A stretch of 35,744 nucleotides of DNA from an uncultured Acidobacteriota bacterium (lineage in GTDB: Bacteria > Acidobacteriota > Thermoanaerobaculia > Gp7-AA8). Below, piece by piece: positions 1 to 35,744 of this stretch. The notes under the pieces are model-generated. The model did no database searches, was not told where the DNA came from, and worked only from the letters and a program-made list of their open reading frames with translations. The translations under genes were made by a program, and so were the position numbers. Positions within the stretch are counted from its first letter, which is position 1. Each line of letters opens with the position of its first letter. Where the stretch lies: contig CALMZP010000106.1 in assembly GCA_937870635.1 (NCBI GenBank), positions 1-35,744 of the forward strand, read 5' to 3'.

Positions 1-57
1 CACGAAAGCAGGCGCACCCGTCGCATCGACGACCGCATCTCCTCACTGAAACGCGCG

Positions 58-120
58 ATTTTGGATTTTGGATTGGACCGAAGATCAAAAATCCAAAATC
101 CAAAATCCAAAATCCAAAAT
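58..120. repeat. Inverted repeat of tandem 7-base units (ATCCAAA)
   Basis: Left arm 58-74 reads ATTTTGGATTTTGGATT. The right side, 90-120, carries four consecutive AATCCAA-type units that are its reverse complement, so the region can fold into a long A/T hairpin. It lies just before the thioesterase start. Bases 1-57 hold nothing I can assign: no frame in them shows recognisable protein similarity. Three other loci in this window (2190-2242, 4691-4861, 27859-27950) have the same architecture built from different 7-base units. Confidence 0.8.
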
Positions 121-148
121 GCCTCTCAATCCCCTACACTCTTGCTGG

Positions 149-595
149 ATGAGTGAGCCGGCCCACGCCGTGTACGGGTGGAAGGATGGGTGGTACGTGG
201 TCCCGCACCAGGTGGTCTTCAGCGACGTCGACGCCTACGGCCATGTCAACAACGCCGTCTACTTCACCTACTTCGAGACCGCGCGCACGCTCCTCTGGCA
301 GGAGATCACCGGCAGACGCGGCCCCCGCGACATCGGTTTCATCGTTGCCCGCGCGGAATGTGATTTCCGTCAACAAGTCGGGATGGAGAGGATCGAGATT
401 CGCGTTCGCATTGGTGAGATGCGGACCACGTCCCTCGACTTCGATTACGAGATCCGCAGGTCGGATGGCCAGCACCTTGCTGCTACCGGCAAGGTGATCG
501 TGGTGTTGTTCGATTGGGAAACGCAGTCGAAAGTCCCCATCAGCGACGCGTTTCGCAGGAGGGTTGAGGAAGTATGCAATCCAGCCGCGTTCTGA
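149..595 (+). CDS. Hotdog-fold acyl-CoA thioesterase (YbgC/FadM type, 4HBT)
   Basis: A 148-residue single-domain hotdog thioesterase, predicted to hydrolyse an acyl-CoA or acyl-ACP thioester in the cytoplasm. The signature runs from residue 24: FSDVDAYGHVNNAVYF. D28 sits where the catalytic Asp of 4-hydroxybenzoyl-CoA-type thioesterases lies, followed by G31-H32-V33-N34-N35. The ATG at 149 gives the usual family length. An in-frame ATG at 68 would add residues translated from the 7-base repeat and is rejected. The 3' end overlaps the next gene by 22 bases, suggesting co-transcription. The substrate cannot be read from sequence. Confidence 0.85.
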   Translation: MSEPAHAVYGWKDGWYVVPHQVVFSDVDAYGHVNNAVYFTYFETARTLLWQEITGRRGPRDIGFIVARAECDFRQQVGMERIEIRVRIGEMRTTSLDFDYEIRRSDGQHLAATGKVIVVLFDWETQSKVPISDAFRRRVEEVCNPAAF

Positions 596-1428
596 CGCAT
601 CCGGCCATGGCCCGGCAACGGTTCCTGGAGATTTCCCGGCGGCCGGAACCGCATCTCGATCTCGTCGAGGCGTCGCTCGTCATCGCCCTGGAGGACCGGC
701 CCGGCCTCGATATCAACCGCTACCTCGAACAGGTCGGGGGATGGAGCGAGGCCGTCCGGGGAAGGCTCGAAGGATCGCGCGACATCGAGCGCATCGTGGA
801 AGTCATGAACCGGCTCCTCTTCGAAGAGGAAGGATTTCATGGAGAGGACGACGACTACTACGACCCGCGCAGCGCTCTTCTCTGCGAGGCGCTCGACCGC
901 CACGCCGGACTGCCGATCACGCTCTCGATTCTCTACATCGAGATGTCGCGGCGCATCGGCGTCGACGCCGTCGGTGTCTCTCTGCCGGGCCGTTTCCTCG
1001 TGAAATTCAGCGGCGATTTCGGCCAGATCGTCGTCGATCCGTTCGACGGCGGGCGCATTCTCTCCACCATCGAGCTGCAGGTCATCCTCGATGAGATGTA
1101 CGGCGGCGGCGTTCGCCTCCGCGAGCACCACCTCCGATCATTCTCGCGCCGCGAGATCCTCGGCCGCGAGCTCTCGCAGCTCAAAGCGGCCTACCTTGCC
1201 CGCCACGACCTGCCGCGCGCGGCCGCGTCCATCGACCGCCTCCTGATCCTCGACGATCGGGACCCGTACGAGGTCCGCGACCGCGCCATGCTCGCGATGC
1301 AGATGCACTCCTACACGCAGGCGATCGAATTCTTCGAGCGGTATCTGGAGCTCTCTCCGCACGCCGACGATCGCGCGCGTGTTCGCGACCAGATCGCCTA
1401 CCTCCGTGCCTGGATGGATCAGAACTGA
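574..1428 (+). CDS. SirB1-like transglutaminase-core protein with C-terminal TPRs
   Basis: A 284-residue protein matching the SirB1 family: an N-terminal helical region, the 'Transglut_core2' segment (residues about 105-165, with GLPITLSILYIEMSRRIGV and a VDPFDGG stretch) and C-terminal TPR-like helices (about 195-275, ending in AIEFFERYLELSPHA). The family's biochemical role is not settled. The ATG at 574 is preceded by AGGAGG (558-563), and the start lies inside the end of the thioesterase gene. Oddity: the 'PGHFL' motif usual in this family reads PGRFL here (R140), replacing the conserved histidine. Cytoplasmic; no signal peptide. Confidence 0.8.
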   Translation: MQSSRVLTHPAMARQRFLEISRRPEPHLDLVEASLVIALEDRPGLDINRYLEQVGGWSEAVRGRLEGSRDIERIVEVMNRLLFEEEGFHGEDDDYYDPRSALLCEALDRHAGLPITLSILYIEMSRRIGVDAVGVSLPGRFLVKFSGDFGQIVVDPFDGGRILSTIELQVILDEMYGGGVRLREHHLRSFSRREILGRELSQLKAAYLARHDLPRAAASIDRLLILDDRDPYEVRDRAMLAMQMHSYTQAIEFFERYLELSPHADDRARVRDQIAYLRAWMDQN

Positions 1429-1470
1429 TACACTTCGCCCCTTAAGTCACTGTCCACGGGGAGTTTGCCG

Positions 1471-2190
1471 GTGATTACCGGGTTCAACACCGACATCAGG
1501 CACAACGACAAGGTCTACCACATCCAGACCGAGGATAAGGGTCTCCAGAACCCCTATATCGAGTCACTGGTCTACGTGGGTGGGGAGATTCTCGCCTCCA
1601 AGAAGACGTCGTACGCCGAACAGATGAAGGACGGCATCGACGAGAAGTGGATCGGCGGGCTCATGGAGCAGCAGCACCGCACCATGATCGCCGCGATCAA
1701 GCGCGGGCGCTTCGATGCGCCGGCGGACCAGACCAAATCGACGCCTCTGCCGCGCCCGGGCGCACCGACGATTCTCGCTCCGACCCCCGAACCGGGCGCG
1801 ACCTCCTCCGGCTCCACGCCGATCCCGGACGAGAAAACGCTCGATCAGGTGATCATCGACTACCTCGCATCCGAGGCCGAGAGCGAGCATCTGGAGCTGT
1901 CGCTGCTGACGCAGACGGATTTTTTCGCGGGCAGCCCCGTCGAGCTCAGGGTCGCCACGAAACGGAGCCTCTCGCAGAATCCGATCGCCGCCGCTTCGAT
2001 CGAGGTGAAGGTGATCTCGACGGTGGAACCGCCCCGCGTGGTCTATCGCGGCAAGACCGCGGCCGACGGAACCGCGACGGTTCGCTGCACGATCCCGCCC
2101 TTCCGGGATGGGACGGCCGCCGTGATCATTTCGGCGCAGAGCACGATCGGGAACGACGAGGTCAAGCAGCTGGTGAAGAAGAAGAAATGA
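1471..2190 (+). CDS. Conserved protein of unknown function (N-terminal VITGFNTD-type domain)
   Basis: A 239-residue protein with no assigned function. The N-terminal ~80 residues (MITGFNTDIRHNDKVYHIQT...) resemble a conserved module I recall from GC-rich environmental bacteria. A Pro/Thr-rich linker (about 88-130) follows, then a beta-rich C-terminal domain (about 140-230) resembling an Ig-like or carboxypeptidase-regulatory fold, with a lysine-rich tail. Start choice: the Shine-Dalgarno-like GGGGAG at 1458-1463 is 7 bases from the GTG at 1471 but only 1 base from an in-frame TTG at 1465, so GTG is preferred. The stop codon lies at the edge of the hairpin that follows. No signal peptide. Confidence 0.7.
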   Translation: MITGFNTDIRHNDKVYHIQTEDKGLQNPYIESLVYVGGEILASKKTSYAEQMKDGIDEKWIGGLMEQQHRTMIAAIKRGRFDAPADQTKSTPLPRPGAPTILAPTPEPGATSSGSTPIPDEKTLDQVIIDYLASEAESEHLELSLLTQTDFFAGSPVELRVATKRSLSQNPIAAASIEVKVISTVEPPRVVYRGKTAADGTATVRCTIPPFRDGTAAVIISAQSTIGNDEVKQLVKKKK

Positions 2191-2242
2191 GTGGGTAGTG
2201 GGTAGTGGGAAGGCCCTCCCTACCCACTACCCACTACCCACT
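2190..2242. repeat. Inverted repeat of tandem 7-base units (GTGGGTA)
   Basis: Perfect 20-base arms at 2190-2209 (AGTGGGTAGTGGGTAGTGGG) and 2223-2242, separated by 13 bases. Each arm is almost three copies of a GTGGGTA unit. The hairpin begins at the last base of the upstream stop codon and occupies most of the space before the next gene. It has no T-tract, so a role as an intrinsic terminator is possible but not shown. Confidence 0.9.
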
Positions 2243-2277
2243 GGAAAAGGGGCCCGAACCCTGCAATACCGCCGTCC

Positions 2278-4686
2278 GTGATCCGCTCCCGCTTCCTTCG
2301 TGGGCTCCTGATCCTCGCCGGAATGGGCGGGGTCATGTACGTTCTGGCCAGCCTTTTTCTCCCGTCGCCGCGCCGCCTGATCTTCGGCGTCGACAAGCGG
2401 ACGGGCGAAGTGCGGATGGTCCAGCAGAACGTGACCTTCCTTCCCCCGCACCGCTTCTATCGCATGTCGTTCGAGCAGCGCGACGGGTCGGCGCAACGCG
2501 ACGGTCTCGTGCAGATCATGTCCCGCGAGGGCGTGCCCGTCACACTCACCTACAGGCTCCGTTTCAGTGTCGAGAAGGAGCAGCTGGCCGACGCACGCCG
2601 CCTCGTTCGGGAAGGATGGAGCGCCTGGATCCGGGCCCGCGTCAGCGAAGCGATGGCCGTCGTCACGCGCCAGGTTCCGATTGAAGACCTGCTCTCTCCG
2701 AGCTCGCAGTTCAACGCCTCGCGAGAGCCGCTGCGGCGTCTGGTGGCTGCGCATCTCGCTCGAAGCGGCCTGAATGTCACGGCGTTTCACATCGCGCGCA
2801 TCGAGCCCGATCGCAATGCGCTGCTGCAGTACAAACGTACGGAGCTGCGCCGCGCGGCGCGCGGTGTGGCGGGACGCGTTGCGGTCATCGCCATCGACGG
2901 CGCGGACTGGGAGTTGATCTCCGAGCTCGCGAACGACGGTCGGGTTCCGAACCTTCGCGCGCTGACTCAGGGCGGCGCTTCCGGTTCGCTGCAGACCGTT
3001 CAGCCGACGGTTTCTCCTCTGGTCTGGACGTCGGCAGCCACCGGCGTTCAGCCCGACCGTCATGGCGTCATCGACTTTCTCAGCAGCGGCTCGCCCGTCG
3101 ATGCTTATGCGCGGCGAGCGCCCGCTGTCTGGGAAATCTCGGAGGCGTTCGGAAGGCACGCTGTGGTCGCGAACTGGTGGACGGCGTGGCCTCCCGTACC
3201 GAATGCCACCGTGGTCTATGACACGCCGGTCGATCACCTGCCGACGGCGCTCTATCCGGCGAAGCATGAGCAGCGCGTCGGCTCGATGCGCGTACCCATC
3301 GAGACCATCGGATACGAACAGGTTCGCCGCTTCCTCAATATCACCGAGGCGGAGTATCAGCAGGGAGTCACGTCGGGGAATCCGTCTGATCCGGTGATCG
3401 TCATGCGCTCGCTCCTCGCCAAGACGTGGAGCGATCATCGAGCCGGTCTCGAGCTGTATCGGCAGGAGAACCCACTCCTGATGATGATCCACTACGAAGG
3501 CACCGACGTCGTGAACCACCTCGGTGCTCCGTACCACCCGCCGTACCGCGAAGGAATCAGCAACACGGAATTCCGCAAGTACTGGCCGCTCGTCGCGAAC
3601 TACTACTCGGAGATCGATCGACTCATCGGCGAGTGGATGTCCGTGCTCACCGAAGACACCACGGTCATCGTCATGTCCGCGCACGGGTTCCGATGGGGAC
3701 GGGAACGTCCGCGCGCGCAACCCGCCGGCCGCGCCGCGCTCTCCGATCATTCCAACACCGGTATCTTCATCGCCTACGGAAACCACGTCGTTCCCTCGCG
3801 TGCCGCCCGGACCGTCTCCATCTACGACATCACCCCTACCATCCTGGCGATTCTCGGTCTGCCGTCCGCCATGGAGATGCCAGGGCAGGTCCCGCCGGGG
3901 GTCTTCCGCGACATCAGGCCTGTCGAATCGGTACGAGTGGTGAGCTACACCGAGTTCTTTGGCGAACGTCCGATCGCGACTGCGCTCCGGCCGGCACCTG
4001 TGCGTTACAAACAGAATCTCCTCGCGGTCGGACACATTCTCGACTCAGGCCGCGGAGGAGCGCCCGCGGTCGAGGAAGCGGCACGCGCGGCAGCGTCAGC
4101 GCCGCTTCCGCCGGAACGATGGGGTCCGTACGCGTACTACAACAATCGCGGGATCGAGCTGCGGCGGGAGGGAAAGACGAAAGAAGCGATCGAAGCCTTT
4201 CAGGCGGCGATCAATATCAATCCCGATCGTCCCACCCCTTATCTGAACATGGCCATGACGCTGTTCGAGAGACAGCAGTACACCGCCGCCGAGAACGTCT
4301 TCATGCAGGCGGTGAACAAGGGGCTCGCCAACGGCGACCAGTGGTTCGCCGATTTTGCAGCGCTGTATCGCGAGAACAACATGACCACGCGTGCGATCGA
4401 GCTGCTGCTCAAAGGCCGCCAGCTCTATCCGCAGTCCTATGTCATCGCCGTCAATCTCGGCTCCGCGCTCGCGCAGGCCGAGCGCTACACCGACGGAGTG
4501 CCAGAGTTCGAGCGCGCCCTGGGACTTCGCCCGTCATCCACACACGCACTCAACGGCCTCGGTCTCATTCACGCCAAGCGCGGAGAGTACGCGCGCGCGC
4601 TCGACTTCTGGAACCGCTCGCTGACGATCGACCCGCGCCAGCCGCAGATTCGCGCGGCAGCCGACGCCGCACGCTCGAGGCTGTAA
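2278..4686 (+). CDS. SPFH-like / type I phosphodiesterase (alkaline phosphatase superfamily) / TPR fusion protein
   Basis: An 802-residue three-part protein. A membrane anchor (about 8-29) is followed by an SPFH/band-7-like region (about 30-190). An alkaline-phosphatase-superfamily domain (PF01663 type, about 200-560) shows IDGADW (D207, D210), a PTVSPLVWTS nucleophile region (S246 likely) and GTDVVNHL (D410, H414). H491 in LSDHSNTGIF is a further likely ligand. TPRs occupy about 620-800. In active relatives the next motif is SDHG; here it is SAHG (A468, H469), so one metal-binding Asp is missing and activity is doubtful. The GTG start at 2278 precedes a good membrane helix; no strong Shine-Dalgarno is visible. 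Likely inner-membrane anchored, large part outside the cytoplasm. The substrate is unknown. Confidence 0.75.
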   Translation: MIRSRFLRGLLILAGMGGVMYVLASLFLPSPRRLIFGVDKRTGEVRMVQQNVTFLPPHRFYRMSFEQRDGSAQRDGLVQIMSREGVPVTLTYRLRFSVEKEQLADARRLVREGWSAWIRARVSEAMAVVTRQVPIEDLLSPSSQFNASREPLRRLVAAHLARSGLNVTAFHIARIEPDRNALLQYKRTELRRAARGVAGRVAVIAIDGADWELISELANDGRVPNLRALTQGGASGSLQTVQPTVSPLVWTSAATGVQPDRHGVIDFLSSGSPVDAYARRAPAVWEISEAFGRHAVVANWWTAWPPVPNATVVYDTPVDHLPTALYPAKHEQRVGSMRVPIETIGYEQVRRFLNITEAEYQQGVTSGNPSDPVIVMRSLLAKTWSDHRAGLELYRQENPLLMMIHYEGTDVVNHLGAPYHPPYREGISNTEFRKYWPLVANYYSEIDRLIGEWMSVLTEDTTVIVMSAHGFRWGRERPRAQPAGRAALSDHSNTGIFIAYGNHVVPSRAARTVSIYDITPTILAILGLPSAMEMPGQVPPGVFRDIRPVESVRVVSYTEFFGERPIATALRPAPVRYKQNLLAVGHILDSGRGGAPAVEEAARAAASAPLPPERWGPYAYYNNRGIELRREGKTKEAIEAFQAAININPDRPTPYLNMAMTLFERQQYTAAENVFMQAVNKGLANGDQWFADFAALYRENNMTTRAIELLLKGRQLYPQSYVIAVNLGSALAQAERYTDGVPEFERALGLRPSSTHALNGLGLIHAKRGEYARALDFWNRSLTIDPRQPQIRAAADAARSRL

Positions 4687-4690
4687 AGCT

Positions 4691-4861
4691 AGTGCTTGGT
4701 GCTTGGTGCTAGTGCTGGGTGGAGCGCGGGCGACCCCGCCCGCGTCGATCCAAGCCGATCGGGCGCAGCAAGCTGCGCCCAGCCTGAGCGGCAGCAAGGC
4801 TGCCGCACTCCGTCAGCACCAGGCACCAGGCACCAGGCACCAAGCACTCAGCACAAAGCAC
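4691..4861. repeat. Repeat mosaic: 7-base-unit inverted repeat enclosing REP-like hairpins
   Basis: Outer arms are built from a GCTTGGT-like 7-base unit: 4691-4718 and, inverted and imperfect, about 4818-4861. Between them lie a copy of the GC-rich element (4718-4744), a perfect 8-base-stem hairpin at 4761-4780 (GGGCGCAG / CTGCGCCC) and another at 4788-4806 (GCGGCAGC / GCTGCCGC). There is no coding signal. The nested layout suggests several elements accumulated in one intergenic site. Confidence 0.8.
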
Positions 4862-4870
4862 TCAGCAGAT

Positions 4871-5170
4871 TCACCACCAGTAAATCTGGGCAACGCGTGC
4901 GTCCTTCGTGAGTCGCACGGAAAACCAGTACGGATTGCCTCCCAGCGACACCCTGTAACCCGAAGCCATAATCAGCCGCCGCCGGGCCGCCGCCATTCGC
5001 GCGGGCCGGCGTCCACATGCGCTCGACCGCGCGTTTGAGCAGAGCCTCGCTGTGAAGCGCAGCGTCCCACTTCGCCATGTCCTCGACTGTCGTCAGGAAA
5101 CTGCCTGCGGAGAAGGCCACGAAGGGCCAGAGCACGGGACGGTTCTCGAAATGGTCCTTGAGACGCGATT
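4871..5170 (-). pseudogene. Decayed C-terminal remnant of a serine hydrolase (beta-lactamase-like)
   Basis: Directly behind the gltX stop, the minus strand encodes FVAFSAGSFLTTVEDMAKWD and a MWTPAR segment, typical of the C-terminal half of class C beta-lactamase/penicillin-binding-type serine hydrolases. There is no catalytic SxxK part and no plausible start, so the gene is 5'-truncated. Near base 4970 the frame breaks after ADYGFG. The next frame continues smoothly as GYRVSLGGNPYWFSVRLTKD and ends VAQIYWW-stop at 4871-4873. A single-base indel would restore one continuous tail. I read it as a dead fragment left by a deletion that joined it to gltX. Confidence 0.7.
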
Positions 5171-6577
5171 CTAACCGGCTGATGGCAGGCGCTGGATCAG
5201 TGCCTCCAGCCTGCGGAGCGATCGCTCTTTGCCCAGGCTCACCGCGACGTCGAAAATCGGCGGCGAGGAAAGTTTTCCAGTCAGCGCCACGCGCAGCGGA
5301 TGGATGTACTTCCCGGCGGAGATTCCGCGAGACTCGGCCAGCGCGCGAAGCGACTGTTCGCTCGTCACGACGTCGAAGGGATTCGTAGCGGCAAGTGCCG
5401 AATGAAGATCGCTCATTCGAGTGGCGAGGTCTTCACCTTTGAGATGCTTCTGGACGGCATCGTCGTCATACTGCACGGCGTCGTCGGCCGCAAGATAGGG
5501 CGCGAGCAGTTCCGCGAGCTCCTTCAGAGTTCTCGCGCGCGGCCGGTTGAGCTCGACCGGTGCCCGAATACCCTCCGTCGCCGGTGCATCGGCGGGCAGA
5601 AACGGGCGTAGATGGTGTTCGATCGTCTCGATCGGCGAATGCATCATGTACTGATGATTCATCCACAGCAGTTTCTCGTCATCGAAGACTGCCGGAGCTT
5701 TGTTGACATCGGAAAGATCGAAGATCGCCGCCGCATCAGCGGCTGAAATGATCTCTCGGTCGCCGCCGGGCGACCATCCGAGGAGCATGAGAAAATTGAA
5801 CAGGGCCTCCGGCAGAATCCCGGCGTCCCGATACTCCTCGGCGGACGTTGCTCCCGTGCGCTTGCTCAGCCGCTTGCGGTCGCTGCCGAGGATGAGAGGA
5901 AGGTGGGCGAAGGTAGGGACGGCGCTGTCGAACGCTTTGAACAGCAGCACGTGCTTCGGCGTGTTCGAGAGATGGTCGTCGCCTCGTGCGACGTGCGTAA
6001 TGGCCATGTCGATGTCATCGACGACGACCGAGAGGTGATAGGTCGGGTTGCCATCGGAGCGGAGAAGCACGAAATCGTCGATCAGGTTGCCGTCGAAGGT
6101 GACATCGCCGCGGATGAGATCATGAAACTGGATCGGCCCCGGATCGACCATGAAGCGAATGACATATGGAGCATTCGAGACGGGTCCGCCCGATTCGGAG
6201 ACCGTTCGGCAGCGTCCCGAATAGCGGTATGGCCTTCCGGCGGTCTCGGCGGCCGAGCGCTCGGCATCGAGCTCCTCGATCGAGCAATAGCAGCGGTACG
6301 CCCCGCGCGACGACACCAGTTCGTCGGCGCGCTCACGATACCGCTGGAGCCGGTCGCTCTGGTAGACAGGTCCCTCGTCCCATTCGACGCCCAGCCACTG
6401 CAGTGAGGTGATGATCTGTTCTGCATGGTGCTGACGCGACCGTTCGACGTCGGTGTCCTCGATCCGGAGCAGCATCCGGCCTCCGTGCCGGCGCGCATGA
6501 AGGAGATTGAAGATTGCGGTGCGGGCGCCGCCCACATGAAGGAACCCGGTGGGCGACGGAGCGAAACGGAGCTTCAT
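5171..6577 (-). CDS. gltX: Glutamyl-tRNA synthetase
   Basis: Class I aminoacyl-tRNA synthetase that charges tRNA(Glu). The 468-residue length is normal. Visible features: the N-terminus MKLRFAPSPTGFLHVGG with the HIGH-type motif HVGG at 14-17, a DTDVERS segment, and a zinc-binding-like CYC...C spacing in the connecting region (CYCSIEELD to YSGRC). LGSDRKRLSKRTGA, near residue 236, replaces KMSKS. The anticodon-binding helical domain fills the C-terminus. The ATG at 6577 is preferred over a GTG one codon upstream because it gives the canonical N-terminus. The gene is divergent from the pilin cluster, with 43 bases between starts. Confidence 0.97.
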   Translation of the reverse strand: MKLRFAPSPTGFLHVGGARTAIFNLLHARRHGGRMLLRIEDTDVERSRQHHAEQIITSLQWLGVEWDEGPVYQSDRLQRYRERADELVSSRGAYRCYCSIEELDAERSAAETAGRPYRYSGRCRTVSESGGPVSNAPYVIRFMVDPGPIQFHDLIRGDVTFDGNLIDDFVLLRSDGNPTYHLSVVVDDIDMAITHVARGDDHLSNTPKHVLLFKAFDSAVPTFAHLPLILGSDRKRLSKRTGATSAEEYRDAGILPEALFNFLMLLGWSPGGDREIISAADAAAIFDLSDVNKAPAVFDDEKLLWMNHQYMMHSPIETIEHHLRPFLPADAPATEGIRAPVELNRPRARTLKELAELLAPYLAADDAVQYDDDAVQKHLKGEDLATRMSDLHSALAATNPFDVVTSEQSLRALAESRGISAGKYIHPLRVALTGKLSSPPIFDVAVSLGKERSLRRLEALIQRLPSAG

Positions 6578-6602
6578 CACAGGGGCGGGAGTCTAACATC
6601 GC

Positions 6603-6608
6603 TACAAT
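6603..6608 (+). promoter_or_regulatory. Possible -10 box for the pilin cluster
   Basis: TACAAT lies 12 bases before the first prepilin ATG, in the 43-base space between divergent starts. No matching -35 is visible, and the first pilin ATG has no Shine-Dalgarno, which would fit a very short leader. Weak evidence. Confidence 0.3.
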
Positions 6609-6620
6609 CGGCGCGATCCC

Positions 6621-7007
6621 ATGAGGCGCCAGCGCGGATTCTCCCTGATCGAGCTTCTCTTCGCTCTGGTCGTGCTTACGATCGTGATCACGACGTCGCT
6701 GGCCATCTTCGTCGAGCGTACGAACCGCTCTCAGCGTGCATCGGAACTCATCCTCGCGTATCAGGTGCTTTCCAATGAGACGGAGGTGATCCGGCGCGTC
6801 GGCTACGGTTCGCTCGACGCCTTGACGGACGACTTCGTGACCGACACGACGATCCTTCAGCCGCTGGCGCCCTTCACGACGGAGGTCGATGTCAGACAGC
6901 ACCGGCCCGGCATCAAGCACGTGAAGATGACCATCCGCTGGCGCGCGCAAAGCCTGGCCACGGTCACGCTCATCCGCACCGACACCGGAGGAACGAACCT
7001 GTGGTGA
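6621..7007 (+). CDS. Type IV prepilin-like protein (PulG/PilV type)
   Basis: A 128-residue type IV pilin/pseudopilin precursor. A short basic leader MRRQRG is followed by the prepilin peptidase site G|FSLIE, with Glu5 present, and a hydrophobic helix FALVVLTIVITTSLAIFVE. After cleavage and N-methylation by a PilD-type peptidase it would sit in the inner membrane or be built into a pilus or pseudopilus. It is the first of three overlapping genes; the second begins at GTG 7001, inside this gene's end. Which system it serves (type IV pilus minor pilin or type II secretion) is not decided here because no assembly ATPase or secretin lies in the window. Confidence 0.85.
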   Translation: MRRQRGFSLIELLFALVVLTIVITTSLAIFVERTNRSQRASELILAYQVLSNETEVIRRVGYGSLDALTDDFVTDTTILQPLAPFTTEVDVRQHRPGIKHVKMTIRWRAQSLATVTLIRTDTGGTNLW

Positions 7008-7528
7008 CCAGAACGGCCAGGAGGCGGAGAGCGTCGCGCGGGTTCACCCTCCTGGAAACGGTGTTCACGCTCGCGATCTTCGGCTTCTTCATCATCATTC
7101 TCGTTACGCTGACCGCCGAGATGCGTGGATACGACCGGCGTTATCCGGTCAACTTCATGAAGCACCCTCAGGTTTCCGCTGTCGTCTCCAGGATGCGGAA
7201 AGACATCGTCGATGCGTTCGGCGCAGACCCCTATCCATCCTCGTATGCGACATACACGCAGACGGAAAAGACGCTCATCGTCTATTCGGTGCAGTCGACG
7301 GGATTCACGCAGACCGTGGTGTGGGATTTCCGCACGCCCGGCGTCGTGAACCGCAAGGCTTTCAGCGTGGGGAATGTCGTATCCGACTGGGTCGCGCGCG
7401 GAGTCCCTGCGAATTTCAACGTCGGCACGTTCGAGATCCCCAACCGTCCGTACGCGGTGCGGATCCGGGCCACGGACGAGAGAGGCAAGCTTGCGATCGA
7501 TCAGATCTTTCAGCCGCGTGCGCACTAG
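7001..7528 (+). CDS. Type IV prepilin-like protein (PilW/GspJ-like)
   Basis: A 175-residue prepilin with a basic leader (VTRTARRRRASRG), cleavage motif G|FTLLE with Glu5, and a hydrophobic helix FTLAIFGFFIIILVTLT. The rest is a beta-rich globular domain. The GTG start at 7001 has a strong Shine-Dalgarno, GGAGGAA (6987-6993), 7 bases upstream; a second in-frame GTG at 7004 is less well spaced. It overlaps the preceding prepilin by 7 bases and the next gene by 11 bases, so the three are one translationally linked unit, the usual arrangement of minor pilins that form a tip complex. Confidence 0.82.
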   Translation: MVTRTARRRRASRGFTLLETVFTLAIFGFFIIILVTLTAEMRGYDRRYPVNFMKHPQVSAVVSRMRKDIVDAFGADPYPSSYATYTQTEKTLIVYSVQSTGFTQTVVWDFRTPGVVNRKAFSVGNVVSDWVARGVPANFNVGTFEIPNRPYAVRIRATDERGKLAIDQIFQPRAH

Positions 7529-7919
7529 TAAACGCCGCGAACGCGGATTCGTCCTGATCGCTGCGCTCACGCTCGCGATCCTCTACTTCGCTCTCATGGA
7601 ACTGATGCTCGTCGACTCCGGCCGTGAGCTGGCAGAGGCGCAACGCTTCCGCTCGCGCGTCGTTGCGGGGATCGTCGCTGAGAACGCCGTGGAGCTGGCC
7701 GCGCATCGCATGGCGGTCAGCGGTGGCATGACCATCAACGAGAGCGACGAACAGGGATCGATGAGAGCGAGGATGACGCGCGGCGGCGGGGAGGCTTTCG
7801 AAATCGTCGGAGAAGGCCGGACCTCAGGAGTGCTGCCACAGGACGCGAAGGTCTTCGTGCAGGGCAGGGTCGACGCGAGCGGAAACATCAGCATCGATTA
7901 CACGATGCACGGACAGTAG
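7518..7919 (+). CDS. PilX/GspK-like minor pseudopilin
   Basis: A 133-residue protein starting at GTG 7518 within the end of the previous gene: MRTSKRRERG|FVLIAALTLAILYFALMEL. The leader and hydrophobic helix match prepilins, but the residue at mature position 5 is Ala, not Glu. Loss of Glu5 is characteristic of GspK and seen in some PilX-like tip pseudopilins, so a tip role is inferred. The segment ELAEAQRFRSRVVAGIVAEN after the helix also resembles PilX N-terminal domains. A longer frame reaches upstream to 7374 but would antedate the pilin leader and overlap heavily, so it is rejected. Confidence 0.72.
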   Translation: MRTSKRRERGFVLIAALTLAILYFALMELMLVDSGRELAEAQRFRSRVVAGIVAENAVELAAHRMAVSGGMTINESDEQGSMRARMTRGGGEAFEIVGEGRTSGVLPQDAKVFVQGRVDASGNISIDYTMHGQ

Positions 7920-7923
7920 ATCT

Positions 7924-8099
7924 ATCCCGAGCGCAGCGAGGGATCTCCGGTACCACCGGCAGGATTGAGGTTAAGGGTGCAGCAAATTTATCCCGAAGCG
8001 AAGCGAGGGATCTTCGATACCACCGGCAGGGTTTGAGGTTATGGGTTATCAAGCTCGACCCTGCCGGTGCTTCCGGAGATCCCTCGCTGCGCTCGGGAT
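7924..8099. repeat. Foldback of ~40-base dispersed element (three copies)
   Basis: Two forward copies (7924-7963 and 7990-8030) and one inverted copy (8060-8099) of the element that begins ATCCCGAGCG, continues with AGCGAGGGATC and ends CACCGGCAGG. The forward and inverted copies can pair into a long hairpin. It lies between convergent gene ends (pilin cluster and the small gene at 8143), where it could act as a bidirectional 3' structure. Short frames crossing it are artefacts. Confidence 0.9.
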
Positions 8100-8142
8100 G
8101 AGCCAGTCGGTCCTGACCGGCTGCGCCGGGCAGGACTCAGGC

Positions 8143-8379
8143 TCATCTCATTCTGCGGCCGCGCATCATGCCGAGGCCGATGGCCAGGGCGGCGAGGCCG
8201 CCGAGGACTTTGCTGGGGTTCTTCTGCGCCCAGCCGCGTGCATTGCTCACTGACTGGTTGTTGAGTCCGACTCGATTCAGGATGCTGCCGAGCCCGCCCG
8301 AGGGAGTCTCGGTGTGAGGCACCGCCGTGCTGGGCTGGTACGGATGGAACTGATTGGTAGGATTCGTGTTATCAACCAT
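8143..8379 (-). CDS. Small hypothetical protein with C-terminal hydrophobic segment
   Basis: A 78-residue protein, unrecognised. The start is well supported: AGGAGG lies 6 bases before the ATG at 8379. The N-terminal half is polar and Asn/Pro/Ser/Thr-rich (MVDNTNPTNQFHPYQPST). The middle is amphipathic, and residues about 57-72 (SKVLGGLAALAIGLGMM) form one hydrophobic segment, followed by an RGRRMR tail. This suggests a small membrane-associated protein with a cytoplasmic positive end. It is a monocistronic unit facing the foldback repeat. No function is proposed. Confidence 0.65.
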   Translation of the reverse strand: MVDNTNPTNQFHPYQPSTAVPHTETPSGGLGSILNRVGLNNQSVSNARGWAQKNPSKVLGGLAALAIGLGMMRGRRMR

Positions 8380-8446
8380 TTGCTTCCTCCTGATTGCAGT
8401 TATTAGTATTGCGAGTCAGGTGCCATCAATTGGTATGATCGGCGGT

Positions 8447-8677
8447 ATGTCAGGAAACCCGCGCGAACACGTCAAAGGAAAAGGCTTCTGGGATGGCGGA
8501 GCCAGAGGTCACGGCAATAACAAGGAAGCGAGCGGGCGGCCCAGCGGTCTCCCCGGCGTGCGCAAACCGCGCCGCGTCGGCATCAACACCGACATCGAAT
8601 TTCCGCTAAAGGCCGACGATGTTGTAGCCGCAGTCGACGAACATCACCTCACCGGTGATTCCCGATCCCATCGGTGA
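8447..8677 (+). CDS. Possible small basic protein overlapping the 3' end of fabI
   Basis: A 76-residue frame from ATG 8447 (MSGNPREHVKGKGFWDGG...) with GC-rich third positions across the part that does not overlap another gene (8447-8605). It is rich in Gly, Lys and Arg. Its last ~70 bases run antisense to the end of fabI, which is unusual here. No Shine-Dalgarno is evident, and I do not recognise the sequence. It could be a real small gene or chance. Confidence 0.35.
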   Translation: MSGNPREHVKGKGFWDGGARGHGNNKEASGRPSGLPGVRKPRRVGINTDIEFPLKADDVVAAVDEHHLTGDSRSHR

Positions 8678-9385
8678 GACGAGGAACAGGCCGGCGTTGG
8701 CGATCTCTTCGAGCTCGACGTTGCGGCGCATCGGCGCTTTCTCGGCGTGATGGTGCAGCATTCCCGTGAACCCCTTGATGCCGCGCGCCGCGAGTGTGTT
8801 CACCGGCCCGGCGGAGATCGCGTTGACGCGGACGTTCTTCGGCCCGAGGTTCGCGGCAAGGTAACGCACCGAAGCTTCGAGTGAGGCTTTCGCGACACCC
8901 ATCACGTTGTAGCCTTCGACCGCTCTGGATGCGCCGAGGTACGTCAGCGCCAGGATGGAGCCGCCGCCGGCTTTCTCCATGAGCGGAAGCGCGGCTTTCG
9001 AGATTGCGACGAGCGAATAGGCGGAGATGTCGTGAGCCGTCTTGAATCCGGCGCGCGACGTGTTGATGAAGTCGGTCTCGAGATCTTCGCGCGGCGCGAA
9101 CGCAACCGAGTGCACCACCGCCTCCAGTTTGCCGAATTCTTTGTCGACCGCCGCGAAAACGGCGTTGATTTCTTCGTCTGACGTCACGTCACAAGGGAGG
9201 ATGAGTGAGCCTTTGAGGCCGCCGGCCAGCGCTTCCACGCTCTCTTTCAGGCGGTCGCCCTGATAGGTGAACGCGAGCCGCATCCCTTCATTGGCCAGTG
9301 ACTGTGCGATCGCCCAGGCGATGGACCGCTTGTTCGCAACGCCGAAAATGACCCCGGTCTTACCCTCGAGAAGCAGTTTGTTCAT
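8606..9385 (-). CDS. fabI: Enoyl-[acyl-carrier-protein] reductase (NADH)
   Basis: Reduces trans-2-enoyl-ACP to acyl-ACP in the last step of each type II fatty acid synthesis cycle. The 259-residue SDR-fold protein begins MNKLLLEGKTGVIFGVANKR, the FabI version of the nucleotide-binding motif. The catalytic pair is Y159 and K166 (YNVMGVAKAS), with Y149 in TYLGAS, matching E. coli Y146/Y156/K163. C-terminal ISAGPVNTLAARGI and SGITGEVMFVDCGYN are also typical. ATG 9385 gives the usual length; in-frame ATGs at 9397 and 9400 are possible, and none has a clear Shine-Dalgarno. A long frame running upstream to 10036 crosses repeats and is not real. Confidence 0.95.
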   Translation of the reverse strand: MNKLLLEGKTGVIFGVANKRSIAWAIAQSLANEGMRLAFTYQGDRLKESVEALAGGLKGSLILPCDVTSDEEINAVFAAVDKEFGKLEAVVHSVAFAPREDLETDFINTSRAGFKTAHDISAYSLVAISKAALPLMEKAGGGSILALTYLGASRAVEGYNVMGVAKASLEASVRYLAANLGPKNVRVNAISAGPVNTLAARGIKGFTGMLHHHAEKAPMRRNVELEEIANAGLFLVSPMGSGITGEVMFVDCGYNIVGL

Positions 9386-9431
9386 GGCGCGCGACATCAT
9401 AAACGACCCGGGACAGGACCCTGGACCCTGA

Positions 9432-9654
9432 CCTGTTTTCATCCCGAGCGCAGCGAGGGATCTACGGTACCAACTCGGCAGAGTCGTGGCCCACAGGCGA
9501 GATTCAATGGAGCCCGGGTGACCTGGCCCGCGGCGGCCGCAGCTCCAGAACGCGGGCGAAGTCGCCCGCGCTCCACACGTCATCGGCTTTCGACATTGAC
9601 CCTGCCGAGTTGGTACCGGAGATCCCTCGCTGCGCTCGTCGGGATGAAAACAGG
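9432..9654. repeat. Large foldback: paired ~40-base elements around a GC-rich element
   Basis: A forward copy of the dispersed element at 9441-9480 and an inverted copy at 9601-9645. Pairing extends outward through CCTGTTTTCATCCCG (9432-9446) and its perfect complement at 9640-9654. Between the arms is a degenerate double copy of the GC-rich element (9509-9575). The structure occupies the space between the Mpo1-like gene's stop and the fabI start, both on the minus strand. No promoter or coding signal was seen in 9386-9663 apart from this. Confidence 0.88.
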
Positions 9655-9663
9655 GTTCCAGGA

Positions 9664-9990
9664 CTAGTTCGCGGCCACGGCGTGCTTCATCACTTCCTCG
9701 TCCATCCGGCCGGCCATCATCAGGAAGAGCATCCGATAGTCGGCGGCCAGCGAGTAGAACGGATGGCCGAAGGTGGCCGGCCTGTTGTGCTCGACGAAGA
9801 AGTGCGCGTACCAGGCGAAGGAATACCCGACGAGGGGCGCGGCGAGCAGGAACCAGAGGTTCACCGCGAACGCCATTCCCACCATCACCACGGCCAATAC
9901 CGAGCCGATCGCGTGCAGCATGCGGGTTCGGGGTTGCGAGTGCTGCCGGACGTAATACGGCCAGAAGTCTGCAAACGTGTGAATCTGCAT
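9664..9990 (-). CDS. Mpo1-like (DUF962) small membrane protein
   Basis: A 108-residue protein of the Mpo1/DUF962 family. The yeast member is an Fe(II)-dependent dioxygenase for 2-hydroxy fatty acids; bacterial function is inferred only. The family pattern is clear: MQIHTFADFWPYYVRQHSQP at the N-terminus, MLHAIGSVLAVVMV, two hydrophobic segments, FVEHNRPATFGHPFYSLAAD and LFLMMAGRMD. Conserved His residues in QHSQP, MLHAIG and VEHNRP are the likely metal ligands. ATG 9990 is chosen because the family begins here; an ATG at 10017 would add nine residues. Divergent from the small gene at 10059. Confidence 0.82.
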   Translation of the reverse strand: MQIHTFADFWPYYVRQHSQPRTRMLHAIGSVLAVVMVGMAFAVNLWFLLAAPLVGYSFAWYAHFFVEHNRPATFGHPFYSLAADYRMLFLMMAGRMDEEVMKHAVAAN

Positions 9991-10058
9991 GGTCAGGACG
10001 GGCGTCGATTCTCGCATGAAGGGCGTGGCACTTCAATTGCTGCCTTCTTCAAACTGTT

Positions 10059-10301
10059 ATGGCGCAGGACTTCGAGCAGCTTCTCAAAGAGATCTTCGGC
10101 GAGCCACTCGCGAAACTCTCCGCGTTTCAGGCCGACAAGATGACCCGTCTCATGACCAAGCTCCAGGAGATCGCCCGCGAGGCGGTCAAGGACGAAATGG
10201 CCCGGATGCACACCGAAATTGGTGATCTGCAGGCACGGCTCACCAGGCTGGAGCAGGAGCGGGCTCAGGCCGCCGCGGATAGCCTGGAGACCAGCTTTTA
10301 G
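10059..10301 (+). CDS. Small coiled-coil protein, unknown function
   Basis: An 80-residue, almost wholly helical protein: MAQDFEQLLKEIFGEPLAKL, then a basic/acidic helix and a C-terminal heptad-like stretch (LQARLTRLEQERAQAAAD) that should form a coiled coil. Third-position GC is high, in keeping with coding. The length and coiled coil are loosely like UbiK/YqiC accessory factors, but I see no diagnostic motif. No Shine-Dalgarno; 68 bases separate it from the divergent Mpo1-like start. Confidence 0.55.
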   Translation: MAQDFEQLLKEIFGEPLAKLSAFQADKMTRLMTKLQEIAREAVKDEMARMHTEIGDLQARLTRLEQERAQAAADSLETSF

Positions 10302-10305
10302 ATTT

Positions 10306-10422
10306 CATCCTCAGAGCGAAGCGAGGGAATCTACGGAAGCACCGGCAGGATGGAAGCCTCGGGGGACCTATTGAACCTCAACCCTGCCGGTGGTACCGGA
10401 GATCCCTCGCTTCGCTCGGGAT
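10306..10422. repeat. Foldback of ~40-base dispersed element (two copies)
   Basis: A forward, slightly degenerate copy at 10306-10349 and an inverted copy at 10383-10422 (CCTGCCGGTGGTACCGGAG followed by ATCCCTCGCTTCGCTCGGG). They lie between the 3' ends of two convergent genes and can form one long stem. This accounts for the gap 10302-10453, in which I see nothing else. Confidence 0.88.
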
Positions 10423-10453
10423 AAAGCTCTTGCGGGATAAACGCTTAAAACCT

Positions 10454-13400
10454 TTAGAACGCGTACCCCAGCGTGATTGAGTAATTGAACGTCCGGTCGT
10501 ACGGGCGCCGGTCGAGCGGCCAGCCGATGTCGATGCGCAACGGGCCAACCGGCGAGAGATAGCGGATGCCCGCTCCGACGCCGAGGCGCAGATCGTCGAA
10601 CTGGATTGTCGGTGACGAGAAGACGTTCCCGATATCCGCGAACACCGCGCCGCCGAGCGTGCCGAAGATCGGGAATCGGTATTCGGCATTCATGATGAGA
10701 AGGCTGTTCCCACCGAGCGGCGCCAGACGGTATTTGTCACCCTCTCTGGCGAGATTGAACAGCGTGGACTCGCACCCAGGTTCCGGATCGGCCTCACCCT
10801 CGCACAAGGTGCCGAGAAGATCGAGCGGGTAGGCGCGATGCGAAGTGTCGCCGCCGGCCGTGAAGCGCTCGGCGACCGGAACGAACCGCGACTCGTCGAG
10901 CGGCGTCGTCGGATCGTCCTTTCGCAGCGGCTGAATCCAACCCATGCGGCCGGACAGTGCAATGACGCTCCGCGTGCTAACGGGGATGTACCACGCACCC
11001 TGGAGGAACTCCTTGGTGAAGTTCGTCTCCGCCGAAAAGAGCGGGAACGCGTATTCGACCGAGGCGCTGGTGAAGAAGCCGCGGTGCGGATCGATGATGT
11101 CGTCGCGGCGGTCCCAGAAGAACGTCGGCGTGATGCTGGAGATCTCGATGTCGAGGAGGGATGGATCGAGACCGGGAACGAAGATCTGCCCGGCGCGTTC
11201 GCAGAGCGCACCCTGCACGCACTCGGAAATCTTGTACTGATACTGCAGCGACCAACGCGTTCGCGCGCGGGCGATCTTTGACGCTTCGATCGACGCGCCG
11301 CGCTGCCGGACGACGCGCTCCTTGACCGTTCCGTCGTCTGTCTGGAACAGGTTGAACTGCACAGGCACGTCATAACGCCCGAGGAACGGCTCGCGATAGG
11401 TGATGAACGCTTCCTGCTCGTCCTCACTCCACACGGCTTCGACGCCGAGGAAGCGGCCGGTGCCGAAGAGGTTGCGATGAGCGGCGGCCGCGGCGAGCCG
11501 CGGGGCGATGCGGCTTCGCTTGTCTTCATCATCACTCTCGTCGCTCGAGCTGTCGAAGCGCGCACCGGCCGACCCGCTGACGGTGAGGTTGCGGCCCTCT
11601 TCGACCGAGATCACTACGTTGCGCTCATCGACCGAGGTTCCGGTGGCGTCGGGCTGTACATCGACGCGCTGGAAGGTGCCCAGCCGATAGAGGTTCTGCT
11701 GCGCCTCGAGAATCGACGTATAGGTGAACGGCTCACCCTCGTCGAGGTCGGCCGTCCGGAGCACGACCTCCGAATTGGTGTAAGCGTTGCCGCGGACGAT
11801 CACATCGCCGACATCGATGCGCGGCCCTTCCGCGACGACATACGTCACGCGGGCCGCGGTCCTGTCTTCGGTGATGTCCTCCCGGGATGTGATCTGTACC
11901 TCCGCGTTTCCGCGGTTCGCGTAGAAAGTCTGAAGAGCGACGATGTCGTCGCGCAGAAGCTGCGGGTTGAGCGGTTCGCCGGGCTGAAGCTGGAACGATG
12001 GAAGATCGTCACGCCCGACCTGCTCCGTACCTTCGACTTCCACGGCGGTCACGAGCGTCTGCGGACCCTCCACAATCGGGAAATCGACTACCATCGTGCC
12101 GTCCGCGCGGGTCGTGACCACCGGTGTACCGACCGCTGCCTGCGTGAATCCCTCGAGACGGTACTGCGACTCGATGGCGTCACGGTCCTCGCTCAACTGC
12201 TCGCGCGTGATCCCCGTCGGCCGGCGGAAAAGCCGCGCGAGCAGACGGCGAATTCCGCCGCTCGGTGTCGTCGCGACGAGGCCTTCGAGCTCGTCGTCGG
12301 ATACCTTCGTGTTTCCCGTGAACGTCACGTCCGTCAGGCGGTAACGCAGGCCGGGAGCGACGTGAAACGTCGTCGTCCACGTGCCGTTGTCGCGCGTGCT
12401 CTCGGTATCGACCGTGACGTTGTAGTAGCCACGCTCCTGATAGGCCTCGACCATGCTCTCCGCGGACTGCTGGATCGCGTCTTCGCTGTACTCCTCATCG
12501 CGGTCGCGGAAGGGGAGCTGCCGGCGGACGGCACGGCGGGGAACGCCGGCAACTTCAATCTTCACCAGCGGGCCAGCGTCCACGCGGTACTGAAGCGCGA
12601 CCGTGTCCGTTTCCGCGTCATAGGTGTTCGACACCAGCGCGACCTCGGCGCGCCGGTGGCTGCGTCCGAACAGGAACCGCCGGATCCTGTTCACGTCCTC
12701 GCGCGCATCGGGCAGGCGATAACTGCGTCCCGGCTTCTGCCTCATCTCCTTGATGATCTCCGCCTCGGTGAACGGAGCGAGGTCGCCGACGACATCGAGA
12801 CTTCCGACCTTCGCTTCCGGTCCGAGGGTGACGTGGAAGACGACGTCCGCGAGGTTTCGCTCACGCGTGAATCTCGTCTCCGGATCGACGACCGCCTCGA
12901 GGTAACCATAAAGGCGCAGCTCTTCCTGAATGGCGACCGCGGTGTCGTCGACTTCGTTGAGAGAAAGGACCTCGCCGACGCGGACTCCCATCCGCCGCTC
13001 GGCGCGACGCCGGTTGCCGCCACCGACTCCTTCAAGGCCGATGCTGCCGATGCGGTAGTTCACCGACAGCGCGAAGGTCAGATTCACACCGCCGTCGGCC
13101 GCGGGCTCCGACTCGACGCGGATGTCGCGGAAGTTCCCGGTCCCGTAAAGAGCTTTGATCGAGCTCTGGAGCGCGCGCCTGGTGACGGGCTGGCCCGGCT
13201 GGAGGCTGATGTGCTCGCGCAGCGCGGCCGTATCGAAGGTGCCGTCAGCGCGGATGTCGATCTCGCTTGCGATCGTGTTGGGAGGAACGCTGGCGACACG
13301 CGTCGGCGGCGGCAGCGGCGCAATCTCGATGTCAGCCAGTGAATCGGCGACGGACTCCATCGGGAAGAAGTCCTCCCCGCGCCCGCGCCGGCCCCAGGTC

Positions 13401-16400
13401 CAGTGCCCCCGATACCGGCGGCGGAAACGGCCTTCGGCGCGGTATTCACTCTCGCTCTCATCGCGGGTGATCTGCAGTGTCCAGTCGCGCGTCACCTGCC
13501 ATTCGATCACCTCGCGGCTCTTGTGACTGTCGAGGTTGTAGACGACGAGGAGTCGCAGGTCGTCGCGCACGCGTTTCTCGAACGTGACCTTTGGCCCGGC
13601 GCCGGAGCCGGTGTCGAGAAGACCGGGATCGTAGGTGAATGAATCGGCGAACGGAAGAATGCGGGCGCCGAGCGCGGAGATGAGGCTCTGCGCAACGAGC
13701 GATTGACCGAGGACGGCCGCGTTTGCGGATGAGACGCCGCCGCCGGAGCCGCGGCGGGTCAGTTCGCCGAAGCCAAGAAGTGAGAAGAGGGTGATGTCAC
13801 TGGCGGGAGGATCGCTCGTGATCGACGGTGAGATGCGGTCGAGAGTGCCGGTGATGTTGACGGTGAGATCGATCGGCCCGCTCTCGAGCTCGGAGAGATT
13901 GCCGGAGACGCGGCCTTCGAACGTCACGTCGAAGTACGGGTCGATGCGGAACGGATTCTGAAAGTTGATCGTGCCGCGCACGAGACGGTAGTCGATGCCC
14001 TGGAACGTGACTTTGCCACCTTCATCCAGCTCAACGGTGCCGAGGATGACCGGGTTGGCCAGTGTTCCCATGACATCGAGGTCGGCGCTGCCGGTCGCCT
14101 CGGCGATGTTGTTACGGACGGCCAGAGTTCCGGGCGCATCGATGTGAATGCGAAGCTGCACGCGCTCCTGCCAGTCGGCGGCGACGACGGGTACCAGGCC
14201 ACGGCGGGACAGGACCACGTTGAGAATCGATTGCTGCAGATCGAAGTCGCGTGAGTAGACGGCACGGGTCACGCTCACATCGCCCTGCACGACGGAACGT
14301 TCGGCGTCACCGGCGACCCGCAGATCGAAGCCACCTTGGATGGTGAGGCCTTCGTAGTAGCGAAGCGCGACGTTCTCGCCAACGAGGCGGAGGCTGACGC
14401 TTTGGGGCGTCAATCCGTCGAGAACGATCGTTCCGCCGGCGACGACTGTTCCGCCGCCGAGGGTGGCCCTGAGAGATTCGATCTTGACGAGGTTCTCGTC
14501 GAATTCCAGCCTCCCGTTGATCTCGTCGATGAGCTGCGGAAATCCCGCGAACTTGACCTGGGCATCGACGAGGTCCCCCGTTCCCTTGATGAGCGGTTTT
14601 GCCATCGTGCCGCGAATGCCCGCGGTGACGATGAGGCGGCCGTCCGCGCGCACGTCGGGCATGAACAGCTGGAGGAGTGCGGCGGCGACGCTTCCGCTGA
14701 CGTCGATAACGAGGCGCCGGTCGCCCATCACTTCCGCAGTACCGGTCACGGCAAACGACGAGTCGGTGTGGAGCAGCTCGAACTGGTCGAATGAGAGGTG
14801 GCCCTCGCGGAGAGTGAGGCGCAGAGATTCGCGCGGAGTGAACTGTTCACCGGAGAAGCGGAAGTCGAGCGTGGGAACGGTCGCCTCGACCACGAGCTGG
14901 TCGAACGGCGAGAGACGTCCCCCGAGCTTGAGATCGATGACCGCATTCCCTGCCGCAGGAAGCGACGCGGTGTTCGGCGACAGCGCAACGAGGCGCGCGA
15001 TGTCAGTGACCGTGATGCGGACGTTGCCGTCGACGGTCAGTCCTTCGCCGACGATTCCGTCGCCTTCGATGGTGAGGATGTCCGCGAGTGAACCGCGGAC
15101 GATCAGACGGCCGCCGCGAATGGCGAGATAGAACGTCGGCGGGGAAGCGCCTTCGGGAAGATCGAGACCCTGAAAGGCGGCGTCGAGCAAGCGCGCTTCG
15201 ACGACGAGCTCCGGATTGTCCATCGTTCCGGCGCCGCTCGACGTGATGGCCAGGCGCCCTCCGAAGAGACTCTGCACGCTTTCGAGGACTTTGAGACGCG
15301 ACAGATCGATGGAGCTCGAGGCGATGGTGTACGTGAAGCGCTCGGTCGCGAAGTCGTACTCCGCCTCACCGGTGATCTGTCCGGCCGGCGCGGAGATCGA
15401 GACGGCGGTAGCGCGCATGCGACCGCGATCGAAAACGATATCGGCGGAGGCCACGTCGACCGGCTCGCCGAAGATTGTTCCACGGCGAACAGTGATCGAT
15501 CCCGCCCCCTCGAGCGCGGTCTTCGGTCCTTCGATGTGCAGCGTGCCGGTGAGCTGGCCGGTCACCGGCAGCGTTCCGAGATCGAGGAACGCGAGGATGT
15601 CGGCCACGGGGAATTCGCGCGCGGCGATGTCGAGGTTGAACCGGACGTTGCCTTCGCCGGGGAGCCAGGCGATGTCGCCGTTCAACCGCAGATCCGAGTC
15701 TTCGCGGCGGATGAGGAGATTGGCGAAGCGCACGGTGCCCGATTCCGGCGTGCCGGTGACGACGAGCGAACCAGTCGCAGCGCCGCCGCCGACCGTGAAG
15801 TCGAGATCCACCGCCTTGATCGCACGATCGACTGGATAACCCGCCGCTTCGACCGCGAGATCGAACCGCGGACCGGGACCGCGGTCCGGAAACGCAATGG
15901 TGCCTTTCAACGCAAGGCGTCCGGCGGCGTCGGTGAACACCGCGCGGTCGAACGTGAGAACGCTGCGCGGTCCGTCGTAGCGCAGCTCGATGTCGGACGC
16001 GCCAAGCAGGATGTCGTTGTATTTCGTGCCGCGGCCGGCGATGCGCGCGACGACCCGTGGCGCTTCGATCGGGCCGCGCACGGTTCCAGTGATCTCACCG
16101 GAGCCGCCCAATCCCAGAAGTTCGAAGTCGCGCTTTCCCGCCGAATGCGCAAAGTTGTACGCGGCGCGATCGAGCTCGCTGAAGTCATCGCTGTTGATCC
16201 GCACGCGCAGGTCCGTCACGACCCCTTCGATTCGGAGCGACCCGTCGAGGGCGATGCGCGATCCTGGCGTTTCGAGCTGCGCGTTCCGGAAGAGGACGAC
16301 GCCGTCGTTCAATTCGAAGTCCGTGGTGCCCGCCAGAGCAATCGGATAGCGCGCTTTGGAGAATGCCACCGCGTTGCGCGACAGCCGCGCGCTGCCGCGC

Positions 16401-17704
16401 CCTGTCCCGGCAAGAATCGCGTCCTTGTTCCAGCGATACGTGAGGCTCCCGGTCGCCGCCCCGCGCAACCCGGTGTTCTCCACACCCCAGTCGGAAAAGA
16501 GCTGCTCGATCGAGATCCCGTCGTAGCGGAGATCGACCGTCATCGGGTACGGCTCGGCGTACTGCGTCAGGCGGTAATCGGCGGAGATCGTGCCCCCGCC
16601 GTACCGCGCGCGCTCGACCTCGAGCAGGGTCCGCTCGCCGGTTACGTCGAGCGTGCCTTTCGCATCCGCGAGGTCGTAGGCATCCGCGGTGATCGCATTC
16701 GATACCCAGCCGCCCGTCAGACGAAAGTCGCCCGACCGGCCGCGGAGGTTCGTGTCGAGCGACAGCGTGCCGGCCAGAGTCTGGCTGACGCGAAAGACTT
16801 CGCGGACGCGCTCGAGCGAGATGTTCGATCGCACGCGCAGGTCATACACGGCCTCGGTCAGCGGATCGAGCTTGCCCGACACGAATGCTTCCACGCCCCG
16901 TCCGCGCAGCGCGATCGATTCGAGCAGGAGGACCCCTGGCGTGTAGCGGAAGCCGCCGCGAAGGTTCATCTCCACCGGTTCGTAGTCCTGGAGCCGGAAG
17001 ACGAACCGGGGGCTCTGCATGATGCCCGCGTAGAGGTTCTCGCGACTCGTGATCGTGAGGTCGGCGGCGATGGCACTTGCCTCCGCCGCGATGTCATGAC
17101 GGCGATCGAGAAACAGGAAGTTCCCGCCGCGAATGAACATGCGGTCGAACGCCATGCGATAGATCTCGTACCGCCGTCGGGGAGCGCGCGACCACTTCGG
17201 AAAGTTGTGCATGAGGGCGGCGCCCTGCGGGAAGACTTCGAAGTTGATTTTCGGGTTGATGATGTCGATGCGCGAGACGTCGAGCGTGCGTGTGCGCAGC
17301 GAGCCGATGCCGCCTGAGATTTCCACGCGGTCCACGTGTGCGAAGAAAGGACTCACGCCGCCGGGCGCATTGGCGACGCGCACATCGTGCAGAATGATTT
17401 TCGTCGGCTCGAACAGATTCGTGCGCTGGATCTGCACACGGCCGATCGTCACTTCGCGGCCGAGCCGCGCCTCGAGCGTCTGCTCGACGCGCCGGGCGAT
17501 GTAGTTCGTCGTGATCGTGGTCTGCAGTGCCCAGGGAGCGACGAACACGACCAGAATTCCGAGCGCGATGATGATGATGAAGAACATCATCATCAGGCGC
17601 AGGCACCCCCACATCGGGCCCTTCCGCTGACGCTCGCGCGCGGACCGGTGGTGCCCGGTCTCGTGCGGGAAAAGGGTGTCGCTCCTGATTGGCTGTTCTT
17701 CCAT
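10454..17704 (-). CDS. TamB-Omp85 (BamA/TamA) single-chain fusion, outer-membrane biogenesis
   Basis: A 2416-residue protein joining two normally separate parts of an outer-membrane assembly machine. A signal anchor (about 36-57) is followed by a very long repetitive beta-rich region of AsmA/TamB type (about 60-1430), whose C-terminal part matches the TamB/DUF490 domain (DPPASDITLFSLLGFGEL near 1290; VYNLDSHKSREVIEW). A short proline-containing linker (about 1433-1475) leads into seven POTRA-like repeats by my count (about 1475-2035, each with a GxxxxVxxVxxxGN-type junction). The Omp85 barrel (about 2040-2416) ends in NYSITLGYAF with terminal Phe. The frame is uninterrupted. Expected topology: inner-membrane anchor, periplasmic bridge, outer-membrane barrel. 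ATG 17704 lies 24 bases after the glycerate-kinase stop, suggesting an operon. Confidence 0.88.
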   Translation of the reverse strand: MEEQPIRSDTLFPHETGHHRSARERQRKGPMWGCLRLMMMFFIIIIALGILVVFVAPWALQTTITTNYIARRVEQTLEARLGREVTIGRVQIQRTNLFEPTKIILHDVRVANAPGGVSPFFAHVDRVEISGGIGSLRTRTLDVSRIDIINPKINFEVFPQGAALMHNFPKWSRAPRRRYEIYRMAFDRMFIRGGNFLFLDRRHDIAAEASAIAADLTITSRENLYAGIMQSPRFVFRLQDYEPVEMNLRGGFRYTPGVLLLESIALRGRGVEAFVSGKLDPLTEAVYDLRVRSNISLERVREVFRVSQTLAGTLSLDTNLRGRSGDFRLTGGWVSNAITADAYDLADAKGTLDVTGERTLLEVERARYGGGTISADYRLTQYAEPYPMTVDLRYDGISIEQLFSDWGVENTGLRGAATGSLTYRWNKDAILAGTGRGSARLSRNAVAFSKARYPIALAGTTDFELNDGVVLFRNAQLETPGSRIALDGSLRIEGVVTDLRVRINSDDFSELDRAAYNFAHSAGKRDFELLGLGGSGEITGTVRGPIEAPRVVARIAGRGTKYNDILLGASDIELRYDGPRSVLTFDRAVFTDAAGRLALKGTIAFPDRGPGPRFDLAVEAAGYPVDRAIKAVDLDFTVGGGAATGSLVVTGTPESGTVRFANLLIRREDSDLRLNGDIAWLPGEGNVRFNLDIAAREFPVADILAFLDLGTLPVTGQLTGTLHIEGPKTALEGAGSITVRRGTIFGEPVDVASADIVFDRGRMRATAVSISAPAGQITGEAEYDFATERFTYTIASSSIDLSRLKVLESVQSLFGGRLAITSSGAGTMDNPELVVEARLLDAAFQGLDLPEGASPPTFYLAIRGGRLIVRGSLADILTIEGDGIVGEGLTVDGNVRITVTDIARLVALSPNTASLPAAGNAVIDLKLGGRLSPFDQLVVEATVPTLDFRFSGEQFTPRESLRLTLREGHLSFDQFELLHTDSSFAVTGTAEVMGDRRLVIDVSGSVAAALLQLFMPDVRADGRLIVTAGIRGTMAKPLIKGTGDLVDAQVKFAGFPQLIDEINGRLEFDENLVKIESLRATLGGGTVVAGGTIVLDGLTPQSVSLRLVGENVALRYYEGLTIQGGFDLRVAGDAERSVVQGDVSVTRAVYSRDFDLQQSILNVVLSRRGLVPVVAADWQERVQLRIHIDAPGTLAVRNNIAEATGSADLDVMGTLANPVILGTVELDEGGKVTFQGIDYRLVRGTINFQNPFRIDPYFDVTFEGRVSGNLSELESGPIDLTVNITGTLDRISPSITSDPPASDITLFSLLGFGELTRRGSGGGVSSANAAVLGQSLVAQSLISALGARILPFADSFTYDPGLLDTGSGAGPKVTFEKRVRDDLRLLVVYNLDSHKSREVIEWQVTRDWTLQITRDESESEYRAEGRFRRRYRGHWTWGRRGRGEDFFPMESVADSLADIEIAPLPPPTRVASVPPNTIASEIDIRADGTFDTAALREHISLQPGQPVTRRALQSSIKALYGTGNFRDIRVESEPAADGGVNLTFALSVNYRIGSIGLEGVGGGNRRRAERRMGVRVGEVLSLNEVDDTAVAIQEELRLYGYLEAVVDPETRFTRERNLADVVFHVTLGPEAKVGSLDVVGDLAPFTEAEIIKEMRQKPGRSYRLPDAREDVNRIRRFLFGRSHRRAEVALVSNTYDAETDTVALQYRVDAGPLVKIEVAGVPRRAVRRQLPFRDRDEEYSEDAIQQSAESMVEAYQERGYYNVTVDTESTRDNGTWTTTFHVAPGLRYRLTDVTFTGNTKVSDDELEGLVATTPSGGIRRLLARLFRRPTGITREQLSEDRDAIESQYRLEGFTQAAVGTPVVTTRADGTMVVDFPIVEGPQTLVTAVEVEGTEQVGRDDLPSFQLQPGEPLNPQLLRDDIVALQTFYANRGNAEVQITSREDITEDRTAARVTYVVAEGPRIDVGDVIVRGNAYTNSEVVLRTADLDEGEPFTYTSILEAQQNLYRLGTFQRVDVQPDATGTSVDERNVVISVEEGRNLTVSGSAGARFDSSSDESDDEDKRSRIAPRLAAAAAHRNLFGTGRFLGVEAVWSEDEQEAFITYREPFLGRYDVPVQFNLFQTDDGTVKERVVRQRGASIEASKIARARTRWSLQYQYKISECVQGALCERAGQIFVPGLDPSLLDIEISSITPTFFWDRRDDIIDPHRGFFTSASVEYAFPLFSAETNFTKEFLQGAWYIPVSTRSVIALSGRMGWIQPLRKDDPTTPLDESRFVPVAERFTAGGDTSHRAYPLDLLGTLCEGEADPEPGCESTLFNLAREGDKYRLAPLGGNSLLIMNAEYRFPIFGTLGGAVFADIGNVFSSPTIQFDDLRLGVGAGIRYLSPVGPLRIDIGWPLDRRPYDRTFNYSITLGYAF

Positions 17705-17728
17705 GCCTCGGGCAACCGGCAGTGCTTG

Positions 17729-18793
17729 CTAGGTACGAGCCACTAAGTACAAGTCCCGCAAGTTGTTGCCCGTCGGCGGAATGATAATCGGTCGGCCGAT
17801 TATGGAGGCTGTCCTCAGGGAGTCGGATGTCCGCAGGGCTTCCTCCGCGTCCGCCCGGTCGAATGAGGCGGGACAGTCGATTCGGAAACCGGCCGTGCCG
17901 CTGTTCCCGTCCACGCCGTCCGAGCTCCCGAACAGTGCTGTGAACTTGTGGCCGCGCGCTTCCAGTGCAAAACGAACGGCGAGCTCAGAACACCGTCCGC
18001 CCCGTCCCGGACCGCGGACGACGACGGTCGGCTCACCGCCGGCGATGAGTACCTCGTCATGTTGCAGAAGTGCGGCGCGATGTGCGAGATCTCGCGCTGC
18101 AACGGCCACGTCGGTCTCGATCTGATCAGGCCATTGAACAGCGCGGCCGTCATGCGCGGCGACGAGCGACGCGGCGACCGCGGTCAGAGTGTTGTTGTCG
18201 GCAATGAGAATCGGTGGTGACGATTTCGAGATCGACGGGCCCGAAGCGACCGACGCAAGATCGCCGGTCGAGACATCCGAGTAGACGAGCGTGACGTGGC
18301 GGCCGCGCACTCGTTCGGCGAGGCGGCCGCCTTTGATCGCAGACATGCGTTTGCGCGTGACGTTGATCGCGGCGATCCCGAGTCCCGATGCAACGAGCCG
18401 TGCGTTCTCCTGCGCGACTTCCTCTTCGGTCCATGGTGCGAGCGGAACCTCCACGCACGCGGAGCCGCCACCGCTGATGAGAAACGTGACGTCGTCGTGC
18501 GCGTCGATGAAGCGGAGCAGCTCTTCGCCGGCTCGGAAGCTCGATGGATTCATCTGAGGATGCCCGCCCTGCATGACGAGAGCAGGAGTGCGAGGCAGCG
18601 GATAACCCGCCGGCACCGCGACGAACGCGTTCTCGACACGACGCTCCGCCGCAAAGCCATCGAGTAGTGACGCGGCGCACTTTCCGATGGCCACGACATT
18701 TCGCGGGAGATCCGGCGTAACGAACTGCCTGATCAGCACATCGGGCGCACAGCGCCGCAGGGCCTCTGCATAGATGAGTTCCAGATCGAGCAC
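17729..18793 (-). CDS. Glycerate 2-kinase-like protein (DUF4147/MOFRL family)
   Basis: A 354-residue member of the class II glycerate kinase family, predicted to phosphorylate D-glycerate with ATP. Features: an N-terminal VAIGKCAASLLDG segment, the glycine-rich FLISGGGSACVEVP loop, KGGRLAERVRGR, then the MOFRL part GGEPTVVVRGPGRGGRCSEL and FGSSDGVDGNSGTAGF. It is shorter than the usual ~420-440 residues, mainly at the N-terminus and between domains, so the exact substrate is uncertain. The start is GTG 18793; a GATAAT-like -10 (18800-18805, minus strand) lies only 6 bases before it, which would give a nearly leaderless message. It precedes the TamB-Omp85 gene by 24 bases. Confidence 0.8.
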   Translation of the reverse strand: MLDLELIYAEALRRCAPDVLIRQFVTPDLPRNVVAIGKCAASLLDGFAAERRVENAFVAVPAGYPLPRTPALVMQGGHPQMNPSSFRAGEELLRFIDAHDDVTFLISGGGSACVEVPLAPWTEEEVAQENARLVASGLGIAAINVTRKRMSAIKGGRLAERVRGRHVTLVYSDVSTGDLASVASGPSISKSSPPILIADNNTLTAVAASLVAAHDGRAVQWPDQIETDVAVAARDLAHRAALLQHDEVLIAGGEPTVVVRGPGRGGRCSELAVRFALEARGHKFTALFGSSDGVDGNSGTAGFRIDCPASFDRADAEEALRTSDSLRTASIIGRPIIIPPTGNNLRDLYLVART

Positions 18794-18816
18794 GGGCGGA
18801 TTATCCTTGTTCCAAC

Positions 18817-20049
18817 GTGTCCACTCCCATCAGGCTGCGAACCCGCGTTCTTCTGATGACGCTGGGATTCGCGTTCTCGCTCCTTGCGATCACCTTTGGC
18901 CTGAGCATGAAAGCGCAACGCGCGCAGGAACGCTGGGCGCGGATCGTCGGTGTGGAGACGGAAGCGGTGGCGGCGATGGAGGAACTGATCCGCGCCCATA
19001 ACGCTTACCGCAGACAGACGCCTCTCGGCGACGCGCGGGCTGCTGAAAAGTATCGTGCCGTCGAGCAGATCCTCGAACGGCCCGCGCTGATGAATCAGGA
19101 GTCCGCGGTCCTGCGCGAACGCGTGCAGGCGTTTTCGCGCCGCGTGCAGGCGATCGACGTCCGCCTCCGCCGCGTTCCACGCGACATGGTCGTGAGTGAG
19201 CTCAACGCGGCGTCGAACCGCGTCGTGAACGAGGCGCGCCGGTTGATCGAATGGCGCAAGCAGGAGATTGCCCGGCAGCTTCCGCAGCTGGAGCGCGATA
19301 CCCGGTCGATGATGGTCGCCGGCCTGGCCATCGCATGGATGATCATCCTCATGGCGGGAGTGGCGGTGAAGATCGCCTACCAGCGCGTGGTGCGTCCGAT
19401 GGAGCTGCTGGCGGAAGCGGCGGTGAAGATCGGCGCCGCCGGAAACGTGGACAGCGACAGGTTTCCGATGAACGGCGATTACGAGATCGCCAGGCTTTCC
19501 GGCGCGCTCAAGGACATGGCGAAGAAGCTCGCCGACCGCGCGAGAATCGACGATCTCACAGGGCTGCCGAACTTCCGCGCGTTCCGCGAGCACATCGAAG
19601 AGGAGATCCAGCGGTCCATCCGATTCGAGTACGAGGTCGGGATCCTCGTTCTCGATCTCGATCGCTTCAAACAGTACAACGACAAGTTCGGACATCTTGC
19701 CGGCAACGAGGCGCTGCAGCGCGTCGCCCAGGCCATCCGCGAGGCGGTCCGCCGGGTCGATTTTCCCGCGCGATACGGCGGCGAAGAATTTGCGGTCGTC
19801 GCGCCACGGATCGACACGGGCACGCTCGAGCTGGTCGCCGAACGGATCCGGGCGATGGTCGAAGCGCTTCCCGCTCCCGAAGGCGGCGCGCAGGTGACGT
19901 TGAGCGTCGGTGCGGCGATCTATCCCGCGGACGGTGCGAACGCCGAGGCGCTGTTTCAGGTCGCCGACGAACGCCTGTACCGCGCGAAACGCGAAGGACG
20001 CAACCGCGTGGTGGTCAGCTCTCCTCGAGCCGCGAAATCAGCCGGTTGA
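18817..20049 (+). CDS. Membrane diguanylate cyclase (GGDEF) with periplasmic helical sensor and HAMP
   Basis: A 410-residue sensor diguanylate cyclase that makes c-di-GMP from GTP. TM1 is about 9-30. A charged helical extracytoplasmic region (about 31-163) resembles a four-helix-bundle sensor; TM2 (about 166-188) leads into a HAMP-like linker (about 190-240). The GGDEF domain (about 240-400) has DDLTGLPNFRAF, DLDRFKQYND and the intact active site YGGEEF. RRVD just upstream fits an RxxD inhibitory I-site. The start is GTG 18817, 23 bases from the divergent glycerate-kinase start. The 3' end overlaps the MarR gene tail-to-tail by 35 bases. The signal sensed is unknown. Confidence 0.9.
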   Translation: MSTPIRLRTRVLLMTLGFAFSLLAITFGLSMKAQRAQERWARIVGVETEAVAAMEELIRAHNAYRRQTPLGDARAAEKYRAVEQILERPALMNQESAVLRERVQAFSRRVQAIDVRLRRVPRDMVVSELNAASNRVVNEARRLIEWRKQEIARQLPQLERDTRSMMVAGLAIAWMIILMAGVAVKIAYQRVVRPMELLAEAAVKIGAAGNVDSDRFPMNGDYEIARLSGALKDMAKKLADRARIDDLTGLPNFRAFREHIEEEIQRSIRFEYEVGILVLDLDRFKQYNDKFGHLAGNEALQRVAQAIREAVRRVDFPARYGGEEFAVVAPRIDTGTLELVAERIRAMVEALPAPEGGAQVTLSVGAAIYPADGANAEALFQVADERLYRAKREGRNRVVVSSPRAAKSAG

Positions 20050-20434
20050 TCGCCCGCTCGAGCTGCTCGATCTCGCGATCGGTGCCGAGCGCGCGCAGCC
20101 ACTGCTCATAGGGCTGCCTGAATTTGTCCAGCGCGACGCGGCCGCGGCGGCTCAGTTTCAAACGCGATGAACGGAGATCCGTCGGATCTTCTTCGCGCTC
20201 GATGAGTCCGATCTGTTCGAGCCGATCGACCATGCCGGTCATGTTCTGCTTGGTCACGGCGAGCTTCCTTGCCAGAGCCGCCAGCGAGAAAGCCTCCTTC
20301 GACGCTCCAATGGCCAGCAGGACCCCCCACTGCTGCGGTGTGATGCCCGCCTTGTCGAAAAGCGGCGCCAGCCGGCGGTTCAGCAGATTCGCGAGTTGCG
20401 CGACCCCGGCCACGAGGTCCCGGTCGTCCGGCAT
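20015..20434 (-). CDS. MarR-family transcriptional regulator
   Basis: A 139-residue winged-helix regulator of MarR type, a dimer that usually represses its own gene. Visible: GITPQQWGVLLAIG, the recognition-helix region LARKLAVTKQNMTGMVDRLE and the wing IEREEDPTDLRSSRLKLSRRG. The ATG at 20434 gives a normal length. The frame stays open upstream to 20596 but there only translates copies of the dispersed repeat, so the longer form is rejected. A perfect 16-base palindrome abuts this ATG. There is no Shine-Dalgarno, and a TATATT in the palindrome could act as the -10 of a leaderless message. The ligand and other targets are unknown; neighbours give no strong hint. Confidence 0.9.
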   Translation of the reverse strand: MPDDRDLVAGVAQLANLLNRRLAPLFDKAGITPQQWGVLLAIGASKEAFSLAALARKLAVTKQNMTGMVDRLEQIGLIEREEDPTDLRSSRLKLSRRGRVALDKFRQPYEQWLRALGTDREIEQLERAINRLISRLEES

Positions 20435-20450
20435 GGTCAATATATTGACC
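20435..20450. promoter_or_regulatory. Perfect palindrome, likely MarR operator overlapping its -10 box
   Basis: GGTCAATATATTGACC is its own reverse complement and touches the MarR start codon. MarR proteins typically bind palindromes of this size. On the minus strand TATATT lies 4 bases before the ATG, where it could be the -10 element, so bound repressor would block both polymerase and start. Autoregulation is inferred from position and symmetry. Confidence 0.75.
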
Positions 20451-20513
20451 GAAAGGGACGCCGGTGTCGACTGCGCGGCTGGAGACGCTGGCGAAAACGC
20501 CGGCTGCGGCAGC

Positions 20514-20726
20514 ATCCCGAGCGAAGCGAGGGATCTCCGGTAACACCGGCAGGTCAAGTCCTTATCCCGAGCGAAGCGAGGGATCTTCGGTAACACCGGC
20601 AGGTCTGGAGTTCAAGATGAGGCGCGATGCGAAAAACCTCGCGGGCGCGATCGCCCGCGGCTCCACTCTTTGCTTGTGGGCCATTCCGTCTCGGTGGTAC
20701 CGGAGATCCCTCGCTTCGCTCGGGAT
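20514..20726. repeat. Foldback of ~40-base dispersed element (three copies) around a GC-rich element
   Basis: Two forward copies (20514-20553 and 20564-20603, nearly identical and ending AACACCGGCAGG), an inverted GC-rich element (20637-20664) and one inverted copy of the 40-base element (20691-20726). Together with the operator this fills the gap 20435-20737 between the enolase stop and the MarR start. No gene is present; frames crossing it read repeat sequence. Confidence 0.9.
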
Positions 20727-20737
20727 AAACTTCTTTT

Positions 20738-22051
<1,314 letters not shown>

Positions 22052-22059
22052 TCACTCAC

Positions 22060-22135
22060 CCTGAGCCGCGGAGACGGCGAAGGGTCTCAAGTTGCGTAAC
22101 CTGAGATCCTTCGCCGCGCTCTGCCGGCTCAGGAT
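22060..22135. repeat. Imperfect inverted repeat between rhodanese and enolase genes
   Basis: CCTGAGCCG with GGCGAAGGGTCTCA on the left pairs with TGAGATCCTTCGCCG and CGGCTCAGG on the right, giving long imperfect arms around a short centre near 22090. It fills most of the 135-base gap. It could be a terminator-like or 3'-UTR structure for the upstream gene, or another dispersed element; no second copy was found in this window. Confidence 0.7.
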
Positions 22136-22147
22136 GACGGTTGACGC

Positions 22148-22612
22148 CTACTTCGACTTTTCGATGGGCAGGCCGAGGGCGATCCATTCGTCCCATCCGC
22201 CGCTGAGAGCGGCGGCGTTCTTCCACCCGGCGCTCCGAAGATTCACGACGGCGACGGCAGCCGTGTGCTCCTTCACGCACGCGCAGTAGGTGATGACCAT
22301 TTTGCCCGCAGGAAGTTCCCGGATGCGCGACATCAGCTGGCTGTTCGGAACGCTCAGCGCGCCTTTGATGTGCCCTCTGTCGTACGACATTCTGGAGCGG
22401 ACGTCGACGTAGACGGCCTTGTTCTCGCGGATGAGTTTGATCGCCTCTTCGCGGGTGATGCGCGGCGCGGCGGCGATGGCGGGATCGACGCCCTGCTGGG
22501 TGGTGATCTGAACCGGCGAGCCCGAATTCGACTTCGGCGGCAGATACTGGGCGGTTGCCGCGGCTGCGGCGAAGAGGGCGAAAACTGAAGCGATGACTGC
22601 TGACTTGCGCAT
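22148..22612 (-). CDS. Secreted rhodanese-domain protein
   Basis: A 154-residue protein with a Sec signal peptide (basic MRKS, hydrophobic VIASVFALFAAAAA, likely cleavage after TAQ or nearby) and one rhodanese domain (about 50-150). The active-site loop carries C110 and C112 in TYCACVKEHTA, and DVRSRMSYDRGHIKGALSVP is the typical upstream CDC25/rhodanese segment. It would act in the periplasm, perhaps in sulfur transfer or thiol chemistry; the substrate is unknown. The ATG at 22612 has AGGAGA about 12 bases upstream, a weak spacing. It lies 26 bases behind lepB on the same strand, so the two are probably co-transcribed. Confidence 0.88.
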   Translation of the reverse strand: MRKSAVIASVFALFAAAAATAQYLPPKSNSGSPVQITTQQGVDPAIAAAPRITREEAIKLIRENKAVYVDVRSRMSYDRGHIKGALSVPNSQLMSRIRELPAGKMVITYCACVKEHTAAVAVVNLRSAGWKNAAALSGGWDEWIALGLPIEKSK

Positions 22613-22638
22613 GCGGGAAACGATCTCCTGAGATGGAT

Positions 22639-23301
22639 TTAGTCGAGCTTCTTGAAGAAGCGGTTCAGCCGCGGTGTCCAGTGGTTGGCGCGATCGAGGG
22701 AGAACGCTACCGCGGTAGCCTCGCCGACGATCTGCTTCCGGCTGATGAACCCGATGAAGCGGCTATCGTTGCTGTTGTCGCGATTGTCGCCCAGAACGAA
22801 GTAATGGTGCTCCGGCACGGTCATCGGTGCGAACGAGCGGACGGCCGGAACCTGCGGGGTGAGCATGACTTTGTGGGAACGGTCGCCGAGGACTTCACTG
22901 GCGACGAAGGTCAGTCCCTGCTCGGGGTCGTCGGTGGACGTGAGCGGTGACCACTGAACGGGCTTCGAATTGATGAAGAGCTGGTTCTCGGCCATGGCCA
23001 CGATGTCGCCCGGAATCGCCACGACGCGTTTCACGAGCCGGGTGCCGTCAACGGGCGAGAAGAGGACGACGATGTCGCCGCGGTCGGGATCGTCCCACTT
23101 GAAGAGACTGATGGTGGTGAAGGGGACTTTCAGGTCGTAGGCGAGCTTGTTGACGACCACCCGGTCGCCAATTTCGATGGTCGGCTTCATCGATCCGGTG
23201 GGCACGTCGTTCCAGTCGGCCAGGGCCGACCGGAGAGAGCTCACCACCAGAAGCATCAGGAGAAAGATCCTGATCTCATTGAAAATCTTCTTCTTGTTCA
23301 T
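22639..23301 (-). CDS. lepB: Signal peptidase I
   Basis: A membrane serine protease that removes Sec/Tat signal peptides. The 220 residues begin with a single TM anchor (about 10-28). The catalytic Ser is S37 in VPTGSMKPTIEIGDRVVVNK and the general-base Lys is K91 in RLVKRVVAIPGD. The downstream box VLGDNRDNSNDSRFIGFI is complete. Only one membrane anchor precedes the catalytic region, as in many non-enteric LepB proteins. It is divergent from the AAA+ gene (81 bases between starts, no convincing promoter boxes seen) and 26 bases ahead of the rhodanese gene. Confidence 0.95.
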   Translation of the reverse strand: MNKKKIFNEIRIFLLMLLVVSSLRSALADWNDVPTGSMKPTIEIGDRVVVNKLAYDLKVPFTTISLFKWDDPDRGDIVVLFSPVDGTRLVKRVVAIPGDIVAMAENQLFINSKPVQWSPLTSTDDPEQGLTFVASEVLGDRSHKVMLTPQVPAVRSFAPMTVPEHHYFVLGDNRDNSNDSRFIGFISRKQIVGEATAVAFSLDRANHWTPRLNRFFKKLD

Positions 23302-23382
23302 GGCTGGGGCCGTGACATTTGTACGTTCGACAGGGGTGAACGTTTCGACGGGGCGGCATTAGTCCCGTTAGACTTCCGGGAC

Positions 23383-24891
23383 ATGTCCCGCCAGACGTCG
23401 GTCCACGATCTCGAGCGGCTGGTCCAGTCGTTTCACAACCTGATCGCCGTCGAGACGGTGGAGGAGGAACGGGTCCGGTCGATCCTCATGGAGGTGGCCA
23501 CCCGGCTGAACGTCCCCCTCTACGAATGGTCGCTCCATGCCGGGCTCAACCGGCGGATCACCGGGGCGCTCGAAGGGACTCGAGATCCGCTGTCCATGCT
23601 GCAGAAGATCGAGGAGATTCACGACGGCGAAGCCATCTATCTGCTGAAAGACTTCGCTCCGCATCTCGCGAACGCAAACGTTTCACGCATCCTCCGCGAG
23701 ATCGTGACCGGGACCCGCACGGCACGTGCGGCCGTGGTCATCACGGGGGAGCCGATCGAACTGCCGCGCGAGCTGGAAAGTCTCGCCGTCCGATTCGAGC
23801 TGGTGCTGCCCGACCAGAACGAGATCCGCGAGATCATCCGGCAGGTCGTCGACTCGATCAGCAAGCAGAGGCGGATCAACGTCAATCTCACTCGCGACGA
23901 TGCGCAGCGCCTCGTCCGCTCGCTCTCCGGGCTGACTCTCGATCAGGTGCGCCGCGTCGTGGCGCAGGCGATCGTCGCCGACGGCGCCCTCTCCGTTGAT
24001 GACATCGATCGCGTCATCCGATGGAAGGGGGAGATCATCGGGCACGGCGGTCTCCTGGAGTTCTTTCCCGTCGAAGCGAACTCGTTTGAGCTCGGCGGCT
24101 TCCCGAGGCTCAAGCAGTGGCTCGACCATGCGCGTGTCGGCTTCACGAAAGAAGCGCGCGCGTTGAACCTTCACCCGCCGAAGGGCGTGCTGTTCGTAGG
24201 CGTGCAGGGCTGCGGAAAATCACTGGCCGCGAAATTCATCGCGAGGGAGTGGAAGATGCCGCTCCTGAAGCTCGACGCCGGCCGGCTTTACGACAAGTAC
24301 GTCGGCGAATCTGAGAAGAACTTCCGGCGCGCAACGGTGGTTGCCGAAGCGATGGCGCCGGTCGTCCTCTGGATCGACGAGCTGGAGAAAGCGTTCGCGC
24401 AGGGCGGGAGCGGCGAAGCCGACGGCGGTCTGTCCCAGCGACTCTTCGGTGCATTGCTCACCTGGCTGCAGGAAAAGAAGGAAGACGTGTTCGTGGTGGG
24501 CTCGGCCAACGACCTCTCCAAACTGCCGCCGGAGTTTCTGAGGAAGGGCCGGTTCGACGAGATCTTCTTCGTCGACCTCCCCGACGCTGAAGAGAGGAAG
24601 TCGATCTTCTCCATTCACCTCAAGCTTCGAAAGCAGGATCCCGCGCAGTTCGATCTCCCACGGCTCGTCGCTGCGACGGAGGGCTTCAGCGGCGCCGAGA
24701 TCGAGCAGGTCGTCATCGCCGCGCTGTATCGTGCGCTGCACGCAAAGTCACGGCTGCTCACCGACGGAATCGTCGATGCCGCGAAGTCGACCGTGCCGTT
24801 GTCGGTGACGCGGCGGGAGGACATCGAGCGTCTCCGCGCGGTCGCGGCCGGGCGCTTTACGCCCGTCCATCTCCCTGCCACCCGCGCGTGA
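23383..24891 (+). CDS. Ycf46-like AAA+ ATPase
   Basis: A 502-residue AAA+ protein resembling the cyanobacterial/plastid Ycf46 family, whose function is poorly defined. The N-terminal half (about 1-240) is the family-specific degenerate ATPase-like part (VPLYEWSLHAGLNRRITGAL, then IVTGTRTARAAVVITGEPIE). The C-terminal half is a working AAA+ module: Walker A GVQGCGKS with K279 and S280, Walker B VVLWIDELEK with D332 and E333, sensor region VVGSANDLSKLPPEFLRKG and an arginine-finger segment RKGRFDE near 387-393. A helical lid follows. It is cytoplasmic and stands alone between the divergent lepB and the convergent folE. Confidence 0.87.
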   Translation: MSRQTSVHDLERLVQSFHNLIAVETVEEERVRSILMEVATRLNVPLYEWSLHAGLNRRITGALEGTRDPLSMLQKIEEIHDGEAIYLLKDFAPHLANANVSRILREIVTGTRTARAAVVITGEPIELPRELESLAVRFELVLPDQNEIREIIRQVVDSISKQRRINVNLTRDDAQRLVRSLSGLTLDQVRRVVAQAIVADGALSVDDIDRVIRWKGEIIGHGGLLEFFPVEANSFELGGFPRLKQWLDHARVGFTKEARALNLHPPKGVLFVGVQGCGKSLAAKFIAREWKMPLLKLDAGRLYDKYVGESEKNFRRATVVAEAMAPVVLWIDELEKAFAQGGSGEADGGLSQRLFGALLTWLQEKKEDVFVVGSANDLSKLPPEFLRKGRFDEIFFVDLPDAEERKSIFSIHLKLRKQDPAQFDLPRLVAATEGFSGAEIEQVVIAALYRALHAKSRLLTDGIVDAAKSTVPLSVTRREDIERLRAVAAGRFTPVHLPATRA

Positions 24892-24976
24892 CGCCTCCCG
24901 CCCTGCCCGCCCGTGACGCCCCCGCCCCTGCCACCGTCACTCTCACGGATGGAAGGGTGGGTGGCGTCACTGCCGC
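24885..24976. repeat. Low-complexity C-rich intergenic region with imperfect inverted repeat
   Basis: Between the convergent AAA+ and folE ends, TGCCACCCGCGCGTGACGCC (24877-24896) and related TGACGCC units face GGGTGGGTGGCGTCACTG (24956-24973) in inverted orientation. The pairing could form a bidirectional 3' structure. Arms are imperfect and the boundaries are approximate. Confidence 0.5.
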
Positions 24977-25650
24977 TCGCCCCGCCGGTTCACGATCGAC
25001 ATGAACTCCTGGCGGGTGCGTTCGTCCGACAGGAAGTTGCCGCGCAAGACGTTCGTCTCCATGAACGAGGATTCCTGTTCCACTCCGCGCATGACCATGC
25101 ACATGTGCACGCCGCCCATCCATACGGCGATGCCGCGCGGCTCGAGGATCTTCTCGATGGTGTCCGCGACGTCGTGCGCGAGATGCTCCTGCGACTGCAG
25201 CCGGCGCATGTGCACTTCTACGATTCGCGGGATCTTGGAAGCGCCGATGATCATCCGCTCGGGGATGTATCCAATGATGAAGTGACCGAAGAACGGCAGG
25301 ATGTGATGCGCGCAGAGCGTCTTGTACGTCCCGCCGATGACGACGAGGTTCTGGCAGCTGTCATCCGTGACCGAGCACGCCTGGCGGAAGAGCGTGGTCA
25401 GCTTCTTCACGTCGGTGTAGTCGTATCCGCTGGTCATGGTGACGAGCGACTCCGCCCATCGGCGCGGCGTGTCCATTACGTTCTCGCTGTCGAGGTCGAC
25501 GTGAAGGAGCCGGAGCGCTTCGCGGAGGTGGTGCTGGAGTTTCTCCCGGTCGACGCTCGGCCGCGGCCCGGCCAGCAGGCCTCGGTCGTCGATCACGGCT
25601 TCGACCTCTTTGGTGAGAGCCGCGTCGCCCGGGGAAGGAGTGCTTTTCAT
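24967..25650 (-). CDS. folE: GTP cyclohydrolase I
   Basis: Converts GTP to 7,8-dihydroneopterin triphosphate, the entry step to folate and pterin synthesis. The 227-residue length is normal. Zinc ligands C113 and H116 lie in CAHHILPFFGH and C184 in MCMVMRGVEQ, matching E. coli C110/H113/C181. Other landmarks are VMDTPRRWAESLVTMTSGY, IIGYIPERMIIGASKIPRIV and RRLQSQEHLAHDVAD. The frame runs open upstream to 25869, but that part translates the GC-rich repeat and promoter region, so ATG 25650 is chosen. Divergent from the acyl-CoA dehydrogenase. Confidence 0.96.
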   Translation of the reverse strand: MKSTPSPGDAALTKEVEAVIDDRGLLAGPRPSVDREKLQHHLREALRLLHVDLDSENVMDTPRRWAESLVTMTSGYDYTDVKKLTTLFRQACSVTDDSCQNLVVIGGTYKTLCAHHILPFFGHFIIGYIPERMIIGASKIPRIVEVHMRRLQSQEHLAHDVADTIEKILEPRGIAVWMGGVHMCMVMRGVEQESSFMETNVLRGNFLSDERTRQEFMSIVNRRGERQ

Positions 25651-25677
25651 GGGCGGCAGTTTACCCTCACGTCCTCG

Positions 25678-25752
25678 AGGTGGAGCGCGGGCGACCCCGC
25701 CCGCGGGTTCCCTGTGACAAGAGACGAGGCGGGCGAGCTCGCCCGCGCTCCA
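25678..25752. repeat. GC-rich element, inverted pair
   Basis: A forward copy (25678-25705, starting AGGTGGAGCGCGGGCGACC) faces an inverted copy (about 25726-25752, ending GCCCGCGCTCCA). The forward copy shares 28 identical bases with 32176-32203 inside wzt and 27 with 4718-4744. It lies between the divergent folE and acyl-CoA dehydrogenase genes, upstream of the promoter described next. Confidence 0.88.
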
Positions 25753-25809
25753 TGGGGCTCCCCTGGCAGCGGTTCTGCTAAAGGAATGTTGCTGGCAGGC
25801 ACAGGCGCG

Positions 25810-25839
25810 TTGACACCTGAATGAGCATTCATTCATACT
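25810..25839 (+). promoter_or_regulatory. Promoter with embedded FadR-like operator for the acyl-CoA dehydrogenase
   Basis: TTGACA at 25810-25815 and CATACT at 25834-25839, 18 bases apart, form a sigma70-type promoter. Between them and reaching into the -10 is TGAATGAGCATTCATTCA (25818-25835), with perfect 7-base arms and a 4-base centre. Its arms are those of the operator of Bacillus-type FadR, a TetR-family repressor released by long-chain acyl-CoA. A bound repressor would block this promoter directly. The regulator gene is not in the window. Confidence 0.72.
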
Positions 25840-25892
25840 GAGAAATCCCCCGGACCGAACCCCATACACGGGTCTCTCGAAGGAGTTTCACC

Positions 25893-27791
25893 ATGGCCGA
25901 AGTCAAATCGCAGGGCGCCATCGAAGCGATGGAAGTCACCGAGGCATCGCGCGAAACTGAGTGGGAAAAACCCTCGTTCGTCGGACAGCTCTTCCTCGGC
26001 AACCTCAACGTCGATCTGATCCACCCCTTCCCCGAACAGCCGGCCGCCGACAAGGCGGAAGCTGACGAGTTCCTCAAGAAGCTCGAGCGCTTCCTCGCGG
26101 AGAACGTGGACGCGGAGGCGATGGACGCGAAAGGGGAGTACGACTATTCCCTGTTCGACGGCTTCGCCGAGCTTGGCGCCTGGGGTATGAAAATCCCCAA
26201 GGAGTATGGCGGCCTCGGATTCAGCGCCACGAACTACAACCGGGCCATCGGCCTCGTGGCCACGTGGTGCGGCTCGAGCGTGGCCTGGCTTTCCGCGCAT
26301 CAGTCGATCGGCGTCCCTCAGCCGCTGAAGCTCTTCGGCACCGAAGAACAGAAGAAGAAGTACCTGCCGCGCCTTGCGAAGGGCGCCATCTCCGCGTTTG
26401 CGCTCACGGAGCCGGGAGTCGGTTCCGATCCGGCGAAGATGGAGACGCGCGCCACACCGAGCCCTGACGGGAAAGGCTGGATTCTCAACGGCGAAAAGCT
26501 GTGGTGCACGAACGGGCTGAAGGCGGAAGTCATCGTGGTGATGGCGCAGACGCCGCCGAAGGTCGTCAAGGGCAAAGAGAAGAAACAGATCTCGGCCTTC
26601 ATCCTCGAGATGAATACGCCGGGAGTGGAGATTTCGCATCGCTGCCAGTTCATGGGCCTGCGCGCGATCGGCAACGTCCTCATCAAGTTCAACAACGTCT
26701 TCATCCCGAAAGAAAACCTTCTGTGGGGTGAAGGACAGGGGCTCAAGCTCGCGCTCATCACGCTCAACACGGGCCGTCTGACGATTCCCGCGGGATGTGC
26801 CGCCGGCGCGCGCCGCATGCTGCAGATCGCGCAGGACTGGGTGAACGAGCGCGTGCAGTGGGGCGCGCCGATCGGCAAGCATGAAGGGGTTGCCTCGAAG
26901 CTCGCCTGGATGGCCTCACACACGCTGGCGATGGAAGCGATCGTGTGGCTGACATCGGGTCTTGCGGATCGCGGCGACGTCGATCTCCGGCTCGAAGCGG
27001 CAATGGCGAAGCTGTTCAACACCGAAGTGGCGTGGCAGTGCGCGGACCATCTGGTGCAGATTCGCGGCGGCCGCGGCTTCGAGACATCGCAGTCTCTCGC
27101 GGCGCGAGGCGAGAAGCCATATCCCGTGGAGCGCATCCTGCGTGACATGCGCATCAACCGCATCTTCGAAGGAACGAGCGAGATCCAGCACCTCTTCATT
27201 GCGCGCGAGGCTGTCGATCCACACATGAAGCGCGGCTACAAGATCCTCGTGCCGGAGACGCCCGTCGGCGAGAAGCTCGGCGCGGCTGCGAAGGCGGGCG
27301 CTTTCTACGCGGCCTGGTATCCGTCGCGGTATGTGGGCTGGAGCCGCGGCAAGTACGGACAGTTCGGAAAACTCGGAAAGCACATGGGCTACGTGGAACG
27401 CCAGTCGCGGCATCTCTCGCGATCGATCTTCCACGCGATGATGCGCTACCAGGCGAAGCTGGAGAGGAAGCAGATGGTGCTCTTCCGCATCGTCGACATC
27501 GGCACGGACCTCTTCGCGATGTCCGCCACGATCGCGTACGCGACGATGCTCGCCAAGCAGGGTCAGAAGAACGCGATGGAACTCGCCGACGTCTTCTGTG
27601 CCGAGGCGCGGAAGCGGATCGAGTACAACTTCACGAACCTCTTCGCGGACGGCGACGACAAGGCCTACAAGGTCGTGCAGAACCTGATGAAGGGCGAGTA
27701 CGACTGGCTGCAGGGCACGCTGGTGGAAGAGTCGGCCGACGCGATGCCGACTCCCGAGGCGGTGGAAGCGGCCATTTCCAAGTTGCGGTGA
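25893..27791 (+). CDS. Acyl-CoA dehydrogenase, long form with C-terminal extension (VLCAD/ACAD9-like)
   Basis: A 632-residue FAD enzyme that oxidises acyl-CoA to trans-2-enoyl-CoA in beta-oxidation. The core covers about 50-440: GAWGMKIPKEYGGLGFSATN, AFALTEPGVGSDPAKMETRA, GWILNGEKLWCTNG and the catalytic Glu E426 in NRIFEGTSEIQHLFIAREA. About 190 further helical residues follow, as in very-long-chain types, suggesting long-chain substrates and membrane association. The ATG at 25893 has AAGGAG (25879-25884) 8 bases upstream. The FadR-like operator in its promoter predicts induction by fatty acids. An intrinsic terminator follows. Confidence 0.94.
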   Translation: MAEVKSQGAIEAMEVTEASRETEWEKPSFVGQLFLGNLNVDLIHPFPEQPAADKAEADEFLKKLERFLAENVDAEAMDAKGEYDYSLFDGFAELGAWGMKIPKEYGGLGFSATNYNRAIGLVATWCGSSVAWLSAHQSIGVPQPLKLFGTEEQKKKYLPRLAKGAISAFALTEPGVGSDPAKMETRATPSPDGKGWILNGEKLWCTNGLKAEVIVVMAQTPPKVVKGKEKKQISAFILEMNTPGVEISHRCQFMGLRAIGNVLIKFNNVFIPKENLLWGEGQGLKLALITLNTGRLTIPAGCAAGARRMLQIAQDWVNERVQWGAPIGKHEGVASKLAWMASHTLAMEAIVWLTSGLADRGDVDLRLEAAMAKLFNTEVAWQCADHLVQIRGGRGFETSQSLAARGEKPYPVERILRDMRINRIFEGTSEIQHLFIAREAVDPHMKRGYKILVPETPVGEKLGAAAKAGAFYAAWYPSRYVGWSRGKYGQFGKLGKHMGYVERQSRHLSRSIFHAMMRYQAKLERKQMVLFRIVDIGTDLFAMSATIAYATMLAKQGQKNAMELADVFCAEARKRIEYNFTNLFADGDDKAYKVVQNLMKGEYDWLQGTLVEESADAMPTPEAVEAAISKLR

Positions 27792-27816
27792 TTTTGAACC
27801 TTGCGCTGTTGTTCTT

Positions 27817-27857
27817 GCGGTGAGCTCGGAGGTTTCGGGCTCACCGCTTTTCGTTTT
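27817..27857 (+). terminator. Intrinsic terminator after the acyl-CoA dehydrogenase
   Basis: A perfect 9-base stem GCGGTGAGC (27817-27825) / GCTCACCGC (27839-27847), with a 13-base loop, is followed immediately by TTTTCGTTTT (27848-27857). It lies 26 bases after the stop codon and is the clearest rho-independent terminator in the window. Confidence 0.85.
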
Positions 27858-27858
27858 C

Positions 27859-27950
27859 GTGATTCGACCTTCGACCTTGGTGTGCGTGTCGCATCGTCAT
27901 CTGACTGCGAGAGCCGAAGGTCGAAGGTCCAAGGTCGAAGGTCGAATCAC
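27859..27950. repeat. Inverted repeat of tandem 7-base units (TTCGACC)
   Basis: Perfect 22-base arms at 27859-27880 and 27929-27950, each made of repeated TTCGACC (or its complement), with an extra unit inside the right arm. It sits directly behind the terminator. The remainder of the gap to 28005 shows no gene. Confidence 0.92.
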
Positions 27951-28005
27951 ATCGGAGCCGGAATCCGACCGGGCAAGAAAAGACCGCGCCGAAGCTCCCC
28001 CGGAA

Positions 28006-28248
28006 TCACCCCTGTTTTCGCGGATCCTGCGTCCTGATCTTTCGCTCGTCGTCGACGCTCTCGTGTCCCTCGAACTTCTTCAGGCATCTTCCGCAGATGA
28101 GGGCGAAGGGAGAGATACCGGGGCGCGGCACGAAGCCGTCCTCACGCACGATCTTCGCGAAGCACTCGGTGTATTCGATCGGGATCTCACCCGAGACTTC
28201 GCGCGTCGTTCCGCATTCGGCGCAGCGAATCTGGACGCGTCCTTCCAT
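28006..28248 (-). CDS. Small zinc-ribbon protein
   Basis: An 80-residue protein with two Cys pairs, C9-x2-C12 (RCAECG) and C52-x2-C55 (ICGRCLKKF), spaced as in a zinc ribbon, and a charged tail. The ATG at 28248 overlaps the stop of the upstream peptidase gene as TAATG, so translation is probably coupled. A longer frame to 28650 is antisense-like noise across the peptidase gene. The function is unknown; zinc binding is inferred from the Cys pattern. Confidence 0.7.
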   Translation of the reverse strand: MEGRVQIRCAECGTTREVSGEIPIEYTECFAKIVREDGFVPRPGISPFALICGRCLKKFEGHESVDDERKIRTQDPRKQG

Positions 28249-29981
28249 TACCGCTCTCCGGCCGCCGGAAACACAGGTGTGATGTCGACCGGTATGTCCT
28301 TCAGCGTCGCGTTCACAGCCGTGATCTCGTCCGTCGCTACGCCGTAGCGATCGAGCAGGCGCTGCGAGCGCGGCAGATCGCCTGTCGCTTCGATCATCAG
28401 CAGTTCGACCGCGAGCGCGCGGATCTCCTGTTTCATCTTCGGGATGTCGATCGTGTACCGGCCGCCGCTCGTCGGCGTGATGGCGCCCTTCTCGCGCATC
28501 CAGTTCCACTGAATCGCATTTCCGCGCCCGTGCGCCTGATCGACTCCGAAGCGCATGCTGCGGAACATCAAACCAGCGTAGGTGGCGAACAGCTGCGTTT
28601 CGTCGAACGAGGTGAGGAGCCTGCGATCGCGCGCATAGAGAATGTTCCACACCCCTACGACGTCGGCCTTGGCTTCCTCGATCGTCGAGTACGTGTTCTT
28701 GAGAAGAAGCCGGACGTCGACGCGCTGGCCGTCGGGACCGGTGATCAGGCCGGGACCGACTCCGTGCGACAGCTCGTGGAAGAGCACGTGGTTGAAGAAG
28801 GCATCGAACGACAGGTGCTTCGTCAGCGACGGATCCAGGACGCGCAGGCCGATCGGGTGTCCGCTCTGGCGATACTTCGCGTCCATGACGTTCTTGAGGA
28901 GGACCTTTTTCGACCCCTTCTTCTCGCGGACGAATTCGTCGTTCGGAAGGTTGAATGCCGCGGTCTGGACGCCGCGTCGCGCGTCTCCGGCGGTGTAGAT
29001 CTCCTGGACCACGCGGATCGGAGACTCGGTTCCGCGATTGGGGTTCTTGTGTTCGTCCGGGATGGGGAGGTTTCGCTCCATCTGCGGCAGGTGCTGCCCG
29101 TAGACCGCGAGCTTTTCGCTTTCCGCGCGGTCCACGACGGTGATGAACGCTTCGTAAGCGGCCTTGAAGTTGAACAGCTCGTCCTCATAGACCTCGTACG
29201 GGCCGATGACGACTTCGATCGGGCCGTTGAGATCCATCCACGCTATGTCACTGTCGCGGTATTCGTCGGACTGCAGAGCTACAACGAGTTTGTCCAGGTA
29301 GTTCCGCAGCGACGCGTTCGTGGTGAGCGCGGATGCTTCGCGAAGCCGGGCGGCCGCAATCTCGAGATGCTCGGCATAGTGACGCGAGTAGGGAATCGCC
29401 ACGAGCTTCGCGCCGTCGCGGCGAACGACGGTGAAGAGTCCCTGCAGAACGTCCTTCTGCTTCGGATTCGCCGCCACGTAGTGCTCGAACTCTTCCTTCG
29501 TCAGGTCGGGTGGATAAAACGCCGCGCCGGGGGGCTTGGCCCCCGCCGGGCCGAATGGCTCGATGAAGGGCTCGTCATTGTCCAGGCGGTCCCACCGCCC
29601 CTTGTTCGCGATGAAGTAGTCGTAGCCGGCGCGGTCGAGGGGCGACTTCGCCGCCTGCGCCGCCAGGCGATCGCGGAGGACCAGGTTCTCCTCGGCTACC
29701 TGCCGCCAGTAGATCTCGTCGATCGCTCGGGAGGCTTCGATGAGCTTCGCGACGACTTGCCGCTCGTTCTCGCCGAGGAGGGAGCGGTCGTAGTCGATGA
29801 CGGTGCGGGGAAGCTGGGCCAGACGCGCCGGCGTGTCAGGCTTGATCGCCAGGGTGTTGTCCGCGACGACCGGGGCGGCCGGGCTCGTTGTTGCGGGTGG
29901 TGTCGACATGGTTTCTGTACCGGGAGGAGTTGCCGTCCGGCAGGCGAGAAGGAACGGGAGCAGAAACGCCAGCTTGCGCAT
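28248..29981 (-). CDS. Dipeptidyl-peptidase III family (M49-like) lipoprotein metallopeptidase
   Basis: A 577-residue zinc peptidase homologue, predicted to act on short peptides in the periplasm. The N-terminus MRKLAFLLPFLLAC is a lipoprotein signal with Cys14 as the lipidation site. The zinc site is H402-E403-L-S-H406 (FHELSHGVGPG) with a downstream E435-E436 in IEEAKAD, corresponding to EECRAE/D of M49. The classic family motif is the hexapeptide HEXXGH; the pentapeptide form seen here is known from Caldithrix abyssi DPP III. ATG 29981 is chosen because it begins the signal sequence; the frame is open to 30092. It is coupled to a zinc-ribbon gene and divergent from the FHA gene. Confidence 0.82.
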   Translation of the reverse strand: MRKLAFLLPFLLACRTATPPGTETMSTPPATTSPAAPVVADNTLAIKPDTPARLAQLPRTVIDYDRSLLGENERQVVAKLIEASRAIDEIYWRQVAEENLVLRDRLAAQAAKSPLDRAGYDYFIANKGRWDRLDNDEPFIEPFGPAGAKPPGAAFYPPDLTKEEFEHYVAANPKQKDVLQGLFTVVRRDGAKLVAIPYSRHYAEHLEIAAARLREASALTTNASLRNYLDKLVVALQSDEYRDSDIAWMDLNGPIEVVIGPYEVYEDELFNFKAAYEAFITVVDRAESEKLAVYGQHLPQMERNLPIPDEHKNPNRGTESPIRVVQEIYTAGDARRGVQTAAFNLPNDEFVREKKGSKKVLLKNVMDAKYRQSGHPIGLRVLDPSLTKHLSFDAFFNHVLFHELSHGVGPGLITGPDGQRVDVRLLLKNTYSTIEEAKADVVGVWNILYARDRRLLTSFDETQLFATYAGLMFRSMRFGVDQAHGRGNAIQWNWMREKGAITPTSGGRYTIDIPKMKQEIRALAVELLMIEATGDLPRSQRLLDRYGVATDEITAVNATLKDIPVDITPVFPAAGER

Positions 29982-30075
29982 AGGGCTCGATTCTATGCGA
30001 CTCCGGGCGCACTGAGCCTGCCATGGATGGGCCATTTCTGCTATCGTCCGGACGCTTCCTGGCGAGGGCTGACGC

Positions 30076-30654
30076 TTGATCATCGAGTGCACAAGTTGTC
30101 ATTCCAGATATCAATACGATGAGTCGCGATTCGAGCAGAAGGTCTCGAAACGCATCAAGTGTGCCCGCTGCCAACAGATCTTCGAGATCTTCAACCCGGC
30201 CATGGCTCCTGCCAGCCAGGCGCCGAAGGCCGAGCCCGTCGGCGATCAGACTTCGATTCGCCGGGAGAGACTGAAGACCGTAGCCGACGAGCCGGTTCCC
30301 GACGTCGCTCCGCCGCCCCCGGCCAATACGGAGCCACTGAAGTTCCCGGCCGGCAAACGCCTCTCTCTGGCAATCATCGACGGACCTGACGCCGGGAGCG
30401 TGTTTCGAATGGAGAAGCCCCGCGTCACGGTCGGGCGGCAGGGTGCGGACCTGACGCTCAACGACGCCGACACCTCGCGCCAGCACGCTGCCGTCGAAGT
30501 GCGCGACAACGTGTACACACTCGTGGATCTTCAGTCGACCAACGGAACCCTGGTGAACGGCCAGAAGATCGACGGCAGCGTGGAGCTCCAGAATCATTCC
30601 GAGTTTCAGGTCGGCTCGTCGACGCTGATGCTCATCGTCACCGACGAGACTTGA
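30076..30654 (+). CDS. Zinc-ribbon / FHA domain protein
   Basis: A 192-residue cytoplasmic protein with an N-terminal MJ0042-type zinc ribbon (C5, C8, C29, C32), a Pro-rich linker (about 43-92) and a C-terminal FHA domain (about 95-190). The phosphothreonine-binding residues are present: G120-R121, S134-R135-x-H137 and N156-G157-T158. It should recognise a Thr-phosphorylated partner. The start is TTG 30076, with CGAGGG (30063-30068) 7 bases upstream. Its stop overlaps the next start as TTGA, coupling it to the exporter genes and suggesting that phosphorylation-dependent binding touches polysaccharide export; that link is inference. Confidence 0.82.
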   Translation: MIIECTSCHSRYQYDESRFEQKVSKRIKCARCQQIFEIFNPAMAPASQAPKAEPVGDQTSIRRERLKTVADEPVPDVAPPPPANTEPLKFPAGKRLSLAIIDGPDAGSVFRMEKPRVTVGRQGADLTLNDADTSRQHAAVEVRDNVYTLVDLQSTNGTLVNGQKIDGSVELQNHSEFQVGSSTLMLIVTDET

Positions 30655-31442
30655 GCGACCTCACGACGCTGTATCGCCACCGGCAGTTGATCGCGGCGCT
30701 GACCGCGCGAGATCTGAAAGCCCGCTACCGGGGCTCGATCCTCGGCTACTTCTGGTCGCTCGCCAATCCCCTGTTGCTCCTCGGCGTGTACACATTCGTG
30801 TTCACGTTCATCTTCAATCGGTTCGACATCCAGGCGTATCCGCTGTTTCTCTTCACCGGGATCCTGCCATGGACTTTCTTTTCTGCGGCGGTGCTCGAGT
30901 CGACGACTTCGATTTCTTCGAATGCAGGGCTGATCAAGAAGGTGATGTTCCCTGCCGAATCGCTCCCGATGGTCGTCGTGCTGTCGCACCTCGTGCATTT
31001 CGCGCTGGCGATCCCGGTGATGCTCGCCGCGCTTGTGGCGTTCACTCTCGCGGGGAAGGCTTCGGTGCACGCGACGATTCTCCTCGTCCCTGTTCTGATG
31101 ATCCTGCAGACGATGTTCGTCGCAGGACTGGCTATGGTGGTGTCGTCGGCTTCCATCCTCTTCCGCGACCTGCGGGACATCATCGCCAACGTGCTGCAGC
31201 TGGGGTTCTTTCTCACTCCGATCATCTATCCGATCGAAGCGATCACCTCGCGGCCTCTGCGCGCGTTGTTCCGACTCAATCCGATGACGCCCTTCGTCAT
31301 CGCCTATCAGGACGTGGTCTATTACGGTCGCCTGCCCAATCTCTCGGACACCATCCTGATGATCGGCTATGCCGTGGCGTCGCTGCTGATCGGGTTCTTC
31401 GTGTTCGACCGCCTGCGTGACACGCTGGCCGAGGCGATATGA
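30651..31442 (+). CDS. wzm: ABC-2 type polysaccharide export permease (Wzm-like)
   Basis: A 263-residue inner-membrane permease with about six TM helices, of the ABC-2 family that exports O-antigen, teichoic acid or capsule-type polymers. The N-terminal amphipathic part ALTARDLKARYRGSILGYFW is characteristic of this family. FRDLRDIIANVLQLGFFLTP and NPMTPFVIAYQDVVYYGRLP are typical C-terminal landmarks. The start is TTG 30651, overlapping the FHA stop; its stop overlaps the ATG of the ATPase gene (ATGA). No glycosyltransferases are in the window, so the polymer is unknown. Confidence 0.88.
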   Translation: MSDLTTLYRHRQLIAALTARDLKARYRGSILGYFWSLANPLLLLGVYTFVFTFIFNRFDIQAYPLFLFTGILPWTFFSAAVLESTTSISSNAGLIKKVMFPAESLPMVVVLSHLVHFALAIPVMLAALVAFTLAGKASVHATILLVPVLMILQTMFVAGLAMVVSSASILFRDLRDIIANVLQLGFFLTPIIYPIEAITSRPLRALFRLNPMTPFVIAYQDVVYYGRLPNLSDTILMIGYAVASLLIGFFVFDRLRDTLAEAI

Positions 31443-32839
31443 CGGTCGCGATCACGGCGCAGAATGTGTGGAAGAACTACAGGCTCTGGGGCCGAGGGTC
31501 GCAGTTCGCCACGCTGAAGAGCGCACTTCTCAAGCGCGACCTGAAGTTCGAGCCCGAATCGTCCGTGCCGGCGCTGAAAAACGTGTCGTTCGCGATCGAG
31601 AAGGGCGAGGCCTTCGGAGTCATCGGACGCAACGGCTCCGGCAAATCGACGCTGCTCAAGATCATGTCGGGCATCCTGAAGCCGACGAGCGGACGGATGA
31701 TCGTGCAGGGGCGCATCGCTGCGCTGATCGAGTTGGGCGCCGGCTTTCATCCCGAGATCACCGGACGGGAGAACATCTACATCAATGGCATCATGCTCGG
31801 CCTGTCGCGGCGCGAGATCGACGCGCGCTTCGACCGCATCGTCGAGTTCGCCGGCATCGGGGAGTTTCTCGACCAGCCCGTCAAGACATACTCCTCCGGC
31901 ATGTACGTGCGCTTAGGCTTTGCGGTGGCCGTGCACGTCGATCCGGACGTGCTGCTCATCGACGAAGTTCTCTCTGTCGGCGATGAGGAGTTCTCCGCGA
32001 AGTGCGTCGCCAAGATCCAGGAGATGAAATACCGCGGCGTGACGCTCGTCTTCGTCACGCACCAGCTCGACCAGGTTCGCAACCTCTGCGATCGCGCGCT
32101 GTGGATCGATCACGGTGAAGCGGTGATGATCGGCGACCCGGTGCGGGTCGTCGACGCTTACTTGCAGCAGGTAGCAGGTGGAGCGCGGGCGACCCCGCCC
32201 GCGCCATCGTCGCAGGATCAGGAGGTTCCCGCTCCCTCCGAAGAACCCGAGGAGCATGACAAAAACGATCTTCTCGAGGAAGAACGGTGGGGATCAGGCG
32301 AGGTGATTCTGCGGCGCGTCGCGCTCGTCGACACGGAGGGACGTGATCTCGTTGCGCTGGGCGCGGGGACGCCGGTGACCGTGGAGATGGATGTCGAAGT
32401 ACGGGTCGCACAAACCGACTTCGTGTTCGGCATCGGCATCTATCACGCCGACGGCACGTGCGTGTACGGAACGAATACCGATCTCGAGGGACTGATGCCG
32501 GATAACCTCGACGCGAACGGCCGCGTGAGGTTCGTGATGCCGTCGCTCGACCTCGTTGCCGGGTCGTATCGCATCGACGCCGCGGTTCACACGCGCAACG
32601 GCCGCGCATTCGATTACAGGCGGGGCGTGCTGCGCTTCGTGGTCGGCTCGCGTGTGCACGACACCGGAGTCTATCGCCCGAGGCACGACTGGAAGTTCGA
32701 AGGCGGCATCACGTTCCGCAGCGTCGACATGCTGAAGAGAAACGTCCCCGCCCCGATCGCGGAGTACATCCGCGAGAACGAAACGCCCCCCGCCCCCGAG
32801 CCGAAACCGACATTCCGGAAGAGGAAGAAGCGGGAGTAG
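31439..32839 (+). CDS. wzt: ABC transporter ATPase with C-terminal Wzt carbohydrate-binding domain
   Basis: The 466-residue ATP-binding partner of the upstream permease. The nucleotide-binding domain (about 1-235) has Walker A GRNGSGKST (K69), signature YSSGM (151-155), Walker B VLLIDEVLSVGD (D175, E176) and the VTHQ switch His. A linker (about 245-285) joins a Wzt-type C-terminal domain (about 285-415: VALVDTEGRDLVALG, IYHADGTCVYGTNTD, SLDLVAGSYRIDAAV) that in homologues binds the capped end of the polymer. Oddity: residues about 246-255 (GGARATPPA) are encoded by a copy of the intergenic GC-rich element. The basic tail (PTFRKRKKRE) is unremarkable. Start ATG overlaps the permease stop. Confidence 0.9.
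   Translation: MTVAITAQNVWKNYRLWGRGSQFATLKSALLKRDLKFEPESSVPALKNVSFAIEKGEAFGVIGRNGSGKSTLLKIMSGILKPTSGRMIVQGRIAALIELGAGFHPEITGRENIYINGIMLGLSRREIDARFDRIVEFAGIGEFLDQPVKTYSSGMYVRLGFAVAVHVDPDVLLIDEVLSVGDEEFSAKCVAKIQEMKYRGVTLVFVTHQLDQVRNLCDRALWIDHGEAVMIGDPVRVVDAYLQQVAGGARATPPAPSSQDQEVPAPSEEPEEHDKNDLLEEERWGSGEVILRRVALVDTEGRDLVALGAGTPVTVEMDVEVRVAQTDFVFGIGIYHADGTCVYGTNTDLEGLMPDNLDANGRVRFVMPSLDLVAGSYRIDAAVHTRNGRAFDYRRGVLRFVVGSRVHDTGVYRPRHDWKFEGGITFRSVDMLKRNVPAPIAEYIRENETPPAPEPKPTFRKRKKRE
32176..32203. repeat. GC-rich element inserted in frame within wzt
   Basis: These 28 bases are identical to intergenic sequence at 25678-25705, and all but the first are shared with 4718-4744. Here they are translated as part of the linker between ATPase and polymer-binding domains, without breaking the frame. 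Confidence 0.85.
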
Positions 32840-32849
32840 GAGCGGGTGT

Positions 32850-33230
32850 TCACGGCTTCTCGAAGCCGATCGCGCGGGCGTCGATCCTGAACTGACGCGG
32901 ATCGTTGCGGAACAGGGCCCATGCTTCACGATGCGACGCGCGGGGCACGAACGCGAACGTCACGTCCGCGACTTCGACGTCCTGGCCGTCCCTGATGAGC
33001 GCAATCTCGACGCGCAACCCTTCCGCCGTGCGGCCGCCGCCGTTCGTGACGACGACCGGCACCGCGAAGTGCTCGCCGCGCGGGATGACCGTCCCCGTCG
33101 TCACGCTGATGTCGGGCACATCGGATCCTCCCCGCATGGCGTCGAAGATGAGAAAGCCGACCAGCGCGACGAGAATGGCCGCGGAGATGCCGAAGACGGT
33201 CCACTCCAGCGTGTTCTTGCGTCCTTTCAT
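32850..33230 (-). CDS. TIGR02588-like membrane-anchored protein
   Basis: A 126-residue protein resembling the uncharacterised TIGR02588 family. A basic N-terminus (MKGRKNTLEW) and one TM helix (about 11-30: VFGISAAILVALVGFLIF) are followed by a beta-rich domain (TGTVIPRGEHFAVPVVVTNG, then RTAEGLRVEIAL). The large part is probably extracytoplasmic. Its ATG overlaps the stop of the upstream gene as ATGA; in known genomes TIGR02588 sits beside TIGR02587, as here. The gene converges with wzt, 10 bases apart. Function unknown. Confidence 0.75.
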   Translation of the reverse strand: MKGRKNTLEWTVFGISAAILVALVGFLIFDAMRGGSDVPDISVTTGTVIPRGEHFAVPVVVTNGGGRTAEGLRVEIALIRDGQDVEVADVTFAFVPRASHREAWALFRNDPRQFRIDARAIGFEKP

Positions 33231-33892
33231 GATTGCAGCAGCAGTCTCCCCGCGGATGCGCCGAGTGTAGCCGGAAGCGAAAGCACGACCGTCTGGGCGA
33301 CCGCCATCTCCATCTGCACGGTGTCGAAGCGGCCGAAGAACCAGAGGATCGCGGCAGATGCCACAAAGGCGACGACATAGGTCATGACGCCGCCGGCCGC
33401 GGCGTGCCACGAGGTTTCCGCCTTCGCCAAGCGATGGGCCTGCCGGAAGTTGCTGAAGAAGAGGATGAGGACCGCCAGCAGCACCGAGAGCGCGATGATG
33501 ATCATCAGGCGAGGCACGCCCACTTCCGCCGCGATGAGCACGATCTCCTCGGTCGGCGCAACGTTCGCGGCGATCAGCACCGCGCCGCAGAGTGAGATGA
33601 CGAGCTGGCTCATGATCCCCGGGGCCTGGCTCAGGCGACCCACTCCCTCCTCATCGTCGGCTCCGAGTTGCGCGGTGCCGACAGAAAATCCGATCGCGAC
33701 CACTCCGGCCTCGATCACGATCTTGCCGACGATTTCTTCGAGGCTCATGTCCGAAGTGGTGCGGGCAAGTAGAACGAGGAGCCCTGCCGCGGTGATGATG
33801 CCGAGGCCGAGTTCTTCCACAGAATCGACGACGACGTCGGTCCAGTCCGCATCGTGGCGGATGCCTGCGTAGGTGTTGTATCCGATGAGCAT
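33227..33892 (-). CDS. TIGR02587-like membrane protein, N-terminally truncated
   Basis: 221 residues survive (from MLIGYNTYAGIRHDADWTDV) of a multi-pass membrane protein resembling TIGR02587, usually about 270-280 residues as I recall. Recognisable parts are DVVVDSVEELGLGIITAAG, SLEEIVGKIVIEAGVVAIG and SVGTAQLGA. The usual N-terminal first helix region (a GLPLLYTME-like segment) is missing. Upstream of 33892 the minus-strand frame continues into A/T-rich DNA (KIVVFRKLSRNSP...) that is unlike the family and is the antisense of another gene. The gene is therefore cut at the composition border. Stop overlaps the next start (ATGA). Function unknown; probably non-functional unless a start is supplied. 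Confidence 0.72.
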   Translation of the reverse strand: MLIGYNTYAGIRHDADWTDVVVDSVEELGLGIITAAGLLVLLARTTSDMSLEEIVGKIVIEAGVVAIGFSVGTAQLGADDEEGVGRLSQAPGIMSQLVISLCGAVLIAANVAPTEEIVLIAAEVGVPRLMIIIALSVLLAVLILFFSNFRQAHRLAKAETSWHAAAGGVMTYVVAFVASAAILWFFGRFDTVQMEMAVAQTVVLSLPATLGASAGRLLLQS

Positions 33893-33900
33893 CGCAAATT
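33885..33900. other. Composition junction: island border or assembly chimera
   Basis: Left of this point the DNA is uniformly GC-rich; right of it A/T-rich to the window end. The conserved minus-strand gene is cut here, and the plus-strand ATPase starts here with its ATG inside the first codons of the other gene (8-base overlap). No direct or inverted repeat, tRNA or integrase is visible at the border. Confidence 0.75.
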
Positions 33901-35744
33901 TATACTTTGGTAAAGATGATGCTGAGACAGATTTCACTAGCAGTGGGCTGTTGCGAGATAGCTTCCTAAAGACAACTATCTTTGATCGCATCAAGTCGGG
34001 GACAAAAACACTAGTAATAGGGCGTAAAGGTTCGGGTAAAAGTGCTCTGTGCTTAATGCTAAATAAGCAATTAAGTCATGAAGTTGATTCATGTATAGTC
34101 ACGCCCGATTCGATTTCCGCCGATGAAATTAGACGCTTTGAATTACTCGGTGTAAATGAGCAGCAGTCAAAAAAATTGGTTTGGCGATACGTTTTCTTGA
34201 TCCAGATCTGCAAGTTTTTGATGAATTCTGCACGACAAGAATGGAAAAATGATTCCGCATGGCCTGCTGAAATCAAAAAAATCCGCCAGTTCTTAGTGGA
34301 TAATCGAGAAGTGGATGATCTGAATTTTAATGAAAAGTTTTGGAGAATTATCAACAAGATCAATGCAAAGCTAACATTTGGGGCCTTTGGACAATCACTC
34401 GAAGTGTCAGCGGAAGATGCAGCAACCGCGGGACTCCAATTAAGTTCACAGTTGGATTTCTTAGAAACCCAGCTTCTTACACAGGCAAACCTATTAGGTA
34501 AGTACAAACTATTTATTCTGGTTGATAAAGTGGATGAAATATGGGACGATGATGATGCTTCCAGCAATATGGCAGTGGGGCTATTAATGTCTACAAAAGA
34601 AATAAATAGCAAATTTAGCAACGTGAAATGCGTCGTTTTCCTGAGAAGTGATATCTACGAACAGCTCCAATTCTTCGATAAAGATAAGTTGCGAGGCGAT
34701 GAAGAGACGATATTGTGGACGAGGTCAACATTGCCAGAGTTAATCCTTGCTCGTGCGAAAAGTTCTACCGGGAATTCGAGTATGGTGGCGGGTGAATTCT
34801 GGTCAAATTACTTTCCAGCAGTAGTAGAACAACAACCAGTGGCAGATTTCCTTCTTGCACACACGTTAATGAGACCGCGAGACTTAATACAGTTATGTAA
34901 TTTGTGTGCCGATCTCGCACGCCGTGAAGGTGGTTATTCTGTAAAAGAAAAACATATCTTGCAGGCTCTAGATGTTTATTCAAGCTGGAAGCTTAATGAT
35001 CTAATAGGTGAGTACCGTATCAACTATCCATTTTTGAGCGACCTCTTAATATTATTCAGCAACACTAGCTTTGTCCTTACAAGACAACGGCTAGAGACTA
35101 TTTACACCAGAGCAAAAGAGGCTTTAACGGAGCGCTATCCTGCCTATGCATCTTCCCTTTCCATCGATGCCGTTTTAAATACACTTTACGGCATAGGCTT
35201 TATGGGCGTAGAGCGTAATCGCAAAACACATTACTTTTACGAATATCCCGGTACGGTCGAAGACAGAGATTTAGTTTTTGTAATTCATCCCGCCTTTCGA
35301 TATGCCTTAAAATCTACATCCAGTGTAGATTTAGAGCCTTTCACTCAAGCATATGAGATACAGCAAGGACGCGTCGTTTCAGAGATTTTCCGAGGTCGGT
35401 CTCCCGTCCGAGGACAGCTTGAAGTGCCACGCAGCGCGCTTAAAGAATTGTCATCTCTTCTCGAGAGATTAAGATACTTACAACTACAGTTGAGTGAAAA
35501 CGGAGAACTTCCGGTTGAGGTAACAAGTGAAATAAGCCGAAACTTTGGAACAATTAGCAATGAGCTTAGGCGAACTTTGGACTCAAAAAATGTAGATCTA
35601 GTGGAACTGCAAATAGTAATGTTGCGTGCAAACCAATACTTAAATGATCTCATGGCAAGGCTAGATGGAAGTGGTTATGTTTCTCCCAAATCCAGTCTTG
35701 CGTACGAGATTATAGATTTCATGCGCCGCATTGAGTATATGAGA
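33885..35744 (+). CDS. P-loop ATPase, Sll1717-like, partial (runs off the window end)
   Basis: One frame is open for 620 codons from ATG 33885 to the last base. The start MSIANLYFGKDDAETDF resembles the FGKxDAE opening of Sll1717-family P-loop ATPases. Walker A is GRKGSGKS (46-53, K52). Walker B is LFILVDKVDE (about 209-218), followed by a VVFLRSDIYEQL sensor-like strand (L253, R254, D256) and DKDKLRGDEETILW. MRPRDLIQLC and FVIHPAFRYAL further on mark a helical/winged-helix-like region, then a long helical tail. An in-frame stop at 33870 limits the start. Codon use (TTA, AGA, ATA, AAT) and A/T content differ sharply from all other genes here. Relatives occur in defence loci; the role is inferred only. 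Confidence 0.8.
   Translation, partial: MSIANLYFGKDDAETDFTSSGLLRDSFLKTTIFDRIKSGTKTLVIGRKGSGKSALCLMLNKQLSHEVDSCIVTPDSISADEIRRFELLGVNEQQSKKLVWRYVFLIQICKFLMNSARQEWKNDSAWPAEIKKIRQFLVDNREVDDLNFNEKFWRIINKINAKLTFGAFGQSLEVSAEDAATAGLQLSSQLDFLETQLLTQANLLGKYKLFILVDKVDEIWDDDDASSNMAVGLLMSTKEINSKFSNVKCVVFLRSDIYEQLQFFDKDKLRGDEETILWTRSTLPELILARAKSSTGNSSMVAGEFWSNYFPAVVEQQPVADFLLAHTLMRPRDLIQLCNLCADLARREGGYSVKEKHILQALDVYSSWKLNDLIGEYRINYPFLSDLLILFSNTSFVLTRQRLETIYTRAKEALTERYPAYASSLSIDAVLNTLYGIGFMGVERNRKTHYFYEYPGTVEDRDLVFVIHPAFRYALKSTSSVDLEPFTQAYEIQQGRVVSEIFRGRSPVRGQLEVPRSALKELSSLLERLRYLQLQLSENGELPVEVTSEISRNFGTISNELRRTLDSKNVDLVELQIVMLRANQYLNDLMARLDGSGYVSPKSSLAYEIIDFMRRIEYMR

Follow-up and report, generated by a model that had tools for sequence, protein, structure and literature searches.

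TamB and its Omp85 partner are normally two separate proteins. The locus described here raises the question of whether, in a group of soil Acidobacteria, both have come to be made as a single chain, one molecule of which should therefore bridge the whole envelope, and of how such a chain would arise and work. We analyzed a 35,744-nucleotide stretch of DNA (the window), in which a first-pass annotation had reported, at 10454–17704, one uninterrupted frame of 2416 codons running from a membrane anchor through an AsmA/TamB-type region and about seven POTRA repeats to an Omp85 barrel, and had read it as a fixed 1:1 bridge between inner and outer membrane. The coordinates and the uninterrupted frame are correct; the strand, which had been missing, is minus. 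The tamB-bamA fusion gene opens with an ATG at 17704 and closes with a TAA at 10454 (2416 codons plus stop, 2416 aa), and 14 genomes of the same family keep this single frame open across the junction.

Since the window is drawn from a fragmented genome (171 contigs totalling 4.5 Mb, with a completeness of 98.7%), an assembly or sequencing artefact joining two genes has to be considered. The plus-strand reading of 10454–17704 contains many stops, and the other two frames of the gene contain 43 and 33. Third-position GC is even, at 0.79–0.83 on both sides of the junction and in the linker. Neither this measure, nor the stops in the other frames, nor the 14 relatives gave any sign of a frameshift or misassembly at 13250–13450, a region that includes 13270–13420, where such a fault had been considered beforehand. 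An artefact is practically out of the question: the 14 genomes cross the junction in frame with differing linkers, and the fused forms lack the signal peptide that is found in split genes (see below). It is already refuted because relatives carry the same in-frame junction, and the TamB-POTRA-Omp85 single frame is confirmed as real. The start codon is uncertain as judged from the sequence, with an internal ATG at residue 31 (17614) being preceded by a better ribosome-binding-like sequence than the ATG at 17704; the transmembrane segment is retained with either. A MOFRL/DUF4147 glycerate kinase-like gene (17729–18793, minus strand) ends 24 bases upstream of the fusion gene on the same strand, and the two may therefore be co-transcribed.

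The N-terminal half has the layout of TamB. The predicted membrane anchor corresponds to a hydrophobic segment, LRLMMMFFIIIIALGILVVFVAPWAL, at residues 35–60 (17525–17602, minus strand), which forms a long N-terminal helix in the AlphaFold model. It is followed by an AsmA/TamB-type periplasmic β-groove (residues 60–1040; 14585–17527, minus strand), where Pfam places AsmA (PF05170) at residues 44–161 with 43 bits against a cut-off of 29.8, as well as a DUF748 match below cut-off. Next comes the TamB C-terminal domain (residues 1041–1435; 13400–14584, minus strand), with PF04357 matching residues 1077–1417 at 151.6 bits (cut-off 22.4) and a terminal strand motif, FRRRYRGHW. The model of residues 30–1229, built from 15 sequences (mean pLDDT 79.5), shows the helix and then a continuous run of β-strands, as would be expected for an AsmA/TamB groove. 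A Foldseek search with it returned weak groove-like matches only (ApoB, LptD, TamB), with large rmsd. The anchor and the long AsmA/TamB-type region ending in a TamB domain thus stand as first described. The signal anchor and the long groove are those of a TamB protein; the free aromatic C-terminus of TamB is absent, the motif FRRRYxxxW being kept but internal and followed by a linker and POTRAs. The NCBIfam TamB equivalog NF047952 scores 15.5 bits, below its cut-off of 825. The name TamB fits the domain, whereas the full-length protein is a TamB-Omp85 fusion.

On the far side of the junction, Pfam finds the POTRA family PF07244 (cut-off 21.3 bits) in seven stretches. When cut by hand and scored singly, these give 24.5–42.4 bits: POTRA 1 (residues 1477–1549; 13058–13276) 24.5, POTRA 2 (1550–1628; 12821–13057) 35.9, POTRA 3 (1629–1710; 12575–12820) 35.2, POTRA 4 (1711–1785; 12350–12574) 34.5, POTRA 5 (1786–1880; 12065–12349) 41.1, POTRA 6 (1881–1960; 11825–12064) 40.3, and POTRA 7 (1961–2037; 11594–11824) 42.4, all on the minus strand. 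The earlier count, made by eye, was therefore exact, because each of the seven segments passes the cut-off alone. POTRA 4 also matches the TamA POTRA 1 model PF17243 (29.0 bits, cut-off 26). The chain ends in an Omp85/BamA-type β-barrel (residues 2078–2416; 10457–11473, minus strand) with 147.4 bits to PF01103 (cut-off 24), closing with Phe, as had been noted, in the sequence ITLGYAF. The three main Pfam matches of the fusion have E-values of 1e-42 to 1e-58 and are therefore not due to chance.

The type of barrel had to be corrected. BamA TIGR03303 matches at 348.9 bits (cut-off 297.15), and is the only NCBIfam model to exceed its cut-off on the fusion. TamA was tried and rejected as a class for the Omp85 half, as NF047950 reaches 99.6 bits against 625 and there are seven POTRAs rather than three. 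Seven is also more than the five of BamA. The BamA loop-6 motif is (V/I)RG(F/Y); in most members of the window clade it reads HRAY, HRAF or NRAY (L044–L063), so that the Arg is kept and the Gly replaced by Ala in most. By these profile matches, the Omp85 half is a BamA paralogue, BamA-type but not canonical BamA. Standard annotation likely names the whole protein simply BamA, and the fusion may therefore have gone unnoticed. The AlphaFold model of residues 1300–2416 contains a helix plus six strands where TamB ends, a disordered linker, POTRA-like units (most of them good, the seventh poor) and barrel strands, and its best structural matches are BamA chains; at a mean pLDDT of 64.6 and pTM of 0.38, domain placement is not trustworthy and the model is uninformative about docking. 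The modelled TamB end resembles the E. coli TamB C-terminus, which has two helices and six strands (PMC12800296).

How, then, were the two halves joined? In the sister lineage L060, of the same order, TamB ends in FRRRYPGHW followed by a TGA stop, and the Omp85 frame starts at a GTG that overlaps this stop; it is shifted by one and begins with a signal-peptide-like sequence, VRRGCALMVVLMAAGFAGSAFG. The junctions of L046 and L055 resemble it, and in these and the other split outgroups the last residue of TamB is W, F or Y, followed by a stop at which the Omp85 frame opens, usually shifted by one and with its own signal peptide. In the window clade, the tail FRRRYRGHW instead continues into a linker (residues 1436–1479; 13268–13399, minus strand) and POTRA 1. 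The linker is variable, without a signal peptide, and disordered in the model (pLDDT ~23–39). Accordingly, most split genes have a strongly hydrophobic stretch behind TamB, which fused ones lack: the maximum hydropathy there has a median of 1.15 in fused (n=43) versus 2.55 in split genes (n=24; Mann-Whitney p = 4e-9, a value that overstates independence, the genomes being related rather than independent draws). Lacking an export signal, the fused Omp85 half would depend on the TamB half and leave the cytoplasm only within the whole chain; a separate Omp85 made from an internal start was rejected for the same want of a signal peptide. In two further genomes (G288, G310), TamB and Omp85 share a frame and are separated by a single stop (TAA at L091 4629–4631 and TAG at L096 4621–4623, respectively); these pairs are possibly one step from fusion, or are read through.

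Conservation varies along the junction. In 13 fused proteins, it averages 0.80 in the last TamB strand, 0.44 in the linker and 0.69 in POTRA 1; R1426, F1427, R1428, R1430, Y1431 and W1435 are invariant, and 48–72 residues separate W1435 from D1487, the first invariant residue of POTRA 1. The tail motif FRRRYxxxW thus hardly varies, even though it no longer ends the protein and a variable linker comes after it. Because the linker shows little conservation, differs in length and is predicted to be disordered, a protease could reach it, and the product might accordingly be a polyprotein, exported as one chain and then cut in the periplasm to yield a TamB and a BamA-like protein as separate molecules, working as they do in other bacteria. 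We regard this as improbable, as no conserved cleavage site or signal-peptidase-like segment was seen in the linker, and the linkers of other fusion lineages are, by our estimate, only ~15–30 residues long.

The fusion is not confined to one genome or family, as a survey of relatives proposed by the first-pass annotation revealed. Within the window's family, the full fused frame is present in ten genomes, including that of the window (2403–2510 aa stop to stop), and four further fused genes are cut by a contig end but still cross the junction. The named close relatives are Acidobacteriota MAGs from several independent projects, several of them labelled Thermoanaerobaculia or gp7; as far as named, all genomes of the family are MAGs. 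Outside the family, at least 30 sampled Acidobacteriota have TamB, POTRAs and barrel in one frame, with 399–483 residues between TamB and barrel compared to 624–654 in the window clade. The four of these that were scanned have three to four detected POTRAs, with room for about five, whereas the window clade and its split sister L060 have seven. Long-frame Omp85 proteins L076–L080 were considered as fusions and rejected, since they have no TamB domain. The plasmid records searched contained no fusion, and no place in them covered 80% of the query.

Separate adjacent genes with a stop between the domains, which would have spoken against a fusion had they occupied this position in close relatives, do occur, but they belong to outgroups drawn from the same order and the same class, in which tamB and the Omp85 gene usually overlap. 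In a tree of 56 rows (TamB domain plus barrel), the window clade forms ten rows after thinning, has a support of 100 and is placed among split genes; gain by fusion is therefore the simpler reading for this clade. The fused or split state requires four changes on the tree, of which strongly supported branches force at least three, the direction of change not being inferred, and FastTree on all 67 rows agrees. The fused state is thus a fully supported clade and recurs in the phylum. Some genomes depart from the pattern: G003 and G012 (L046, L055) are filed in the same family, yet their TamB and Omp85 genes are split and divergent and fall outside the fused clade in the tree, possibly through replacement by transfer or as an older paralogue. 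G069 (L087 and contig C30), G368 and G375 each have a second, separate TamB besides the fused TamB-Omp85. Genomes sampled from genus group g20 (family f8, in the same class) keep Omp85 proteins, with no TamB among the matches listed.

Adjacent overlapping genes can fuse by chance, and the predicted model gives no reliable docking, so the halves might be joined for co-expression only and act independently, with TamB not docked on its own barrel. This seems still less probable than cleavage of the chain: at least three switches between the fused and the split state are forced by the phylum tree, the TamB tail strand stays conserved, and binding between relatives of the two halves is known (PMC11361582, PMC12800296). 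Rather, that the genes have fused repeatedly speaks strongly, and independently, for TamB working with BamA-type barrels. In 2015 it was still undecided whether the two work together physically beyond the Proteobacteria (PMC4494059); the question has since been taken up experimentally in Borrelia burgdorferi, where TamB binds BamA (PMC11361582).

Comparison with known systems shows what is shared. Both the E. coli TAM and the fusion combine an AsmA-type, inner-membrane-anchored groove, a TamB C-terminal domain and an Omp85 barrel, with an aromatic tail strand (PMC12800296). However, the E. coli TAM consists of two proteins in the gene order tamA-tamB, TamA having three POTRAs, whereas the fusion is one chain with TamB first, seven POTRAs and a BamA-type barrel. 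Borrelia burgdorferi is similar in that TamB partners a BamA-type protein, for which a hybrid barrel, the TamB tail lying against BamA β1, has been modelled, but differs in having two proteins and a sole, canonical BamA with five POTRAs (PMC11361582, PMC13382580). That one chain can be anchored in both membranes is known from MlaD of Veillonella parvula, which joins an inner-membrane anchor to an outer-membrane barrel in a lipid-trafficking system; it is an MCE protein with a ten-stranded barrel, and its domains are unrelated to those of the fusion (PMC10665443). Closest to our case, Heinz et al. (2015) described a second BamA in Acidobacteria, in some instances with seven POTRAs, in an operon with TamB (PMC4494059). 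Their genes are separate and in the order BamA-TamB, with no fusion mentioned, whereas here TamB is upstream and joined; this second BamA encoded with TamB is evidently the split form of the fusion. We found no published description of a TamB-Omp85 fusion in the open-access literature, and as far as that literature shows, the single-frame fusion is new while the separate genes were known.

We consider it probable that the gene encodes a single-chain TAM/BamA-TamB-like machine, i.e., a covalent inner-to-outer-membrane bridge that arose from an overlapping tamB and bamA paralogue. The partnership of TamB and Omp85 that makes a TAM complex is present covalently in one frame, as read from the gene, and a topology compatible with such a bridge is supported. 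We infer that the N-terminus would sit in the inner membrane, that ~1000 residues of AsmA/TamB β-groove would cross the periplasm, that the TamB C-terminal domain would contact the POTRAs, and that the second, BamA-type, seven-POTRA barrel would be located in the outer membrane. Like E. coli TamAB, the fusion would most likely move phospholipids along its groove towards the outer membrane and assist the folding of a subset of outer-membrane proteins. Its most likely origin is a tamB lying upstream of a bamA paralogue that overlapped it, the stop and the Omp85 signal peptide having been lost and the frames joined. The first interpretation thus holds for the single chain, the seven POTRAs, the conservation and the bridge-compatible topology; as for the 1:1 bridge, one TamB per barrel follows for each chain, and one bridge per chain would be expected.

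The tail strand most likely retains its capacity to pair with a barrel's first strand. FRRRYxxxW aligns with LLYQFEF, the last residues of E. coli TamB, and judging by this alignment is the homologue of the TamA-pairing strand. That E. coli strand pairs with TamA β1, as the 2026 structure shows for TamB's last strand, and disulfides link TamA 267/269 with TamB 1258/1256 (PMC12800296). By analogy, the TamB end would lie near the periplasmic start of β1, so that a chain running on into the periplasm is topologically possible. We tentatively suggest, while holding it rather doubtful, that the tail pairs in cis with its own first barrel strand to make a hybrid barrel, closing a loop of tail, linker, POTRA 1–7 and β1, in what would also be the cell's only AsmA-type lipid bridge. 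If true, TamB docking would be intramolecular and need no free C-terminus. The single chain makes docking of the two halves directly testable, and the fusion is a natural fixed-ratio construct for structural work; lineage-specific linker lengths could serve as a natural distance ruler, the tail strand being kept though not terminal.

The genome also encodes a canonical BamA (825 aa, TIGR03303 475 bits), located on contig C130 beside a Skp/OmpH-like gene. The fusion is therefore an additional Omp85; its tethered barrel still has to be folded into the outer membrane, presumably by the canonical BamA. HMM searches of the genome for TamB, AsmA, YhdP, DUF748 and YdbH match only the fusion, which is thus the only AsmA/TamB-type protein detected. 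Because TamB, YhdP and YdbH of E. coli are redundant but jointly needed, according to work cited in PMC12800296 and PMC13067283, and only the fusion was found here, we predict by analogy that the fused gene is essential. Elsewhere in the window (2278–4686, plus strand), an 802-aa frame unites SPFH/Band 7, type I phosphodiesterase and TPR repeats, an unusual combination.
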